Positions 1 to 64,000 of a stretch of DNA of 64,000 nt are shown one piece after another. The notes under the pieces were generated by a model. It ran no database searches and was not told the DNA's origin. It worked only from the letters and a program-made list of their open reading frames with translations. Origin of the DNA: Myxococcota bacterium. Lineage in GTDB: Bacteria > Myxococcota > XYA12-FULL-58-9 > JALHOP01. How positions within the stretch are numbered: the first letter of the stretch is position 1; each line of letters starts with the position of its first letter. The DNA lies in the NCBI GenBank assembly GCA_022842935.1, contig JALHOP010000003.1, forward strand, positions 1-64,000. The letters are read 5' to 3'. Made by a program: the position numbers and the translations under genes.

Positions 1-246
1 GAGGTCCCGATGACCGGCGCGTTGTACCTGACCACCTTCAACGACGAGCTCGCTGGTTACTTCGACATCGGCCGCGAGATCCTCTGCTATGGCTCGTATG
101 CCGAATGCGCCGAGATCGTCGTGCGTATGTTGCGGGCACCCGAAGCCGCACAAGCCGTGCGCACGGCAGGGCGCGTTAGGGCCTTGCGCGACCATACGTG
201 GCGACGCCGCATCGCTGACCTCTTCGACGCCCTGGCAACGGGGTAG
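1..246 (+). CDS. Glycosyltransferase, C-terminal fragment (CgeB-like)
   Basis: The frame is open from the first base, so the gene begins upstream of the window; about 81 residues remain. The pattern of a Gly-Ala-Leu-Tyr-Leu strand, a Phe-Asp-Ile-Gly-Arg-Glu-Ile segment and a closing His-Thr-Trp-x-x-Arg helix is typical of the C-terminal Rossmann lobe of CgeB/GT1-type glycosyltransferases, where the nucleotide sugar binds. The next gene, a flippase, starts 7 bases after the stop, which suggests a shared polysaccharide operon. Family is inferred from a short fragment; donor and acceptor sugars cannot be told. Confidence 0.65.
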   Translation, partial: EVPMTGALYLTTFNDELAGYFDIGREILCYGSYAECAEIVVRMLRAPEAAQAVRTAGRVRALRDHTWRRRIADLFDALATG

Positions 247-253
247 ATGCTCA

Positions 254-1780
254 ATGCGCCCACCGAGCCGACGACGGGCCGCTATTCAGCAACTGCTCGC
301 CGCTTACTCGTCCGTCTTGCTCAACGTCATCAACGGCATCGTGCTGGTTCCGTACTATTTCCGCTTCTTCGATGTCGCGACCTACGGCTCTTGGCTAGCC
401 TGCCAGAACGTCGTGACCTGGCTTGCGCTGGTCGAGCTCGGGTTCAACCTCGTCTTCACGCATCGTCTCGTGTCGGAAGGCCCGTCGCCTGAGCGCTTCG
501 CCGAGACGGTCGGGTCTGGGTTGTTGCTGACGGCGATGACCGCGATCGCGGCCGCCCTGGTCGGAGCGGTTCTTGCTGCTTGTGGCCCGGCTTGGATGCC
601 CGCCCTCGTCGGCGCAAGCGGTGATAACCTCGAGGACCTACGCCTTGGCCTCTTGTGCGCCTCGCTCGGCGTCGCGCTGACCATGATGCAGGCCGCCTTT
701 ACGGCCATCGCTGCGTCATGGTTGGACGCTGGTCGCACGGGTCTCATCGGCGTCATCGCGCTGGCGTGCGGAATCGCGACGACCTTCGTCGCACTGTCCG
801 CTGGAGCGGGTGTCGCCGCGCTCGGTTTGGCCGCGCTGGTGCGGGGAGTGGTTGGCGCGTTCGGATCTGGATTCTATATTGCCGTGCGTTATCGCAAGCG
901 TGGCCATGGTCGCATGCGCGTGAGTCGCGTGACCTTGCTCGAGCTCCTGCGGACCCTTGCGTTCCCGGGCATGGCGCGGGTGCTAGCGACAGTCGCACAG
1001 AACAGCGAAGCCACCGTGGCCGCCGCCTTCGTCGGCCCGACCGCCGCCGCGGTCCTTGGGCTATCGTCGAGACTCTACGACCTGGGGCGTATTCTGCTCG
1101 TGCCCATCAGCTACTCGGTGTTCTCGCCGTTCGCCGACGTCGTTCTGCGCGATGGTGTCGAGCGCGCCCGGGGGCTGTACAAGGAGCTCGTCGGGTTGGT
1201 GCTCGGGCTATCGATATTGCTGTTGGCGTCTGCTGTCGCGGTCAATGCCTCGTTCGTCCGGGTTTGGCTCGGCGGCGAGGTTTATGTCGGTGGCGCGATG
1301 AGCTTGGCGCTTGCCCTTGCCATCTTCACCTACACGTTCGCGAACCTGCAGAGCGTACTCGTCGCGGCGGTCGGACGCATCCGGGAAGGCGCCGTCGTGA
1401 GCATCGTTGATACGGGTCTGCGTGTCGCCGCTCTCGTCGTCTTGACCAGCAGTACCGGGATCGTCGGAATTCCACTCGCGAGCATCATCGCGAGCACCAT
1501 CAGCATCGCTCTCTACTCCCGTGAGCTTGCGCGCGGCCTCACCACCAGAGTGCTTGCTCTCGTGCCGTGGGCGCGCTTCTTGGCTCTGGCGGTGGCATTC
1601 GCCCTCGCGGCGGTCGCAGCAGCTTGGGTCGAGCCCGCGCGTGGCTGGCTGTCGCTGGCACGAGTTGTCGTGCCGTGCGGCGTGGTTGCTTTGGCGTACA
1701 CCCTCGCGGTGAGCCGTGAGCTACGCGAGCACGGTTCTAGCGTGCTGCGGCGTTTTCTCGGCGCGAAGAGCGCGACGTGA
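254..1780 (+). CDS. Wzx-like polysaccharide flippase (MATE/MVF-type membrane protein)
   Basis: A protein of about 508 residues made almost entirely of hydrophobic helices (roughly 12 to 14). Residues 10-30 contain the Tyr-Ser-Ser-Val-Leu-Leu-Asn first helix usual in O-antigen and polysaccharide translocases, which flip undecaprenyl-linked sugar units across the inner membrane. The open frame extends upstream to 89, but that part is Cys/Arg/Pro-rich and overlaps the glycosyltransferase, so the ATG at 254, 7 bases after the preceding stop, is chosen. Context (glycosyltransferase before, FkbM methyltransferase after) supports polysaccharide export. The 3' end resembles the remnant at 1858-1979. 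Confidence 0.8.
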   Translation: MRPPSRRRAAIQQLLAAYSSVLLNVINGIVLVPYYFRFFDVATYGSWLACQNVVTWLALVELGFNLVFTHRLVSEGPSPERFAETVGSGLLLTAMTAIAAALVGAVLAACGPAWMPALVGASGDNLEDLRLGLLCASLGVALTMMQAAFTAIAASWLDAGRTGLIGVIALACGIATTFVALSAGAGVAALGLAALVRGVVGAFGSGFYIAVRYRKRGHGRMRVSRVTLLELLRTLAFPGMARVLATVAQNSEATVAAAFVGPTAAAVLGLSSRLYDLGRILLVPISYSVFSPFADVVLRDGVERARGLYKELVGLVLGLSILLLASAVAVNASFVRVWLGGEVYVGGAMSLALALAIFTYTFANLQSVLVAAVGRIREGAVVSIVDTGLRVAALVVLTSSTGIVGIPLASIIASTISIALYSRELARGLTTRVLALVPWARFLALAVAFALAAVAAAWVEPARGWLSLARVVVPCGVVALAYTLAVSRELREHGSSVLRRFLGAKSAT

Positions 1781-1857
1781 GCTCCTGCGTGTTCGTTTGG
1801 CATACGCGCAATGAGCGGGCGCCGCTTCGCACGTCACCTCGATGGGTCTGCCTCCAC

Positions 1858-1979
1858 CGGGGCATGCCGCGCATGCGGGGTGACGGCTTTGGCGTCTACC
1901 CCTGGCGGCGCGCCGTGAGCTGCGCGAGCATGGTGCCGGCGTCGTGAAGCGCCTGACTGGAGCAGAGAGCACAGCATGA
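1858..1979 (+). pseudogene. Decayed duplicate of a flippase 3' end
   Basis: Between the flippase and the methyltransferase, the stretch around 1884-1930 closely follows the flippase coding sequence near 1688-1737 (both carry CGTGAGCTRCGCGAGCAYGG). The last codons before a TGA at 1977 read as an LREHG-x-x-V-x-[KR]-R-x-x-G-A-x-S tail, like the true flippase end. Upstream of about 1890 the frame is lost. This looks like the tail of a second, deleted flippase gene or a partial tandem duplication. Its TGA overlaps the ATG of the FkbM gene (ATGA), as if the old gene had been coupled to it. Confidence 0.6.
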
Positions 1980-2815
1980 GCAGCCTGAAACGACGGTTGC
2001 GGCAAGCCGCGCCGCAGCTCGTCCGCATCGTCGAAGCGATGCGTGATGACCGCGCGGCCTCCCGGCCCCCACGCCCTACCCCCTACGGCTTCAAGCTCGC
2101 GGGTAACACGGCCATGGAGGCGGGCACCTTCGAGGAGCAGGAAACCCGAATTCTCGGCAGCCTCATGCAGCGAACCGACCTCTTCGTGAACGTCGGAGCC
2201 AACGTTGGCTACTATTGTTGTCACGCGCTTGCGCGGGGCCTCTACACCGTTGCCGTCGAGCCGCTACCGGTGAACGTGAGGCTGCTCGTCTCCAACGTGC
2301 GTGCCAATGGATGGGAGCGCAGAGCCGAGATTCATCCGGTCGCGCTCGGCGCGCACAACGGCATTCTCGAGCTGTTCGGCAGTGGAACTGGGGCTTCGCT
2401 TATCCCTGGTTGGGCGAACAACTCGGGTAACGGCGGGGTTCTCGTTCCCGTGCTCACCCTCGATGACGTCCTCGGCGCGCGCTTCGTCGACAAACGCATA
2501 CTCATCGTCGTCGACGTCGAGGGCGCCGAAGATGCGATGCTGCAGGGCGCAACGCACACGCTCCTGCGGACACCCCGGCCGACGTGGATGGTCGAGGTGA
2601 ACATCGACGAGCACCAACCCATGGGCAGGCGCATCAACCCGACCCTGATGTCGACTTTCGAGCGCTTCTGGGGTGCTGGCTACGCAGCATGGACGTGCGC
2701 GGAGCCCTCGCGCCGGCTCGAACCGGGTGAGCTCCGCGCCATAGCGGACACGGGCCGTTCGACCATCACGACGCACAACTTCATCTTCAGCGAAGGCGAC
2801 GCGCCGCCCTTCTGA
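1976..2815 (+). CDS. FkbM family methyltransferase
   Basis: 279 residues. An AdoMet-binding Val-Asn-Val-Gly-Ala-Asn-Val-Gly-Tyr-Tyr motif lies near residues 70-79, an acidic VAVEPLP strand follows, and an Ile-Val-Val-Asp-Val-Glu-Gly-Ala-Glu motif lies near 178-186. The DxEGxE signature is characteristic of FkbM-type O-methyltransferases, which usually methylate sugar or polyketide hydroxyls. It follows the flippase and glycosyltransferase on the same strand, so methylation of an exported glycan is the simplest role. The start ATG overlaps the stop of the flippase-tail remnant. A second FkbM gene lies at 5391-6131. Confidence 0.85.
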   Translation: MSSLKRRLRQAAPQLVRIVEAMRDDRAASRPPRPTPYGFKLAGNTAMEAGTFEEQETRILGSLMQRTDLFVNVGANVGYYCCHALARGLYTVAVEPLPVNVRLLVSNVRANGWERRAEIHPVALGAHNGILELFGSGTGASLIPGWANNSGNGGVLVPVLTLDDVLGARFVDKRILIVVDVEGAEDAMLQGATHTLLRTPRPTWMVEVNIDEHQPMGRRINPTLMSTFERFWGAGYAAWTCAEPSRRLEPGELRAIADTGRSTITTHNFIFSEGDAPPF

Positions 2816-2833
2816 GCTCGCCTCGTCTTGATC

Positions 2834-5284
2834 TCAGAGCCCGGGTAACTCCGTCATCACGCCACTCGGGGCCGCCACGAACAAGCGGACCGCACGGTCC
2901 GGGCTTGGTGGCGTGAGGAAGCCCATCGCCAAGACCAGGCGTGTGCCGCCCCCCGCTGCGGAGAGGTCGAGGGTGCCACGCGGGGCGGGGGTGAAGGGAC
3001 CGCCGATACCGTCGGCGACTTCGATTGCATAGCTTGCCGGTGGCAAGTTGAAGACGACGGGACTGAAGGCACCGTAGGCCAGGTCAACGCCGAAGGTTCC
3101 GTCGTCCGCCTCGTTGTTGATGTCCGCTCCCTCGTTCTCGAAGGTCGCAAGACTCGTCGCGACACCGTTGAAGAAAGTCGTGTCCGCAAACGACGGGGAG
3201 CCGCCGGATTCCTGCGCCGCCGCTCGCGACAACGAAAGAGCGCTCGCGTCGTCGCCAACGGCAACCAGATAGCTCGAGCTACCAGCGGCGAAGTTGGGAT
3301 TGTTGAGCGTGATGACTGGGGTGACGCTGCCTGGCAGCGGTGTACCGAACGACGTCGCCGAGGTCCCGACCGCGACGTCGATGCGGGTGCCGCTGCCCGA
3401 GGGGACAGCCACGAAGGGCGTCGCCGTTGCGTATGCCAGGTCGTTCACGGCGAGAAACCCGTTCACATAGACATCGACCGTGTCGGCTTCCGCGACTGGC
3501 GCGGCGTGAACCAGCTGGGCGCGCGCAGCGTCATCCGCGAACGTGAAGGCGCCGCCGCCCGCTGAGACGATCGCGAAACCGACGAAGTTCGGGCTGGTCG
3601 CGACGCCCGTCGCAAAGACGAGCCACGCCGATCCCGACACGAGCCCAGAGTAGAATCCAGATGAAGACGTTTGGATCGACCGGAACGGGGTACCGCCCTG
3701 GCTGATGTCGAGAGGCACGGCAGTGGTCGGCAAGTCGACGTACGTTGAAGCGCTACCGTAGGGCGTGGCTCCGAACACGCTCGAGCCGTAGCTCGTCACG
3801 GCGAACGGCGCTCCCGCGACGTAGCCGTTGTAGAAGGCGACGCTCGCCACCGCGCTCGAGGTCGCCGCGGTGCGCGCGTTATCGATCGTGTGAATAGCAA
3901 GAGCATCAGCGGCACCCGTCGAGGCGCTCGCGAGCCCATCGATGACGACGACGCCAGCGCTGGCGAAGCTGACGTCACTGGTCAAGAGCGGGGTCGCCGA
4001 AGCCGGGTCGGCGCCGGCGCTGAACACCCGGCATTGCGATGCGGTCGCGACGGAAGCCTCGAAGGCCGAGGCCGTGCGGTAGTCGAGCGCGGCCGCGAGG
4101 CGCGTGTTACCCACGTAGACATCGACGGCCCCTGCGTCGAGCGAGTTGTGCACGACCTGAACGAACGAACCGCTATCGAGTACATAGAGGGGTCCGCCCG
4201 TCGGCAGAGCTGCAACGACGGCAAGAGCAGGGCCGTTGTTGTTGGCGACGGGGTCATTGAAGCCGGAGGTCAGCGCCATGAGCGCCGTACCCCCCGGAAC
4301 GCCAGTCGGTGCCGCAATGGGGGAGCCCGTGGCGCTCGTTTGATACGGCCGGAGAGACGTATCGAATGATGTTGCGATTGCGAGTGCGGAGACTCCGCGC
4401 TCGAGCGCGAGGTAGCTGGTCAGCGCGCCGTAGGCGACGTTCCCTGCAAACGCACCCGTGACGGTTGCGAAGACGACGCCCACGTCGGCTGCCCCCTGAT
4501 ACAGAGCGAAGCTATACTGCGTTGGAAGCAGGCCCTCCTCGGCGCTGCTCTGCACGTCTTCGATGACATCGAGCGCGAGCGCTTGCACACCCGGAGCAAA
4601 CTGGGCGGTGTCGACCACGCCGCCGACGACGACGGCGATGCGATCGCCCGCGTCGACGATGAAGGTCGTGGTGGCCGCGGGTGCCAAGGGGGTCGCGTCA
4701 GCCGAGTTGCTGTCCGCGATGACGACCGTGACCTCGGTACCTGCCGTGAAGGCCACGAAAGGGGAAGCGCTGCGGAAGGTGGTGTCGTCTGCGATCAGCT
4801 CACCGTTGACGTAGACGTCGACCACGGCGATCGCCGGGTCGGGTGCATTGTGAATGAGCTGCACTGCGCCCCCGTCGACGCACGTCCCCTCGAGGAACAC
4901 CTGGCCCGCGGCGCAGGGCTCGAACTCAAGCACACACACGCGACCTTGCTGGACCGTGCCCTGGCCACAGACCACTTCATCGGTCGGTACGCAGCTATTG
5001 CTCGCCTCGTCGTAACTCGTACCCGAGCCGCAGAGAGCGCCCGAGGGTTCGCACGCGCGTGTCACAGGATCGAGCGCCGTGAAGGGGCCGCATCCGGTGC
5101 GGGCCGCGATGCAGACGTTTCCATCGCTCAGCGTCGTTCCCGGGCCGCATTCCGCAGCCACGACGACGCATTCTCCGTTGTTCTCGACCGTCCCTGGACC
5201 GCAGTCGTCCCCGCAGCCGGCGAGGTGCGTAGCCGTGATAGCGAGACCGAGACAAGCCAACACGAAACGAACGTTCGAACCCAT
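2834..5284 (-). CDS. DUF4397-domain lipoprotein with Cys-rich N-terminal repeats
   Basis: About 816 residues from the ATG at 5284 (an in-frame ATG also exists at 5311). A signal peptide ends in Leu-Ala-Gly-Cys, so it is a lipoprotein. Residues about 25-145 hold six short Cys repeats of the form CGxGT...GxxC. Three DUF4397 modules follow, each opening with a V-Q-[LV]-[IV]-H-[NA] strand and an Asp-Val-Tyr-Val segment (complement of about 4810-4870, 4100-4170 and 3450-3520). DUF4397 is a secreted Ig-like fold of unknown role, often at cell surfaces. It converges on the FkbM gene with an 18-base gap and no clear terminator. Confidence 0.8.
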   Translation of the reverse strand: MGSNVRFVLACLGLAITATHLAGCGDDCGPGTVENNGECVVVAAECGPGTTLSDGNVCIAARTGCGPFTALDPVTRACEPSGALCGSGTSYDEASNSCVPTDEVVCGQGTVQQGRVCVLEFEPCAAGQVFLEGTCVDGGAVQLIHNAPDPAIAVVDVYVNGELIADDTTFRSASPFVAFTAGTEVTVVIADSNSADATPLAPAATTTFIVDAGDRIAVVVGGVVDTAQFAPGVQALALDVIEDVQSSAEEGLLPTQYSFALYQGAADVGVVFATVTGAFAGNVAYGALTSYLALERGVSALAIATSFDTSLRPYQTSATGSPIAAPTGVPGGTALMALTSGFNDPVANNNGPALAVVAALPTGGPLYVLDSGSFVQVVHNSLDAGAVDVYVGNTRLAAALDYRTASAFEASVATASQCRVFSAGADPASATPLLTSDVSFASAGVVVIDGLASASTGAADALAIHTIDNARTAATSSAVASVAFYNGYVAGAPFAVTSYGSSVFGATPYGSASTYVDLPTTAVPLDISQGGTPFRSIQTSSSGFYSGLVSGSAWLVFATGVATSPNFVGFAIVSAGGGAFTFADDAARAQLVHAAPVAEADTVDVYVNGFLAVNDLAYATATPFVAVPSGSGTRIDVAVGTSATSFGTPLPGSVTPVITLNNPNFAAGSSSYLVAVGDDASALSLSRAAAQESGGSPSFADTTFFNGVATSLATFENEGADINNEADDGTFGVDLAYGAFSPVVFNLPPASYAIEVADGIGGPFTPAPRGTLDLSAAGGGTRLVLAMGFLTPPSPDRAVRLFVAAPSGVMTELPGL

Positions 5285-5390
5285 GCGATTGCCCCAAGCA
5301 GACGAGTGCACCTTGGAATATCCCGGAACCGGTGCGACCTCCAGAAACTAGACCCGGCGCTTTCGGCGCTGGGTCGCCAAAACCGAGCAG

Positions 5391-6131
5391 TTAGGGCCCG
5401 GCTCCTCGCCCCGCGAACGCGAAGACAGGCCCGTGTCGCGCCAGGGTGCGAAACCCCAGCGCTTCGAAGCGCAAGCGCAGGTCCTCGGACGTGAAGTGTC
5501 TGCCTCTGAAGGTGGTGGCGTGAGTCTCGACGATGATGCGCGGGCATCGGCGCAACACGTCTGCGTCTTCCATCACCATCCCCGCCTCCGCCCCTTCGAT
5601 GTCGCAGACCAGCGTGAAGCGGTCGAGCCCATAGGCGACTGCGACCTGCGATAGCGTGCGTCGCGGCACGTCCGAGCCCGCGCCCAGGTGACCCGAGACG
5701 TTGTCCTCGCCACGGGAGAACTGCGTCGTCGCGCCCTCGCCTGCATAGTCGATGGCGGCATGCACGACGTCGACTGTGCCGGACAGCGTGGTCGCGAGGC
5801 GCCGCACAAGGCGAGCGTCCGCCTCGACAGTCACGATGCGCCGGTCGCGGCGCAAGTGCTGGCGGATCGTCTGCGTGACGACGCCCAGGCTCCCGCCGAG
5901 CTCGACAACGTCGACATCCCGGGGCAGGTAGCGGCGTACGAAGCGTCTTTCCGCCGATTCATAGAAGCCAAAGAGGAGGGCGGCCACGGTACGGTCGTCG
6001 ATGCCCGATGTCTCGGTGATGGAACCGCTACCGGGCACCCGCTCACGGAAGACGCTACGCGCGATCCTGCCGACCAAAGGCGCGGTCAGGTAGCGGGCGA
6101 TGCGCTGCTTGGCGGTGCGTCGTATGGTCAT
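5391..6131 (-). CDS. FkbM family methyltransferase, last gene of the Cpx-like operon
   Basis: 246 residues with an AdoMet-site Val-Val-Glu-Leu-Gly-Gly-Ser-Leu-Gly motif near residue 75, an acidic Val-Glu-Ala-Asp strand and a Cys-Asp-Ile-Glu-Gly-Ala-Glu motif near residue 178, the FkbM hallmark. The canonical Gly-Ala-Asn is replaced by Gly-Gly-Ser. Its ATG overlaps the stop of the upstream sensor kinase by 4 bases, so the two are translationally coupled. A sugar-modifying enzyme coupled to an envelope two-component system suggests that surface-glycan methylation responds to the same signal; that link is inference. Confidence 0.8.
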   Translation of the reverse strand: MTIRRTAKQRIARYLTAPLVGRIARSVFRERVPGSGSITETSGIDDRTVAALLFGFYESAERRFVRRYLPRDVDVVELGGSLGVVTQTIRQHLRRDRRIVTVEADARLVRRLATTLSGTVDVVHAAIDYAGEGATTQFSRGEDNVSGHLGAGSDVPRRTLSQVAVAYGLDRFTLVCDIEGAEAGMVMEDADVLRRCPRIIVETHATTFRGRHFTSEDLRLRFEALGFRTLARHGPVFAFAGRGAGP

Positions 6132-7492
6132 TCGATGTGGACTGGCACGCTGAGTGAAAAAGTAGTCCCCTCGTTGAGCTTACTGTGCGCGGTCAACGTA
6201 CCCCGATGGGCTTCGACGATGCGCCGAGCCAAAGCCAACCCCAAGCCGAACCCGCCGGTGACGCGCGAACGACTGCGGTCACCACGAAAGAACGGAGTGA
6301 AGAGGTTCTCCATGTCGGACGCAGGAATGCCGACCCCATGGTCGCGGACCGTGAACACGACATTGGCGCCTTCGAGCAGCAGCCTGAGCTCGACGGTCGT
6401 CTCCGTGTCTGAATACTTGGCTGCGTTGTCGAGCAGATTGTCCACGGCCCGGCGCAATAACACGCGGTCTGCTTTGAGCACTGGTGCAGCCGTCGGGGTC
6501 TGCACGTCGAGCTTCCGCTGCGGATGCGCCGTTGCGAAACGCGACGCGGCCTCGCGCACGATCGCATCGCTACCGACGTGTTCGAGGCGCAAGGGGGGAA
6601 GTCCGCCGTCGCGACCATCCGTGAGCTCGAACCGCGCGGTCGTGAGCACGTCTTCGACCAAGCGTTCGAGCTCGCCGATGTCGGTCGCGACCTCGCCCAT
6701 GTAGCGCTTGGCTGCGACGGAGTCTCCCTCGCCCGCGAGCTCGAGCGCCACGCGCATACGCGCGAGCGGAGTGCGTAGCTCGTGTGAGACGTTGGCGAGC
6801 ATCTCCTTCTCGCTGCGCAAGAGATGTTCGATGCGGTCGGCCATCTCGTCGAAGGCGCGTGCCAGATCACCAATATCGTCGCGACTCGTAATGCCGGTGC
6901 GCGAGCGGAGGTCGCCACTGCCCAGGCGCTGTGCGGCCGCGATCAAGCTGTCGATCGGGTTTGCAATGCGGCGAGCCAAGGGGAGCGAGACGATGGTCAA
7001 GATCGAGAGCATCACCAGGATGATGGTCACGATGCGCCGCCAGCGATCTTCGTCTTGCGACCACGGCGGCTTCCAGACAAGCACTGCGTAGCTCCTCGAT
7101 AGTGTCATGGCGCCAATGGCATCCGGCTTCTGGGGCAGCTGAAAGCCCGCGTTTCTGTCGAGCATTGCGTGTTGCTCCGCGCTCCATGGCAGCGGCGGAT
7201 CGCAGTTGCTTGCGACCATCGTGTCGTTCACGTCGTAGACCGTTGCGTCGACCGGCAGTGACTCGAGCAACACCTTCACGCGCGAGCCGTCGCGCGGCAT
7301 TTCGGCGACCAGGTGATCGAGGCGCTCGGCGAGCAGCGTGATGCTGCGTCGGTGGCGCGGGTGGGAGTCGATGGGACGGATGAACTGTCCGACGGTGACC
7401 ACGGCGACCGAGGTGAGCACCAAGAGGCCAATGCCGTGCATATAGATGCGCCAGAATAGACGGCTGCCCGCGCGCCTCAGTCTGTTCTTCAC
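6128..7492 (-). CDS. Membrane sensor histidine kinase (CpxA/OmpR-class partner)
   Basis: 454 residues: transmembrane helix about 13-37, periplasmic sensor region about 38-150, second helix about 153-173, HAMP about 174-225, dimerisation domain with phospho-acceptor His237 in a HELRTPLARM motif, then an ATPase domain with a DNLLDNAAKYS N-box and GxGxG-type boxes (DHGVGIP, GGFGLGLALA). It overlaps the response regulator gene upstream by 4 bases. With that regulator and the CpxP-like gene it forms a set like Escherichia coli cpxP-cpxRA, which senses envelope protein damage. Calling it an orthologue would be too strong. Confidence 0.9.
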   Translation of the reverse strand: MKNRLRRAGSRLFWRIYMHGIGLLVLTSVAVVTVGQFIRPIDSHPRHRRSITLLAERLDHLVAEMPRDGSRVKVLLESLPVDATVYDVNDTMVASNCDPPLPWSAEQHAMLDRNAGFQLPQKPDAIGAMTLSRSYAVLVWKPPWSQDEDRWRRIVTIILVMLSILTIVSLPLARRIANPIDSLIAAAQRLGSGDLRSRTGITSRDDIGDLARAFDEMADRIEHLLRSEKEMLANVSHELRTPLARMRVALELAGEGDSVAAKRYMGEVATDIGELERLVEDVLTTARFELTDGRDGGLPPLRLEHVGSDAIVREAASRFATAHPQRKLDVQTPTAAPVLKADRVLLRRAVDNLLDNAAKYSDTETTVELRLLLEGANVVFTVRDHGVGIPASDMENLFTPFFRGDRSRSRVTGGFGLGLALARRIVEAHRGTLTAHSKLNEGTTFSLSVPVHIE

Positions 7493-8190
7493 TCGTCGCT
7501 CGCCGCCAACACGTAGCCGGCGCCTCGCACCGTCTTGATCAGCTTGTCGCCGTCATCGACAGCCGCGAGTTTCTGACGCAGTCTCGAGATGTGGACGTCG
7601 ATGGAGCGATCGAAGGCCTCCTCGGCGGTGCCCTTGGCGAGCTCCATCATCTGCTCGCGAGACAGGACGCGACCGGCGCGCTCCGCGAGCACGCGCAGAA
7701 GGGTGAACTCGTAAGCGGTGAGTGGGAGCTCTTGGTCGCGGTATGTGGCTATACGGCGGGTTGGGTCGACCATCAGTCCGCCAGCGCGAACTGTACGTGT
7801 TGGCGGACCAGCACGTCCGCGCGTTCGACGTAGAATGGCGTGGATGCGGGCAAGAAGCTCGCGGGGCGAAAATGGCTTTGCGAGATAGTCATCGGCGCCA
7901 AGCTCGAGGCCGAGCACGCGGTCGGCCTCTTCGCCACGCGCCGTAAGCATGATGATGGGAACGTCGCTCTCGGTCCGCAAAGCACGGCAGACCTCGACGC
8001 CGGAGAGCTTCGGCAACATTAGGTCGAGCAAGATGACGTCGTAACGTAGCTTGCGCGCCTCTTCGAGGCCGGACTGGCCATCGGCCATGTGAGTGACGCT
8101 GACGTCATGCTGTTGCAGGTAGTCGGAGGTGAGGCGCGCCAAGCGGGCGTCGTCTTCGATGAGCAGCGCGGTCGTCGTCTGCGCGGTCAT
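7489..8190 (-). CDS. OmpR/PhoB-type response regulator
   Basis: 233 residues from the ATG at 8190; the frame stays open to 8331, but the earlier part is not receiver-like. An in-frame ATG at 8211 is an alternative. The receiver domain has the acidic pocket Glu12-Asp13-Asp14, phospho-acceptor Asp56, Thr83 and Lys105. A winged-helix DNA-binding domain follows, with a Tyr-Glu-Phe-Thr-Leu-Leu core and a C-terminal VRGAGYVL hairpin. It is the cognate partner of the kinase at 6128-7492, whose start it overlaps by 4 bases. It probably controls the upstream CpxP-like gene. Confidence 0.92.
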   Translation of the reverse strand: MTAQTTTALLIEDDARLARLTSDYLQQHDVSVTHMADGQSGLEEARKLRYDVILLDLMLPKLSGVEVCRALRTESDVPIIMLTARGEEADRVLGLELGADDYLAKPFSPRELLARIHAILRRTRGRAGPPTRTVRAGGLMVDPTRRIATYRDQELPLTAYEFTLLRVLAERAGRVLSREQMMELAKGTAEEAFDRSIDVHISRLRQKLAAVDDGDKLIKTVRGAGYVLAASDE

Positions 8191-8251
8191 GGGCTCCCCG
8201 AGCGACGTCATGACGCCACCCTCGGGGAGCCTATCGCACGTTCGGCCGTCA

Positions 8252-8719
8252 TTAGAAGCGGCTAAAGTGCCCGTGATGTTCACGCACCCGCTCCGCGAGC
8301 TCTTTGCGTTGCTCAGGCGTGAGCTGCGCATGGATGCCGCGGGCGGCGGCCACTGCTTCGTGCGCCAAAGCGGTCATGCGTTGCGCTCGCTCGTCGATCA
8401 GGCGATCGAGCTCGCGCGTGTCGGGGTTTGCGCTCTCGATGGCCGCCACCACCGCGTCGGCGAGCTGCTTGCGTTCGCCTCTTTCGTGTTCGGCCTGCAC
8501 CTTGGCAACGAGGGCGTCGACGATGCCCAAGATCTGAACGCGCTGCGCGTCGGTTGCGTCGAGCTCGTCGAGTGTTTCGTTCACCCGGTAGTCGACGAAC
8601 CTCTTCATGCGTTCGGGGTTACGGCCATGGTGTGGTCCGCGGGCAAAGGCGCTGCCCAAGCCAATGACCAGTGCACACGGGACGACGACATAAAGGGCGT
8701 AACGGATGAGGGGTTTCAT
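8252..8719 (-). CDS. Spy/CpxP-like periplasmic protein
   Basis: 155 residues from the ATG at 8719. An N-terminal hydrophobic segment (residues 5-25) looks like a signal peptide ending near Ala-Phe-Ala. The mature part is helical and charged and ends with an LTPEQRKEL motif and a His-rich tail (REHHGHF). The LTPEQR motif is a hallmark of the CpxP/Spy/heavy-metal sensor group, small periplasmic helical cradles that act as chaperones or as inhibitors of a sensor kinase. It is the first gene of the operon with the regulator (61 bases downstream) and kinase, which supports a CpxP-type accessory role. Confidence 0.75.
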   Translation of the reverse strand: MKPLIRYALYVVVPCALVIGLGSAFARGPHHGRNPERMKRFVDYRVNETLDELDATDAQRVQILGIVDALVAKVQAEHERGERKQLADAVVAAIESANPDTRELDRLIDERAQRMTALAHEAVAAARGIHAQLTPEQRKELAERVREHHGHFSRF

Positions 8720-8918
8720 GGGTTGCAATAGCTCCTCGCGCGCGAGCGGCTGTGGACCAACACGACTGCGCACTGGTGAAGGTCGGCAGTCGCCGTTGCG
8801 GTTCCATGTCCTGAGTTTTAAGAAGTGTGACTCCTCAGGGCCTCGCCACCCCGACGGGCAACACGAGGGCTTCCCCGCGCGATAAACCTGTCGAGCGCGC
8901 TAGAGGAAGTCAGTTTCC

Positions 8919-10148
8919 GTGTCGTTCTCCGAGTTTGGGCTGCACCCCGGCATCGTCGCCGCGGTGACGCGTAAGGGCTACACCGTCCCCACCCCGATCC
9001 AATGCGCCGCGATCCCCCTGATCGCGGCGGGACGCGACCTCTTGGGCTGTGCCGCGACCGGGACCGGCAAGACTGCCGCGTTCGCGTTGCCCATCATCAA
9101 CCGCTTGGTTCAGGAGCCGAAGCGCCGGCGCATGCCGCGCGTAGTCGTGCTGGTGCCGACGCGAGAGCTTGCGCTACAGGTCGCCGAAAGCTTCGAGACC
9201 TACTCAAACGGTAACGTCCGTTGTGCCGTGCTCATCGGCGGTGTCGGGGCCAATCGGCAGGTGGCTTCCCTTCGCAACGGCTCCGAGATCATCGTCGCCG
9301 CGCCCGGCCGTATGCTCGACCTCATGGGGCAAGGTGTCGTCGACCTGCGCGGCGTGAGCGTGCTCGTACTCGACGAGGCTGACCGCATGTTCGACATGGG
9401 CTTCATCGTGCCGCTGAAGAGGATCATCGCAGAGCTCCCGCGCGATCGTCAGAACCTCTTGTTCTCGGCGACCATGCCCGACGCGATCCGCACGCTCGCG
9501 GGGAGCATCTTGCGCGACCCGGCAAACGTCGCGGTCAATCGCGTCGCGGAGCCGGCACGCTCCGTCGCCCAGCGCGTCTATCATGTGCCTCAGCACGACA
9601 AGTCGCAGCTCTTGCGCAGCCTCTTTCGTTCCGAAAACATGACCCGCGCCATCGTCTTTACACGGACCAAACATGGCGCCAACCGTCTGGGCCGTCGCCT
9701 AGAGCAAGCTGGCATCATGAACGGCGTCATCCACGGCAACAAGTCACAGAAAGCCCGCGTCGAGGCCTTGGAGGCCTTCCGGCATGGACGCGTGCCCATG
9801 CTCATCGCCACCGACGTCGCGGCCCGCGGCATCGACGTCGAGGGCATCTCGCACGTCGTGAACTTCGATATCCCGAACGAGCCCGAGAGCTACGTCCATC
9901 GCATCGGCCGTACGGGACGCGCGGGAGCAGCTGGTTCCGCTATCGCGTTCTGCGATCCCAGTGAGCGGACCTTCCTTCGCCAGATCGAGCGCCTCACCAA
10001 CACGGTTCTCGAGGTCGTTGGGGAGGCTCCATCGGAGCCTGAAGGTCGCGGCGCGAGGCCAGCGATGACGCCAAAAGATCGTGCTCGGCATGGGTTTGCC
10101 ATGCGTCGCTCCGATGTCGCGCGAACGCGTTTGGCAGGCCGGGGATAA
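8919..10148 (+). CDS. DEAD-box ATP-dependent RNA helicase (RhlE-like)
   Basis: 409 residues from a GTG start with GAGGAAG about 10 bases upstream. All core motifs are present in order: Q motif (YTVPTPIQ), Walker A (AATGTGKT), PTRELALQ, DEADRMFD, SAT, VFTRTK, a DVAARGID motif and HRIGRTGRAG. The C-terminal extension is short and basic, as in RhlE-type helicases that act in ribosome assembly and mRNA turnover. It is divergent from the CpxP-like gene, with about 200 bases between them that hold no other gene I can see. Confidence 0.93.
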   Translation: MSFSEFGLHPGIVAAVTRKGYTVPTPIQCAAIPLIAAGRDLLGCAATGTGKTAAFALPIINRLVQEPKRRRMPRVVVLVPTRELALQVAESFETYSNGNVRCAVLIGGVGANRQVASLRNGSEIIVAAPGRMLDLMGQGVVDLRGVSVLVLDEADRMFDMGFIVPLKRIIAELPRDRQNLLFSATMPDAIRTLAGSILRDPANVAVNRVAEPARSVAQRVYHVPQHDKSQLLRSLFRSENMTRAIVFTRTKHGANRLGRRLEQAGIMNGVIHGNKSQKARVEALEAFRHGRVPMLIATDVAARGIDVEGISHVVNFDIPNEPESYVHRIGRTGRAGAAGSAIAFCDPSERTFLRQIERLTNTVLEVVGEAPSEPEGRGARPAMTPKDRARHGFAMRRSDVARTRLAGRG

Positions 10149-10434
10149 AGAAATGTAGCGAGACGGTCCGCGCTAAGCTTCCGCGGCGCCCGTGACGTTG
10201 CAGCCTCTGAACCCCTGTCACGCTCACTAGCGGCCATCGTCGCTGGTACGCGGGTATGTAGGCCGAGCGGTACCCATGAAGGCTTTTGCACCCCCGCAGC
10301 ATCATCCGAAGCCTGATTTTCGCATGCGGGCCGCGTTTTCACCTTGTACCATTCTCAGTGTCGGGCCCCTGGAGACGACGTGCGTACCCGCTACGCCATC
10401 GGCTCCCTCGACGGAAGGTTGGTTCCACAAGGGT

Positions 10435-11169
10435 ATGCGCGTGCTGTCCGTTTTCGCGCTCGGGTTCGTGGCTGCAGCGTGCGCCTCGAACGGTTCCATC
10501 GCCCCCGACGTTTCCGTCTCGAAGCAACACGCCGACGGTCCACTCGTTGCATCGATGCAGCCGGTCGCACCATCTGCCTCTGAGGCGCAGGTGCCGGAAG
10601 CCGGCGCCGACGAGTCCGCTGGGGGCCTCCTCGAACGAGCCTTTGCCCAGTTCAATCGCGATCAATATGCCGCGTCCGCTAAAACGTTCTGGCGGTCGAT
10701 TGGGACCAACAACCTCAATGAGGCGGGTCGCGCTCTTGCGTATTGGCACATTTATCTCGCCGAGAAGCGCCTGAGCCACGAAGACAAGAGCACCGAGGCG
10801 CTCGCGAGCTTCACGACGGTGGCCCAGGAGCTCATGGAGAGCCGCGGTGCGTCGGGCGACTTCATCGAGCGGTTCAGCCTCGACGCGCGTCTGTCGCGCG
10901 CCCGGGCTATTCTCTCGGCCACCTGGGCCAAGCGCGTTCCGGGTTACGGTCGCAGCGCCGGCGAAGCGGTTCCGGTCTTCGACCAGGTCGAGGCCGACTA
11001 CTTCGCCGAGATCGCGCCGCCGTGCGCGAGCGCCAAGCGCCGCCAAACCGACAAGCACGTCATGGCAGGCCGTGGCGGTAACGAGCTGCAGCGCGTGACC
11101 ATCTTCTGCGATGGTCAGAAGAGTGGCACCGACTACTACCTAGAGATTGTGAAGAATACCGTAGAGTAG
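10435..11169 (+). CDS. Hypothetical lipoprotein with helical TPR-like body
   Basis: 244 residues from the ATG at 10435. The frame is open from 10276, but the hydrophobic lead of a signal peptide begins only at this Met and ends in Val-Ala-Ala-Ala-Cys, a loose lipobox. The body (residues about 60-230) is alpha-helical, with an Ala-Phe-Ala-Gln-Phe-Asn-x-Asp-Gln-Tyr segment resembling a TPR. No named family recognised. The 286 bases upstream (10149-10434) hold no other gene I can support. The photolyase gene starts 15 bases after its stop. Confidence 0.6.
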   Translation: MRVLSVFALGFVAAACASNGSIAPDVSVSKQHADGPLVASMQPVAPSASEAQVPEAGADESAGGLLERAFAQFNRDQYAASAKTFWRSIGTNNLNEAGRALAYWHIYLAEKRLSHEDKSTEALASFTTVAQELMESRGASGDFIERFSLDARLSRARAILSATWAKRVPGYGRSAGEAVPVFDQVEADYFAEIAPPCASAKRRQTDKHVMAGRGGNELQRVTIFCDGQKSGTDYYLEIVKNTVE

Positions 11170-11184
11170 GCATACCTGCCGGCT

Positions 11185-12624
11185 ATGCCGGTTCCTGCCT
11201 CACGTGTTCGCGCCATCAACGACGCTCCCATCCATCCGGAGCGTGACTATGTGCTCCACTGGATGACTGGCGTACGCCGGATCGACGGCAACTTCGCCAT
11301 GGACCGCGCTGTCGAGCACGCGAAGGCCTTGGGCAAGCCCTTGCTCGTCTTCGAGGCCCTGCGCGCTGGTTACACCTGGGCGAGCGACCGCTTGCATGCC
11401 TTCGCGATCGCCGGCATGCGCGACAACGCAGCTCGCCTCGAAGGGACCGGGATTGGCTATTACTGCTACCTCGAGCCCAACCATGGCGATGCCCGCGGTC
11501 TCCTCGAAGAGCTCTCCAAGCGAGCCTGCGTGGTGACGACCGACGACGTGCCGACGTTTTTCCTTCCCGCCATGGTGGGCGCCGCCGGAAAGAAGCTCGA
11601 TGTCTTGCTCGAGGCCGTCGATGGCAATGGCCTCCTGCCCATACGCGCGACCACTCGGGTGTTCGAACGGGCCCACGACTTTCGCCGCCACATGCAAAAG
11701 AGCGTCGCGGCAGAGCTCGAGCACGTTCCCAAGGCTGACCCGCTGAAAGGGGCGACGCTGCCAGCCTTCAAGGCGTTGCCGAAGACCATCGTGGCGCGCT
11801 GGCCTCACGGCTACGATTTACCGCTCGAGCGGATCGCCATCGACCACGCCGTACCGGTAGCGCCCCTTCAGGGCGGTGCAGTCAAGGGTCTCGCTACAGC
11901 TAGACACTTCGTTGCGAAGAAGCTCGGCAACTACGGTGAAGGACGCAACCACCCCGATGAGGGCGCGTCCAGCGGGCTGTCGGCCTACCTCCACTGGGGC
12001 TTCGTCGGGGTCCATCAGATCTTTGCGTTGATCACCGATCTCAACGGCTGGACACCGGACAAGCTCGGCAAGCCTCACGGCAAACGGGCCGGCTTCTGGA
12101 ACATGAGCGAAAACGCCGAGGCGTTCCTCGACGAGCTCATTACTTGGCGTGAGGTCGGCTACAACTCGGCGGCGCTACGACCCGACAACGAGAGCTACGA
12201 CTCGCTCCCGGCTTGGTCGCGGGCGACCCTGGCCAAACACGCGACCGACGCGCGCGAGCACATCTACGACATGGACGCCTTAGCGTCCGCGAAGACCTAC
12301 GATGTTGTCTGGAACGCCGCGCAGAACGAGCTGGTGCGCGAGGGACGGATGCACAACTATCTGCGCATGTTGTGGGGCAAAAAGGTGCTCGAGTGGTCGG
12401 AGACGCCGCGCCAGGCGCTCGAGACGCTCCTGCATCTGAACAACAAATATGCCCTCGATGGTCGCAACCCCAATTCGACGAGTGGCGTTTTCTGGGTGTT
12501 TGGCCGCTATGACAGACCATGGGGCCCGGAGCGCAAGATCTTCGGGACCGTCCGCTATATGACGAGCCAGAGTACGGTGCGCAAATTACGCATGCGCGAC
12601 TACCTGGCGACGTACGCGCACTGA
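11185..12624 (+). CDS. Class II deoxyribodipyrimidine photolyase
   Basis: 479 residues. The N-terminal alpha/beta antenna domain has YVLHWMTGVRRIDGN near residue 21. The C-terminal FAD domain includes LSAYLHWGF, an RMHNYLRMLWGKK segment and the closing RYDRPWGPERKIFGTVRYM, the signature of class II CPD photolyases rather than class I (PhrB). The enzyme uses FADH- and blue light to split cyclobutane pyrimidine dimers in DNA. It lies about 2.7 kb from the CarF-like desaturase, another photo-oxidative stress gene, but on the other strand. Confidence 0.92.
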   Translation: MPVPASRVRAINDAPIHPERDYVLHWMTGVRRIDGNFAMDRAVEHAKALGKPLLVFEALRAGYTWASDRLHAFAIAGMRDNAARLEGTGIGYYCYLEPNHGDARGLLEELSKRACVVTTDDVPTFFLPAMVGAAGKKLDVLLEAVDGNGLLPIRATTRVFERAHDFRRHMQKSVAAELEHVPKADPLKGATLPAFKALPKTIVARWPHGYDLPLERIAIDHAVPVAPLQGGAVKGLATARHFVAKKLGNYGEGRNHPDEGASSGLSAYLHWGFVGVHQIFALITDLNGWTPDKLGKPHGKRAGFWNMSENAEAFLDELITWREVGYNSAALRPDNESYDSLPAWSRATLAKHATDAREHIYDMDALASAKTYDVVWNAAQNELVREGRMHNYLRMLWGKKVLEWSETPRQALETLLHLNNKYALDGRNPNSTSGVFWVFGRYDRPWGPERKIFGTVRYMTSQSTVRKLRMRDYLATYAH

Positions 12625-12697
12625 CGCGCTGCTCGAGACGCCCACTTTGGTGCGGGCACTCCCGGAGCAGCCGCGCCGGCGGACGATCGGGCCTTGG

Positions 12698-12877
12698 TCA
12701 CAACACGGAACGTCGACCTCCACGCATCATGCCCGAGACCAGCGAAACGATGGCCAGCGCCAGGAAAATGAAGAACAAGATCTTGGCAATCCCCGCGGCG
12801 CCCGTCGCGATGCTGCCGAAACCGAAAAACGCCGCGACCAGCGCGACGACGAAAAAAGCGATTGCGTAACCCAACAT
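12698..12877 (-). CDS. DUF1328 small membrane protein (YtjA-like)
   Basis: 59 residues from the ATG at 12877: [19 protein letters not shown], a Gly-Ala-Ala-Gly-Ile-Ala-Lys turn and a second hydrophobic helix ending MMRGGRR. This two-helix arrangement matches DUF1328, very small inner-membrane proteins of unknown function. A longer frame upstream (to 13012) is Arg/His-rich and unlike the family, so the internal ATG is preferred. It stands alone, between photolyase (convergent) and ExbB (divergent). Confidence 0.8.
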
Positions 12878-13092
12878 CGCCGTGACCCCCGTTTGAGTGC
12901 ATGGGCGTCGACCCAGCCGGGCGTCGACGCACTCGAAACTTTCGTGCAGCGCCTGTGCCAACGGCCGGGGGTGAGCGAGACGTGACCGGACACGAGCTCG
13001 CACGTGCCCCACGTGTCCCCAAAACGCCCCACGTGGCTCTTGCGAGGGTCGGGGTTCCCCACGCAGCGGCGTTCGTGCTACGCCAAAGCCCG

Positions 13093-13770
13093 ATGCAGCC
13101 CAACCCCGTCGTAGAGCCGACCTTTCTCGAGACCTTGAGCCATCACTGGTTTGGCGGCGGCCCTTGGATGTACCCGATCGCCTTGGCCAGCATCTTCGCG
13201 ATCGCTATCGCGGTCGAGCGCTTCATTTACCTGTTCATGCAAGCACGCACCGACAAGGACAAGCTCGTCGGTGAGCTGCAGAAGTACGTGCTGGCGGGTG
13301 ACCTGCGCGCCGCCACCTCGTTCGTCGCCGGGCAGAAGGCAACTCCGCTCGCGAACGTCATCAAAGCAGGTCTCGTGAAGGTGAAGAGCTCGGACGCCAT
13401 TGTGCAATCCGCCCTCGATGAAGCGACGCTGCGCGAGCTGCCGAAGCTCGAGCGTCGCACCGGCTATCTCTCGGTCATCGGCAACGTCGCGACCTTGCTC
13501 GGGCTGCTCGGCACGATCGGTGGTCTCATCCAATGTTTTGCGGCCGTGTCGAAGCCTGGCGCCGATCCGACGCTCAAGTCGGCGGTGCTTGCCAACGGTA
13601 TCGCCGAGGCGATGAACTGTACGGCATTCGGGCTGATTGTCGCGATTCCGTCGCTCGTCGCGTTCGCGGTCTTGAACGGTCGCACCCAACAGATCGTCGA
13701 CGAGCTGCACGAGACGGCAGTGTCGGTCATGAATCTCGTGGTCAACAACCGCGACAAGCTGCGCAACTAA
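13093..13770 (+). CDS. MotA/TolQ/ExbB proton-channel protein (motor set 1)
   Basis: 225 residues from the ATG at 13093; the open frame upstream to 12901 lacks family character. Three transmembrane helices are visible (about 25-48, 118-142 and 168-190), with the conserved [17 protein letters not shown] segment on the second and an [16 protein letters not shown] segment on the third. ExbB/TolQ pentamers use proton flow to drive partner ExbD/TolR rods. Two ExbD genes follow on the same strand, an exbB-exbD-exbD order like aglR-aglQ-aglS, the gliding motor of Myxococcus xanthus. Confidence 0.9.
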
Positions 13771-13822
13771 CCCAGTGCGTTGGACCGATACAACCGAACG
13801 GGTGAGCTAGCCCTTGGCTGGA

Positions 13823-14359
13823 ATGGCGCCATCGCAGTCGGGCGGTCGTCGCTCGGTCGACGCCGAGATCAACCTGGTGCCGTTCATCGACCTGTTGTGC
13901 TCACTCATCGCCTTCCTCTTGATGACGGCGGTTTGGGCGCAGGTCGCCTCGCTCGAGGTGCAGCAGACGGCGAGCTCGGATGCTATCGCGGACGAACGTG
14001 AGACGCTCGGTCTACGTATCTTCGTCATGGAGAGAGGCTTCAAGATCGCGGGTAAGGACACCGACATCGAGCTACCCTGCTCGAAAGACCCGTGCGTCGA
14101 GCGGACGCGCCAGGCAGTGGCGACCGATCTGCGCGTCAGCGGTCGCGAAGCCCCCAAGGCAAGCAGCGGCGTGGTGTCGTTTTATGACTATGCAAAGCTT
14201 GCCGCGCTCCTTGGCGAGAAGCGCTCGCTGTTCCCGAACGAACGCGAGGTCTACATCGACGTCGCCGACAGCGTACCCTACGACGACATGATCCGGACCA
14301 TGGACACGTGCATGGCTGCGGGCCTCACGAGCATAGCGCTCGGGGGGAGCGCGAACTAG
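13823..14359 (+). CDS. ExbD/TolR-family protein (motor set 1, first)
   Basis: 178 residues from the ATG at 13823 (a TTG three codons earlier is possible). A short basic N-terminus is followed by a single transmembrane helix containing Asp23 in the NLVPFIDLLCSLI motif, the proton-carrying Asp of ExbD/TolR. The periplasmic part (45-178) has one Cys pair region (CSKDPC) and ends in a VYIDVADSVPYDDMIRTMD segment, the ExbD periplasmic fold. It follows ExbB by 52 bases and precedes a second ExbD. Confidence 0.85.
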   Translation: MAPSQSGGRRSVDAEINLVPFIDLLCSLIAFLLMTAVWAQVASLEVQQTASSDAIADERETLGLRIFVMERGFKIAGKDTDIELPCSKDPCVERTRQAVATDLRVSGREAPKASSGVVSFYDYAKLAALLGEKRSLFPNEREVYIDVADSVPYDDMIRTMDTCMAAGLTSIALGGSAN

Positions 14360-14506
14360 AACGTGGCCGACAAGCCGTCGACTCGAGGCCATGGCGGTTC
14401 GAGAGTCGCGTGCCTTGGCCCTTTTCGGTGGTTTAGCCTTGGCCCAGGGGCCCAGTCCGTTTGCCGTCGGCAAGCCCGCGCGACTCGTGTTATGGGACGC
14501 GCTCGA

Positions 14507-15082
14507 ATGCCCATCGTCGCCCCAGGCCGCCGTATCGGCACCGCGTTCGCTTCGCATACCGCTATCGCGAAGCGCCTCGCCAAGCGTCGGCGAGGTGTTT
14601 ACGCGACGCTCCTGCTCACCTCGCTCGTCGATATGTTCGTCATCTTGGTGCTCTATTTGATCCAGAGCTTCAACGCGACCGGCCAGATCTTGTTCATCGA
14701 CCCAGACATCATGTTGCCGAAGGCGCAGACCGCGAGCAGCTTGGTGGGCGCGCCGCCCGTGGTGACCATTGGGCAGTCGTCGATTACAGTCCAGGGTAAA
14801 GCCGTCGAAGACGCCACCGTCCTCGCCAAGAGCGGCGTTTGGGAGGCACCCAAGCTCGAGCGCGCGCTCCTCGAGCTGCGCACCTCTGGCCAGGCCGTGC
14901 GCGACGTGAGCCAAGCGAGCTCGGTGCGGGCCGCCGACGAGACCTTGGTGGTGCAAGCCGATCTCGGCGTGCCCTACATGCTCGTAAAGAAGGTGATCTT
15001 CACGGCGCAGAAGGCAGGCTTCACGCGCGTCGACTTTGCCGTGCAGCAAGCGGCAAAGAACGGCCCAGCGCCTATTCGATAA
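14507..15082 (+). CDS. ExbD/TolR-family protein (motor set 1, second)
   Basis: 191 residues from the ATG at 14507; starts at 14492 (ATG) and 14363 (GTG) stay in frame, so the N-terminus is uncertain. A basic stretch is followed by one transmembrane helix with the proton-carrying Asp42 (TSLVDMFVILVLYLI). The periplasmic domain ends in a VPYMLVKKVIFTAQKAGF segment typical of ExbD. It contains a longer insertion between strand segments than the first ExbD. Its 3' end overlaps the convergent zinc-finger gene by 11 bases. Confidence 0.85.
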   Translation: MPIVAPGRRIGTAFASHTAIAKRLAKRRRGVYATLLLTSLVDMFVILVLYLIQSFNATGQILFIDPDIMLPKAQTASSLVGAPPVVTIGQSSITVQGKAVEDATVLAKSGVWEAPKLERALLELRTSGQAVRDVSQASSVRAADETLVVQADLGVPYMLVKKVIFTAQKAGFTRVDFAVQQAAKNGPAPIR

Positions 15083-15341
15083 CGAACGCGACGTTGTCGA
15101 CGAAGCACCAACTCCAGGTCTCGCCCGTCTCGAGAGAGCTGATGATGGGGTGCTTGGTTTGTTTGAAGTGCTTGGTGGCGTGCTTGTTGGGCGAGTCGTC
15201 GCAGCAGCCAACATGTCCGCAGGAGCGGCACAGGCGCAGGTGCACCCATTGACCGCCCGACGCCAAGCACTCTTCGCACCCCTTGGGGCCTCGGGGCGCA
15301 TCGACGCTCATCTGCGCGAGATGCGAGCACGTCTCGCTCAT
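15072..15341 (-). CDS. UBP-type zinc-finger protein
   Basis: 89 residues. Zinc ligands are arranged as in the ubiquitin-hydrolase (UBP/ZnF) domain: Cys5-x-His7, Cys22-x2-Cys25, Cys38-x2-Cys41, Cys46, His54, His58 and His64, with the GHVGCC and HATKHF signatures. In eukaryotes this domain binds the C-terminal tail of ubiquitin; bacterial stand-alone versions are known but their ligand is not established. The gene starts 4 bases inside the end of the CarF-like desaturase, so the two are probably co-translated. Confidence 0.88.
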   Translation of the reverse strand: MSETCSHLAQMSVDAPRGPKGCEECLASGGQWVHLRLCRSCGHVGCCDDSPNKHATKHFKQTKHPIISSLETGETWSWCFVDNVAFVIE

Positions 15342-16105
15342 ACGCTCTTGGCGGCCTTACGGGCGAGCGCGGCTTCGATGAGCTCGTGTTGGGGGCGCAC
15401 ACCCGACAGGCGACTTACGGTCCACTCGATCATCGGAAGAAGCTTGAGCCACTGCAGGGGGCGATCCATCCAGCCGTTCGTGATGCAGTAGTGGCGAGAG
15501 TGTGGAGCCACGTGATGGACGTCGTGATGTTTTGCCGACAAGAGCAGCCCACTCCGCTGAAGCAGACGAACGAGCGCAGGCGGTGCATCGCTGTGGGCCC
15601 AAGCGTGGAACTGGTTGGTTCCGAACACCCACAACGCGACGCCCAGCGCGAAGACGCTGGTGAATAGGCCAGTCGCGGGCTGCATGACGTCGCTCGCATA
15701 ACCCGCGGCGAAGAAGACAGGGAGGCTGACGATGCAGTTGTTGCCGTTGAGCTCGACGAAGTCGTGGCGCGTGATGTCTTTTGGATCGACGTGGTGGTTA
15801 CGGAAGGGCTGAATGAAGCCTGGCCCCAGAATGGGCCAGCTCGGGTCACCCCAGTTGTCCGCGGCCCAATGGACGAGGCCCGAGAAGAGATCAGCGGCCA
15901 GGAGTGCCGCGAAGAGGCCGCCGGCGACCAACCAGCCCGCGTGAGGCGGGTGGGTCACGCTCGCGTTCTGATAGATGCGGTACGACGTCCAGACCGTGAG
16001 CACCATGAACGCGGCGATGCCGAGCTGCTCGAGCGTGCGCTGCAAACGGCTGTAACCGCGGGTCTGGGAATGCTGCGTGGATGCGCCGTGTTGATGGCCG
16101 GACAT
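15338..16105 (-). CDS. carF: CarF/TMEM189-like plasmanylethanolamine desaturase
   Basis: 255 residues. An N-terminal helix pair (about 28-48, 58-76) precedes the histidine clusters of the Kua/TMEM189/CarF family: LVHWAADNWGD (His79), RNHHVDPKDITRHDF (His104, 105, 114), QFHAWAHS (His168, 171) and AKHHDVHHVAPHSRHYC (His193-205). CarF of Myxococcus xanthus and human TMEM189 introduce the vinyl-ether bond of plasmalogens; in myxobacteria this is needed for the singlet-oxygen response. A GGAG lies about 10 bases before the ATG. No carotenoid genes are seen here. Confidence 0.88.
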   Translation of the reverse strand: MSGHQHGASTQHSQTRGYSRLQRTLEQLGIAAFMVLTVWTSYRIYQNASVTHPPHAGWLVAGGLFAALLAADLFSGLVHWAADNWGDPSWPILGPGFIQPFRNHHVDPKDITRHDFVELNGNNCIVSLPVFFAAGYASDVMQPATGLFTSVFALGVALWVFGTNQFHAWAHSDAPPALVRLLQRSGLLLSAKHHDVHHVAPHSRHYCITNGWMDRPLQWLKLLPMIEWTVSRLSGVRPQHELIEAALARKAAKSV

Positions 16106-16273
16106 ACGACATCGCTCCTAGCAGCTCGCTTTAAAGCGCTCGAAAGAGGCTAGTGTCCACCAAATTCAGCGCCTCGCGGGAGCAAAGCGCGGCTGTGACC
16201 AAAACCTTACGTTGGGGAGGCCCGCCCGGATCTCGCCCATGGACAAGCGAGCAGCACGACTTAACGTGGCTGC

Positions 16274-18616
16274 ATGTTACCCCGGGCCACCTACCGTCTC
16301 CAGCTGGGCCCGAGCCTCGACTTCGCGGGGGCGGCGGCCCTTGCACCCTATCTTGCTGGCCTCGGGGTCAGTCACGTCTACCTGTCGCCGCATTTGCAGG
16401 CGGCCTCCGGTAGCACGCACGGCTACGATGTCGTCGATCACGGCAGAGTCAGCGATGCGTTGGGGGGTGAGGTCGAGCACCACCGGATGCTCACCGTCTT
16501 CGCCCGTCACGGTCTGTCCGTCGTCATCGACGTCGTGCCGAACCATATGGCGATCGCGAATGCGTCCGCGAACGCTTGGTGGTGGGATGTGTTGGCGAAC
16601 GGCCGCGAAAGCCGCTGGGCCGAGTTCTTCGACATCGACTGGGACCATCCTGACGAGCGCCTGCGTAACCGTGTTCTCGTGCCGGTGCTCGGCGATCACT
16701 ACGGGCGCGTCCTCGATGCGGGTGAGATCACGGTCGCACGCGACGACGGGCGCATCGTGGTGCGGGCCCACGACCATATCTTTCCGCTGAACGCGCGCTC
16801 CATTGCCCAGCTACCCGACGACCTCACGGCCGTGAACGCCGACAAAGAGCGTCTGCACGCCCTGCTCGAGCAGCAGAGCTATCGTCTCGCGTACTGGCGT
16901 AGCGCCCGTTACGACCTCGACTACCGCCGCTTCTTCGACGTCAGCGACCTCGTCGGGCTGCGTATGGAGCTCTCCCATGTCTTCGAGGCGACCCACGCCT
17001 TGCCGCTGCGCTGGGTGAACGAAGGTCTCGTCACCGGTCTGCGGGTCGATCATCCCGATGGGCTCATCGATCCAGTGGGCTATCTTCAGCATCTGCGCGA
17101 GCGGGCGCCACACTGCTGGATACTCGTCGAGAAGATCCTTGCTTGGGACGAGCGGCTGCCCATCACCTGGCCGGTCGACGGCACGACTGGCTACGATTTC
17201 GCCAACAGAGTTTGTGGCCTTTGGATCGACGGTCGGTCCGCTCGCGCGTTCAGCGACATGTATCGTGAGGTCACTGGTGCGGCTGACGCGAGCTTTGCGC
17301 CCGTAGCGGTGGCAAAGAAGCGTCGCATCATGCGCGACGTGCTCGGCGCCGACATCCGTCGTGTCGTCGAGCTCTTCTTCAAGGAGTGCGAGACGAACCT
17401 CTCGTACCGCGATACGTCGCGCGAGGAGCTCCGGCGCGTCGTCGAGAACCTTCTGGTGGCGTTGCCAGTCTACCGCACCTATGTGCGCAAAGGGGAGGCA
17501 CCAAGCGAACACGACCGGCGCGTGATCGCTAATATGGTCGCCAAGGCCAAGGCGCGATGCGCTGACTGCGACGGCCGCCTCTTCGATTTCCTCGAGACCT
17601 TGCTGCTCACTCCCACCGAGGCGACCTTGCGCTTTCAGCAAGTTTCCGGCCCGGTGACTGCCAAAGGCGTCGAGGACACCGCCTTCTTCGATCACCACCG
17701 ATTCATCGCGTTGAACGATGTCGGCAACGACCCCGATGTGTTCGGCGTGAGCGCCGTCGATGTCCATGCGCACAACCTTGCCAAGCACCGCGACTCACCG
17801 CGGGCGATGCTCGCGACTTCGACCCATGACAGCAAGCGCTCGGAGGACGTTCGGGCGCGACTCGCCGTGCTGACCGAAATCCCGGAGGAGTGGCGCGCGT
17901 GGGTGATGCGCGTGCGAAGATTGATAGACCGCTATCGCGACCACAATGTGGGCGCGGGTATCGTTTACCATCTCTGTCAGACACTCGTCGGTGCCTGGCC
18001 GATCGACGAGGAGCGGGTGGCGCTGTACCTCGAAAAGGCGATGCGCGAAGCCAAGGACAAGACCTCGTGGATGAACGTCAATGCGTCGTACGAAGGCCTG
18101 GTTCAGGACTTCGCCATGCGTATGCTCCGGGACGGCGAGGTGCGGCGTGAGCTCGATGTTCTGTGTGGGCGTATCGGTGCGGCGGGCGAGCAGAACGCGT
18201 TGGCCCAGAAGTTACTGACGTTGACGTCCCCTGGCGTGCCCGACCTCTACCAGGGAAGCGAACGCTGGTTCTTCGCTCTCACCGACCCGGACAATCGTCG
18301 GGCCGTCGACCACGAACTGCCGGACGACGCGAAGACCGACCTCGTGCGCAAGGCGCTCGCGGTGCGGCGCCGGCACCCGGCGTGCTTCGACGAGCGTGGC
18401 ACGTACACGCCAATGTTCACGGACGAACCGCGGATCGTCGCTTATCGGCGCGGCGAGCACGTGCTGGTCATCGTCCAGCGTCTGCGTCTCACTGCGTTCG
18501 AGGCGAGCCTCTGCCTACCCGAGGGGACTTGGAATGATGCCCTCGCTGGAGAACGCTACAGCGGAGTAGTCCCGTGGCGCTCGAGTCCCGCAATGTTGCT
18601 CGTACGGGCTTCGTGA
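16274..18616 (+). CDS. treY: Malto-oligosyltrehalose synthase
   Basis: 780 residues of the GH13 alpha-amylase fold. It starts with RATYRLQLGPSLDF and includes YLAGLGVSHVYLSPHLQA and GSTHGYDVVDH, the usual TreY N-terminal signature. The likely nucleophile Asp lies in LRVDHPDGLIDP, the acid/base Glu in WILVEKILAW and a third acidic residue in TSTHDSKRSEDVRAR. The enzyme converts the reducing end of maltodextrin into a trehalose unit, which TreZ then releases. Neither treZ nor treX is in the window, so this copy is separated from its usual partners. Confidence 0.93.
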   Translation: MLPRATYRLQLGPSLDFAGAAALAPYLAGLGVSHVYLSPHLQAASGSTHGYDVVDHGRVSDALGGEVEHHRMLTVFARHGLSVVIDVVPNHMAIANASANAWWWDVLANGRESRWAEFFDIDWDHPDERLRNRVLVPVLGDHYGRVLDAGEITVARDDGRIVVRAHDHIFPLNARSIAQLPDDLTAVNADKERLHALLEQQSYRLAYWRSARYDLDYRRFFDVSDLVGLRMELSHVFEATHALPLRWVNEGLVTGLRVDHPDGLIDPVGYLQHLRERAPHCWILVEKILAWDERLPITWPVDGTTGYDFANRVCGLWIDGRSARAFSDMYREVTGAADASFAPVAVAKKRRIMRDVLGADIRRVVELFFKECETNLSYRDTSREELRRVVENLLVALPVYRTYVRKGEAPSEHDRRVIANMVAKAKARCADCDGRLFDFLETLLLTPTEATLRFQQVSGPVTAKGVEDTAFFDHHRFIALNDVGNDPDVFGVSAVDVHAHNLAKHRDSPRAMLATSTHDSKRSEDVRARLAVLTEIPEEWRAWVMRVRRLIDRYRDHNVGAGIVYHLCQTLVGAWPIDEERVALYLEKAMREAKDKTSWMNVNASYEGLVQDFAMRMLRDGEVRRELDVLCGRIGAAGEQNALAQKLLTLTSPGVPDLYQGSERWFFALTDPDNRRAVDHELPDDAKTDLVRKALAVRRRHPACFDERGTYTPMFTDEPRIVAYRRGEHVLVIVQRLRLTAFEASLCLPEGTWNDALAGERYSGVVPWRSSPAMLLVRAS

Positions 18617-18618
18617 CG

Positions 18619-19992
18619 CTAAGACGGCCTGCCGTTGTTGTTCTGCGTCCACGTCGTCGCGGCTGGTGTGTCCTTCATGCGATTCTGCGTCACGGGTCGG
18701 TCGCCCGTCCACGGTTCGCTGATGATGCGCGAGCCGCTTGCATTGCGCAGATAGACCCACGCCCATTCCAGGATGACCAGGAAGCGCGTTCGGAAGCCGA
18801 CCAAAAAGTAGATGTGCACCACGAGCCACGCGAGCCAGGCAAAGAATCCGCTCCAGCGGAGACCTTTGAACTGCATGACAGCGCGTGACCTGCCAACGGT
18901 CGCCATGATGCCTTTATCGACGTAGTGAAAGGCGTGCCGCGTAGGCCTGTTCGTGGCTTTGTCGTCGACTTCGCCGTTACCCCGGGCGCGCGCTTCGCGG
19001 TCGATGAGCCGTGCCACGTGACGGCCCTGCTGGATGGCGACGGGTGCTAGCCCGGGCAACGCTTGCTCGGCGCCATCGGGAACGAACGCGGCCATATCGC
19101 CGATGACGAAGACCTCGGGGTGCTCGGGGAGGGCGCAGTCGGGTCCCACGATGAGCCGCTGGGAACCGTCACGTTTTGCTGGGATGCGCGCCGCAAGCGG
19201 GACCGGGGCGACGCCGCTCGTCCAAGCGACCGTGCCGGCAAGCACGTGGGTGCCGTCGATGGTGACGCCTGTTGCGTCGATCCCGGTAACGGAGCGCGCG
19301 AGCTGGAGCTCGACCCCCAACTCCTCGAGCTGGCGCTGTGCGGAGCGTGACAGACGCTCGTCGAAGGCGGTGAGCACGCGCGGCGCCCGCTCGACCAGCA
19401 CGACGCGCACCATGTCCGGCTTGAGGGTGCGAAAATCGCGTAGCAAAACGCGACGCGATAGCTCGCTGATGGCACCCGCGAGCTCGACGCCGGTTGGGCC
19501 GCCACCGATGACCACCGAGGTCAGCAGCACGCGGCGCTTCTCGAGGTCGTCGGTGGCCTCGGCGAGCTCGAAGTTACGCAGGATACGTTCGCGTAGGGCG
19601 ATGGCATCGTCGGCTGTCTTGAGTCCAAAGGAGTGGGCGCTCCACGCGTCGTGACCGTAATAGTTGGTACGCGCCCCGGCGGCGAGCACCAGGTAGTCGT
19701 AGGGGAGCACGGAACCGTTGGCGACGCGGACTTGGCGGGTCTCGAGGTCGACGCCCGTCACCTCGCCATAAAGCGTTCGGACATTGGGCTGCTTGTCGAA
19801 CACCGCGCGGATTGGAACGGCGATCTCGGGCAGCGAAAGGCCCGCCGTGGCTACTTGGTAGAGCAGGGGCTGAAACAGATGATGGTTGGTCTGATCGATG
19901 AGCGTGACGTCGACGGGCGCGCGCTTCAGACCGCGCGCCAAGTTGAGGCCGCCGAAGCCGCCACCCACCACGATGACACGAGCACGAGCCAT
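18619..19992 (-). CDS. ndh: Type II NADH dehydrogenase (FAD-dependent)
   Basis: 457 residues from the ATG at 19992; the frame is open to 20229, but homology begins with the FAD-binding VIVVGGGFGGLNLARGL right after this Met. A second nucleotide motif (VIGGGPTGVELAG, near residue 170) and a C-terminal VFVIGDMAAF FAD contact are present. It closes with a hydrophobic stretch (GFFAWLAWLVVHIYFLVGF) that would bind the membrane. NDH-2 passes electrons from NADH to quinone without pumping protons. It ends 2 bases from convergent treY. Confidence 0.9.
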   Translation of the reverse strand: MARARVIVVGGGFGGLNLARGLKRAPVDVTLIDQTNHHLFQPLLYQVATAGLSLPEIAVPIRAVFDKQPNVRTLYGEVTGVDLETRQVRVANGSVLPYDYLVLAAGARTNYYGHDAWSAHSFGLKTADDAIALRERILRNFELAEATDDLEKRRVLLTSVVIGGGPTGVELAGAISELSRRVLLRDFRTLKPDMVRVVLVERAPRVLTAFDERLSRSAQRQLEELGVELQLARSVTGIDATGVTIDGTHVLAGTVAWTSGVAPVPLAARIPAKRDGSQRLIVGPDCALPEHPEVFVIGDMAAFVPDGAEQALPGLAPVAIQQGRHVARLIDREARARGNGEVDDKATNRPTRHAFHYVDKGIMATVGRSRAVMQFKGLRWSGFFAWLAWLVVHIYFLVGFRTRFLVILEWAWVYLRNASGSRIISEPWTGDRPVTQNRMKDTPAATTWTQNNNGRPS

Positions 19993-20274
19993 GGCGCTGC
20001 CTCCGGGAACCATTCGCCGCGTTAGGTTAACACTCGCGCGTCGACACGGTAGCCGCTGTGGCATGACGCCGCCACCGCCATGCCGATTCAACCGTCGTTG
20101 GGTCAAACGGCCCCAGGCTCGGGGACCAACACCGGTGCCGCGGCTCGCAACTCGCCCGAATCGCCAGGGAACTTCCCGCCTCGCGTGTCGATGAGCGGTT
20201 GGCGCGCTGATTGCTACGGGCTCGATCACCGACCAGTCGCATCAAGCCGCTCCCTTCCGACGAGGCCTCCGTTC

Positions 20275-21198
20275 ATGAAGCTCGATACGCTCCATCCCCA
20301 AGCCCGCCTCCCCGCCCGCCGTGCTCTGCGGGGCCGCGTCGCTTCCCACGAGGTCACGACCCCGTTCCCGTTCTCTGGAGCGCTCGACGATGGGCGGGGC
20401 GACCAGAGCGTCCATCGCGGCTTGTTTCGGCTCAATCGCCGTCGCATCGAGCCGGGGATGGTGAGCGAATCGACTCTGGAGTTTCGCGAGGCCCTGCGCG
20501 AGCTCGCCACGATTCAGTATTTCGAGAGCCGTATCCTCACCGCGGGGCGCCACGCGACCGAGCAGCACGCAGCCGAGGCCCCTCGGGATGCCGCGGGGCT
20601 CCTGACGTGGCTCGACGGTCTTCGGGTCTCCGGTCCCGGTCAGCTCGACCCCATGTGGAGCTGGCTTGCGACCTGTGCGAGCGAACGCGAGCTGCACTGG
20701 TTCGTGCTGCAAGAGGTGATCGCCGAGGTTGCGACGACTGACCTCGTTGAGGTCGTGCTCGGCAACAAAGCTACGCTCCCGCTGCTCGAACGATTGCGTC
20801 ACACGGCGATGCTCCTAGGCGTAAAGATCCCGATCGAGGCCGCCGATTGCAGCGAGGTAACCTGGCAATCGATGGCGCGCGCCAACTTGGTGACCGCTTT
20901 GGCGGCCACCCGCCGCTCGCGGGTCAACGCGGCGGGTGCGCTCGCCGCAATGATGATGGTGCAGCCCGCGCGGCTAGCCCTCATCGATTGTGCGCTCACC
21001 CGTCTCGGCTACGACGTGTACCCGCCCACTCCTCCCGTCGATCGTGAATCGGTGGCGCGCCTCGTTCACCAGCAGCTGTTGCAAGAGCGCGACGGAGCGG
21101 CCCAGATCGCCACTGGTGCCCTCATGTGGATGCGAACTGGCGTTCGCTGTCTCGACGGCTATCGTCACCGCTTGCTCCACGACGCATCGGCGGCGTGA
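20275..21198 (+). CDS. Iron-containing redox enzyme family (haem-oxygenase-like fold)
   Basis: 307 residues from the ATG at 20275; an open frame from 20080 has no family character. Segments near residues 140-155 (LHWFVLQEVIAEVATTDL), 215-240 (ARANLVTALAATRRSRVNAAGALAAM) and 285-300 (GALMWMRTGVRCLDGYR) resemble the haem-oxygenase-like diiron family. Members I recall have a His-rich stretch (H-x-x-LD-x-x-H) before the last segment. Here that stretch looks shortened and has only His-Gln-Gln-Leu-Leu, so the metal site may be incomplete. Substrate unknown; it is divergent from ndh. Confidence 0.6.
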   Translation: MKLDTLHPQARLPARRALRGRVASHEVTTPFPFSGALDDGRGDQSVHRGLFRLNRRRIEPGMVSESTLEFREALRELATIQYFESRILTAGRHATEQHAAEAPRDAAGLLTWLDGLRVSGPGQLDPMWSWLATCASERELHWFVLQEVIAEVATTDLVEVVLGNKATLPLLERLRHTAMLLGVKIPIEAADCSEVTWQSMARANLVTALAATRRSRVNAAGALAAMMMVQPARLALIDCALTRLGYDVYPPTPPVDRESVARLVHQQLLQERDGAAQIATGALMWMRTGVRCLDGYRHRLLHDASAA

Positions 21199-21239
21199 CG
21201 CGCGTTAGGCGATCGGCGGTTGAGACAGGCGAATGCGAG

Positions 21240-22850
21240 TCAGAACGCGCGGCGGATGCGGACGGTTGCGCCGCTATTGTAGTCCCGTGCGGTCGAGAAT
21301 GCGATCGAGGCGTAGAAGTCTACTTGCAGGGTGTCCATCACCAAGAAGTGGAGCCCCGGCCCAGCTGCGTTGACGACCTCGGGCTGCGGGCCGCGACCAG
21401 CGCGCACGTCTTCGCGGAAGAGAGCCGCTTCGTTGAAGATGCTTACCTTGAAGATGTCGCGCGTCAGCGAAAAACGGTACTCGACGCCCAAAGACACCAC
21501 GCGATCGAAGTAGAACAGATCGGCGTAGACGCCGCGCACGTAGGTGCCGCTCATCGGGATGGTGTCGGCGATGCTGAAGGAGCCCTGAACGAGGCCGACG
21601 TTGCCGGAGAGCCAAAACTCGTTCCAGCCGAACTCCCACACTTTCTGATAGTCCACGTAGACGGTGCCAAAGCCGCCGTCGGTGCCCAGGAAGTAACGCG
21701 CTTCGCCGGTGAGCCGATGCACGCGGTCGCGGCGTGCCACGATGCGGTCGAAGCTCAGCTGCGCCGCGAAGTTCACGAAGGGGAGGACGTTGGTGAAGCC
21801 TTCTTCAGGCGTCACCCGATCCTCTACGTAGAGCTGCGCTGGTGTGATGTCCTCGATGGGTACGTTCTGCACGTTCGAGAGGTTGCGGAACTGAAAGCCG
21901 AAGCCGAAGTTTAGCTCGGCGTTTTCGGGCTCGACACTGATGCTCACGCTGCCGTCGAGACGATTGAAGAAGTAACTCTGTACGCCGAGGTCCTGGCGCT
22001 GGCGACTCAGCAAGTCTTCGCGAATCTCGAATAACGGGCGCAAACTCTGACCGACCACGGGGGGTGTGTAATAGCGGACGCGACCTATGACTCGGTTGGG
22101 TCGCATGTCCGTTCCGTTTTCGCGAAGGTCATCGAACCGCTTTAGACCGAATTGCGCGTCGAGGTCCCAGCGGTCGCGCTCACCCAAGAGGGAGGCGAAC
22201 GTGTAGCCAACACCAAAGCGGTAGCCGTTGTTGTCGATGGCAACGCTGACGCGCGCGCCCTCGGCCTTCTCCGGATCGCTCGAGAGATCGATGTGAAGCT
22301 CGTATCGGTCACCCTGGATGAGCGGTGGCTGACCCGGGACGAGTCGCGTGATGTCGACCTGCGGTCCCTTGTGGGCCTTCTCTTGCGACGGGACGAGCTC
22401 GTAGTCGAACTGGCGCTCGGTGTTCGACGGGTAGAAGCTGTACAAGATGCGCTCGAGCTCGGGTCGGTTGAAGACTTCGCCTGGGAGGCTCAGGCGGGCG
22501 CGATAGGCGAGGAGCGCTGCGGGCGATTTGCCGCGCAGCACGATTTTCGACAGCCGGCCCTCGTCGATGTGGACGTAGATCTTTCCTTCTTCCAGGACCT
22601 CGGCTTGAACCGTCGCGAGGGCGTAGCCAGCGCCACGCAAGAAATCGAGTAGGACCGTCTCGATGTCGCGGGCCGTCTCTTCGTCGGCCTTGGTGTCGGG
22701 CGGCACCTTCAGCACCTCGAGGTAGACCTCGTCGACCATGACGACGTTGCCGTCGAGGACGATGAGCCCGTGATCGGCGGCGCTGGCCGAACGTACCATC
22801 GCCACGAGGGTCATCAACGCCAAGGCGGCGGCGCGCCGGATCGACAACAT
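21240..22850 (-). CDS. POTRA-containing outer-membrane beta-barrel protein (Omp85-like)
   Basis: 536 residues with a signal peptide ending Ala-Ser-Ala-Ala-Asp near residue 25. Residues about 60-150 form one or two POTRA-like modules (GYALATVQAEV, EGRLSKIVLRGKSP, YSFYPSNTERQFDYEL). The rest alternates aromatic and polar residues, as in an outer-membrane barrel, and ends in Arg-Arg-Ala-Phe with the C-terminal Phe read by the BAM machinery. It is shorter than BamA (about 800), nearer to TamA or ShlB-type transporters. It starts 30 bases after the PilZ gene stop, likely co-transcribed. Confidence 0.75.
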   Translation of the reverse strand: MLSIRRAAALALMTLVAMVRSASAADHGLIVLDGNVVMVDEVYLEVLKVPPDTKADEETARDIETVLLDFLRGAGYALATVQAEVLEEGKIYVHIDEGRLSKIVLRGKSPAALLAYRARLSLPGEVFNRPELERILYSFYPSNTERQFDYELVPSQEKAHKGPQVDITRLVPGQPPLIQGDRYELHIDLSSDPEKAEGARVSVAIDNNGYRFGVGYTFASLLGERDRWDLDAQFGLKRFDDLRENGTDMRPNRVIGRVRYYTPPVVGQSLRPLFEIREDLLSRQRQDLGVQSYFFNRLDGSVSISVEPENAELNFGFGFQFRNLSNVQNVPIEDITPAQLYVEDRVTPEEGFTNVLPFVNFAAQLSFDRIVARRDRVHRLTGEARYFLGTDGGFGTVYVDYQKVWEFGWNEFWLSGNVGLVQGSFSIADTIPMSGTYVRGVYADLFYFDRVVSLGVEYRFSLTRDIFKVSIFNEAALFREDVRAGRGPQPEVVNAAGPGLHFLVMDTLQVDFYASIAFSTARDYNSGATVRIRRAF

Positions 22851-22880
22851 GCGGCACGGCCCCCTTGAGCGGCGTGAAGT

Positions 22881-23531
22881 CTACTCGGTGCTACGCGCGG
22901 CCTTACGAATGTCCGAGACGACGCGGCGGAAGGCTTGGCTCGGGTTCACGAACTGCACAGCAAAACCGCGGTCGGTGTGCCGGACGATCTTTGCGTTTGC
23001 TTGCACCTCGCCAGCCGAGGCGCCCTGATCGGCGCCCTTGGGCGCCAGCAAGTAAAGCACGATGGTCTTACCGACCTCGGGGGGCTTCTTGCCAATCAAC
23101 GCCGCCCCGTCGAGCGAGAGATCGATGAGCTTGGTCTTGTTGCGCTTGCTGCGCCACCAGCGCTTCGGGGCATCGTCGTCAGGCGATTCCCACTCCACGG
23201 CACTGTCGATGTTGACGCGGGCGTTTTGCTGTTGCGGCACGTAACGCGACAGGAGCTCCTTGAGCTTGAGCTCGAATTCGACGCTTGGCTCGACGAACTC
23301 GAGACCGACCGTGCTCTTGGTGTCTCCCGCGATGCGCGCCTTCGTGCGGATACGCATGCCTTCGTGGACGATCTCGACGTCGACAGCCGTCCCTATGGGC
23401 CAGCGCTTCGACGTTCCAATCGACATACCTCCCGGAGAAAGCGTGTGCGAGAGGCAGGGCTCGCTCTTTCCGTCCCAGCGGACGATGACCCCAACGGAGA
23501 TGTCGAAGCGTTGCTTGGTGCGTTCACTCAT
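22881..23531 (-). CDS. Protein with two PilZ-like domains
   Basis: 216 residues. Module one (1-110) has the c-di-GMP-binding Arg4-x3-Arg8 motif followed by a TLSPGGMSIG segment matching [DN]-x-S-x-x-G. Module two (about 115-210) has LIDLSLDGAALIG and VRHTDRGFAVQFV but no clear RxxxR. The tandem arrangement suggests a c-di-GMP sensor whose second domain is structural. It lies upstream of the POTRA/barrel gene on the same strand, so the two may act together at the envelope. No enzymatic domain is present. Confidence 0.85.
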   Translation of the reverse strand: MSERTKQRFDISVGVIVRWDGKSEPCLSHTLSPGGMSIGTSKRWPIGTAVDVEIVHEGMRIRTKARIAGDTKSTVGLEFVEPSVEFELKLKELLSRYVPQQQNARVNIDSAVEWESPDDDAPKRWWRSKRNKTKLIDLSLDGAALIGKKPPEVGKTIVLYLLAPKGADQGASAGEVQANAKIVRHTDRGFAVQFVNPSQAFRRVVSDIRKAARSTE

Positions 23532-23678
23532 GTTCGCGACTCTGTTTGTAGAACACCGGAGGGGGGTAGGTCGAGTTTGAGGATGGCCCGGACGGGAGGG
23601 GGGGGCGCCGCGACCAAAAGCTCGGCCTGGCGGTGCCGTTCGGCGTAGCGAAGGTCACGACGGCGAGCTCTGCCGCCA

Positions 23679-25877
23679 TCAGGCTCGCACGCCTTGCGCC
23701 GCGGCGCCTCGTCTCTCCGGATACATGTCGCGTTTGTGGACGCGGCGTCCGAGCCTTCGACGCAGCCAGAGACCCACGCATAAGAGTCCGATGCCCACCG
23801 CGGCGGCAGTCGCGAGCCCCTTGGGGTCGCGCGTCGCGACTGCTTCGAAGACGCTTGCCCCGAAGACGTTGATGCTGATGATGCCAGGTAACAAGCCAAT
23901 CGCGGTCCCGAGGAAGAAACGTGAGAAGCGCACGCCCGTGGCGCCCGCGATGACGTTGACGATGCTGAACGGAGCGATGGGCATGAGTCGCACACTGATG
24001 ACCGCGACCACGCCGCTCTTCCTGAAGCGGCTCACCAGGTAGCGCATGCGCCGCCCCCCGCGCCGCTGGATCGTATCTTTCCCGATGAGCCGGCCGATGC
24101 CATAGGTCAGAGTGCCAGACAGGAGCGCGCCGGTGAACGCGATGGGGATGCCGCGCAGCGCGCCGAAGACCAGTCCGGTCTGCAAGACCAGCAAGGTGAG
24201 CGGAAAGCTCAAGAGACCAGCACCGATGAACGCGATGACAGCCGCTCCCCACATCCACGGCTCATTGCGCAATGGCGTAGCAAGCTGAGCCAGGCGTTTC
24301 GGGTCGAGGACCTCGTGCAGGGGAGTGAAGCGATAGACCAGGGTCAGCACGACCATGCTCAAGACGATTGCAATGGTTCGCCATAGCGGACCTGACGCCG
24401 AGCGGGCCTGCTCTTCCGGTAGCAAGGTGTCGAGAACTCGGTCGACGTCGAGAGCACTTTCCGGGTCGACGAGGCGTTCATTTGGAAGAACGTCGTTCGC
24501 AAGAAGGCTTGGCGTTGGCGTTGGTGGTACTAGCGTCGCGAGGCTGCGGGCGTCGTTCTGTCGCAAGCTGTCAATCGCGCCGATCATTCCCAGACGCTCT
24601 TCCGCTTGAGCGTACACATCGGGTGCGAGTCCCAAATGTTCCGCGATTAGACGGTGGCGCAAACCGTCGATATGCTCGCGTGCCGCGAACGTCGTGCCTT
24701 CCCAGGACACGTCGCATTCACTGTCCAGTCCCATGGACCGGTTCGACAGATTCGAGGAACCGATGCGTGCCAAGCGGTCGTCGATCACCATGACCTTCGA
24801 GTGCACGTTGATGCAGCCGCCTTCTAGCCCCGGCATCGTAGGGCAGAGCACGCGCAGGCGCTTGTGCTGGTCGGCTCGCGCGAGCAGCTCGAGGAGCCGG
24901 CCGCGCAAGATGCTCATGGTGTTCTCTTCGAGCCAGCCCGAGGCGATACGCGGCAGTACCATGACGACCTCGGGGCCGGTCGGCGCCGTAAGCGAGGTCG
25001 CGAGAGCCTGCGTGACGCTTCGTGACGTCAGATACTGACTCTCGATGTAGACCCGCGTTTTTGCCGCGGCGATGCTGTCGATGTAGAGGCGCTCCACTTC
25101 GCGCACCTCGACGCGCTTGCCATGCGTCCCCAAGGTCCGACTGATGCCAACATCGACGTTTCGCAGCTCGACGCCGACGTCGCGTGGCCAAGGCAGCTCG
25201 GAGCCGTCGATGACGTTGGCTTCGCGGCGAGTGACCGGGGCGAGGCGCCTGCCGGTGGCGGTTCGCCAGCGTTCGCGCGCGAGGTCACCCAGCGCGCAGG
25301 CCGCTTCTCCCGCCACCACGAGCTGGACGTCGTGGAACGGTGCGTACGGTTTGCCATCGTGTGTCCGCCGCAATGGATTTCTTGCTGCGTGCTCGGGTGT
25401 ATCCCAGCGGCTCTCCGCGAGATCGAGGCCGCCGCAAAAGGCGACAGAGTCGTCGATGACGACGACCTTCTGGTGCTGCGAGGCGCCGACGGGGTGCTCG
25501 GCATCGAGCTTGAAGTGCACGCGGCGGTGTGTACGGGCACCGAACGATGCCCGGCTCGGCACCTCGCGCTCGAGGGCGTAGATGAGCGAGAAATCCCACT
25601 CGAGGACGTACACCTTCAGGTCCGGGGTGAGCCGCACCAGCTTGTCGAGAAATGGCCCCAAGCGATTCGGAAGCGCGTCGTTCGGGTCTTCGGGCCGCGT
25701 AAGCTCGAGCCGGCTGTCGATATCCCAGCCAAGGATGAGGATCTGCCGCTGCGCTTGGCGGGCTGCGTCGGCGAACGCGCGATAGTAGGCGTCAGCGTCG
25801 ACGAGCACGGATAGCCGCGACGCTCGCGCGGTGCGCCAGCAGTTCCTTCCCGGCATGAGTATGTTAGAAGACGCCAT
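23679..25877 (-). CDS. Phospholipase D-like protein fused to a VTT (TVP38/DedA-like) membrane domain
   Basis: 732 residues. Two HKD catalytic motifs of the phospholipase D superfamily are visible: HQKVVVIDD (near residue 138) and HSKVMVIDD (near residue 360), each followed by a Gly-Gly-Leu-Asp or Gly-Ser-Ser-Asn turn. After a linker, residues about 500-715 hold several transmembrane helices with the VTT pattern (GRLIGKDTIQRRGG, MPIAPFSIVNVIAGATGV). PLD-like enzymes cut or make phosphodiester bonds in phospholipids such as cardiolipin; VTT proteins move or scramble lipids. The start ATG has AAAGG 3 bases upstream. Confidence 0.88.
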   Translation of the reverse strand: MASSNILMPGRNCWRTARASRLSVLVDADAYYRAFADAARQAQRQILILGWDIDSRLELTRPEDPNDALPNRLGPFLDKLVRLTPDLKVYVLEWDFSLIYALEREVPSRASFGARTHRRVHFKLDAEHPVGASQHQKVVVIDDSVAFCGGLDLAESRWDTPEHAARNPLRRTHDGKPYAPFHDVQLVVAGEAACALGDLARERWRTATGRRLAPVTRREANVIDGSELPWPRDVGVELRNVDVGISRTLGTHGKRVEVREVERLYIDSIAAAKTRVYIESQYLTSRSVTQALATSLTAPTGPEVVMVLPRIASGWLEENTMSILRGRLLELLARADQHKRLRVLCPTMPGLEGGCINVHSKVMVIDDRLARIGSSNLSNRSMGLDSECDVSWEGTTFAAREHIDGLRHRLIAEHLGLAPDVYAQAEERLGMIGAIDSLRQNDARSLATLVPPTPTPSLLANDVLPNERLVDPESALDVDRVLDTLLPEEQARSASGPLWRTIAIVLSMVVLTLVYRFTPLHEVLDPKRLAQLATPLRNEPWMWGAAVIAFIGAGLLSFPLTLLVLQTGLVFGALRGIPIAFTGALLSGTLTYGIGRLIGKDTIQRRGGRRMRYLVSRFRKSGVVAVISVRLMPIAPFSIVNVIAGATGVRFSRFFLGTAIGLLPGIISINVFGASVFEAVATRDPKGLATAAAVGIGLLCVGLWLRRRLGRRVHKRDMYPERRGAAAQGVRA

Positions 25878-25939
25878 AAGCCTTTGGGTTCTGGGATGTT
25901 AAACAGCTCGGGGCCCACTGCAAGTTTGCGAGGTCTGCG

Positions 25940-26782
25940 ATGCATGACGCGGAGCCGGTAGGCCAGGTGAGACGGCAGGACGCCAAGGACCTGGTGCAAC
26001 TCGATCCAGACCACCCAGGGTTCCGCGACGCGGCGTATCGCAAGCGTCGCAATGACATTGCCCGCATCGCCGCCCAGTACAAAGAGGGCGACCCGATTCC
26101 GGCCGTCGAATACACCCCGGAAGAGCAAGAGGTATGGCGCACCGTCTGGCGGTCGCTCGCGCCGGTGCACCAGAAGAACGCGTGCAAAGAATACCTCGCC
26201 GCGAGCGCTAACCTTAACCTGTCGCGCGAGATCATCCCGCAGCTCGGTGAAGTGAGCGAGCGCGTGCGCAAGCTCTCGGGCTTCCAGCTCCTGCCGGTCG
26301 GAGGACTAGTCGAAGCACGTGACTTCATCGGTAACCTTGCGCGCAATGTCTTCTTGTCCACGCAGTACATTCGTCATCACAGCGTGCCGCTCTACACTCC
26401 CGAGCCCGACATCGTGCACGAGCTCGTCGGTCACGCCGCGAGTCTCACCGTGCCGGAGTACGTAGAGCTCAATCGCGCTTTCGGCCGCGCCGCCATGCGC
26501 GTCGACGACGAGACCCTGAAAGCGGTCGTCAACGTGTACTGGTTCACTGTCGAGTTCGGCTTGGCGCTCGAAGACGGTAGGCCGAAAGCTTACGGTGCGG
26601 GCCTTGTGTCCTCGTTTGGTGAGCTCGAGAGCTTCGCCCAAAACGCTGAGCTCAAGCCGTTCGTCATCGACGACATCGGCCGCACGAGCTACGACCCGAC
26701 GCAGTACCAGAAGGTACTTTTCGTGGCTCCGAGCTTCGGACGCATGGTCACCGAGCTCATGACTTGGCTAGATTCGCTTTAG
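25940..26782 (+). CDS. phhA: Phenylalanine-4-hydroxylase (aromatic amino acid hydroxylase)
   Basis: 280 residues of the pterin-dependent aromatic amino acid hydroxylase family. The iron site is seen as PEPDIVHELVGH (His160, His165) with Glu205 in VYWFTVEFGL. The enzyme hydroxylates phenylalanine to tyrosine using tetrahydrobiopterin and O2. It lacks an N-terminal regulatory ACT domain, as usual in bacteria. The carbinolamine dehydratase PhhB is not next to it. Its 3' end overlaps the convergent mobA-like gene by 26 bases. Tyrosine versus tryptophan hydroxylation cannot be fully excluded from sequence alone. Confidence 0.88.
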   Translation: MHDAEPVGQVRRQDAKDLVQLDPDHPGFRDAAYRKRRNDIARIAAQYKEGDPIPAVEYTPEEQEVWRTVWRSLAPVHQKNACKEYLAASANLNLSREIIPQLGEVSERVRKLSGFQLLPVGGLVEARDFIGNLARNVFLSTQYIRHHSVPLYTPEPDIVHELVGHAASLTVPEYVELNRAFGRAAMRVDDETLKAVVNVYWFTVEFGLALEDGRPKAYGAGLVSSFGELESFAQNAELKPFVIDDIGRTSYDPTQYQKVLFVAPSFGRMVTELMTWLDSL

Positions 26783-27326
26783 CGGTCGCTACGTCGTCGC
26801 TTGTATTGAGGTTCGCGATGGGCGTCGCGCGCTCAAGGAAGCGCGCTCCGTCGAGTAGAGCCTTCGCTCGCCGCTCGCCCCGCGCCAGAAGTCGTTGCGC
26901 CGTAGTCGCGAGGGCCCGGTGGTAGAGCGCACACAGAGGCTCACTCCCCGAAGGCGCTCGCCAGGCGATGGCGAGGCAGCCGCGTGTCCGGTTCGCCATG
27001 AGAAGTCGCAAGTCGTCCGCGGTGACGTGAACCAGGTCGCACGCCACGACGAAGACCCATGGGGTCCTGCTCGCCGCTAGCGCCGTGGCCACCCCACGCA
27101 GTGGCCCCTGTCCATCCGGCTCCTCGGCGAGCAGCCGTATCGTACGCGACAGCGGGTGCGTCGCTTGGTCTGCCCTGCCAACCCCGAAAACATCGTCAAC
27201 GAGTGGCTCGAAGAGGGCTAGCAGCGTCTCTGCGGTCGTCGCGCCCGAGGGCAGAATGATGCGTGTCTTGTCGACCCCGCCAAGTCGGCGCCCGCGGCCA
27301 CCAATCAGCAGCGCGAGGCTGGTCAA
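26757..27326 (-). CDS. mobA: Molybdenum cofactor guanylyltransferase (MobA-like)
   Basis: 189 residues. The N-terminal nucleotide loop LIGGRGRRLGGVDKTRI is a variant of LAGGxSxRMGxDK, and PDGQGPLRGVATAL and VFVVACDLVHV are the following MobA motifs (a PxxGPLxG loop and the metal-binding Asp). The enzyme attaches GMP to molybdopterin. It is last in the long minus-strand run and overlaps the upstream HEAT-repeat gene by 4 bases. No molybdoenzyme is present in the window. A related nucleotidyltransferase role is possible. Confidence 0.8.
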   Translation of the reverse strand: MTSLALLIGGRGRRLGGVDKTRIILPSGATTAETLLALFEPLVDDVFGVGRADQATHPLSRTIRLLAEEPDGQGPLRGVATALAASRTPWVFVVACDLVHVTADDLRLLMANRTRGCLAIAWRAPSGSEPLCALYHRALATTAQRLLARGERRAKALLDGARFLERATPIANLNTSDDVATAKANLAKS

Positions 27327-30010
27327 GCGCTAACGCTGGCGCGGGTGCTCGTCGAGCTCATCTCGGTTCGTGCGGAGACCAGATCGTGCAACCACTTCTC
27401 CCAGACGCGGATCACTGGCTCGCGGGCCTCGGGCGGTGCGTTGGGGTCGAAGCCGCCGGTGTAGCCGGTCAACAGCTGCAGCTCGCTGAACGCGATCCGT
27501 TGTACCTGTGGGCTGGGATGGCGGAGGCTCGCGACCAGCCAGCTCTCACGCGGGCGGCTGTAGCTCGCCTGCCACCACTCGGCCCAGCGCGCGACGTCGC
27601 GGCCGTGAGCCTGAGCGCAGATGACCGCCAAAGCAGACGCAGCCGCCGAAGCAAGCTCCGGTTGTGGCGACACCACGAGCGGTATCAAGGACGGGACGGC
27701 CCGTGGATCACGCAGTTGCCCGAGCACCTGGACGGTCGTCACTTGAACCTCGTAGACCGGCACCTTGAGCTGCTCGCGTAGGCTCTGCAAGATGCGGGCG
27801 TACCCAGGCTCGCGCGTGTAGGAGCGCAGGGCGTCGGCCGCAAGAAACCGGTTGCGTGGTTCGGTGTCGTAGAGGCGGCGCGCAAGACCGTCGAGCGCAG
27901 GCGTGTGCGGCACGACCAGCAGCATGTAGATGGCAAAGAGGCGCTGTGTGCGGTCCGGGCTGTCGAGGTGACCCAAGACGACTGGGACGGCGTCGGAGCC
28001 TCGCGCCACCAGGAGCGCCATCAGACCCGAGCACTCGGCGAGCGGCGGCAGGGGCTGCTCGGGAGCGAAAGGATCGAGCAGGAGCTTGCCAGGGAAGCGG
28101 GCGCGAAGTTGGTCGTCGAGCAAGGTGCCATAGGGCAGGAGCGCGCCGATGGCTGCGAGGCGGGTCTCAGGCTCGAGGGCGTCGAGTCCGTCGAGCAACA
28201 TCTCGCGCGGGTCGACGCGCTGACCGGCGACCTCGACATTCGTTTGCGACGCTGCGGGAGAGGCTAAGGGCGCGGCCAAGGAGGGCGCTTTGCGTGCCTC
28301 GGCAATCACATCATCCCAGGTCACCGCGGGCGGCGCGGTCGTGTCACTCGACGCGGGCTCGGGCACGGGCGCTGTGGAGGTGCTCACCGTCTCGACGAGT
28401 ACGTCTTCCCACCCGGATACGGCGTCCTCGGGACTCTCGCGATCGATGTGGGCGAAAGCGACGTAGCCAGCGTCGTGGTGCTCGGCTTGCGGCATCATCT
28501 CGACGTCTTCGGAGACGATCTCGGGGATGTCCTGCTCGGGTGTGAGCGGCGGCGTGTACAGCGCTGGCTGCTCACCGCTGGTGGCGTCGAAGGCGCCGTA
28601 AGCAGTCTGTGCGTCCTCAGCGGCTTCATAGCTCACCGGAGTCGAGGCCTCGGGCGGGTCGTACGTCACAGGTGTGCTGTACGAATCTTGTGCTTCGTAG
28701 GTAACCGGCTCGTAGCCGTCGGTCGCGGATGGCGCTATCTCCGAGCTGGGCGCACCGTACGCGATAGCGGCTTGGTCGTGCGGTTGTTCCTCAGGTCCTC
28801 TGTCTTGCTCGGTAGCGACTGCTGGCGCTTCGCTCATGCCGGTGGCGTAGCTCACCTCGGCGAAGCTCTGCTCGTCGCTCGCACCTTCGTGCTCGACGTG
28901 AACCTGGATCTCCTCGGCGGCGGGAACGGCGATCGGCGACGGGGGTACCAGCAACGCCTTGCGTCGGCGGATGAGGTTCTCGAAGCATAGGCCGACGCGA
29001 TGCGTAAGGAGCAGGACTCCCGATACCCTACGCGCGAGCACACCCCGCGAGCCGTTGTCCGCGTAGAGGATACCCACCAACCGCCCGCCGACCGTCAGTG
29101 GTGCCACGAATGCGGTCCGCGGTGGCGAACGGCCGAGGTCTTGTAAGAGCTTGAGGTTGGCTTCCGTTTGCGGAATGGGCCCCAGGTAGTGGCCGCGCGT
29201 TTGCTGTACGGTCGCGAGCACCGATGGAACGCTCAGCGGCATCGAGATGCGCGCCACGCGTTGTGTCGCGGTTGGGTCGGTGCTTCGCCAGCCGTCGATG
29301 CGGTCGCCGTGCACCAAGAATATCGAGACGAACTCGAACGTGCCGAGAGCGATCTCGAGCAGGATCTCGACGACGTGGTCGCGATCCGCTGCTGAATCGA
29401 GACGTGCGAGCAGGCCGGCGACGTCTGGCCCGCCACGGCGCGTCTCGCCCCGCGCCCGACCAGGGCGGATACGCGAGGCCGGCAGGCCCCACGACAACAT
29501 GTGATCGATCGGCGCTGGTTCGTAGAGCGGTGTCGGCGCTGCCCCATCGAGTCGGGTAAGCAACGCCGCGAAGCGGGGCAACAAGCCGACACCGTAGACG
29601 CGGTGCATGGCGTAGTGCATGCGCGCCTCGCTGGTGATCGTGCTCGAGGGGTGGAGGCGGAGTCGCTCGCGGATTCGCCCGAACAGATCCTCATCGGTCG
29701 CGCCGTTGACCAGGACGCCAAGGTTTCCGCCCACAAGCCGATAGGGCACCAGCCGATACGTTTCCGCGAACACCAGGGGAAAGATGCGCGGGATGTGCGG
29801 TTCGATGGTGTCGATGTCGGTCTTGTCGCCCGTCGGCAGGCGAAAAGCCTCACCGAGAGCTCTCAAGATCGTGACTTCGGGGACACCCAGCTCGAGCAGG
29901 TTGGTGTCGAGACTGCCCCCATGGACGACCTGACGTCGCGCCGCCTCATCGATGTCGGCCGCCGACACCAGGTGCTCGCCGAGCAAGGCTTGAACGAGCT
30001 GTTGCGACAT
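27323..30010 (-). CDS. MshEN (GspE N-terminal) domain protein with GAF-like and HEAT-repeat regions
   Basis: 895 residues. Residues 1-150 resemble the GspE/MshE N-terminal domain (SQQLVQALLGEHLVSAADID, VPYRLVGGNLGVLVNGATD), which in MshE binds c-di-GMP. A GAF-like region follows (about 205-345, with GRLVGILYADNGSRG). Next comes a disordered Tyr/Pro/Glu-rich stretch (about 365-570), then HEAT-type helical repeats (about 610-880). There is no ATPase domain, so this is not a secretion motor but perhaps a scaffold or sensor. It starts 21 bases after the GltJ-like gene. Confidence 0.7.
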   Translation of the reverse strand: MSQQLVQALLGEHLVSAADIDEAARRQVVHGGSLDTNLLELGVPEVTILRALGEAFRLPTGDKTDIDTIEPHIPRIFPLVFAETYRLVPYRLVGGNLGVLVNGATDEDLFGRIRERLRLHPSSTITSEARMHYAMHRVYGVGLLPRFAALLTRLDGAAPTPLYEPAPIDHMLSWGLPASRIRPGRARGETRRGGPDVAGLLARLDSAADRDHVVEILLEIALGTFEFVSIFLVHGDRIDGWRSTDPTATQRVARISMPLSVPSVLATVQQTRGHYLGPIPQTEANLKLLQDLGRSPPRTAFVAPLTVGGRLVGILYADNGSRGVLARRVSGVLLLTHRVGLCFENLIRRRKALLVPPSPIAVPAAEEIQVHVEHEGASDEQSFAEVSYATGMSEAPAVATEQDRGPEEQPHDQAAIAYGAPSSEIAPSATDGYEPVTYEAQDSYSTPVTYDPPEASTPVSYEAAEDAQTAYGAFDATSGEQPALYTPPLTPEQDIPEIVSEDVEMMPQAEHHDAGYVAFAHIDRESPEDAVSGWEDVLVETVSTSTAPVPEPASSDTTAPPAVTWDDVIAEARKAPSLAAPLASPAASQTNVEVAGQRVDPREMLLDGLDALEPETRLAAIGALLPYGTLLDDQLRARFPGKLLLDPFAPEQPLPPLAECSGLMALLVARGSDAVPVVLGHLDSPDRTQRLFAIYMLLVVPHTPALDGLARRLYDTEPRNRFLAADALRSYTREPGYARILQSLREQLKVPVYEVQVTTVQVLGQLRDPRAVPSLIPLVVSPQPELASAAASALAVICAQAHGRDVARWAEWWQASYSRPRESWLVASLRHPSPQVQRIAFSELQLLTGYTGGFDPNAPPEAREPVIRVWEKWLHDLVSARTEMSSTSTRASVSA

Positions 30011-30031
30011 GAGGCGGTTTACCGAGCCTTG

Positions 30032-32071
30032 CTAAAATGCCGACTGGAGAACGTAGGGGAAGACCACCGTGACTGGCTGACCGTTGTACTTCGGGAACTT
30101 CCAGGTCTTCACCCGGCGTACCGTACACTGACCCATGGCCGACGTCTTGAACTGCGCGGTGTTGATATCGGCGCCAGTGACGTCACCCGACGGGTCGATG
30201 GTGAGCTGCACCTCCATCTTGCCGGCGAGCTTCTCGCCTTTGCGTGCCGCCTCGGCGTAGCACAACTTCATCGACGTGTTGTTGTCGTTGACCACTTTGT
30301 AGATAGCCTCTTGGGTGAGGCCATCCGGCAGGTTCGGCGTCTGCATGGAGTCGGGCGCGGCGAGCTTCACGTTGGTTTCTTGTTTGTCTTTGTCGTTGAA
30401 GATTTGCTCCGCCATCGCGTGCTCTTCCGGCTGCTGCGGCGCATCGGTGGCCCCCTCGGGGGGCTTGGCTTCGGCGGGATCTTTCGCGTCGCCGTTGGTC
30501 TTGGCTTCCTGCTTCTCGGGTTTTTCGCTCTTGCCGCTTTCGCTGCCGTTGCTGCGGTCGAGGAGCTTGCGGCGTAGGCTCTCGAGCTGCGCGCGCTTTT
30601 TGGGATCGAGATCTTCGGCGGCGAGCTTGTTCTCTGTCCGCTCTAACGCACGATCGACGTTGGGATCTTCGACGCCAGCGACGTCGTAGATGGCCCCCAT
30701 GCCCGGCAGCACGATGAGGCCGCGCATGTCCATGACGATGAAACCACAGATGAGCAGCAAGACGACCGTAGTAATCACTGCGGCGATTCGGTTGTTGCGT
30801 CGCTTCTTGTAGATGCCGGCGGTCGCCATGTAGACGCGCGTCGAGTCGCCCGGCGGCTTGTCGAGGTAGTTCGGATCGTCGGCCAGTTGGTTCAAGCCCG
30901 ACGTTTCGTCGAGGAACGGCTGCTGGCCGCTCACATCGTCGAAAGAGCCGAGCTCGTGTTCCGTTGCGTGCTCTTGCTGGCCCAAGGTCGTGGCGCCCAT
31001 GAACTCGTCGGTTGGGCGCTTCGGTCGATCGTCGAGCAGCTCGATACCATCTTGGAGCTGAACCGTCTCGGCGCGACGTGCGTCAGCAGCCTGGGGAGAA
31101 TGACCTGCTAGCGCTGCGGCGGCGGTCTCGGCGACGCGTGGGTCGGAGATGACCATCGTCTCCGCCTTGTAGAAGCCTTGTGGCGCTTCGTCGGCGAGGG
31201 TGATGTCTTCGCTTCCGGCGGCCATCGCGGCAGGCGTCGCCGTCTCTCCGTTGAGCGTCGCGACGGTCGCCTCTTCGAAGATGCCGCTCGAGACCTCTTC
31301 GAGATCGGTGACGGTGACGTCGTCTGTAGAACGTCGTGACGTCGTGTTGGTCGCGGCACTTTGCGCCGCTGCGCGCTCCATGGCGGACTCGGTGACGCTC
31401 GGATCGGCTCTGGTCGACGCGGCAGCGCTCGGTTCTGCGGTGACCAACGGCGAGGTCGACCCGGCGAAGCGCTCGACGCTTCCCAGCCGCTCCCAATTGG
31501 CCATTCCGCTCTTCCAGAGGAAGGTGCGCCGATCGATCTCGTTGCGCGACAGCATGCCGTCGACGCTCGACGCGGTCATGGGACCGCGTTGCTTGCCGGC
31601 GATGAGCACGAACCATTCGGACGGCTCGCCCGAGGAGTCGCCCTGCGGCGGGCGCGTCTCTTCTGCTTCCTGGATGACCTCGTCACCTTCCGCGGCCGCC
31701 GCGCGGAGGAGGTTGATTTGTTCGACCGAGACGACCCGCGTTGCGTCGCCACCGTCATCGGCGAAGGTCACGTCCGGCCGGTGCGCTGCTTGCATCCCAA
31801 CCTTGGTGGGCTGCGTCGACTGATCGCGGAGCTTGTTGATCTCGGCGACCGAAGCAATGCGTGTGGTTTCGACCGGATCGAAGCCCCGTGCCGCCAGCGC
31901 CGCTGCCGCGCTGCCAGCTTCGAGGATTTGTGCCTGATCGCCGCCTTCCTTGCGACGCAAGCGAACCACGTTGCCGCAGGTCTTGCAGGGAAACTTGAGG
32001 ACCTTTCCCGGCGGCACCTTGTCGTCGGAGATCGAGTAGCGCGTGTTGCACTTGGGACAGGCGAATTTCAC
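30032..32071 (-). CDS. GltJ/AgmX-like protein: zinc ribbon, GYF domain, TM helix, TonB-like C-terminus
   Basis: 679 residues. The N-terminus is a zinc ribbon (Cys5, Cys8, Cys29, Cys32). Residues about 162-208 are a GYF_2-type domain (EWFVLIAGKQRGPMTASSV, LWKSGMANWERL). A disordered acidic region leads to one transmembrane helix (about 438-458), then a charged stalk and a C-terminal AgmX/TonB-C-like domain (LTIDPSGDVTGADI, VRRVKTWKFP). Myxococcus xanthus GltJ has this plan, and its cytoplasmic zinc and GYF parts bind gliding regulators. It overlaps the MshEN-receiver-TPR gene by 4 bases. Orthology is not proved. Confidence 0.8.
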   Translation of the reverse strand: MKFACPKCNTRYSISDDKVPPGKVLKFPCKTCGNVVRLRRKEGGDQAQILEAGSAAAALAARGFDPVETTRIASVAEINKLRDQSTQPTKVGMQAAHRPDVTFADDGGDATRVVSVEQINLLRAAAAEGDEVIQEAEETRPPQGDSSGEPSEWFVLIAGKQRGPMTASSVDGMLSRNEIDRRTFLWKSGMANWERLGSVERFAGSTSPLVTAEPSAAASTRADPSVTESAMERAAAQSAATNTTSRRSTDDVTVTDLEEVSSGIFEEATVATLNGETATPAAMAAGSEDITLADEAPQGFYKAETMVISDPRVAETAAAALAGHSPQAADARRAETVQLQDGIELLDDRPKRPTDEFMGATTLGQQEHATEHELGSFDDVSGQQPFLDETSGLNQLADDPNYLDKPPGDSTRVYMATAGIYKKRRNNRIAAVITTVVLLLICGFIVMDMRGLIVLPGMGAIYDVAGVEDPNVDRALERTENKLAAEDLDPKKRAQLESLRRKLLDRSNGSESGKSEKPEKQEAKTNGDAKDPAEAKPPEGATDAPQQPEEHAMAEQIFNDKDKQETNVKLAAPDSMQTPNLPDGLTQEAIYKVVNDNNTSMKLCYAEAARKGEKLAGKMEVQLTIDPSGDVTGADINTAQFKTSAMGQCTVRRVKTWKFPKYNGQPVTVVFPYVLQSAF

Positions 32072-33450
32072 AGGATGCTCACCAGGTACTGTTTGATCTG
32101 CTCACGCACTTGGGGGTTCGGTGCCGCCGCAAGCGAGCGCTCCCACATTTCTACAGCCTTATTGCGAAAGCCGCGTGCTTGATAGAGCAGCGCCAAATTC
32201 TTGGTTGCGGCGAACAACTTCGGGTCGAGCTCCACGGCGCGCTCGTAGTGGTAAACCGCCTGAAAGACCTTTTGGTCCTGCTCGAGCGTGCGTCCGAGCA
32301 TGAACTGGATCTTGGCGGAAAACGGCTCGGCTGCCTCGGCTGCTCGCAGCTCGTCGATGGCGGCCCGATAGTTCTTGGCCTGATACGCCTCGACGCCTGC
32401 CGTGTAGTGAGCGAGCGCTTCGGTGCCAAGATCGTCACCTGCGGTGGCGGCGGACCTGCCGGTCGCGAGTAGTTCTTCGGCGACCCGGCGCAACTCGCTG
32501 ATTCGAAACGGCTTCTCGAGGAACGCGTCCGCCTTGTACGTGGCCTTGATGTCCTCAGCGATACGCCAGCCACGGTAGATGGCTGAGATCATGAGTACGG
32601 GCGTGCTTGCGAAGCGCTTGCTCTCCTTGATCTTGCGGCAAATCTCGAAGCCGTGGACCTCGGGCAACATCGCGTCGAGCACCACCAGGTCGGGCTTCAC
32701 GGTCTTGATGAGCTGCAGCGCTTCGACGCCGCGCGCCGACGCCGTGACATCGCCCCCGAGGGCGCGGAGTGTATCGACGAGGAGGCGTTGGATGTCGGGA
32801 TCGTCCTCGACCACGAGAATGCGCTTGCCAGAGGCCACCTTGCCGGGAGCACCGGGAAGCGGGGCAGGCGCGGGCGTCGCTGTTTCGATGATGTCACTCG
32901 CCTCGGCCTCGAGCACGTCGTCGACTTCGACGATGGCGGCCGCATCCGCCGCGAGCGGAGTCACGATGGGGAGCGGCTCGTTGGGGCTGCCCGCCAGCGG
33001 CCCTTTGTATGCCACTGATGGGTTTCGGTAAGCGGCGATCACCACTTCTTGAATGCGCATTTGCAAAGCAACGTACGCGATAACGGAAAGGCCAGTGACG
33101 AAACTCACCTCGTCGCGCACCCGTTGGTCGTTGGGTTTGGTCATCGCCACCACGAGACTCGGGCCTTCGATGCGAATGGGCACGATGCCCTCGCGCTGCG
33201 CGACCGACAGCGGAATTCGCTGCAGGACCTGAGGTGGGATGGTCACCCGGGTGAGATCGAGGCCAGGGACACCCGCATGGGTCGCCAGAGCGGACAGCGC
33301 GGTTTGTTCGTCGACCACGGCGCCTCGTACGGCGGCTGACAAGAAGTTCAAGCCGCTGCCTGCACGAGACGACTCGATGACGTCGGCCGTCGCCGCATCA
33401 ATGAGGCCGTGGGCGACCATGAGGTCACCTATCCGCGGACGGTCCGGCAT
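32068..33450 (-). CDS. MshEN domain-receiver-TPR regulator
   Basis: 460 residues. Residues 1-145 resemble the GspE/MshE N-terminal domain (RIGDLMVAHGLIDAATADVI, GIVPIRIEGPSLVVAMTKPND). A receiver domain follows (about 208-330), with acidic pocket VVEDDPD, phospho-acceptor Asp in LVVLDAMLPEVHGF and the Lys of FLEKPF. Residues about 345-455 are TPR repeats (YHYERAVELDPKLFAATKNLALLY). There is no DNA-binding or enzymatic output, so signalling is by protein contact. The next gene, the GltJ-like protein, overlaps by 4 bases and is the obvious candidate partner. Confidence 0.85.
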   Translation of the reverse strand: MPDRPRIGDLMVAHGLIDAATADVIESSRAGSGLNFLSAAVRGAVVDEQTALSALATHAGVPGLDLTRVTIPPQVLQRIPLSVAQREGIVPIRIEGPSLVVAMTKPNDQRVRDEVSFVTGLSVIAYVALQMRIQEVVIAAYRNPSVAYKGPLAGSPNEPLPIVTPLAADAAAIVEVDDVLEAEASDIIETATPAPAPLPGAPGKVASGKRILVVEDDPDIQRLLVDTLRALGGDVTASARGVEALQLIKTVKPDLVVLDAMLPEVHGFEICRKIKESKRFASTPVLMISAIYRGWRIAEDIKATYKADAFLEKPFRISELRRVAEELLATGRSAATAGDDLGTEALAHYTAGVEAYQAKNYRAAIDELRAAEAAEPFSAKIQFMLGRTLEQDQKVFQAVYHYERAVELDPKLFAATKNLALLYQARGFRNKAVEMWERSLAAAPNPQVREQIKQYLVSIL

Positions 33451-33546
33451 GGCGATGGCACGATAGTAGCCCTGCCATATCGCTCGAGCAAGAAACGCAG
33501 CGGCGCTCGACCCACGGCTCTCTACGTGCCTGCGGGGCGCGCTTTG

Positions 33547-34167
33547 CTAGAAGGGAATGTCGCGTGGATCGGGGAGCTTAAAGGGCTCGTGCGGGGTGCT
33601 CGGGTCGTCGGGGACGGCAAAGGGGCCTTGCACGGTTGGAGCGGCGACCCGTGGCTGAAAGCTCGCATACATGCCGTTGAGCTCGCCCGCGTACTGTTGC
33701 GCTTGCGGCTCGAAGCATTCGAAATAGAGCGAATACGCCTCGGTTCCGATGATCACGAAGATCTGCTCGACGAGCCGCGGGTACTGCAGATTTCCCTGGA
33801 AGGCGTACGTCGCAATGACGGAAGCCGCCGGTTGGCCGGCGAGCGCGATATCGCGCTTTTGCATCACCTGGAATCGAGGCAGGCGTGACAGGCGCTGGTC
33901 GATGGCGTTGAGCACGAGCTGCCTGGGGCGTGCTTCGGAGGGCACGACGAACTTGCGCACGATGAGAGTCGCGTCACCGCCGCGCATCGTGTTCTTGAAC
34001 TGGATGGCGTTGGGGTCCTTGTCGACCGTGTACGGTGTCCAGCCGTAGGGAATGTTGATCTGAAAAAGCTGGCCAGGAGCGACGAAGGGCGTAGTGGACG
34101 GGGTGCCGATGCCGTCGAGCTCGCCGGGCGTCGCGAGGAAAAATGCCAAGAGCGCTGCTGCAATCAT
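33547..34167 (-). CDS. Secreted protein, PsbP/DUF1795-like
   Basis: 206 residues. A short hydrophobic N-terminus (MIAAALLAFFLATPGEL) looks like a signal peptide without a lipobox. The body (FQINIPYGWTPYTVDKDPNA, RDIALAGQPAASVIATYAF, FVIIGTEAYSLYFECF) resembles the PsbP/DUF1795 fold: a strand ending in a Pro-x-x-Trp, a central sheet and a final surface helix. Function unknown. Its start overlaps the birA stop by 4 bases; 96 bases separate it from the next gene downstream. The C-terminus is Pro-rich (PDDPSTPHEPFKLPDPRD). Confidence 0.6.
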   Translation of the reverse strand: MIAAALLAFFLATPGELDGIGTPSTTPFVAPGQLFQINIPYGWTPYTVDKDPNAIQFKNTMRGGDATLIVRKFVVPSEARPRQLVLNAIDQRLSRLPRFQVMQKRDIALAGQPAASVIATYAFQGNLQYPRLVEQIFVIIGTEAYSLYFECFEPQAQQYAGELNGMYASFQPRVAAPTVQGPFAVPDDPSTPHEPFKLPDPRDIPF

Positions 34168-34928
34168 CGACGTACTCGCTCGACCTCGCCGGCACGCACT
34201 TCCGTGATGCCCCTGTTAGTTTCAACGCATAGCTCGCCCCTGGCATTCACGCCCCGGGCCTTGCCTTCCACCTGCGTCCCATCCGTCGCCATCACGCGCA
34301 CGTCACTGTCCTTCAAAGCGTCGAGGTCTGCATAGATTCCGGTAAGCTTCGAGAAACCATGAGCTTTCCACTGATCGTACCACGTTGCTAGCTCGTTCAT
34401 CAGAGCCTTGGAAGTGTACACCACCGGGGCCTCTTGCGGCTCGGCCTCGCCCTCCCAGGGGGGGGTGCCAACATGGTCGGCAAGGCCGGTGTAAATATCG
34501 GCGATCGTTTCTGGTAGCTCGCGCGCGTCGGAACGCACGAGGTTCAAGCCGACACCGACCAGGACCGCTCCACGGTCGCTCTCGAGCAGGATGCCCGCTA
34601 GTTTCTTGTCGCCGACCAACACGTCGTTCGGCCACTTCAGTCGCGCCGCGCCGACGCCCATGCCCTGAACGGCTTTACATACGGCGATACCGGCGACCAG
34701 CGACAGCTCGGCGAAGGTCGCGATTCGCTCGAGCGGCGGACGCAAAATCATGGTCATCCATACGCCAGCGTCGGGGGCGGAGTGCCAGGCGCGGCCGTGG
34801 CGACCGCGACCGCTGGTTTGCGCCCGCGCGAGGATGGTGGTGCCCTCGGGGGCTCCCGCGTGGGCCTGAGCCTTGGCTTCGAGCATGGTGGTTGGAAGCG
34901 TCGTGTAGACGACGAGCTTGGGTTTCAT
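34164..34928 (-). CDS. birA: Biotin--[acetyl-CoA-carboxylase] ligase
   Basis: 254 residues. The biotin and ATP loop SGRGRHGRAWHS and the active-site KWPNDVLVGDKKLAGIL segment are both clear, and an SH3-like C-terminal domain follows (DVRVMATDGTQVEGKARGV). The N-terminal winged helix of bifunctional BirA is absent, so this is a ligase only and not a biotin-operon repressor. It overlaps nadC upstream and the secreted protein downstream by 4 bases each. The nadC-birA pairing is common in other bacteria. Confidence 0.93.
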   Translation of the reverse strand: MKPKLVVYTTLPTTMLEAKAQAHAGAPEGTTILARAQTSGRGRHGRAWHSAPDAGVWMTMILRPPLERIATFAELSLVAGIAVCKAVQGMGVGAARLKWPNDVLVGDKKLAGILLESDRGAVLVGVGLNLVRSDARELPETIADIYTGLADHVGTPPWEGEAEPQEAPVVYTSKALMNELATWYDQWKAHGFSKLTGIYADLDALKDSDVRVMATDGTQVEGKARGVNARGELCVETNRGITEVRAGEVERVRR

Positions 34929-35776
34929 GGCATGTCGAGCCCGAGATCGGCGGGGATCACCGTGTGGGTCAGCGCGCCCATCGAGATGCGCTGGACGCCG
35001 GTCGCGGCCAGCTCTGCGATACGCTCGTAGGTAACACCGCCAGAAACCTCGAGCTCGGCGGCCGAGCCAGTACGCCGAACTGCCTCGCGGATGTCATCGA
35101 GCGAGAAATTGTCGAGGAGAATAATATCCGCTTTAGCGGCTAATGCCTCGTCGAGCTGGCTTAGGTCGTCGACCTCCACTTCGACTAGAAGTTTACGCCA
35201 GGCGCGAGCCGCCGCGACAGCTTTGCTGAGCGAGCCAGCCGCGGCGATGTGGTTGTCCTTGATGAGGATCGCGTCGAAGAGACCCATGCGATGGTTCGTG
35301 CCGCCTCCAATGCGGACAGCGAGCTTGTCGAGCTGTCTCCATCCGGGAAGGGTCTTGCGCGTATCGTAGATGCGCGCCGGACTTCCGGGCGGAACCAGGC
35401 TCGCGGCGCGGTGCGCGTTGGCGGCGATCCCGCAGAGACGCATCGTGAAGTTCAAGAGAGTGCGCTCGGCGGTGAGCAAGGCGCGCACGTCGGCGTCGAT
35501 GTCGAAGATGCTGGTGCCGCGAGGAACGAAGGTCCCTTCCGCGACCTTCGCCGTGAGCTCGGCGTGCGGATCGAAGCGTCGCAAGATCGCGAGGGCCAAG
35601 GGACCGCCACAAGCCACTGTCGGAGTGCGCGCCACGACAGTCGCATGCACGCGTTGCGGTGCGCGAAAGATAGCCTGTGTGGTGACGTCACCCGCCCCGA
35701 CGTCTTCGCGCAGGGCCAGGTCGACGAGCATCTGCACGTCGGCGTGCTCGAGGGTTTCGATCCAGCTCGCGCTCAC
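34925..35776 (-). CDS. nadC: Nicotinate-nucleotide pyrophosphorylase (quinolinate phosphoribosyltransferase)
   Basis: 283 residues. Family motifs are plain: LALREDVGAGDVTTQAI at the N-terminus, GTSIFDIDADVRALLTAERTLLNF, DTRKTLPGWRQLDKLAVRIGGG and the barrel strands EVEVDDLSQ and ILLDNFSLDDI, ending with EVSGGVTYERIAELAATGV. The enzyme makes nicotinate mononucleotide from quinolinate and PRPP in NAD synthesis. It overlaps birA downstream and the PilZ-Hsp70 gene upstream by 4 bases each. nadA and nadB are not in the window. Confidence 0.95.
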   Translation of the reverse strand: MSASWIETLEHADVQMLVDLALREDVGAGDVTTQAIFRAPQRVHATVVARTPTVACGGPLALAILRRFDPHAELTAKVAEGTFVPRGTSIFDIDADVRALLTAERTLLNFTMRLCGIAANAHRAASLVPPGSPARIYDTRKTLPGWRQLDKLAVRIGGGTNHRMGLFDAILIKDNHIAAAGSLSKAVAAARAWRKLLVEVEVDDLSQLDEALAAKADIILLDNFSLDDIREAVRRTGSAAELEVSGGVTYERIAELAATGVQRISMGALTHTVIPADLGLDMP

Positions 35777-37710
35777 TGGGGTTTATCGACCAGCGAAACT
35801 TCGACCGAGTGAACTTGCTGCGTGCGCGGATGCTGCATGGTCACGGACATGATGCCGTCCGCGCTGACTTTCAAGGTGACCACCACCTTCGTCTTGGTGA
35901 TCACGAGACTCTGGTCGGCGGTCATACGCAGGGTGCCAAGGAAGGTATTACCAGCGGCCTTGTCGTTGTCGCCGCGATAGAGCAACGCCTTGTAGTCTGC
36001 TTTTGCAGACTGCTCGGGGAGGATCTCGAACTTGACCTCGGCTGGGAGCTTCGTGCCACGCGCCATCAGGACCTTGGTCGCGCCTTCGCCCTCACCGATC
36101 CGAATGGCCGCAGCGAGGATGTCCTTTAGCTCGAGCGGTGACTTTGCGTACATGGCGTTCGCGACGAGTGCGGCACCCAGGGCCACTGCTTCGTCGGGGT
36201 GGACGTTCTTGGCTGGCGGCTTACCGAAGCGCTCCTGGATACGTCGACGCACGTGCGGACTGCGCGATTGGCCACCCACCAAGATGACGTCGTCGAGCTG
36301 AGATGCCGGGAGCTTAGCCTGGTCGAGCACCACCTGAACGATACCCATGGTGCGGTCGACGAGGTCTTCAGTGAGCGTCTCGAGGATACTCCGCGATAGC
36401 GTCATCTTCAGGTCGTGCTGGCCGGACTCGGTCTTCTTGATGAAAGGCAGGTCGATGCTGGCCGTCTCGGCCTCGGAGAGCTGACGCTTGGCCAGCTCGA
36501 CCGCGAAGCGAATGCGTTGCACGGCCACCTGGCTATCGCGCAGCACCACGCCCTTCTCACGCTCGTACGACATGAGCACGTATTCGGTGAGGCGATCGTC
36601 GAAGTCGGAGCCACCGAGAAACGGATCGCCATGGGTCGCCAGGACCTCGAGGGTATCGCCATCGATTTTGAGGAGCGTCGCGTCGAACGTGCCGCCGCCA
36701 AGGTCGTAGACCAGCGCCGTACGTTTCATGCCTTTGCCGTGGCCAAAAGCCACAGCTGCAGCGGTTGGCTCGTTCAACACGCGCTCGACGTGGAGACCGG
36801 CCAGCCGACCGGCTTCGCGTATCGCGCCGCGTTGCGTTTCGTCGAAGTAGGCAGGGCAGGTGATGATGGCGCGCCGCACCTCGGTCTTGAGGTCATGTTC
36901 CGCCATGTCGCGAAGCGTCTTCAAGATATGGGCGGCGACGATCTCGAGGCGCAAAACGGCATCGCCCATTTTGGCGGCAGCTCGACCATCGGGTCCCTGC
37001 GCGATTTCGTAGTTGAAGAAGTGACCTAACGACTGCACTTCCTTGGACTGGAAAGGTCGCCCAAGAAAGCGTTTCGAGCCGTACACCGCACGGTTCGGTT
37101 CGAGGATCATGCGCTCGACGGCCGCATGTCCCACCAGAATGCCGCGATCGGCGCCCACGTAAACGACCGAGGGGATGGTCTCGTATCCGCGCTTGCTCCT
37201 GATGACGCGCGGGCGACCGTCCTGGACGATGGCAATGCAGCTGTTGACGGTGCCAAGGTCGATACCGACCACGACGCCTTCGGCTCGGCTGGGCGTTGGG
37301 TCAGGGGCGAGGCTGTCGACCCGCGTCGATGGCGCGCCCGGCATCTTCGGGGGAGCCGCGCTTGGTGGTTGCTTCTGCTTGAGCAACTGCGTGAGCTGGG
37401 TCGCGGTGGCGTCGAGCTCGATGAACTGCAGACCCATGCCGGCGTTGCGCTCGCCTGGAGTGGTCGCGGGGCGTGAGTGGACGACGCGGGCGCTGATGCG
37501 GGCGAGTGGCGTACCATCGGGAAGCATGAACTCGACCAGCACGACCTGACCAATCGCAGGCGGCGCGTCTTCGCGGACGAACATGCCACCCTGACTCAGG
37601 TTCAGCGCGTAACGCTCGAGGATTTCGTTTTTCCCCTGGACGGCAATGCGCACGTGCGAGCTGAATTGCTGACGCGCGGCCCGGGGCGGAGTTCCGGTGC
37701 TCACTGGCAC
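35773..37710 (-). CDS. PilZ-Hsp70 fusion chaperone
   Basis: 645 residues. Residues 10-112 are a PilZ-like domain with ALNLSQGGMFV (the [DN]-x-S-x-x-G element) but no clean RxxxR, so c-di-GMP binding is uncertain. After a Pro-rich linker, residues 146-520 are an Hsp70 ATPase domain (VGIDLGTVNSCIAIV, YDLGGGTFDATLL, VGGQSRSPHVRRRI), and 520-640 match the beta half of the substrate-binding domain. The helical lid of DnaK is missing. This is a DnaK paralogue rather than housekeeping DnaK; no dnaJ or grpE is nearby. First gene of the long minus-strand run. Confidence 0.88.
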   Translation of the reverse strand: MPVSTGTPPRAARQQFSSHVRIAVQGKNEILERYALNLSQGGMFVREDAPPAIGQVVLVEFMLPDGTPLARISARVVHSRPATTPGERNAGMGLQFIELDATATQLTQLLKQKQPPSAAPPKMPGAPSTRVDSLAPDPTPSRAEGVVVGIDLGTVNSCIAIVQDGRPRVIRSKRGYETIPSVVYVGADRGILVGHAAVERMILEPNRAVYGSKRFLGRPFQSKEVQSLGHFFNYEIAQGPDGRAAAKMGDAVLRLEIVAAHILKTLRDMAEHDLKTEVRRAIITCPAYFDETQRGAIREAGRLAGLHVERVLNEPTAAAVAFGHGKGMKRTALVYDLGGGTFDATLLKIDGDTLEVLATHGDPFLGGSDFDDRLTEYVLMSYEREKGVVLRDSQVAVQRIRFAVELAKRQLSEAETASIDLPFIKKTESGQHDLKMTLSRSILETLTEDLVDRTMGIVQVVLDQAKLPASQLDDVILVGGQSRSPHVRRRIQERFGKPPAKNVHPDEAVALGAALVANAMYAKSPLELKDILAAAIRIGEGEGATKVLMARGTKLPAEVKFEILPEQSAKADYKALLYRGDNDKAAGNTFLGTLRMTADQSLVITKTKVVVTLKVSADGIMSVTMQHPRTQQVHSVEVSLVDKPQ

Positions 37711-37767
37711 ACGTTACCATCGGTCGGTGCCGAGCGCTCGACTAGAGTGCATCGCGTGACCTCGGCC

Positions 37768-37795
37768 TACCTCAACGCGGGTTATGAGAAACGCT
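37768..37795. repeat. Dispersed 28-base repeat, copy 1
   Basis: A 28-base element beginning TACCTCAACGCGGGTT lies in the spacer between the divergent PilZ-Hsp70 gene and the four-helix membrane protein. A second copy, identical at 25 of 28 positions, is at 44225-44252. Flanks also share CTCTAG or CTAGAG hexamers nearby (37742 and 37815 here). No gene is encoded. It could be a small interspersed palindromic element or a regulatory site. Confidence 0.5.
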
Positions 37796-37918
37796 CTGGT
37801 ATGTTAACTTCATCGCTCTAGGGGCCGCGCCACGTTACTTGTCGACATAGGTTTTTCGGCGTTCGTTGGGAGCAGCATTGCTTGGCTCGCACGCCGCAAT
37901 TTGCCTCAGAGCACCCTG

Positions 37919-38428
37919 GTGCGCGCATCGTCGTTCTGGGCGCTGGTCATCTACGCCGTCTTCGTATCGGTGCCCGTCGCCACACTCCTGTCCTATCGAT
38001 TCCCGATGTGGCGAGTGTGGAACCTCTTCGAAGCGCAGCCCCGCACGGCGATGGTGCTGGGCGTCCTGGGCCCAATCGCGCTGTTTACGGGCTATCTGAG
38101 CGCGCGGCGTGCCTTGCTGGCGAGTAAGGCAAAACCCGCCTTGTGGGTCATCTTCGGGAGCCTGCTCGTGCTCGCTGTGACCGGGGCCCTCTTTCTCTTC
38201 GTGGAGCGCTCCGGGCCGGTTGCGCGCGAATCCGGCCGTTCGCTTGGCCACCTCGCGATCGGCGGGCTCTCGATTTGTATCGCCGGTTACGTGCTCATGG
38301 TCTGGCGCGTCCTCTTGCTTGCTTCGAGCGAGCGCCCCGCGGCAAACGTCACCCACCTGCCTGCGCCGGCACGCGATGGTCGGACCAAACCCATCGAGGC
38401 GGCACGCAAGAGCGGCGGGAAGCGTTGA
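37919..38428 (+). CDS. Four-helix inner-membrane protein, unknown
   Basis: About 169 residues from a GTG at 37919; a TTG at 37901 is an alternative start and no ATG fits the N-terminus. Four hydrophobic helices are visible (about 5-25, 45-65, 78-98 and 115-140), with a basic cytoplasmic tail (RDGRTKPIEAARKSGGKR). I do not recognise a family. It precedes the DUF4398 lipoprotein gene by 31 bases on the same strand and may be co-transcribed with it. Confidence 0.6.
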   Translation: MRASSFWALVIYAVFVSVPVATLLSYRFPMWRVWNLFEAQPRTAMVLGVLGPIALFTGYLSARRALLASKAKPALWVIFGSLLVLAVTGALFLFVERSGPVARESGRSLGHLAIGGLSICIAGYVLMVWRVLLLASSERPAANVTHLPAPARDGRTKPIEAARKSGGKR

Positions 38429-38459
38429 TTGAAGGGCTTGGCCCGTGCTACCGCGCGGC

Positions 38460-38891
38460 ATGCACGTGCGCCTTACGACGTCGCTCTCGCTGCTTTTCCT
38501 GGGCGCCGCGTGCAGCCCCATCAACGCCAACCGCGAGATCGGCGACGCGCAGCGCGCTCTAACGGCCGCCAAGGAAGCGGGCGCGAGTCGCTTCGCCATC
38601 TACGAGTACACAGCGGCGACCGAATACCTGCACAAGGCGCGTGAAGAGGCCAACTACTCGGACTACGACGCAGCGCGGATCTACGCGGCGCATGCGCGGG
38701 AGCTCGCGCAAGAAGCCAGGGCCCGCGCCGACCGCGAGCGTGGTGCTGTCCCCGCCGATAACGCGCACGAGACGGAGCCCGTGCCACCACCGCCAGGTGA
38801 CGAGAATCCGCCCGAGAACTCGACGTCCGCTTCAGTGGACGACCAGGCTGGCAACGACTTGCGCAAGAAGGCACGCGGGAGACGCAAGTGA
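38460..38891 (+). CDS. DUF4398-like lipoprotein
   Basis: 143 residues from the ATG at 38460. The signal peptide ends Leu-Gly-Ala-Ala-Cys, a lipobox. The mature part is one long helical pair (REIGDAQRALTAAKEAGASR, YTAATEYLHKAREEANYSDY), the pattern of DUF4398, periplasmic helical lipoproteins often found beside OmpA-like proteins. The tail is Pro/Glu-rich and disordered. It overlaps the TSP3 lipoprotein gene by 4 bases, so the two are made together. Confidence 0.75.
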   Translation: MHVRLTTSLSLLFLGAACSPINANREIGDAQRALTAAKEAGASRFAIYEYTAATEYLHKAREEANYSDYDAARIYAAHARELAQEARARADRERGAVPADNAHETEPVPPPPGDENPPENSTSASVDDQAGNDLRKKARGRRK

Positions 38892-39703
38892 GGCGCGTCT
38901 TCTGGTTGGTGCTTCTCATGGGGTGCGGCAACGCCGACACCTTGAGCCGCGAAAGTGTCGCTATCGACGGCGTCCTGAAAGACGCGAGGGCACATGGTGC
39001 CTATGACTGCGCGCCACAAGAGCTCGCGCGCGGGGAAGCCAACGTCGAGTTCGCGCGTTACGAGCTCGAGCATGGCAATCTCTTGCGTGCCACGAAGCAC
39101 ATGGCCGTCGCGCGAGCCGAAGCCGACCGCGCCGCGCAGCTCTCCGACAGCGAGCAGTGCAACCGCGTCATCATTCCCGATGACCGTGACGGCGATCGCT
39201 TGGCGGACGGGAACGACACCTGCCCCGACGAAGCCGAGGACCGCGACGGTTTCCAGGACGACGATGGCTGTCCGGAGCGCGACAACGACGGCGACGCCAT
39301 CGATGACGCCAAGGACAAATGCCCGATGGAAGCGGGCGACGCGAAGCACGACGGCTGTCCGGCCAACGACCGTGACGACGACGGTATCAGCGACGCGGTC
39401 GATCAGTGCCCCGACATCCCGGAAGACATCGACCACGTCTCCGATCACGACGGTTGTCCCGAACAAGAGCGCGGCGACCGTGATACCGACGGCATCACCG
39501 ATACGCTCGATCGCTGTCCAGCCGAGGCAGAAGATCGTGATGGCTACCAGGACAGCGACGGTTGCCCCGACCCCGACAATGACGGCGATACAGTGCTCGA
39601 TATAGCGGACAAGTGCCCAATGGATGCTGGGCCGCCCGCAAATGACGGTTGCCCCAACGGTTCGAAACCCATGACTCGCCCAAAGAAGAAAGGCACGCGA
39701 TGA
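38888..39703 (+). CDS. TSP3-repeat lipoprotein without an OmpA domain
   Basis: 271 residues from a GTG overlapping the previous stop. The short signal ends Leu-Leu-Met-Gly-Cys. Residues 20-95 are helical like the DUF4398 neighbour. Residues 97-258 carry about seven Ca-binding thrombospondin type 3 repeats of the D-x-D-x-D-G-x-x-D-x-x-D-x-C-P form, with paired Cys. In related proteins this region links to a peptidoglycan-binding OmpA domain; here it ends in a short basic tail (KPMTRPKKKGTR). It overlaps the following exbB by 4 bases. Confidence 0.8.
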   Translation: MRRVFWLVLLMGCGNADTLSRESVAIDGVLKDARAHGAYDCAPQELARGEANVEFARYELEHGNLLRATKHMAVARAEADRAAQLSDSEQCNRVIIPDDRDGDRLADGNDTCPDEAEDRDGFQDDDGCPERDNDGDAIDDAKDKCPMEAGDAKHDGCPANDRDDDGISDAVDQCPDIPEDIDHVSDHDGCPEQERGDRDTDGITDTLDRCPAEAEDRDGYQDSDGCPDPDNDGDTVLDIADKCPMDAGPPANDGCPNGSKPMTRPKKKGTR

Positions 39704-40344
39704 ACAAGCTTACCAACTCGGCGCTGCAAGAGCGGCTGCTCGACGTGTTTCTCTACCTGGGCTCCGAGTGGATCCTGTGGCTCTTGATGACGCTCTCCGT
39801 CGTTTCGATCGCCATCGCCATCGAGCGCCTCGCGCACTTCATGCGTTCGACCGAAGACGTCGATCGTCTACGGGCGCAACTCGGCGACAAGCTCGCGACG
39901 GGCGGCCTCACCGATGTACGCGCGCTGCTCGCTAGCAAGCGCTCGCACGTCGCGGCGGTTCTCAACGCCGGCATCGACGCGCTCGAGAGAGGACCAGAAG
40001 CGGCGGAACAGGTGTTTGCTAGCGCTACCCTCACGCAGCGCGTGAAGATGGAACGCGGCCTCGCGTTTTTGGGCACGCTCGGCAACAACGCGCCATACAT
40101 CGGCCTCTTCGGTACCGTGCTCGGTATCATCCGCTCGTTTCGTGACCTCGCCACCAACACCATCGAGGGCTCTCAAGCGGTCATGGCGGGCATCGCCGAG
40201 TCGCTCGTCGCCACCGCGGTGGGGTTGCTCGTCGCGTTACCGGCGGTCGCTGTTTTCAACGCATTCCAGCGCAAGATTCGAACGCAGCTCGCCGGCTCCG
40301 AGGCCCTGAGCCGTCTCCTCCTGTCACGCGCCAAGCAGGGTTAG
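39700..40344 (+). CDS. exbB: MotA/TolQ/ExbB proton-channel protein (motor set 2)
   Basis: 214 residues from the ATG at 39700, overlapping the TSP3 gene stop. Three transmembrane helices (about 22-42, 118-140, 160-182) with LGNNAPYIGLFGTVLGII and GIAESLVATAVGLLVALPAV, the ExbB/TolQ core. It is followed by exbD and a TonB-like gene, a complete ExbB-ExbD-TonB set. Such sets pass proton-motive force to outer-membrane receptors. No TonB-dependent receptor lies in the window. Confidence 0.92.
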   Translation: MNKLTNSALQERLLDVFLYLGSEWILWLLMTLSVVSIAIAIERLAHFMRSTEDVDRLRAQLGDKLATGGLTDVRALLASKRSHVAAVLNAGIDALERGPEAAEQVFASATLTQRVKMERGLAFLGTLGNNAPYIGLFGTVLGIIRSFRDLATNTIEGSQAVMAGIAESLVATAVGLLVALPAVAVFNAFQRKIRTQLAGSEALSRLLLSRAKQG

Positions 40345-40351
40345 GCAAACC

Positions 40352-40783
40352 GTGGCCAAGAGCTTTTCTGGTGGTGACGACGAGATGATCACCGAGCTGA
40401 ACGTGGTTCCGCTCGTCGATATCGTCTTGGTCGTGCTCATTATCTTCATGCTGACCGCGAACCTCATTGCGCGACCCTCCATCAAGGTGAAGTTGCCGGA
40501 GGCGTCGACCGGCGAGGCCGCCGAGCCCACCACCGTCGCCTTGACGCTCACCAAAGAGGGGGCGCTCTACCTCAATGGCGCGCCCACTGACGAAGCGGGG
40601 TTGCGGGCCTACATTCCGGGTGTGGTGAAGGACGACCCACAAGCTCAAGCCATCATCGCGGCAGACAAAGAAGTGCCGCATGGCTCGGTGATCCGTATCA
40701 TCGATCTCATAAGGCAGCTCGGGCTCTACAAGTTCGCGTTGAACATCGATCCGAGCGTCGCCGCCTCCGTCACCCAGCCATGA
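40352..40783 (+). CDS. exbD: ExbD/TolR biopolymer transport protein (motor set 2)
   Basis: 143 residues from a GTG 7 bases after exbB. The transmembrane helix carries the proton-carrying Asp23 in ELNVVPLVDIVLVVLIIFML. The periplasmic domain ends ADKEVPHGSVIRIIDLIRQ followed by the final ExbD strand, a compact standard ExbD. It overlaps the TonB gene by 4 bases. Compared with the two ExbD proteins at 13823 and 14507, this one is much closer to the canonical family length. Confidence 0.93.
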   Translation: MAKSFSGGDDEMITELNVVPLVDIVLVVLIIFMLTANLIARPSIKVKLPEASTGEAAEPTTVALTLTKEGALYLNGAPTDEAGLRAYIPGVVKDDPQAQAIIAADKEVPHGSVIRIIDLIRQLGLYKFALNIDPSVAASVTQP

Positions 40784-41505
40784 AGATTTATGTGGTCACG
40801 ATTGTCGTCTCGGTGCTCGGGCACTGGGCGCTCGTTGGTGGTCTGTCAAAAGCCGCCCGCGAAGCTCCGAAGCCCGCGCGGGTCATCGAGCTGGCCGTCG
40901 TGAGCCCGCCTCCACCGCCGCCAGAGCCCGTCCCCGAGCCGCCCAAGCCCGTGGAGGAGAAGGCCAAACGTCCACCGCCGCCGAAAGACCTCAAGGTCCC
41001 CGAGGTAAAGCCCGCCGAGCCTCCGCCACCCAATGAGCAGAAGGCCGCCGACGAGCCGCCGAAGCCTGTCTTCGGCATCAGCATGAGCTCGACGGTGAGT
41101 GGAAACAGTGGCTTTTCCGTGCGAGTCGGCAACACGACCATGAAGGAGCCGGAAAAGGAGCGCACCGACCCGCGCGACGTGAAGCCGTACGCCGGTGGCG
41201 CGCCGAACATCGTTCCCGTGTATGCGCTGGCCCAGCCGCCGAAACGGATCGGCGAGTGTCGCGAACCGTATCCAAAAGACGCGAAGGCCGCCGGAATCAA
41301 AGGGACTGTGAAGCTCGAAGTGACCATCCTCGCCGACGGGAGCGTCGCGGAAGTCCGCGCGCTGAACGACCTCGGCTACGGCACCGTCGATAGCGCGGTG
41401 CGCGCCATGAAGAAGTGCCGATTCACCCCGGGCAGTGACGGCAAGCAGGCGGTGCCCACCCAGATCACCTATTCGTACACATTCAACTACGAAGACGACG
41501 ACTGA
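40780..41505 (+). CDS. tonB: TonB-family energy transducer
   Basis: 241 residues. An N-terminal transmembrane anchor (about 4-22) is followed by a Pro/Lys/Glu-rich periplasm-spanning stretch (40-95, with runs such as PPPPPPEPVPEPPKPVEEK), a spacer and a C-terminal TonB domain (about 160-241) with YPKDAKAAGIKGTVKLEVTI and the closing VRAMKKCRFTPG and TYSYTFNYE strands. TonB couples the ExbB-ExbD motor to outer-membrane receptors. The domain contains two Cys (near 165 and 211) that could form a disulfide. Next gene follows after 100 bases. Confidence 0.9.
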   Translation: MKIYVVTIVVSVLGHWALVGGLSKAAREAPKPARVIELAVVSPPPPPPEPVPEPPKPVEEKAKRPPPPKDLKVPEVKPAEPPPPNEQKAADEPPKPVFGISMSSTVSGNSGFSVRVGNTTMKEPEKERTDPRDVKPYAGGAPNIVPVYALAQPPKRIGECREPYPKDAKAAGIKGTVKLEVTILADGSVAEVRALNDLGYGTVDSAVRAMKKCRFTPGSDGKQAVPTQITYSYTFNYEDDD

Positions 41506-41605
41506 TCCCGGCCGCGTACGCGCAGCCCGACCCGTAAGCGAAACCTACGCGCGAGCTTGATCTTCGTGGTTGAAACCGAGATCGCGCCTGCGTTACCCTG
41601 CGCCC

Positions 41606-41812
41606 ATGGCGCTGCAAACCCACGTCGATGCCGGTAAGCTCGCGGAGCTGGTCCAGAAGGTTCGCGACATCGAGACGTCGACGGACTGCAAAGGCCCTTG
41701 CCCGGACGCTAAAGCGGAGGCGCACGAACAAGCCCGGGCGCTCGGCATCGTCCTCGTCGAGGCTGAAGACGAAGGCGGTAAACGTCGGCCGCGTCTCCAC
41801 CCGATGGCGTGA
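41606..41812 (+). CDS. Small hypothetical protein
   Basis: 68 residues from the ATG at 41606: a helical N-terminus (THVDAGKLAELVQKVRDIE), a central CKGPCPD pair of Cys, then a helix and a charged tail. No family recognised. Its stop overlaps the GTG of the NtrC-type regulator by 4 bases, which is the best evidence that it is a real gene and coupled to the regulator. Confidence 0.5.
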   Translation: MALQTHVDAGKLAELVQKVRDIETSTDCKGPCPDAKAEAHEQARALGIVLVEAEDEGGKRRPRLHPMA

Positions 41813-43209
41813 CCCAAGAACCGCGCGCACGACGCCTTCTCATCGTCGACGACGAAGAAGGCATGCGTCACATGTTGTCGCTCATGCTCGAGCGGCAGGG
41901 GTTCGTCGTAAGCACCGCTGCTGACGGAGCCGCAGCCCTCGAGCGTCTCGTCCAGGGCGACATCGACATCGTGCTCTCGGACGTGCGCATGCCTGGCATC
42001 GACGGACTGACGCTGCTCGACAAGCTGCGTGAGGTGAAGAGCCCGGTCATCGTCATCATGATGAGTGCCTTTGTCGATCTCGACACCGCCATCGAAGCTT
42101 TGAAGCGTGGCGCCGCCGACTATGTCTCGAAGCCGTTCAAGCCCGATGAGGTGCTGCTCAAGATCCGCATGGCCGATGAGCGCCAGCGTTTGAGTGAGGA
42201 GCGCGAGCGTCTCGAGGCCGAGAATGCTCGCTTGCGCGGGGCCCCGTCGGCGTCGGCGCTCGGCCCCGGCATCGTCGGCAAGAGCAAGCGGCTTACCGCC
42301 ATCTTCCAGACCGTACACAAAATCGCCGACTACAAGTCGACAGTACTGCTCCTCGGCGAATCGGGTACCGGCAAAGAGCTAGTCGCGCGCGCCATTCACG
42401 ACCACTCAGTCCGCTCGAAAGGACCGTTCGTCGCGGTCAACTGCGGCGCCATCCCCGAGACGCTCCTCGAGAGCGAGCTCTTCGGCCATGCCAAGGGGGC
42501 CTTTACCGACGCCAGCCGCAACAAGCGCGGCATCATCGAAGAAGCACACGAGGGCACGTTGTTCCTCGACGAGATCGGAGAGCTGCCGCTGCAGCTTCAG
42601 GTCAAGCTTCTCCGCTTCCTGCAAGAAGACGAGATCCGACGGGTCGGCGAAAACAAAGGCATCACGGTCGACGTGCGAGTGGTCGCGGCGACGGCGCGCG
42701 ACCTGCAACAGATGGTCGCCGAGGGCGAGTTCCGCGAGGACTTGTTTTATCGCCTCAACGTTTTGTTGCTGACCATCCCACCGCTACGCGAGCGCAAGGA
42801 CGACATCCCCCTGCTCGTCGACCATTTCTTGGGCCGCTATGGCGAACGCCTGGCGAGGCGAGGCATGAGCGTCTCGCGTGAGGCGCTCAAAGTGCTCATG
42901 GACTACAACTGGCCCGGCAACGTGCGCGAGCTCGAGAACACCATCGAGCGCGCCATGGTGCTCAACGAAGGTGACCGTATCGAGGTCGACGGCTTGCCCG
43001 ACCGCTTACGCAAAGAGCCAGAAGCTACCCCCGAGGCGCTCGCCTTTGGCGACGATCTGTCCATCAAGCGCGCGGTGCGTGCCATCGAGCGTGAGCTCAT
43101 CCGGCGGGCGCTCGAGCAGACAAAGGGTAACCGTACGCGGGCCGCCGAGCTACTCGAGATCTCCCACCGCGCACTACTGTACAAGCTCAAAGAGTATGAT
43201 CTGACATGA
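41809..43209 (+). CDS. NtrC-type sigma-54-dependent response regulator
   Basis: 466 residues from a GTG. Receiver domain (8-122) with phospho-acceptor Asp58; AAA+ domain (about 150-385) with Walker A GESGTGKE (183-190) and Walker B LFLDEIG (251-257); Fis-type helix-turn-helix at the C-terminus (NRTRAAELLEISHRALLYKL). The sigma-54 contact loop reads GAFTDA (230-235) rather than GAFTGA. No histidine kinase is adjacent, so the partner is elsewhere. It overlaps genes on both sides by 4 bases. Confidence 0.93.
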   Translation: MTQEPRARRLLIVDDEEGMRHMLSLMLERQGFVVSTAADGAAALERLVQGDIDIVLSDVRMPGIDGLTLLDKLREVKSPVIVIMMSAFVDLDTAIEALKRGAADYVSKPFKPDEVLLKIRMADERQRLSEERERLEAENARLRGAPSASALGPGIVGKSKRLTAIFQTVHKIADYKSTVLLLGESGTGKELVARAIHDHSVRSKGPFVAVNCGAIPETLLESELFGHAKGAFTDASRNKRGIIEEAHEGTLFLDEIGELPLQLQVKLLRFLQEDEIRRVGENKGITVDVRVVAATARDLQQMVAEGEFREDLFYRLNVLLLTIPPLRERKDDIPLLVDHFLGRYGERLARRGMSVSREALKVLMDYNWPGNVRELENTIERAMVLNEGDRIEVDGLPDRLRKEPEATPEALAFGDDLSIKRAVRAIERELIRRALEQTKGNRTRAAELLEISHRALLYKLKEYDLT

Positions 43210-44192
43210 CCATCGTCTCGGTATTGTTGGTGTCTCTTTTGACTGCTCCAGCGGACATGCGCATCGAGCTCTACCGCGAGGTCGATCGTGGCGATCCCAG
43301 CGCTGGGGCGAACAAACACGTCGGGCCCGACGGCAAGGTGTATGGCATGGGCCGCGCGGACCATCGGCCCGCAGTCGAGCGGTGCGAGCTTACTCTCGAC
43401 GCCAAGACGCGTGCGTCGTTGATGCAGCAGAAGCTCACGTACCTTCCGTACTTTCGCGACCAGAAACCCGATACGACGCTCGCCGCGTATTTCGAGGCGC
43501 AGGGCAACGAGCAGGCGATGCGCAACCTGTTGCCGGCGAGTCTCGAGGGCTACCTAAAACATCCGGCCGAGAGGCGCGCCTCGCTCGACACCATCGTCGA
43601 ACCCGACAGCACGGGTGTGATGTCGGTTGTCGTCGTTTGGCTCGACGCCCGTCACTGGTACGTTGACCGTGTCTTCTATCGCTTCGGCGACTTCGACCCT
43701 GCCGCGCTTCCTCGCGGCGCGTGTGAGGACGTACTGCAGGGCACCCTGCGGGAATTCTTGCGCGACTCGCCGCTCGTCACGCTCCGCCGTAGCGAAGGCA
43801 ACCAGACGTTGCGCCATCCCAAGTCGCCGACCGTATTCCCGCCAAGCACGCCTGTGATCGAGCTGAGCCTTTCGCCAGGCATGCCCAACACCTCCCACTA
43901 CGAGCTCTTCGTCTTTCCGGACGGTAGCTATCGCTTCGGGCGCGGCGCGGCGATGACGGGGTTCGATCCGCACCGTCTTACCCAGCTGCTCGTGAGCGCC
44001 CGACGCGTGGGGCTTGCCCGCGTTGCGGACGGCCCGGGCTCGGCGCCACGGTTTGGTCACGACCAGCAGGTGACATCGTTACGGCTGCGGCTCGGCGACA
44101 CACTCCTGAGCGAGCAGCTGCATGCTGAGACCCCCAAAGCGGTGGTCGACTTCGTCGGCGAGGTGCAGCGGGCTTATGGCATCAAGAACTAG
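43206..44192 (+). CDS. Secreted hypothetical protein
   Basis: 328 residues. A short hydrophobic start (MTIVSVLLVSLLTAPA) looks like a signal peptide. The rest is a mixed alpha/beta protein with no recognised motif: RIELYREVDRGDPSAGANKH near the N-terminus, a central VVVVWLDARHWYVDRVFYRF strand and a C-terminal LRLGDTLLSEQL. It overlaps the NtrC-type regulator stop by 4 bases, so it may be controlled with it or act in its pathway. Confidence 0.6.
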   Translation: MTIVSVLLVSLLTAPADMRIELYREVDRGDPSAGANKHVGPDGKVYGMGRADHRPAVERCELTLDAKTRASLMQQKLTYLPYFRDQKPDTTLAAYFEAQGNEQAMRNLLPASLEGYLKHPAERRASLDTIVEPDSTGVMSVVVVWLDARHWYVDRVFYRFGDFDPAALPRGACEDVLQGTLREFLRDSPLVTLRRSEGNQTLRHPKSPTVFPPSTPVIELSLSPGMPNTSHYELFVFPDGSYRFGRGAAMTGFDPHRLTQLLVSARRVGLARVADGPGSAPRFGHDQQVTSLRLRLGDTLLSEQLHAETPKAVVDFVGEVQRAYGIKN

Positions 44193-44224
44193 AACACATG
44201 CGCAACCCGCCAAACGCCTCGAGT

Positions 44225-44252
44225 TACCTCAACGCGGGTTGTGAGATGCGCT
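44225..44252. repeat. Dispersed 28-base repeat, copy 2
   Basis: A 28-base element beginning TACCTCAACGCGGGTT, matching 37768-37795 at 25 of 28 positions. It sits in the 135-base gap between two convergent genes. A perfect 14-base palindrome, GCGCTCTAGAGCGC, follows at 44256-44269. The combination suggests a small palindromic interspersed element or a bidirectional terminator-like hairpin. No T-run follows on either strand. Confidence 0.5.
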
Positions 44253-44327
44253 GATGCGCTCTAGAGCGCCTTAGCGTATCGCATGAGCTCGACAGCGCGC
44301 TCATCGCCTGCAACGAGCGCAAGCACT

Positions 44328-45356
44328 TCAGAAGAGAATTCGTAGGGCGAGGTCGCCGCGGTACTCGCGCGCGTAACCAGTGGTTCGCCAAAGGCGCCCC
44401 TCGGTGTTCGGGAGGTCGCAGCGCTCCTGCTGACCGGGGAGGGTGAGGCATGTCGGGTAGCGCAGGTTGTCGGACATGGTGTGCGCAACACGCGCGTCGA
44501 GCTCGACATTCGCGGCGAGACGGGCTGTGACGCCGGCACCGACGTGGTGGACGAAATTTCGATCGGTGGTCTTAGGTATCCGCGTGCGCGCGCCGTGGTC
44601 CTCGGGCCGGGGCGCCACCATGAACTGCGCCGTCTCGCGCGTGCGACCGACGCCACCTTCAACGAACGGGCGCAAGCGCCGCGACTGATCACCAAACGTG
44701 TAACGCACGTCTGCAATCGCGCGCTCGCCGTCGATTCTGCCTTTGCCGGGGTGAGCGAAGCGCGTAAGCCGCCGACGGCTTCTCTCCCCTGTGAGCCCGA
44801 TGCTCACGTTGTCGTCAACGTGGTAGCGGCCGGTCACGCCATAGGCGCCTTCGGAGCGGCCAATGAAGTTGTTCATGTCGAAGATCGCGCCACCCCCCTG
44901 GACTCCTAGGGAGACCCGGCCCGGTCGTGCTGCTGGCGAGCGGCGCTCCGCCAGGTGTTGTTCTGTCGACACGAAGCGTACTCCAGGAGGCAGTGGCCCC
45001 TCGAGCGACGCGGGGCGTCTCGGTGGAAGCGGCCCGTTGAAGAGCGCGCCCGGGCGCGGCGGGAGCAAGTGCGGCCCGGGGCTCCTCGCTTGGGCGAAGC
45101 GAGGTCGCGCGGCGCGAGCCACGGTCGGTGTGGGCGGTACGAGCGCATCCGGAGCAGGAGGTCGCAGCTCCTTTCGAGCGCTCCCAAATAGCGCGCCAAG
45201 AGCCCGCTCGAGTGCGTTGGGGGCATCTGTCCGAGCGCCGCCGCCTATTGTGACTCTGCGCGTGGCCAAGATTGTGCCTTTTCGACTGGGCTTCGTTCTT
45301 GTATCGGCGTGCTTCGTTGAGCCGTTCGCTGTAGGGGCCGATGCCCTCAGTGACAT
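44328..45356 (-). CDS. Outer-membrane beta-barrel protein, N-terminus uncertain
   Basis: 342 residues in the frame from the ATG at 45356. Residues about 150-342 look like a small OmpW/OmpA-type eight-strand barrel (RVSLGVQGGGAIFDMN, GVTGRYHVDDNVSIGLTGE, HVGAGVTARLAANVELDARV) and end Ala-Leu-Arg-Ile-Leu-Phe with the C-terminal Phe expected of barrels. The first 145 residues are Arg/Pro-rich and disordered, with no signal peptide, which is odd for this class. Either the start is wrong, export is unusual, or a frameshift hides the true N-terminus. Confidence 0.6.
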   Translation of the reverse strand: MSLRASAPTANGSTKHADTRTKPSRKGTILATRRVTIGGGARTDAPNALERALGALFGSARKELRPPAPDALVPPTPTVARAARPRFAQARSPGPHLLPPRPGALFNGPLPPRRPASLEGPLPPGVRFVSTEQHLAERRSPAARPGRVSLGVQGGGAIFDMNNFIGRSEGAYGVTGRYHVDDNVSIGLTGERSRRRLTRFAHPGKGRIDGERAIADVRYTFGDQSRRLRPFVEGGVGRTRETAQFMVAPRPEDHGARTRIPKTTDRNFVHHVGAGVTARLAANVELDARVAHTMSDNLRYPTCLTLPGQQERCDLPNTEGRLWRTTGYAREYRGDLALRILF

Positions 45357-45428
45357 CGTGGCACAGAGGGGGGCGCGTCCGACCCGTACACAGGCGCCTC
45401 GGCCCGGACCGTAGAGTGCCGTCTCGCC

Positions 45429-45992
45429 TTAGTTACCGCACAGCAGCTGCCCAACGGCGACGTCGATGTTGAGCGCGACCGTCGCCTTGATGGTCGTTGT
45501 GTTCTGCGGATTGGTACCCTCGACCTCGGTGCCCAGCGAGAAGCTGCCCTGCTTGGCGTAGGTCTTGAGGTTCACGTCCGTGACATCGAGGTTCACCAAG
45601 CGCGCGTTGGCGTCGAAGTTTTCACCCTCGGCGATGAGCTCGCGGCGACCGTCTTCGGCGACCGCGTAGAAGGCGATGCGATCGATGAAGCCGAGACTAT
45701 CGCCGGAGACGACTTCGAGACGTACAGAGTCCACTTTGACGGAGTCGACGTCATCGATGTCGAAGCCGCGATTCTTGAACTCTTGTTCGTCGCTGATGTC
45801 GATGCTGCCGAACTCGACGAAGCCGAGCTCGTCGAGGATGTTCAGCGGCGAGCCGCCTTGAATGGTCGTGTTGGCGCTCTTGGTGATGATGACGTTATCG
45901 AGGTCGCTGCACGCGAGAAACGCGAACACGACACAGATGCGGCCAACGAGGAGCTTGCGGCGGAGACTAGAGCGGTTCGTCATCGTCAACAT
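45429..45992 (-). CDS. Hypothetical lipoprotein
   Basis: 187 residues with a basic start and a hydrophobic signal (LLVGRICVVFAFLAC) ending in Leu-Ala-Cys, so probably a lipoprotein. The mature protein is mostly beta-strand and acidic (VDSVKVDSVRLEVVSGDSL, ARLVNLDVTDVNLKTYAKQG). I do not recognise a domain. It lies upstream of the beta-barrel gene on the same strand (72 bases apart), so the pair could be an operon. The tRNA gene begins 59 bases further upstream on the same strand. Confidence 0.6.
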   Translation of the reverse strand: MLTMTNRSSLRRKLLVGRICVVFAFLACSDLDNVIITKSANTTIQGGSPLNILDELGFVEFGSIDISDEQEFKNRGFDIDDVDSVKVDSVRLEVVSGDSLGFIDRIAFYAVAEDGRRELIAEGENFDANARLVNLDVTDVNLKTYAKQGSFSLGTEVEGTNPQNTTTIKATVALNIDVAVGQLLCGN

Positions 45993-46051
45993 CTTACGAG
46001 GACGCCGGCCGTTCCTGAAATATTCTTACGAAGAGCGTGTGTGGGGGTGGA

Positions 46052-46127
46052 TGGTGGAGCCGAACGGGATCGAACCGTCGACCTCCTGAATGCCATTCAG
46101 GCGCTCTCCCAGCTGAGCTACGGCCCC
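46052..46127 (-). tRNA. tRNA-Ala (GGC anticodon)
   Basis: 76 bases including an encoded CCA end (complement of 46052-46054). The acceptor stem GGGGCCG pairs with CGGCTCC and contains the G3-U70 wobble pair that marks alanine tRNAs. The anticodon stem CCTGA/TCAGG encloses loop ATGGCAT, giving anticodon GGC. The T arm reads GGTTCGATCC. No integrase, direct repeat or foreign gene flanks it, so it shows no sign of use as an integration site here. Confidence 0.97.
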
Positions 46128-46135
46128 ATTCCACC

Positions 46136-46161
46136 TACGACGCCTCTGGTGGGGCGTCGTA
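46136..46161 (-). terminator. Possible hairpin terminator upstream of tRNA-Ala
   Basis: A perfect 9-base-pair inverted repeat (TACGACGCC with GGCGTCGTA) and an 8-base loop lie between the stop of the coiled-coil gene (46168) and the tRNA 5' end (46127), both on the minus strand. No U-tract follows, so it may be a rho-dependent end or a processing site for the tRNA leader rather than a classic terminator. Confidence 0.4.
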
Positions 46162-46167
46162 AACTGC

Positions 46168-46584
46168 TCAATTCGTCGACTTGCTTACGCTCGAACGCGC
46201 CTTTTTGCTAGTGCGCGTTTTCTTGGACGCAGGGCGCTTTTTCGCTGGAGCTGCGTGCCCGTTCAATTCGCCTTCCGAGTGACTCACGTGACCGCTGGTG
46301 GGCTTGCTCGCCATCTGCGGCGCAAGGCTGGTCACCACCTCATTGAGGCGCTCGACCGTACGCTGCACGAAGGAGGGGAGCGGCACTTTGCCCTGATTGG
46401 CGAGCTTGTAGGTCTGCTCGCCGAGCAGCACCATCAAGCGATCGCGCTCCTGCATGAGGCGACGGATGTCGGCCTCGATACGGTCGCCGCGACGGCGGAC
46501 GACCTGACGCACATCATCGAGTTGGTCGACAGCCTGCCGAAACAGCGCTCCAACTTGTGCTTTCAATGCCGCCCGCTTAGCCAT
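46168..46584 (-). CDS. Coiled-coil protein with basic tail, unknown
   Basis: 138 residues. Residues 5-90 are continuous helix with heptad-like spacing (VGALFRQAVDQLDDVRQVV, ADIRRLMQERDRLMVLLGEQ); the last 35 residues are a Lys/Ser/Thr-rich basic tail of the kind that contacts nucleic acid or polyanions. The helical part vaguely recalls phasin-like or gas-vesicle accessory helices, but no family can be named. It is divergent from the PilZ gene at 46717. Confidence 0.55.
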   Translation of the reverse strand: MAKRAALKAQVGALFRQAVDQLDDVRQVVRRRGDRIEADIRRLMQERDRLMVLLGEQTYKLANQGKVPLPSFVQRTVERLNEVVTSLAPQMASKPTSGHVSHSEGELNGHAAPAKKRPASKKTRTSKKARSSVSKSTN

Positions 46585-46716
46585 GGGATTAGGTCTCCAG
46601 ACGCGGCGGCGTGTAGCAAAGCGTCTCTCGGGCTGTCAATTCAAAGAAGTGCTCGATAGAGAAATGGAGCTGCGACGATTTCTCGCTCTCCTGGCGGCCT
46701 GTGATAGCAACGCCCC

Positions 46717-47412
46717 ATGGACGATAGCTTCATCGCTGGCCAGACCATCCAGGACGCCGTGGTGCCGTACGGCGTGCGCCAGTTTCGCGCCGCGACGCGC
46801 TTGCCTCTCACTGAGATCCCGTCGCAGGGCGCGGCGCGATTTCAGCCCAAGAACCTCAGCATCGGCGGGGTCTTCGTGCTCGCGAGCTTTCGTCCCCCGG
46901 TGGGCTCCGTGTTTCGGCTGGCGTTGTGGTTCGCCGAGACGCGCCACGAAGTCGAGGGGCGCGTCACCCATCACCAGAACGATGGGTTTGGTCTCTCGTT
47001 CATCAGCCCGAGCCCGGAGCTTGTCGCAAGCCTCCGGGTCGTCCTCGACGAGCACATCCCACCCATCGAGCGTGAAGCCTACCAGGGCTTGAAGCGCACC
47101 ATGTATCGCGAGCTCGCCGATCGCCTGCGTGTCGCCTGGGCGCAGGGCAAGAACCGCTATGAAGCCACCTTGTACGAGCTTAGCGATAAAGGTGTCTTTC
47201 TGCAGACCGACATCGTTCCGGAGCACGGCTCGGAGATCTACGTCTATCTCCCCAGGCTCGAATCGGTTGGTCACCAAGTCGTCGCCGAACACCTCCACGC
47301 TGCCAAAGCCGAGGTTCGCTTTCGCAATTCGGGCCTGGTCGGCGCGGTGTTCGTGACCCCGAGCGCCGAGTTTCGCGTGACCATTCAAAAGCTCCTTGCG
47401 AGGGGCGCCTGA
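46717..47412 (+). CDS. Protein with two PilZ-like domains
   Basis: 231 residues. Module one (18-110) has the c-di-GMP Arg24-x3-Arg28 motif and Asn46-x-Ser48-x-x-Gly51. Module two (about 120-230) has the related RYEATLYELSDKGVFLQTD strand but no RxxxR. It is similar in plan to the PilZ protein at 22881 and lacks any enzymatic domain. A G/C inverted repeat at its stop (47411-47437) could end transcription before the lipoprotein A gene. Confidence 0.82.
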   Translation: MDDSFIAGQTIQDAVVPYGVRQFRAATRLPLTEIPSQGAARFQPKNLSIGGVFVLASFRPPVGSVFRLALWFAETRHEVEGRVTHHQNDGFGLSFISPSPELVASLRVVLDEHIPPIEREAYQGLKRTMYRELADRLRVAWAQGKNRYEATLYELSDKGVFLQTDIVPEHGSEIYVYLPRLESVGHQVVAEHLHAAKAEVRFRNSGLVGAVFVTPSAEFRVTIQKLLARGA

Positions 47413-47543
47413 CCCACCCCCTGGGTGCCTGTGGGTCCTTGCAGAACGCTACGAAAGATTTTTTCTGTCCTGGGCGTCTGCCGTGTCTAATCGGCAAACA
47501 TCGCGCACGCCCTTTTGGGGCCGTGCATCGCGAAGGAGACATC

Positions 47544-48515
47544 ATGCATTGGTCCAAGTTCCTCATTCCCGCCGGCTTCCTCTTCGCGGTTGCTTGCGGA
47601 AAAGAAGACGCCGCCTTCCAGGAAGCGTTGCCCAGCAAGGACGCTCTCACCGTCGACGCGCCGGACGCGAGCAACGCCCTCGCTGTCGGACAGCTCTCTG
47701 AGTATTACGTCATCACCCGGCTCGCGACCGTGGGCGTGAACGCCACCGTCGGCGGCATCTTCAACCTCCTCGAGGACATCGTTCGTTTCCCGCCAACAAC
47801 CGTCGAGGGTGAGACCGCGACCTGGGGCCCCGGTGCGGGGGATGCGCTCGACCCGAACGTCTACCGCTTGGTCGTCTCGGGTAAAGACAGCAAATTCGCC
47901 TACAGCTTCGAGTACCGTCGCAAGAACTCGGACGGCAACTTCATCGTGTTGGCCTCGGGTAACTCGGACAAGTCGAGCGGACAGGCTGACGGCGTGGGTG
48001 ACCTCACCATCTTCGTGAGCGCGTGGGGCGACGCGAGCCTGAACCCGTGCGACCGCGGCACGGCGGTCATCACCTATGACACCACCAGCCAACCGCAGAA
48101 GCTCGGCATCGACTTCTCGGACTTCCGCAGCTGTGAGGAGGCCGAAGACGGCGTCTACTCGGCGAGCTACTACTACGACCGCTTCGCCGATGGCAGCGGT
48201 AACTTCCAGTTCACCGCGAACGGCGACATCCAAGAAGGCGAGCGCACGCCCGCGGTTCTCGAGGACCTGGTGATCCGCTCGCGCTGGAACGCGACTGGCG
48301 CCGGTCGCTCGGACGCGAAAATCTCTGGGGGTGACTTGAGCCTCGAAGGCGTCAATGAGGTGACTGCGAGCGAGTGCTGGGATTCGAACTACGGCATCAC
48401 CTTCGCGGTGACGACGCCTCAGATCATCGACCTCGACCACGCAGCCGGCTCGCAGAGCGCCTGCCCGACGGGCATGCAGGAGGCGAGCTACTCGGTGGAC
48501 GCCTCGATCTTGTAA
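47544..48515 (+). CDS. Lipoprotein A, paralogue of lipoprotein B (51524-52495)
   Basis: 323 residues from the ATG at 47544 with AAGGAGA 4 bases upstream. The signal peptide ends Phe-Ala-Val-Ala-Cys. The mature part shares with lipoprotein B a FxxxxPxKxxLxxD start, an ASNALAVGQLSEYYVI/VANALVGAPSEFYELL region, a WGP turn, an ASECWD/ALECWD strand near the end and a closing Ala-Cys-Pro. Both are exactly 323 residues. No known domain is recognised. It precedes the sigma factor gene behind a terminator, so it is a likely target or partner of that system. Confidence 0.7.
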   Translation: MHWSKFLIPAGFLFAVACGKEDAAFQEALPSKDALTVDAPDASNALAVGQLSEYYVITRLATVGVNATVGGIFNLLEDIVRFPPTTVEGETATWGPGAGDALDPNVYRLVVSGKDSKFAYSFEYRRKNSDGNFIVLASGNSDKSSGQADGVGDLTIFVSAWGDASLNPCDRGTAVITYDTTSQPQKLGIDFSDFRSCEEAEDGVYSASYYYDRFADGSGNFQFTANGDIQEGERTPAVLEDLVIRSRWNATGAGRSDAKISGGDLSLEGVNEVTASECWDSNYGITFAVTTPQIIDLDHAAGSQSACPTGMQEASYSVDASIL

Positions 48516-48533
48516 CCAGGAACGACGCGTGTG

Positions 48534-48569
48534 AGCCCCCGCAGGTCACCCCGAGTGCCTGCGGGGGCT
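48534..48569 (+). terminator. Rho-independent-type terminator hairpin
   Basis: A 12-base perfect inverted repeat (AGCCCCCGCAGG at 48534-48545 with CCTGCGGGGGCT at 48558-48569) and a 12-base loop, followed by TTCTCG. It lies 19 bases after the lipoprotein A stop and 22 bases before the sigma factor start. The T-tract is weak, but the stem is very stable. It should separate lipoprotein A transcription from the sigma operon. Confidence 0.7.
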
Positions 48570-48591
48570 TCTCGCGTCGTAGATTGCTTCG

Positions 48592-49128
48592 ATGGACAAC
48601 AGCGACGAACGCCCAGACCTACGCGCTCTCTACGAGCGCTATGGTCATTCCGTGTTTCGACGCTGCCGCTACTTCTTGCGGACCGATGACGACGCGCGTG
48701 ATGCCATGCACGAGGTGTTTCTCAAGGCGGTCACCGCCTACGGAGATTTTCGCGGACAGGCGTCGCCGCTCACGTGGCTTACCCGCATCGCCACACACTA
48801 CTGCTTGAACGTGCTGCGTGGTCGAAAGGCTGGCTGGCACGAACGCTACGCCCAGGTGACCCATGTCGCCGCGCAATGGAATGAGCCGAGCCAGGCGCAG
48901 ATCGAGCGTGCCGAGTTGGTCCATCGCCTTCTCTCGCGGCTGGGTCGCGACGAGCAGGAGGCCGCTGTCTATTACTTCGTCGACGAGATGAGCCAGGATG
49001 AGGCCGCGCGCGCCTGCGACTGCTCGCTGCCTACCCTGCGTAAGCGCTTGCGTCGCTTCATCGAGGTGGCACGCAAAGAGCTCAAGCGCGAAGACGCGAC
49101 GCTGGTGTTTGGGGAGGCGCCAGTCTGA
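48592..49128 (+). CDS. ECF-type RNA polymerase sigma factor
   Basis: 178 residues. Region 2 (10-80) has the DDDARDAMHEVFLKAVTAY core and a WLTRIATHYCLNVLRGRK helix; region 4 (105-170) has the helix-turn-helix DEMSQDEAARACDCSLPTLRKRLRR. The lack of regions 1 and 3 fits the extracytoplasmic-function class. The anti-sigma-like membrane protein follows 75 bases later. It probably directs its own operon and nearby lipoproteins, but I could not identify its promoter with confidence. Confidence 0.92.
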   Translation: MDNSDERPDLRALYERYGHSVFRRCRYFLRTDDDARDAMHEVFLKAVTAYGDFRGQASPLTWLTRIATHYCLNVLRGRKAGWHERYAQVTHVAAQWNEPSQAQIERAELVHRLLSRLGRDEQEAAVYYFVDEMSQDEAARACDCSLPTLRKRLRRFIEVARKELKREDATLVFGEAPV

Positions 49129-49203
49129 CGGCGTCGTCCGTCATGTGATGTGGGACACGTTTTTCTTTTCTGATTCTTTCGCCCTGCGGGGTCTGTTGAT
49201 CCG

Positions 49204-49911
49204 ATGAGCACGCACGACGCCATCTCCCCATTCATGCTCGAGCGTTACGCCGTCGGCGAGCTCGAAGGTGCAGAGCTTGCTGCGGTCGAAGCGGCGCTCG
49301 CGGCCGACCCCCAGCTCGCCGCCCGCGTCGCCAGCATGCGCCAAGCGCGTGAGCAATTTCTCGCCGACGAACCGTACGCAGCTTTCCGTATCGAGCACGA
49401 GCGCCGGAGGACCCCAGCGAAGCAGCGCCTCGCCTTCTGGCTGCCGACGGGCTTTGCTGCCGCCGCTGCCGCGGCGCTTCTGCTGCTGTTCGTCGTCCCC
49501 GAGCTCGATACCGAGCGGGTGAAGGGCTCGGGCGTCGGCCTCACTGTCGCCTTGGTTGGCGCTGGGGCGCCCAAGCCGCTCGCGAGCGGCGCCCGCGTGC
49601 ATCCTGGCGACCGTTTGCAGCTCGCCTATGACGCTGGCGACTACGGCTACCTCGCGTTGATTGGAATCGATGGCAGCGGCGTCATGAGCGTCTACTATCC
49701 TGAGGGTGGTGATGTGATGGCGCGGAGGAGCGGGGAGTCGCGGGGAGCCTTTCCGTTCAGCCTGACGCTGGATGCGACCCCTGGCTCCGAGACGATGGTT
49801 GCGGTCTTCGCGGAGCAGCCGCTACCGCTCAAGCGGATCGAAGAGGCTGTGCGCAAGAACGAGGTTTTGCCGGGGGTTAGCGCGGTTCGCGTGGTGCTCG
49901 ACAAGGAGTAG
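49204..49911 (+). CDS. Membrane anti-sigma-like protein with DUF4384-type domain
   Basis: 235 residues. The cytoplasmic N-terminus (1-75) is helical (FMLERYAVGELEGAELAAVE), as in anti-sigma factors, but lacks the HxxxCxxC zinc motif. One transmembrane helix follows (about 80-98). The outer part (110-235) has a LASGARVHPGDRLQLAYDAG, DYGYLALIGIDGSGVMSVYYP pattern typical of DUF4384, often found near caspase-like proteins. The caspase gene's RBS (AAGGAG) lies inside its last codons. Its partner should be the ECF factor upstream. Confidence 0.75.
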   Translation: MSTHDAISPFMLERYAVGELEGAELAAVEAALAADPQLAARVASMRQAREQFLADEPYAAFRIEHERRRTPAKQRLAFWLPTGFAAAAAAALLLLFVVPELDTERVKGSGVGLTVALVGAGAPKPLASGARVHPGDRLQLAYDAGDYGYLALIGIDGSGVMSVYYPEGGDVMARRSGESRGAFPFSLTLDATPGSETMVAVFAEQPLPLKRIEEAVRKNEVLPGVSAVRVVLDKE

Positions 49912-49913
49912 TA

Positions 49914-51527
49914 GTGACCGGTTGGCTGCTCAGCATCGCGCTCGTCACGAGCGCTCTGAACGTCAACGAGCCCGCGGAACGCCGGGTCGCCCTCCTCGTG
50001 TCGCATCCGTTCGGCGGCGAAGATTTGACGCCCCTTCGCTATACCGACAACGACGTCGCCCGCATGCGTGACGTATTGCGCATGACCGGTGGCTTCGCCG
50101 AGCGTGACATTGTCGTCATCTCCGCCGAAGACGCGAACAAGGTGCGCGGCGCTTTCGCATCGCTACGCGAGCGGTTGCAGAACGACAAGCGCCCGTCTCT
50201 ACTGCTCTTCTACTATTCTGGCCACGCCAAAGACGGCGAGCTGCGCCTCGGGAAGTCGACGCTTCCGCTCACGGAAGTGAAGCGTCTGCTCGAGCAGACG
50301 CAAGCGTCTTTCCGCATCGCGCTCCTCGATGCGTGTCGGGTTGGCAGCATCACGCGTCTGAAAGGCGCCACCAAGGCAGAGCCCGTGAGCATCGATATCG
50401 ATGACACGACGATGCAGAGCGGCCAGGTGCTCATCACTGCATCGTCCGACGACGAAGACGCACAAGAGAGCGACGAGATCCAGGGCTCGTTCTTTACGCA
50501 CTATCTGACGAGCGGCTTGCGCGGGGCTGCCGACCTCGACCGGGATGGCCGCGTGACTCTCTCGGAGGCCTACGGGTTCGCATACGAGAACACCGTGTCG
50601 CGCACCGTCGCGACGCGTGGCGGCACGCAACACCCGACCTTCCGCTTCGACATGCGTGGCGCCGGCGATGTCACCCTGGCGCGGGCCGATGCGCCGACAT
50701 CGGGCATCAGCTTTCCCAAGTCGCTCGCAGGCGAGTTCGTGGTCTTCGACATCAAACGTCGTGTCGTCGTCGCTGAGCTCGCTAAAGATGCGAGCGAGAG
50801 CATGCGCGTCGCCGTTGCTCCTGGCGACTACATCGTCAAGAAGCGCGAGACTGACCACGTGCGCTTGGCCCGCCTCAAGGTACGTGATGACAACTTCGTG
50901 ACCGTCGACGCGAACGCGATGGAGAAAGTCGCTTTCGCGGACGACTACGCCAAGGGTCAGACCATCAGCGCGCAGGAGGTCATTCACGGCAAGCTCGGCG
51001 TCTTGCTGTCGGCCCAGCTCGGCGCCCAGTCGTTCTTGTCCGCGCCCATCCGCGACGCCTATGTACCGACGCTTGGACTCTTCAAGCTGACACTCGACTT
51101 GCGCAACGCCATTCGTCGCAACGTCGGCGTGCGCTTCGATATGGGTGTCGGCTCGAGCGGTGAACAGGGTCTCGCCGTGACCGACCCGATCATTGGCGAT
51201 CTCGGCTATCGGGCGCGCGTCTCGCTGTTTACCGCTGGCGTCGGGCTCACCGGCGACGTGCCCTTCACCTCATGGCTACGCTTGAGCGGAGTTGGCCGTA
51301 TCGGCTTCATCAGGGTCGCGCGCGAGTTCACCGGTGCCGAAGCTATTCCCGAGCAGAGCTTCTCGACGCTTACGCCTGGTCTCGAAGCGCGCTTGATCGC
51401 CCGTTGTACCAATTGGCTCGAGGCGGGCCTCGGCGCAGGTGTGCACTACATGTTCTTCAACGGGGACGAGTCGCAGTCGCTCGCTTACGTCGACGGCGGT
51501 CTCATCCTCACGGCGGTGCTGCGATGA
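49914..51527 (+). CDS. Exported caspase-like (peptidase C14) protein with C-terminal barrel-like domain
   Basis: 537 residues from a GTG with AAGGAG 5 bases upstream. The hydrophobic N-terminus (MTGWLLSIALVTSALN) looks like a signal peptide. The caspase-like domain (about 22-245) has catalytic His104 in LLFYYSGHAKDG and Cys141 in ALLDACRVGS, and a DLDRDGRVTLSEAYGF segment. Residues about 355-537 alternate hydrophobic and polar residues like a small outer-membrane barrel (LGVLLSAQLGAQSFL, YRARVSLFTAGVGLTGD), ending in Ala-Val-Leu-Arg. It overlaps lipoprotein B by 4 bases. Confidence 0.8.
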   Translation: MTGWLLSIALVTSALNVNEPAERRVALLVSHPFGGEDLTPLRYTDNDVARMRDVLRMTGGFAERDIVVISAEDANKVRGAFASLRERLQNDKRPSLLLFYYSGHAKDGELRLGKSTLPLTEVKRLLEQTQASFRIALLDACRVGSITRLKGATKAEPVSIDIDDTTMQSGQVLITASSDDEDAQESDEIQGSFFTHYLTSGLRGAADLDRDGRVTLSEAYGFAYENTVSRTVATRGGTQHPTFRFDMRGAGDVTLARADAPTSGISFPKSLAGEFVVFDIKRRVVVAELAKDASESMRVAVAPGDYIVKKRETDHVRLARLKVRDDNFVTVDANAMEKVAFADDYAKGQTISAQEVIHGKLGVLLSAQLGAQSFLSAPIRDAYVPTLGLFKLTLDLRNAIRRNVGVRFDMGVGSSGEQGLAVTDPIIGDLGYRARVSLFTAGVGLTGDVPFTSWLRLSGVGRIGFIRVAREFTGAEAIPEQSFSTLTPGLEARLIARCTNWLEAGLGAGVHYMFFNGDESQSLAYVDGGLILTAVLR

Positions 51528-52495
51528 AGCGCATCTTGCTCATGGCACTTCTCGGTGTGGCGGCGTGTGGGGAGCTCTCGAACGACGACCTGGTCTTCCT
51601 CCGCGGCGTGCCCGAGAAAGAGGAGCTCCGCATCGACGTCGAGCAAGGCGTCGCCAATGCGCTCGTCGGCGCGCCCTCCGAGTTTTACGAGCTCCTGGTC
51701 ACTTCGGCGGAGGACACGAACCAAGGCGTCGCGAACATTCTCGACTTCGTCGACAGCATCGGTGCCGGCTATCCAGCAACGACGCGCGAGCCCAACCTTC
51801 GCGTCTGGGGCCCCGTTCGCAACATCGATGGGGACGGCAACACGATCCGCTTCGAGGTGCGCCGCGAAGGTGAGACGTTCCGCTATTGTCTCCATGTCGC
51901 GCGCGACAGCGAGGTCACCGGCGAGCCCACGTGCGACGATGTCCCGGGCGGCTTTGGTATGGTTGCGGTCCTCTATGGCGAATATCGCCCGCGTACGGTG
52001 GGCGGGGGCGCGCGGCAGAGCGACGGCGTCACGACGCTCGACCACGAGGGTGCTTTTCTGCGCGGCATCGGATTCTCGCGCGGCAAGCTGTCCTTCACGC
52101 ACGCGTACTCCGAGGAGGGCGACACCAAGAGCATCGCCTTGACCGCCGAGGTGCCACAGATCGGACTGCAGCCGGCGGTGCGTGCTGCGTATTCGTACGA
52201 CCGGGACGTCGATGGTCGCGTGCTCTTCTCGCTCGACACGCCCGGGGACTTCATCGACACGACACGTATCCCAGAGGACCTGCAGATCGATGCCTGCTGG
52301 CGCGAGGGCGGTTCCGGGCGCGCCAATGTCGTCGTCAGCGGCGGCGACCTCTTGGGGTTTAGCCCCGCGACCGCCTTGGAGTGCTGGGACGCGAGCGTCG
52401 CTCGCACCTACGCAAGCTTCGAGTTCCCGGACTTCCCAGCCTTCAACGTCAACGAAGGCGACGTGGCCGCGTGCCCTCCTGCGACTTGCGACTGA
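51524..52495 (+). CDS. Lipoprotein B, paralogue of lipoprotein A (47544-48515)
   Basis: 323 residues; ATG overlaps the caspase stop. The signal peptide ends Val-Ala-Ala-Cys. It shares with lipoprotein A the Pro-x-Lys-x-x-Leu-x-x-Asp start, the SEFYELL segment, a WGP turn, an ECWD motif near residue 295 and the C-terminal Ala-Cys-Pro, at the same overall length. Function unknown. Coupling to the caspase gene suggests both act at the envelope, perhaps with B as the partner or substrate of the caspase domain; that is inference. Confidence 0.75.
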   Translation: MKRILLMALLGVAACGELSNDDLVFLRGVPEKEELRIDVEQGVANALVGAPSEFYELLVTSAEDTNQGVANILDFVDSIGAGYPATTREPNLRVWGPVRNIDGDGNTIRFEVRREGETFRYCLHVARDSEVTGEPTCDDVPGGFGMVAVLYGEYRPRTVGGGARQSDGVTTLDHEGAFLRGIGFSRGKLSFTHAYSEEGDTKSIALTAEVPQIGLQPAVRAAYSYDRDVDGRVLFSLDTPGDFIDTTRIPEDLQIDACWREGGSGRANVVVSGGDLLGFSPATALECWDASVARTYASFEFPDFPAFNVNEGDVAACPPATCD

Positions 52496-52566
52496 GGCGG
52501 CTCCTCGCGAGAGCTCGCATCCAGTCCGCTTGCCCGAGGGGTATGTAGCCCATCTCGGAGTCGTCC

Positions 52567-53457
52567 ATGACGGTGACGTATCGCGTGATCAACAGCACCC
52601 CCGAGCCTTCGACGCGCGGGGTCACCGCAGATGCTGACGCGCCCCCCGTGCCGCAGGGCCGGCCCGATAGTGATCGCGACGGCCGACTCTCACCCCACCG
52701 CTCCGAGGCCCTTCGCGTGGTCGACCCTGGGCTTCCGCACGGCCCGGCGGCCCCAAACATGTTCGGCCCCCAAACCGGTTCTGTTCGCGTGCGCGCGGTC
52801 ACTAAAGAGGCGGCCGCGTACGACGCCGAGGAGCTGATTCGCTGGTACCGTGGCGACGCCGCGCGTGGGCGCGACGTCACGGCTGGCGATACCACGCGCG
52901 GCATTCCGGGACGCCGCAACGCCTTGCCGGTACAGCGCGGCGACGACTGGCGCGTCATCATCAACTTCGGCGCCGGGGCGAAGGGCAAAGTTCCTTTCCA
53001 GTTCACTCCCGCGCACCTCGAGCGCGCCAGAGCCGCTGCCGACGAGGCGCAGCGCGCCGCCGGACTCCACGCCGACGACGCTCACACCGAGCGCGTTCGC
53101 CTCTCCGCGGCCGTCGTTGCCATGGAGAACATCGTTCACGCCGAGCTGTTGTCACGCATGGGCGCGGCCGATCGTGAGACCTATTGGGCCGGCGACGGTC
53201 CGTTCGCGACACCAAGTAGCGGCGCTGCGGTCGACCTCGACTGCGTCGATCAAGCAAGCAACGTCACGAGCTACCTCGTGGTGCTCGCGCACGCTGGCGA
53301 GCTCCGGCACCACCGCATCATCCACCCCGGCCTCATCCACCTGGGGGCCCAGCCCCACTACTTTGGGCAGCTCGAAGAACGGGGCGGACCGCGTTTTCGC
53401 TTCGACATGTACCACCGCGGCCGCTTCGGCGTGCCTCCTTTTGTGGAGCCACAGTAG
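52567..53457 (+). CDS. Uncharacterised protein with a DCVD-type motif
   Basis: 296 residues, no signal peptide. The N-terminal 75 residues are Pro/Asp/Arg-rich and disordered. The C-terminal third has a VDLDCVDQASNVTSYLVVL segment that resembles a conserved but unnamed bacterial family built around Asp-Cys-[IV]-Asp-[EQ]-x-x-Asn-x-Thr-x-Tyr-Leu, followed by aromatic strands (PHYFGQLEERGG, RFRFDMYHRG). The Cys could be catalytic, but this is speculation. It follows lipoprotein B by 71 bases. The truncated gene at 63521 has a similar composition at its N-terminus. Confidence 0.55.
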   Translation: MTVTYRVINSTPEPSTRGVTADADAPPVPQGRPDSDRDGRLSPHRSEALRVVDPGLPHGPAAPNMFGPQTGSVRVRAVTKEAAAYDAEELIRWYRGDAARGRDVTAGDTTRGIPGRRNALPVQRGDDWRVIINFGAGAKGKVPFQFTPAHLERARAAADEAQRAAGLHADDAHTERVRLSAAVVAMENIVHAELLSRMGAADRETYWAGDGPFATPSSGAAVDLDCVDQASNVTSYLVVLAHAGELRHHRIIHPGLIHLGAQPHYFGQLEERGGPRFRFDMYHRGRFGVPPFVEPQ

Positions 53458-53476
53458 GGCTTGCCGGCCAAGGCGC

Positions 53477-53728
53477 TGGGGACTTCTGCTGTTGCATGTC
53501 GAGACGGGGCGCACGATTTCAGTTTGGGCCTCCGACACGAAGCTCGTGCGGGCTCTGTCCTTGCGAGGCCTTGGGCATCCGTTCTTGAAGGACGTGAAGC
53601 CCCGCCACGGCCCGCAGCTCGGGCAGGGCGCGAACCTCGCACTCATCGACGCTTACACGCTCGGCGAGGTCTTGCGCGTAGCGCCTGTCTCTGCCGAGCG
53701 CCTTGAGCGCTACCTGCCATCATGGCGG
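53477..53728 (+). pseudogene. Remnant of an FAD-dependent monooxygenase
   Basis: An 84-codon open stretch with no start of its own holds a PQLGQGANLALIDAYTLGE segment, the C-terminal FAD-contact motif of UbiH/PHBH-type flavin monooxygenases, followed by the usual SAERLERYLPSWR helix. The GDAAH part that should precede it and the whole N-terminal Rossmann domain are missing, and the frame runs into unrelated sequence after 53728. It sits in the 357-base gap between two unknown genes and marks a deletion. The rest of the gap holds no gene I can see. Confidence 0.6.
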
Positions 53729-53814
53729 GGCGGAATCACGCACGCCGACTGCGCGCCGCCTCGATACTATCCCCGAGATCCGCAAAGGGCTGGTCTCGTG
53801 CATTGGAGGTCGTG

Positions 53815-54660
53815 GTGGCCGCTGAAACTCGGGTCGGGCCGTTCCGAATTCAGGTCGACCCGCAGGAGTTTTACCTATGGCAGAAAGTCCGCGTCGACGT
53901 GCACGGTACCGCCATCACGCATGGGCGCCGGGTCGTCGTGGATGCCGAGCCGGATGCCAGGTACGATCGGGTCAAGCTCGACGTGCTCGATCCAGATGAA
54001 CGTTCGTTGTTCTCGACGCTCGTCCGCAGTGATCGCGAGGTCGCCGAGCTGGTGGCGCTCGGTCAGTCGAGTGGCGACGTCGTGCAGATCGGTGCTGGAC
54101 TCCTCGAGCTCCTGGCCGCCGCTCAGCGCGAAGGCTTCAACCCATCGACCGTGAAATTCTCGCGAGAGCAGACCGACCAAATGTTTCGCGTCATGGGCGA
54201 GGTCGCGGCGAGTCAGGGGCGAGGCGACGCTCCTCATTGGACGAGCTACTTTCGCTCGCTGGTCGCGAACTCGAACTGGGGCCGTGACGAAGCGGAGATG
54301 CCTCTGTTTGCCGTGCTGGATAACTTCAGCGCGGGTCTTCGGCGCGGTCTCGATGGCTCGGATGCCCATCGTTTCCCCACGACAGAGTCATATCTCAACG
54401 AAGCGATCATTCTTGGCCGCGGGCTCTTGTCGGTGCTTCCAACAGACAATGAACAGGTCGCGAGCTTCCGGACCGCTATCACGGAGCTCGTGGACTTCGC
54501 AGTGGGCGTTTTGCGCGACGGTCGGATCGAGAGCAAACGAGAGGCCGAGGAACGTTATGGCGAGCGACTCCCGTCGATCCGGGACCAGCTGAAGGTGTGG
54601 CGTCGTCAGACCCAAACAACAACCGACAAGCGAGAGATCGAGTGGCAGCGTCTGCCGTAG
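53815..54660 (+). CDS. Unknown protein, first of a three-gene unknown cluster
   Basis: 281 residues from a GTG at 53815 with GGAGG 5 bases upstream; an ATG at 53722 keeps the frame but lies in the monooxygenase remnant. The N-terminus is beta-rich (RVGPFRIQVDPQEFYLWQKV, HGRRVVVDAEPDARYD); the rest is helical (SREQTDQMFRVMGEVAAS, YLNEAIILGRGLLSVLPTD). No family, signal peptide or membrane segment is recognised. Its 3' end overlaps the next gene by 19 bases. Confidence 0.6.
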   Translation: MAAETRVGPFRIQVDPQEFYLWQKVRVDVHGTAITHGRRVVVDAEPDARYDRVKLDVLDPDERSLFSTLVRSDREVAELVALGQSSGDVVQIGAGLLELLAAAQREGFNPSTVKFSREQTDQMFRVMGEVAASQGRGDAPHWTSYFRSLVANSNWGRDEAEMPLFAVLDNFSAGLRRGLDGSDAHRFPTTESYLNEAIILGRGLLSVLPTDNEQVASFRTAITELVDFAVGVLRDGRIESKREAEERYGERLPSIRDQLKVWRRQTQTTTDKREIEWQRLP

Positions 54661-55013
54661 CCGGTGCGACCGACGACCTCCTGCAGGTCATTCGATGCAA
54701 GCTCGCGGCAGACCGAGGGCCCTCAGGCTTCGACGCTGCCGTCGCGCTCGGCGTGGATGGCCGCTGGCTGCTCATCCGGTGCGGGGCACGAGCCAACGCT
54801 GTGTTGCAAGACGTCCGTCCGTCCGCGAGCGCGGTGCTCATCTTGTCCTCGGAACAGGCGGACGCGGTCCTCCGCGGCATCCCGATTCCGAATCCAACCT
54901 CAGCCGTTTTCGCGGGCGACGATCAGATCTTGAAGAGGTTCGTCGCCCGATACCTGTCGCGCCGCAGCATGGTCGCGCTTCGTGCCGAGACGCAACAAAG
55001 GGGTGTTCCGTGA
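54642..55013 (+). CDS. Small unknown protein, possibly SCP2-like
   Basis: About 123 residues from a GTG at 54642 (GTG at 54597 is an alternative). The order of a helix (DDLLQVIRCKLAADRG), a GVDGRWLLIRCGARAN strand pair, an AVLILSSEQADAVLRG strand-helix and a TSAVFAGDDQILKRFVARYL closing helix recalls the SCP2 sterol-carrier fold, which binds lipids. The similarity is weak and structural, so low confidence. It overlaps both neighbours if the longer starts are used. Confidence 0.45.
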   Translation: MAASAVAGATDDLLQVIRCKLAADRGPSGFDAAVALGVDGRWLLIRCGARANAVLQDVRPSASAVLILSSEQADAVLRGIPIPNPTSAVFAGDDQILKRFVARYLSRRSMVALRAETQQRGVP

Positions 55014-55029
55014 CGATATCGAGTACGTG

Positions 55030-55392
55030 ATGAACGCTCTCGAACCGTTGCGTCAACAAGCAGAGATTTCAAGGCGTTACGCCGCCGCCAGGAGCTGGGT
55101 CGGCGAGCAAGCTGACCTTCAGAGTGCGATGGTGTGTCGCGCGTCGCTGCGACTCCAGCCTGGGGCGCCGCTCAGTGCGGAAGCCTTCGACGCCTTCGAG
55201 TCGATTCGCGGCACGCGCGGTAAGGCCCCGTTTACAGAGGTATTCGAAGCGGCTCACGCGGCGGTGATGACGATCTACGCGGGGGCGAACGGCGCGGTTG
55301 ATGAAGCCCAGGTGGCCCGTGCTGACGCGCTGGTCAGTCTCTTCGAGGGCGCTTGCGCGGCACAAGGCTACCGCCCGTTCCGCGACACGTAG
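55030..55392 (+). CDS. Small helical unknown protein
   Basis: About 120 residues from the ATG at 55030 (a GTG at 54982 would overlap the previous gene by 32 bases). The product is helical throughout (EPLRQQAEISRRYAAARSWV, FTEVFEAAHAAVMTIYAG, ARADALVSLFEGACAAQGY). No family recognised. It is third in a compact set with 53815 and 54642 that has no obvious relatives nearby. Confidence 0.5.
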   Translation: MNALEPLRQQAEISRRYAAARSWVGEQADLQSAMVCRASLRLQPGAPLSAEAFDAFESIRGTRGKAPFTEVFEAAHAAVMTIYAGANGAVDEAQVARADALVSLFEGACAAQGYRPFRDT

Positions 55393-55460
55393 CCTTGCTG
55401 ACACCAACGGCGGCGTACGAATTCTGAGCCGTATTTCGAGGTTCATGGCGTCCACGCTCC

Positions 55461-56702
55461 ATGTCCCCTCGAATCTGGCTGCCGTGGCTGCTTGTTTGGA
55501 CGCTGCCCCTCATCGCTTGCTCATCGTCGGTTGAGGGGAGCGTCGTGATGGACCGCCCCGAGGGCGGTGACTCACTGGGCGCATCTGCGGGCGACGCCGA
55601 TGACGCCGACACGGCGGGCGATACTGCGGTCAACTCAGGCGACACGGGCGGGGACAGCGGGAATGCGAATAATGGCGATGGCGATGGAGGTGGAGGTGGA
55701 GGTGGCGATGGAGGTGGTGGCTCGCCGCAGCCGCTGACCCAAGCGAATTTGATCTTCTCGGGTCACAGCTTGCTCGATCATCCCATCCCCGACGTCGTAG
55801 CCGCTATTGCAGACGCGAAAGGCCGCGGAAACGACTGGGAGCGCCACAACATCCCTGGCTCACCGCTGCGCGTCCGCACCTTCGGCAGCGGCGGGGGCGA
55901 TTGGACCGGCTACCAAGAGGGTTCGAACCGCGACGGGGCTGGGTTGAACATCGTGGCCGAGCTGGCAAGCCCAACCCGTCTTGCGGGGGGAGAGCACTAC
56001 GACACGCTCGTCATCACCGAGCGCCACGACCCGCTCGACACCCTCGTGTGGGAGAACAGCGTTGGCTACCTGCGCGACTACCACGACCAGCTCGCCGAGC
56101 ATGCGCCGTCACGGACGTTGTTCTGGCAATCCTGGCCAGACATCGACAAGAACGATCCGGCACGTTGGATCTCCTATGTGCGTGACGAGGTCGCGGTCTG
56201 GGAGTGCATCGCGGCGAAGGTGAACGCATCGCTCGTGAGCGAAGGCAGAGAGGCGCGCGTCGCTGTGGCGCCTGGGGCGCTGGTGTACGCTCGCGTCGTC
56301 GAGGCCGCGCTCGCGGGCGAGGTCGCGGGTTTAGCCGGCTCCGCGCGTGCGCGGCTCGATGCGTTGTTCAGCGACAACGTGCATCCCACGGCGCTTGCGT
56401 CATACGCCCTCGGCGCAGCGGTTTATGCCGCTGTCTACGGCGAGTCACCCGAGGGCGCCGCTGTTGCGGACACTGGTAGCCCTGCGACCATCGCGGATCT
56501 CGAGCGCCTCGCGTGGGAGGTCGTCTCCGACTATCCGGCCGCGACGCGTAGCGTGCGCGACCTGACCGCGTGTCGAACGACTGCTATTCCGGCGCTCTGC
56601 GATGAGTACTTCGCGATTCGCAATCGGACGGGGAACTGCAACAGCGCGGTGGCGGACGATGGACCTCTGCGCTGGCCCGACCCAGACCTTCCGCTGCGTT
56701 GA
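55461..56702 (+). CDS. Lipoprotein with SGNH-hydrolase-like domain
   Basis: 413 residues. The signal peptide ends Pro-Leu-Ile-Ala-Cys. Residues about 25-90 form a Asp/Gly/Asn-rich linker, including a run of glycines, that would hold the domain away from the membrane. The domain begins with NLIFSGHSLLDH, resembling the block I Ser motif (GxS) of SGNH/GDSL esterases, and ends with FSDNVHPTALASYALG, matching the DxxH catalytic pair. Such enzymes remove acyl groups from glycans or lipids. Substrate unknown. Confidence 0.65.
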   Translation: MSPRIWLPWLLVWTLPLIACSSSVEGSVVMDRPEGGDSLGASAGDADDADTAGDTAVNSGDTGGDSGNANNGDGDGGGGGGGDGGGGSPQPLTQANLIFSGHSLLDHPIPDVVAAIADAKGRGNDWERHNIPGSPLRVRTFGSGGGDWTGYQEGSNRDGAGLNIVAELASPTRLAGGEHYDTLVITERHDPLDTLVWENSVGYLRDYHDQLAEHAPSRTLFWQSWPDIDKNDPARWISYVRDEVAVWECIAAKVNASLVSEGREARVAVAPGALVYARVVEAALAGEVAGLAGSARARLDALFSDNVHPTALASYALGAAVYAAVYGESPEGAAVADTGSPATIADLERLAWEVVSDYPAATRSVRDLTACRTTAIPALCDEYFAIRNRTGNCNSAVADDGPLRWPDPDLPLR

Positions 56703-56974
56703 AGCGCGGCACGGCCTGTAGATGCCCGCGCGACCAACGCCGACTCGTCGATAGCGCCTGCGGGCGAGACGCGCGTGGCCTTCAAGGGCCGAAGCGTCTA
56801 AAGCTACGGGTCACAGCCGAGTCGCGACCGAGCCAAAGCCACTTCATCGAAGTGCGTGTTCGCTTGACCGCCATTTGGCGGCGCCCAAACGACCCGGCTC
56901 CGCAATCGCTTTCGACCGCCGAAGTCGTTTGGGTGCGCCACGGCGGCGCAGCGCGGGTCAACAGTCACGGCCTG

Positions 56975-57793
56975 CTAGTCGCCACGCCGTCGCTTGCTCG
57001 ACGTCGGCGGTGGCGCCGTCTTGGCGCGGGCAGGCGGGTGGGCGCGGAAGTACTCCCACAAGAGAATCGACGTTGCCTGCGCGAGGTTCAAGCTCTCGGT
57101 GCTGCCGGCGCCTGGGATCGTTAGGTGGAGCGCGGCGCGCTTGACCAACTGTTCGGAGACCCCGGCGTTTTCGCCGCCCATGCAGAAAAGGACGCGGGGT
57201 GGTAGCGTGACCTCGCCGAGTAGTGCTTCGCCATGCGAGCTGGTGGTGACCAAGGCGATGTCGTTGCCTGTGATAGCGGACATGTCGCGCCCCGCGTCAC
57301 GCAGCGGGACGTGCTCGACCGCCTCGGTTGCGCCCTGCGCGACGCGGACCGCCGCCTGCGAGAAACCAGGTGACTCGCCGACCGTGAGCAGGTGGCGTAC
57401 CCCGAAGTACGCACAGGCCCGCGCGACGGCGCCGATGTTGTTCGGGTTCTTGACCCCGTCGAGAAGGACCATCGCGAGCGGGCCTCTCTGACGTGTCAGC
57501 TGACTCGCGAGGTTCGCTGCCATCATCGGCTGCTTCTTGCGCGCGACCAGACATACACCGTCGTGACGCATGGTCTCGGTGAACGCCGCGAGCTCGTCGA
57601 TGGTGACCTCGTACCAAGGCACCTCATGCCGCTCGCACCACGCGAGGATGTCGCCGAGCTCGTCTTGCATGCGCTCGATGACGTAGACGCGGGTGATGTC
57701 GCGTGGACGGCTCGCGAACAAGGCTTTGGCGGACTCGAGACCGGCGACCTTGATCTCGTGCTTGAGCGAGGGCGGTATTTCGCGAAAGCCCAA
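56975..57793 (-). CDS. TrmH/SpoU-family RNA 2'-O-methyltransferase
   Basis: 272 residues. An N-terminal substrate-binding domain (about 15-100) precedes the SPOUT knot domain: LLDGVKNPNNIGAVARACAY (motif 1), LFCMGGENAGVSEQLVKRA (motif 2) and STESLNLAQATSILLWEYF (motif 3). These enzymes use AdoMet to methylate ribose 2'-OH in tRNA or rRNA; the target here (for example G2251 of 23S rRNA or a tRNA position) cannot be told. A basic tail (PTSSKRRRGD) could help RNA binding. The 272 bases before its end (56703-56974) hold no gene I can support. Confidence 0.9.
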   Translation of the reverse strand: MGFREIPPSLKHEIKVAGLESAKALFASRPRDITRVYVIERMQDELGDILAWCERHEVPWYEVTIDELAAFTETMRHDGVCLVARKKQPMMAANLASQLTRQRGPLAMVLLDGVKNPNNIGAVARACAYFGVRHLLTVGESPGFSQAAVRVAQGATEAVEHVPLRDAGRDMSAITGNDIALVTTSSHGEALLGEVTLPPRVLFCMGGENAGVSEQLVKRAALHLTIPGAGSTESLNLAQATSILLWEYFRAHPPARAKTAPPPTSSKRRRGD

Positions 57794-57929
57794 GGGGCGC
57801 TACTCCGTGGCGCCTTCGGGGCGCCGTGTTCGGCGGCTTTGCCGCGCGTTGGCCTCGGTTGAACCCGGGCTGCGTTGGCCGTAACTCGGCTGGCGACCGT
57901 GGCGCAAGTCGAGGACACTTCGCGAGGTC

Positions 57930-58907
57930 ATGGTGCCGTTCGCGCTCTTCGCGGCTCTCGCCCTCTCGCAAGCCTCTGTACGCTGCGACGAAACGCGGCG
58001 TGTCGCGCCGAACGGGGTAAAGAAAGCGGTGATGGAGCTGCGGCGCGAGCTCGCCAAGCGCGGCCTGCACGTGACCGATCTTCCGAGCGACGGGGTAGCG
58101 GCGCGCCGACTCCTCGAGGCCCAAATGAAGACGCACGCGTGGTGCGGCGCCGATGACCAGATTCGCGTCATCGAAGGCGCGCTCACGCGGGCGCCGGTCG
58201 ATCAAACGCTTGTGTCCGCTAAAGTAGCTCGTGCATCCGGTCTCTCTCGCGGACTCTCGGCGCGTTCCCTGGCGCGGGTCGACGGAGCGCTAGAGGGCGC
58301 GCGTCGCGAGCTCGGAGCGGGTCGTCTGCCACGTGCCAACACGCTCGCCAATCAGGCGCTGTTTACAGCGTTGGGGTCACGCGACCCGTGGTTTCTACCC
58401 AAGCCCCCACCACAAAACGTTGTGACCGCTTTTGCGGCTGGCGAGGAGCTCCCCGAGAAAGAGGTCACCGCCGCGTGCCCGAACCTCGGGAAGGGCAGGG
58501 GGCTGACTCTCGAGACGGCCCTCCAGCAGCTCGCGGCTACTCTCGACACCGCACGTGTGCGTGCCATCGAGATCCGCCGCGGTCCCAATCTGCTCGAGCA
58601 GCTCGAACAGGCAGCGCGCCTGCGCGATACGCCGAAGGCGATCCGGACCGCCTGTGTTCTGAGCTTCCGCGCCGGCGAGGTCGCCGACGGCCTCGACCGG
58701 GTCATGGCACGTTTCCAGCGGGTCAACGTGCTGCGCGACGAGCGGGGTGTTGCCGCGCCTGAGCAGCCTCAGTTCGACGCGTTGGTGAACGAGGCGTCAC
58801 GTCAGATCGCCGCCCGCGACTACGCCGGTGCTCGCTCGACCCTCGAGACTTTACTCGTTTTTTTGGGCGATCCCGAGCAGCCGAGTGGCAACCTACCTGC
58901 CCCATGA
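57930..58907 (+). CDS. Secreted helical protein, unknown
   Basis: 325 residues with a short signal-like start (MVPFALFAALALSQAS). The rest is rich in helices and Arg/Ala (DGALEGARRELGAGRLPRAN, LETALQQLAATLDTARVRAI), suggesting a TPR- or SEL1-like solenoid, with a closing REYAGA-type repeat unit (ASRQIAARDYAGARSTLETL). No domain is named with confidence. It ends 65 bases before the RelA/SpoT-like gene on the same strand. Confidence 0.55.
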   Translation: MVPFALFAALALSQASVRCDETRRVAPNGVKKAVMELRRELAKRGLHVTDLPSDGVAARRLLEAQMKTHAWCGADDQIRVIEGALTRAPVDQTLVSAKVARASGLSRGLSARSLARVDGALEGARRELGAGRLPRANTLANQALFTALGSRDPWFLPKPPPQNVVTAFAAGEELPEKEVTAACPNLGKGRGLTLETALQQLAATLDTARVRAIEIRRGPNLLEQLEQAARLRDTPKAIRTACVLSFRAGEVADGLDRVMARFQRVNVLRDERGVAAPEQPQFDALVNEASRQIAARDYAGARSTLETLLVFLGDPEQPSGNLPAP

Positions 58908-58971
58908 GCCGCTCCGCCACGCAGGCAACCCCAGCCACCCTGTCGCCGATAACCCCATAGAGGACCTTGGG

Positions 58972-59688
58972 ATGCGTGTACCCGCGAAGGTTGCCGGTGC
59001 CTGCCACCCGCTCGATGCACCAGCGCCGAGACAACGCTCGAGCGACCTCACGACGCTCTATAACGAGGCCCGAGCCGTCAAAGATGAGCTCGCAGCCATC
59101 GCCGCCGTCATGGTTCAGGCGGGCAACGGTCGCCTCGTTGACGAGCACTGCATCAAGAAAATCGGCGCCGCGAAAGAGAAGATCGCCACCAAGTACAACG
59201 GCGAAACCAACCGCATCTGCGACATCGTTCGCTTCCGCGGGGTCCACACGAGCGAGAGCGCCCTTTACGCAGGCGTTGCGGCTGCGCTCGATCGCTTCCC
59301 GGGTGTCTTCGTGCTCGTCCATGACCGGCTCGTGACGCCAAAGTCGAACGGCTACAGCGACTTCAGTCTGATCGCCCGCTTGTCGAATGGACACCTGGGC
59401 GAGGTTCAACTGCACCTCGAGCAGATGCTTGCCGCCGCCGATATCGAGCATGAAGTGTACAAGAGCGCCCGCCTGGTTCAGGCGGGGGCACTCGGCGCGC
59501 AACCCGCCCTAGAGGCGTTCTTCGAGGGCATGTCGAGCGCCATCTACGGAATCGCGCAACGGGCGGTGCGAGAGCAGCGGCCACTCAGCGAAGACGACAA
59601 ACACAGCATGCGCCATTTGGCCGCCGCTGCGTCCCTGAACGTCGCCGCTGCGGTCGCCGAGACGTCGCGTACGCGCGTTCGCGCCTAA
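58972..59688 (+). CDS. RelA/SpoT-domain protein (alarmone synthetase-like)
   Basis: 238 residues from the ATG at 58972, with GAGG about 8 bases upstream. The core (about 60-170) fits the RelA/SpoT synthetase domain: NRICDIVRFRGV (the metal-binding Asp region), VLVHDRLVTPKSNGYSDF (the PKxNGYRS motif, with Ser in place of Arg) and NGHLGEVQLHLEQM (the ExQ motif). No HD hydrolase or ACT domain is present, so it is a small synthetase-like form. Product (ppGpp, ppApp or none) is unknown. The following gene is a diguanylate cyclase. Confidence 0.65.
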   Translation: MRVPAKVAGACHPLDAPAPRQRSSDLTTLYNEARAVKDELAAIAAVMVQAGNGRLVDEHCIKKIGAAKEKIATKYNGETNRICDIVRFRGVHTSESALYAGVAAALDRFPGVFVLVHDRLVTPKSNGYSDFSLIARLSNGHLGEVQLHLEQMLAAADIEHEVYKSARLVQAGALGAQPALEAFFEGMSSAIYGIAQRAVREQRPLSEDDKHSMRHLAAAASLNVAAAVAETSRTRVRA

Positions 59689-59770
59689 CGTACGTTGCCT
59701 GGTCACTTCGGCTTGCCGCCGATCGATCGCTGATGCACTAATTCACACCAAGTGCGGGCTCCGTTTCGTA

Positions 59771-59827
59771 AGCCGCTCCCCGCGGCTCCCGGTCGGACCG
59801 GGCAACGGTCAGGGGCATTTGCCCCTG
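59771..59827 (+). promoter_or_regulatory. Three tandem hairpins in the leader of the diguanylate cyclase gene
   Basis: Three short inverted repeats follow one another: AGCCGC/GCGGCT (59771-59787, loop TCCCC), CCCGGT/ACCGGG (59788-59802, loop CGG) and CAGGGGCA/TGCCCCTG (59810-59827, loop TT). They lie between the RelA/SpoT-like stop and the cyclase ATG at 59869, about 42 bases ahead of it. This could be a terminator pair for the upstream gene or a leader RNA that controls translation of the cyclase. No named riboswitch motif is recognised. Confidence 0.45.
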
Positions 59828-59868
59828 GTCGACGGCGAACCCGTATTCTCGAGCAAGCACAGACGCGC

Positions 59869-61998
59869 ATGTTCTGGGCATGGCTGCTCGGCATGCCGGT
59901 TCGCTTCGGCCGTACGCTCGCGGGCTTCGTCATCGCCTATGCGGGCCTCTTGCTCGCAGCCCTTGGGGTCTTTCGCAATGCCAACGAGAGCAGCACCCCG
60001 CAGCTGCTCGCCCTCGCCGGTCTGTCGGCTTTGCTCGTCGCCAAGCTCTTCGAACGTCTAGCGCGCCCCACCAAAGAGGCAGCGGTCGTCGCGGACCTCG
60101 AGCTTGGAAGCTTATGCGTTGCGGCTGCCTTCGTGCTCATCGAGCTGACCGGCGGGCCGGCGGGTCTTTTGTACCCCATGGTCTATGCGCTGGTGGCGTT
60201 CCTCGTGGCCTTCCATGGCCCGCGCGTTGCCGCCTACTTCCTGCTGCTCATCCTGAGTACCGAGACCCTCGTGAACGTGCTGCAGCCAACGACCCGCGAT
60301 TACAAGCTGCTCGCGTCGCACGCCTCGTTCGTTTTGCTGTTTGGCTTCTTGTACGCGGTCTTCCTTCGCAGTGAGGTCGCTCAGCGCAAGAGCAGCATGG
60401 CGCGCGAGATCGACGCGCACATGCGAAAGGTCGAAGACGAAGCCAAGCAGTTTCGCCTCACGAGCGGCTTGTTGGCGGGGAGCCGCGAGCTTCCGCCCGA
60501 AGAGATGGCGAACCGTCGCCGTGTGGGCTCGGTACAAGCCATTCACGAATCGTTCTACAACGTGCTCGCTGTAGCGGAGCGCGCGTTGACGCCTCACACC
60601 GTCGCGCTGCTCTGGCTCGACAGCGACGAGCGCAAAATCCTCATCAAGGAGCTGCGCTCGCAATCCGACCACGTCACCACGAAGCCGTTGGCCACGGCCG
60701 AGGGCTTCATCGGCGCCATCACCAAGCGACGCGAGCCCCTGGTGCTCACGCAGCTCAAGGCAGGCCACTCGGGACTGGTTTACTATACGCAGCCGCATGC
60801 CATCACTGACTTCGCCGGCGTTCCCGTGCTCGAAGACGGTCACCTGCGCGGCGTGCTCATCGCTGACCGCGATGACGGACGCGCATTCGTTGCTTCCGAC
60901 ATCGCCGTGATGAACACGATCGCCTGCGAGATCGTCCGTGCCGTGCAGGTCGAGCGTATCTTCAGCGACATGGACCGCGAGAAATACGAAAAAGAGCGCT
61001 TCTATCAGGCGAGCCGCGACTTCAACGAGGCGCGCACCGTCGACGAGGTCGCCAAGGTAGCCATTCGCGCCTCACGGGCCGTCGCGCACGCCGAGCTCGC
61101 GGCGGTCGCCGTCTCGACCGAAGAGGGCGGCAAGATGCGCATCGCCGCGCTCGACTGGCACGGTAACGAGAAGGCTCAAGATCTCGTCGGTCAGGTCTTC
61201 CAGGCCGAGGAGGGTCTCGTCGGCGCCTCGATCAAGGCGCGTCATCCGCTGCCGCATGGCACCGCTCGCGGCCCATCGCAGGCGGTGTTCGCCAAGACCA
61301 TCAACGCCGATCTCGCGGGCGTGAAGGTGCTGCCTCTGTTGTGGCAGGACCGCGGTATTGGCGCCGTCGTTCTGGGCTCGTCGCGCGAGGGTTTCCTCTC
61401 GAACGACGCCTTCGAAATGATGCGCGTCATCTCGGACCACGCCACCATCGCCATCGCGAACGCGCAAATGTACGAGCGCATGGAGCGCATGGCGACGACC
61501 GACGGCCTCACCGGCCTCATCAATCATCGCTACTTCCAAGAGCTCTTCGATGCCATGATCGCGCGTTGCGAGCGCTACAGCCGGCCCATGTCGCTCATCC
61601 TCACGGACATCGATCATTTCAAGTCCATCAACGACACCTATGGCCATCCAGTCGGGGACATGGTTTTGAAGAAGGTGGCAAAGCTATTGAGTGGAGCGGC
61701 ACGGCGTACAGACGTCGTGGCGCGTTACGGCGGCGAGGAGTTCGCGGTTCTCATGGAAGAGACCGGGCCAGAGGGGGCGTTGCAAACCGCCGAGCGTATT
61801 CGCAAAGCGATCGAGAGCGAGACCATGCGCTCCGAGAACGGCACGTTCAAATGCACGATCTCTCTGGGCATCGCGACTTTCCCGAACGACGCCAACATGA
61901 AAGCGAGGCTTGCGGAATGCGCTGACCAGGCACTTTATCAAGCGAAGAGAAGTGGTCGTAACCGAGCTGTGGTCTTCAAAACAGCACGAGCAGGGTGA
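59869..61998 (+). CDS. Membrane GAF-GGDEF diguanylate cyclase
   Basis: 709 residues from the ATG at 59869 (a GTG frame reaches back to 59752). About six transmembrane helices occupy residues 1-160. Two GAF-like domains follow (about 225-375 and 400-540), the first with TPHTVALLWLDSDERKILI. The GGDEF domain (555-709) has the active-site YGGEEF and the inhibitory I-site Arg-Arg-Thr-Asp five residues before it, so c-di-GMP feedback is expected. It should make c-di-GMP in response to a membrane or bound-ligand signal. It ends exactly where phoH starts. Confidence 0.92.
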   Translation: MFWAWLLGMPVRFGRTLAGFVIAYAGLLLAALGVFRNANESSTPQLLALAGLSALLVAKLFERLARPTKEAAVVADLELGSLCVAAAFVLIELTGGPAGLLYPMVYALVAFLVAFHGPRVAAYFLLLILSTETLVNVLQPTTRDYKLLASHASFVLLFGFLYAVFLRSEVAQRKSSMAREIDAHMRKVEDEAKQFRLTSGLLAGSRELPPEEMANRRRVGSVQAIHESFYNVLAVAERALTPHTVALLWLDSDERKILIKELRSQSDHVTTKPLATAEGFIGAITKRREPLVLTQLKAGHSGLVYYTQPHAITDFAGVPVLEDGHLRGVLIADRDDGRAFVASDIAVMNTIACEIVRAVQVERIFSDMDREKYEKERFYQASRDFNEARTVDEVAKVAIRASRAVAHAELAAVAVSTEEGGKMRIAALDWHGNEKAQDLVGQVFQAEEGLVGASIKARHPLPHGTARGPSQAVFAKTINADLAGVKVLPLLWQDRGIGAVVLGSSREGFLSNDAFEMMRVISDHATIAIANAQMYERMERMATTDGLTGLINHRYFQELFDAMIARCERYSRPMSLILTDIDHFKSINDTYGHPVGDMVLKKVAKLLSGAARRTDVVARYGGEEFAVLMEETGPEGALQTAERIRKAIESETMRSENGTFKCTISLGIATFPNDANMKARLAECADQALYQAKRSGRNRAVVFKTARAG

Positions 61999-63312
61999 AT
62001 GAAAAAGATCTTCGTCCTCGATACCAACGTTCTGCTGCACGATCCGCGCGCGATTTATCAATTCGAAGATCACGACGTGGTCATACCCATCGTCGTCGTC
62101 GAGGAGCTCGACACCTTCAAGAAAGATCTCTCCGAGCTCGGTCGCAACGCGCGCCATATCGCGCGCTCGCTCGATGAGCTGCGCACCGAGGGTCGCATCA
62201 CCGAAGGCGTGGCGATCAACAACGGCTCGGGCACGCTGTCGGTCAGCATTACGAACCGCGTGCTGCCGTCGGAGTTCCAGAATCAACACCCGGCCGACAA
62301 CAAGATCTTGGCGACTGCGCTCGATCTTCACGAGTCGCGCAAGGACCGTCTCACCATCCTCGTCACCAAAGACGTCAATATGCGCATCCGTGGCGATGCG
62401 CTGGGTCTACGGGTCGAGGACTTCGACACCGAGCGCTCGAACATCGACGAGCTCTACTCGGGCGTTGCCGAGATCGAGGTGCCGGCGAAGGACATCGACA
62501 CCTTCTACGAGACCGGCAAGCTCGAGCTCTCGGACCCCTACTACTATCCCAATCAGTTCGCCTTCCTTAAGGACGCCTCGAATCCGCAACACACGGCCCT
62601 TGGCAAGATCAACCGCGACGCGCAGCTCGTCGAAGCGGTCAATCAGGTCAAAGACGGCATGTGGGGCATTCGCCCGCGCAACAAGGAGCAAGTGTTCGCA
62701 GCCGACGTGCTCATGAACGATCAAATCAAGCTGATCACGCTGGTCGGCAAGGCCGGCACCGGCAAGACGCTCATGGCGATCGCCGCGGGCCTGCAGAAGG
62801 TCACCGAAGAGGGCGTCTATCAGCGGTTGCTCATCTCACGTCCGATCTTCCCGCTCGGTCGCGACATCGGTTACCTGCCGGGCGACGTCGAAGAAAAGCT
62901 CACGCCGTGGATGCAGCCCATCTACGACAACGTCGAGTTCTTGATGGGGCTGTCGAAGACTGACCGCAAACGCGGACGCTCGTACCACGAGCTGCTGGAC
63001 TTGGGCGTGCTCGAGATCGAGCCGCTCACATACATTCGCGGCCGGAGCATCCCGAACCAGTTCATGGTGGTCGACGAGGCCCAGAACCTGACGCCGCACG
63101 AGGTGAAGACCATCATCACGCGCGTCGGTGACGGCACGAAGATCATCCTCACCGGTGACCCCTACCAGATCGACAATCCGTATGTGGATGCGACCAACAA
63201 CGGTCTTGTCTACATCGTCAATCGCTTCAAGGCAGAGCGCATTGCAGCGCACATTACCTTGAGCAAAGGCGAGCGCAGCGATTTGGCTGAGCTGGCGACC
63301 AACCTGCTCTAG
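61999..63312 (+). CDS. PIN-PhoH fusion ATPase (YlaK-like)
   Basis: 437 residues from an ATG directly after the cyclase stop. The N-terminal PIN-like nuclease domain (1-150) has its acidic site in FVLDTNVLLHDP, VVEELDTFKK and HPADNKILATALDL. The C-terminal PhoH domain (about 220-437) has Walker A GKAGTGKTLMA and Walker B FMVVDEAQNLTPHEVKTIIT. PIN-PhoH proteins are ATP-driven RNA helicase-nucleases in other bacteria. No antitoxin partner gene (PhoAT) lies upstream. Head-to-tail with the cyclase, they may share a promoter. Confidence 0.92.
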   Translation: MKKIFVLDTNVLLHDPRAIYQFEDHDVVIPIVVVEELDTFKKDLSELGRNARHIARSLDELRTEGRITEGVAINNGSGTLSVSITNRVLPSEFQNQHPADNKILATALDLHESRKDRLTILVTKDVNMRIRGDALGLRVEDFDTERSNIDELYSGVAEIEVPAKDIDTFYETGKLELSDPYYYPNQFAFLKDASNPQHTALGKINRDAQLVEAVNQVKDGMWGIRPRNKEQVFAADVLMNDQIKLITLVGKAGTGKTLMAIAAGLQKVTEEGVYQRLLISRPIFPLGRDIGYLPGDVEEKLTPWMQPIYDNVEFLMGLSKTDRKRGRSYHELLDLGVLEIEPLTYIRGRSIPNQFMVVDEAQNLTPHEVKTIITRVGDGTKIILTGDPYQIDNPYVDATNNGLVYIVNRFKAERIAAHITLSKGERSDLAELATNLL

Positions 63313-63520
63313 CGCGGGCGCGCCAGGGGCTGGTCACGCACGACCAATTGACGAAACATGGCGCTGTACGCTCGTGTGGGTGCTGCGCCGTGTCGTCTTT
63401 TTCTTGGCGAAAACTGCGTGAAATCGAGCCTCTCACCATCCAGCGGGTGTGTGGGGGGGTACGTAGCTCCGTGGCGATGGGTGGCGTGTTCGAAGAACCC
63501 TGAAGTTGGGCAGGTTTTGT

Positions 63521-64000
63521 ATGTCCGAGTTGCCAGCCGCACCCGCCGCTCCCACGACCCTGACGCGCACCCAGTTCCTCGCGCGGGTTGGCGACAAACA
63601 GCTCCAGGTCACCGCACTGCCGGCAGAGCTGCAGGCCGCCGGCCGCCGTGCCGCCGATCGCGACGGGTTCATCCGTGGCCCGGGCTGGGACCGCTTCTGG
63701 AACACCGCCGACGATCTCGACCGCAACGGTTCGCGCCACTCACTCGTCAGTCATAGCGGGGGCGAGCAAACACAGGCCGGCCGCCTGCTCGAGGCGGCGA
63801 TGACGAACGAGGGGCTGCAACGCAGCACCGCGCCAGCGCCAGCCGCGAGCTATCGGCGTGGCCGCTTCAACCGCCCGATTACCCCCGAGCGCCTTGCCGA
63901 ATACACGCGCCTCGGCGAAGAGCTGCGCGCCGCCCATCCGAATACCAACTGGCGCACCGGTAACGTGCCGCCGCCCGCTGCGTACGATCGCTTGGTGCGC
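63521..64000 (+). CDS. Unknown protein, truncated by the window end
   Basis: An open frame of 160 codons from the ATG at 63521 to the last base, with no stop. The start MSELPAAPAAPTTLTRTQF is followed by an Asp-rich stretch (RDGFIRGPGWDRF, DDLDRNGSRHS) that looks like a calcium-binding or EF-hand-type loop, and a helical region (ERLAEYTRLGEELRAAHP). No family is recognised. The Pro-rich lead and DRDG element recall the unknown protein at 52567. The 208-base spacer after phoH has no other feature I can see. Confidence 0.5.
   Translation, partial: MSELPAAPAAPTTLTRTQFLARVGDKQLQVTALPAELQAAGRRAADRDGFIRGPGWDRFWNTADDLDRNGSRHSLVSHSGGEQTQAGRLLEAAMTNEGLQRSTAPAPAASYRRGRFNRPITPERLAEYTRLGEELRAAHPNTNWRTGNVPPPAAYDRLVR

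Follow-up and report, generated by a model that had tools for sequence, protein, structure and literature searches.

What does a caspase-like protease do when its gene shares an operon with those of an ECF sigma factor and a membrane anti-sigma factor? Caspase homologues are numerous in myxobacteria, yet for almost none of them, to our knowledge, has a substrate or function been established. The window analysed here, a 64,000-nucleotide stretch of a Myxococcota genome, contains at 47544-52495 five genes in the order lipA, ECF sigma, anti-sigma with DUF4384, exported caspase and lipB (Table 1). A first-pass annotation had described an ECF sigma factor, an anti-sigma-like protein, a caspase and paired lipoproteins at this location as one envelope system; all five genes were found there, and its count of six is corrected to five. 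It knew of no described system of such composition and our literature searches agree: for an ECF/caspase/anti-sigma system in Myxococcota they returned only a review that mentions CHAT neighbours of ECF54, and the work on Csx29, the nearest logic being that of Csx29-Csx30-CASP-sigma.

Table 1. Features of the caspase-ECF locus, in window coordinates.
Feature	Position	Strand	Remarks
Promoter-like motif before lipA	47462..47489	+	TTTCTGT-N14-GTGTCTA; inferred sigma-dependent promoter
lipA, upstream lipoprotein, 323 aa	47544..48515	+	Lipobox Cys18; no Pfam, NCBIfam or PDB sequence match
Strong hairpin between lipA and ECF gene	48522..48580	+	No U-tract
ECF sigma factor, 178 aa	48592..49128	+	Pfam Sigma70_r2 9e-14, r4_2 3e-7; TIGR02937 2e-21
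Degenerate second promoter-motif copy before anti-sigma gene	49167..49193	+	TTTCTGA-N15-GGGTC, 10/12 positions
Anti-sigma factor	49204..49911	+	Cytoplasmic class-I-like domain, one TM helix (about residues 76-99), periplasmic DUF4384 (predicted)
Anti-sigma R105-V-K107-G108	49516..49527	+	Predicted cleavage site just outside inner membrane
Exported caspase-like protease, 537 aa	49914..51527	+	GTG start; signal peptide; Peptidase_C14 4e-13
Catalytic His104	50223-50225	+
Catalytic Cys141	50334-50336	+
Caspase R148-L-K150-G151	50355..50366	+	Conserved loop, same motif as anti-sigma; predicted self-processing site
Caspase residues 262-537	50697..51524	+	Beta-rich domain, then predicted 8-stranded OmpA/OmpX-like barrel (from about residue 362)
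lipB, downstream lipoprotein, 323 aa	51524..52495	+	Lipobox Cys15; 4-base ATGA overlap with caspase stop

The gene order is retained across the phylum. Among 57 full-length caspase relatives in 117 Myxococcota genomes, 55 have a lipoprotein gene directly downstream and 41 have one upstream as well; in most Myxococcaceae the operon is bracketed by two lipoprotein genes. The sigma, anti-sigma and caspase genes remain together in nearly all loci long enough to judge, which, as far as sequence can show, runs against the separation of sigma and caspase genes that the first-pass annotation had named as grounds for abandoning its proposal. The five-gene set is conserved across myxobacteria and their relatives, and this phylum-wide synteny rules out a chance neighbourhood. 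A role in anti-phage defence was rejected, PADLOC yielding a match to the caspase alone (E 0.027) and no system. The sigma factor has regions 2 and 4 only, with no further domains, and so belongs with the ECF factors. The sequence between its gene and lipA (48516-48591) folds at -48.2 kcal/mol (z -4.0) into a very stable hairpin that had been taken for a terminator; the terminator scan makes no call there. No equivalent was found in the relatives compared, whose lipA-ECF gaps are 2-61 bases, and the hairpin is confined to the window among these genomes, so it was discarded as a conserved element.

Upstream of lipA, the strict motif TTTCTGT-N14-GTGTC occurs on the + strand in 34 of 43 operons (chance mean 0.015), about 50-110 bases ahead of the lipA start. 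This is the conserved element of the region; the canonical ECF -35 motifs GGAAC and TGAAC show no enrichment upstream of lipA, and no sigma-70 promoters were found. There are only three exact matches in the 6.28 Mb of the organism's own genome. The second copy ahead of the anti-sigma gene is degenerate in the window and clearer in both relatives with the same gene order (G004 and G005); given its position, the sigma factor's regulon probably includes the caspase as well as the two lipoproteins. Together with the phylum-wide order, this promoter motif favours one envelope system, and it argues against a regulon that leaves out the caspase and lipoprotein genes. A search for a second regulon, allowing three mismatches, found matches in seven genomes, 1-4 in each, against 0-1 in the control; most were not shared. 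The operon is single in each genome and the regulon that the motif defines is tiny.

Membership of the caspase in the sigma factor's own regulon would also suit a reading close to that of the first-pass annotation, in which another protease frees the sigma factor, the caspase is induced by stress and acts as an effector, degrading envelope proteins or bringing about lysis, and the lipoproteins serve as chaperones or guards. Effectors are frequent in autoregulated operons and bacterial caspases are usually discussed in connection with cell death. A single operon per genome with so small a regulon is, however, odd for a general effector programme, and we regard this reading as unlikely in view also of the motif described below, which it leaves unexplained.

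The protease is a p20-domain member of the orthocaspase/Peptidase_C14 group: its Pfam match exceeds the cut-off, and the catalytic His and Cys, with Asp139, are conserved in 78 of 78 relatives. Its sequence matches metacaspase structures distantly, and its conserved acidic residues E181, E185 and D187 are compatible with predicted cleavage after Arg or Lys. A new feature is that the C-terminus is, in the predicted structure, an outer-membrane barrel of the 8-stranded OmpA/OmpX type. The AlphaFold2 model, made of the C-terminal part only, has a mean pLDDT of 92.8, and Foldseek matches it to OmpA, OmpX, Ail and NspA (E down to 2e-7, target TM 0.63-0.76); Pfam OMP_b-brl or Opacity is found in about 10 of 68 relatives. 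A signal peptide followed by an 8-stranded barrel with both ends inside would place the protease domain in the periplasm. The first-pass annotation had written of a "secreted protease"; the enzyme is probably not released freely but attached by this barrel to the outer membrane, on its inner face.

The anti-sigma factor would likewise reach into the periplasm. Its single transmembrane helix with a basic cytoplasmic flank indicates that the DUF4384 domain falls in the periplasm, the helix, like the signal peptide and lipoboxes of the other proteins, having been judged by hydropathy and pattern. The DUF4384 match (3.7e-5) lies slightly under the Pfam cut-off and that of the N-terminus to the NCBIfam anti-sigma models (4.5e-6) is weak and below cut-off. 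The HxxxCxxC motif is kept in 38 of 45 anti-sigma homologues, and 19 homologues match zf-HC2; the window copy has lost the zinc residues. A DUF4384 search is too insensitive to serve as a general handle. In the alignment of the 45 homologues just one column, K107, is invariant.

This lysine belongs to a motif, (R)xKG, that the anti-sigma factor and the protease have in common, our second new observation. In the caspase it lies 8 residues past the catalytic Cys, in what is likely to be the self-processing loop; K150 and G151 are invariant in the A1 set, and KG is present in 80 of 80 class-1 caspases with an anti-sigma neighbour. Orthocaspases and metacaspases cleave after Arg or Lys (PMC6426788, PMC9622860) and the orthocaspase MaOC1 autoprocesses (PMC5756287). 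Both partners carry KG in 111 distinct pairs from two caspase classes. Two positions ahead of this K the partners covary: the residue is basic in both proteins in 97 pairs, in neither in 6 and in only one of them in 8 (Fisher p 1.5e-5, uncorrected for kinship). Four class-1 anti-sigma factors without KG keep K followed by A or S, which are still small. Two loci (L274 and L196) lack the motif in both partners; in a third (L032) the caspase has GKG and the anti-sigma factor has no motif. The first-pass annotation had overlooked this common motif, as it had the barrel and the promoter motifs.

In the caspase, the KG loop could serve the fold or the specificity of the enzyme instead of being a processing site, and the motif's presence in both proteins might then be coincidental; the anti-sigma R-x-K-G would be a motif of the membrane interface that another, DegS-like protease cuts or uses, and the genes would be linked only for co-regulation. 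KG does occur in 11 caspases with no anti-sigma neighbour in the scan, some of them at contig ends or with the neighbour simply missed, and basic residues are common near membranes. Set against this, (R)xKG is found in 0 of 21 control anti-sigma factors that have no caspase, KG is retained in very divergent pairs where the caspase motif is displaced by 4 residues, and there is covariation at P3, albeit among related sequences; coincidence seems to us distinctly improbable. The effector reading likewise fails to account for an invariant juxtamembrane lysine that matches the caspase loop, for the motif's absence from the 21 controls and for its joint absence in L274 and L196.

The first-pass annotation had seen the lipoproteins as paralogues, which their alignment bears out (27% identity, BLASTP E 7e-23), and as partners or substrates. 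In the lipoprotein tree the upstream and downstream positions form two separate old clades, with lipA in the upstream one. No Pfam match was found in 75 family members, no NCBIfam model matched the window, Citreicoccus or Corallococcus lipoproteins, and a PDB sequence search gave no match. The AlphaFold2 model of lipB is confident (pLDDT 89.7, pTM 0.84) and matches no PDB fold at E <= 0.001; this widespread family, which has no database name, thus has a predicted fold without a match among solved structures at that threshold. That the lipoproteins are the main substrates of the caspase, their cleavage signalling through the barrel, would suit two old clades whose genes flank the operon in most Myxococcaceae; yet R-x-K-G occurs in just 10 of the 75, the invariant residues are Cys, Trp and Gly, and no conserved basic cleavage motif was found. 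We consider that reading highly improbable. Because this motif is lacking, substrate is the weaker of the two roles, and the lipoproteins look like partners or sensors.

With moderate confidence we favour a different role for the caspase, that of a site-1 protease which cuts its own anti-sigma factor and so releases the ECF factor. The proposal builds on what the sequences indicate, namely conservation, topology-compatible domains, a common motif and a promoter motif; from there we infer the cleavage and its order, the signal and the part played by the lipoproteins. Together the five genes would encode a single signalling module that spans the envelope. In the resting state the inner-membrane anti-sigma factor would hold the ECF factor, and the caspase would be a periplasmic enzyme tethered by its OmpA-like barrel to the outer membrane's inner face. 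Beside it would be the two lipoproteins, for which an outer-membrane location is presumed. An outer-membrane signal felt by the barrel, the lipoproteins or both would activate the caspase, probably with self-cleavage at R-x-K/G in the loop after the catalytic Cys, and the caspase would then cut the anti-sigma factor at the same R-x-K/G just outside the inner membrane. Its removal would be completed at site 2 by a housekeeping protease of M50/RseP type (M50 proteases are present), and the freed sigma factor would transcribe its own operon from the TTTC-N17-GTGTC promoter or promoters, raising caspase, anti-sigma and lipoprotein levels. The first-pass annotation had made the caspase an output of the sigma factor; the xKG common to the caspase loop and the juxtamembrane segment suggests instead that it is the activator, with autoregulation raising its level. 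Envelope damage as the stimulus, also proposed there, is something that we too can only infer.

The closest analogue is Csx29/Csx30/CASP-sigma of type III-E CRISPR (Craspase), where a protease of the caspase fold lifts the inhibition of an ECF factor (PMC10028731). In both, the protease gene lies beside the ECF gene, an inhibitor is cut (a prediction here) and the locus has the sigma factor's own binding sites (here inferred from the motif). In Craspase, a Cas7-11/target-RNA complex switches a cytosolic TPR-CHAT protease and the inhibitor is the soluble Csx30, whereas the protease predicted here is an exported Peptidase_C14 protein with a barrel, fixed at the outer membrane, and the inhibitor is a membrane anti-sigma factor with a predicted K/G cut. 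No Cas genes were found among the genes examined, and the protease is Peptidase_C14 plus barrel, not TPR-CHAT; the window module would work like Craspase and is not a member. As in the DegS-RseA-RseP pathway of E. coli sigma-E, a periplasmic site-1 cut of a single-pass anti-sigma factor is expected in answer to an outer-membrane signal, followed by an M50 site-2 cut, but the proposed site-1 enzyme is an outer-membrane caspase whereas DegS is an inner-membrane PDZ serine protease. No DegS-like gene was found in the locus, where the caspase gene is the only protease gene, and neither lipoprotein shows a sequence relationship to the known regulators of sigma-E (no Pfam match). Orthocaspases such as MaOC1 share the p20 domain, the His-Cys dyad, and the expected Arg/Lys specificity and self-processing (PMC5756287), but not the signal peptide, the C-terminal barrel or the constant position within an ECF/anti-sigma operon. 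Cell-surface signalling of the FecA type also has an outer-membrane barrel protein that signals across the periplasm to an inner-membrane anti-sigma factor, as proposed here; our barrel differs in being 8-stranded and OmpA-like, with its own protease and no described ligand, and no TonB-dependent receptor with a signalling domain was found in the locus and the neighbouring genes scanned. In ECF54, a group proposed to act without an anti-sigma factor, proteases including caspase-like CHAT proteins adjoin the ECF factor and are proposed as its controllers (PMC8999054); the window has a conserved one with a candidate cleavage site.

More broadly, Myxococcota may run a family of caspase-switched ECF pathways in which exported caspases, many of them probably barrel-anchored in the outer membrane, each cut a cognate membrane anti-sigma factor at a common (R)xK/G, the window module being the variant in which two paired lipoproteins, whose fold is unrecognised, are the likely sensors; we see the case for this generalisation as evenly balanced. 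The number of such caspases per genome ranges from zero to about 20. The present proposal predicts together a natural substrate, a single scissile bond (K107/G108), a location (periplasm, with an outer-membrane anchor) and a readout (one promoter), in genera that can be cultured, Corallococcus and Myxococcus among them, and so makes the question of what bacterial caspases cut directly testable. If the proposal is true, it adds an outer-membrane-anchored site-1 protease to the known routes of ECF sigma activation and gives caspases a role in which the family has not been described, that of trans-envelope signal transducers; a bacterial caspase would then be a signalling switch and not a killer.

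In the five-gene operon of the window, the exported caspase and the anti-sigma protein carry a common K-G motif that appears to link the protease with the inhibitor of the sigma factor. K107 is the sole invariant residue in 45 anti-sigmas and lies within R-x-K-G, just outside the transmembrane helix; in the caspase K150-G151 is invariant, R148 precedes it, and eight residues separate the catalytic Cys from K. Inter-subunit processing of caspases and metacaspases happens at that place after the catalytic Cys. We counted the motif in operons with lipoproteins (class 1) and in the larger class without them (class 2). KG occurs in 80/80 class 1 caspases and 73/80 anti-sigmas; in four of the seven exceptions K is followed by A or S (L059, L064, L081, L083) and the other three (L063, L077, L078) are contig-cut or mis-picked fragments. 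Class 2 gave 42/46 for each protein, with a few rows duplicated. Of the 111 distinct pairs that have the motif in both proteins, 97 carry a basic residue at the position two before K in both, 6 in neither and 8 in one only (Fisher p 1.5e-5, kinship uncorrected), notable pairs being GIKG/GIKG (L026), AVKG/GIKG (L181) and QVKG/AIKG (L186). Divergent caspases still have the motif, four residues further from Cys, and in L274 and L196, whose caspases are without it, the anti-sigma has none either. KG was found in 0/21 control zinc-finger anti-sigmas without an adjoining caspase from four of the genomes, and several caspases outside ECF-anti-sigma operons (L254, L255, L260) are without it. Orthocaspases and metacaspases have Arg/Lys at P1 (PMC6426788, PMC9622860), and MaOC1 processes itself (PMC5756287).

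Our evidence is drawn from sequence and predicted structure, with topology judged from hydropathy and pattern. The five genes lie exactly where the first-pass annotation placed them. LipA and LipB, each of 323 residues, are related (27% identical) and matched no Pfam or NCBIfam family in profile searches; the ECF sigma factor is plain. The membrane protein joins an anti-sigma-like N-terminal domain (weak NCBIfam matches) through a single transmembrane helix at about residues 76-99 to a DUF4384 domain on the periplasmic side; zinc-binding HxxxCxxC is lost in the window protein but kept in 38/45 homologues. The caspase has His104, Cys141 and a signal peptide. Its residues 262-537, modelled from 68 sequences (pLDDT 92.8), form a beta-rich domain and then eight long strands; Foldseek with this model returned the barrel structures OmpA, OmpX, Ail and NspA (best E 2e-7, target TM 0.63-0.76), and Pfam outer-membrane barrel families matched in about 10 of the 68 relatives. 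The caspase is thus predicted to be an outer-membrane protein. Both ends of OmpA-type barrels are periplasmic, which would place the N-terminal caspase domain in the periplasm alongside the C-terminal part of the anti-sigma. The hairpin in the lipA-ECF gap (see the table) may set the ratio of the two products.

Locations of features in the window and in other loci
Feature	Location	Strand	Observation
Operon	window 47544-52495	+	lipA, ECF sigma, anti-sigma, caspase, lipB
PilZ-domain protein	window 46717-47412		Pfam PilZ in two stretches; directly upstream of lipA, outside conserved set
Hairpin	window 48516-48591		very stable, no U-tract; absent from relatives compared
Class 2 operon (L031)	own genome, C5:84500-100000		no lipoproteins
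Stand-alone family lipoprotein	own genome, C7:91005-91940		away from any caspase
L041/L063	104-2503		anti-sigma and caspase in one open frame, no stop between
ECF-adjoining caspase (L259)	G049, 6.10 Mb		different type, active site A-T-C-H-S
ECF-adjoining caspase (L269)	G071, 8.43 Mb		different type, active site A-T-C-H-S
Element before CxxCH gene	L138:2925		Corallococcus

Caspases were sought in a first set of 58 relatives and then, by alignment, in 117 genomes across the phylum, together with a lipoprotein alignment; homologues were collected with profiles built from the same loci. Full-length matches form a clear class of 57 proteins in 56 of the 117 genomes. A family lipoprotein lies immediately downstream of the caspase in 55/57, and upstream too in 41; of the two exceptions, one locus ends at a contig end (G022) and for the other a lipoprotein was found on a different contig (G019). 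Unpaired lipoproteins L142, L143 and L148 are opposite ends of split loci. In G004, lipA-ECF (L142, C39) and anti-sigma-caspase-lipB (L034, C117) are on separate contigs and each have a promoter element copy; either the operon is split there or the contig is broken. Four Myxococcus-like genomes (G053, G076, G101, G106) are without the caspase and true lipoproteins, the lipoprotein search giving weak matches only. The search for the gene order elsewhere that the first-pass annotation proposed showed it recurring, with or without the upstream lipoprotein, in named genomes: 80 loci, nearly all Myxococcota going by record names, from Myxococcus, Corallococcus, Archangium, Pyxidicoccus, Citreicoccus, Anaeromyxobacter and MAGs. 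Records naming Comamonas sp. KCTC 72670 (L079) and Klebsiella pneumoniae (L131) contain the myxobacterial operon and are probably mislabelled; L079 falls within Myxococcus in the lipoprotein tree. The single frame of L041/L063 is either a fusion or an assembly error.

Class 2 operons (L022-L031, L157-L191) outnumber class 1, and their caspases have signal peptides and varied C-termini, many outer-membrane-barrel-like. Caspase-search matches per genome ranged from none to 22 (G018). At L259 and L269 the KG motif is absent and no anti-sigma of the operon kind was detected.

A bipartite element, TTTCTGT-N14-GTGTC(C/T)A, lies upstream of lipA in 34/43 genomes, always on the coding strand, in a scan that let the first part vary at a few bases (shuffled-sequence expectation 0.015). 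Its spacing is compatible with an ECF promoter; its -35 part is atypical. Three exact matches occur in the own genome, one of them at this operon, and in most of the 20 operon-bearing Myxococcaceae genomes searched the strict pattern marks this operon and at most one further place. A second copy, degenerate in the window and clear in G005 and G004, lies at the operon break before the anti-sigma gene, so the genes for the lipoproteins, sigma, anti-sigma and caspase are probably all under the control of the one sigma factor. The element is found too before a gene for an exported CxxCH (cytochrome-like) protein in three Corallococcus genomes (L138, L216, L217), and this gene is likely to be a second member of the regulon.

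A tree of 75 lipoproteins has a single branch (support 98/93) with the immediate-downstream copies together on one of its sides, and a different branch (93/72) does the same for the upstream copies; this makes the duplication an old one and the two positions non-interchangeable. The lipoproteins had been proposed as partners or substrates. RxKG occurs in 10/75 and no basic motif is conserved, which makes a role as sensors or regulators of the barrel-caspase more likely than one as substrates. Their model is confident (pLDDT 89.7) and matched no solved structure at E <= 0.001. Stand-alone members occur away from any caspase (L139-L141, L144-L147, L149-L156).

As the first-pass annotation had claimed, no described system of this composition was found in the non-subscription literature. 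The closest described logic is that of the caspase-like protease Csx29, which releases the ECF factor CASP-sigma by cutting Csx30 (PMC10028731). Csx29 is cytosolic and RNA-triggered, and the operon is predicted to work like that system without being a member of it. In its likeness to DegS-RseA, an outer-membrane caspase would take the place of DegS. Control by neighbouring proteases, without an anti-sigma, has been proposed for ECF54 (PMC8999054). The conservation, domains and motifs are most simply read as a proteolytic relay, for which we infer the signal, the cleavages and their order. A signal at the outer membrane would activate the caspase, which would then cleave the anti-sigma between K107 and G108 as the site-1 protease; site-2 cleavage by an M50 protease would follow (the own genome has four M50 matches), and release of the sigma factor would lead to autoregulation of the operon.
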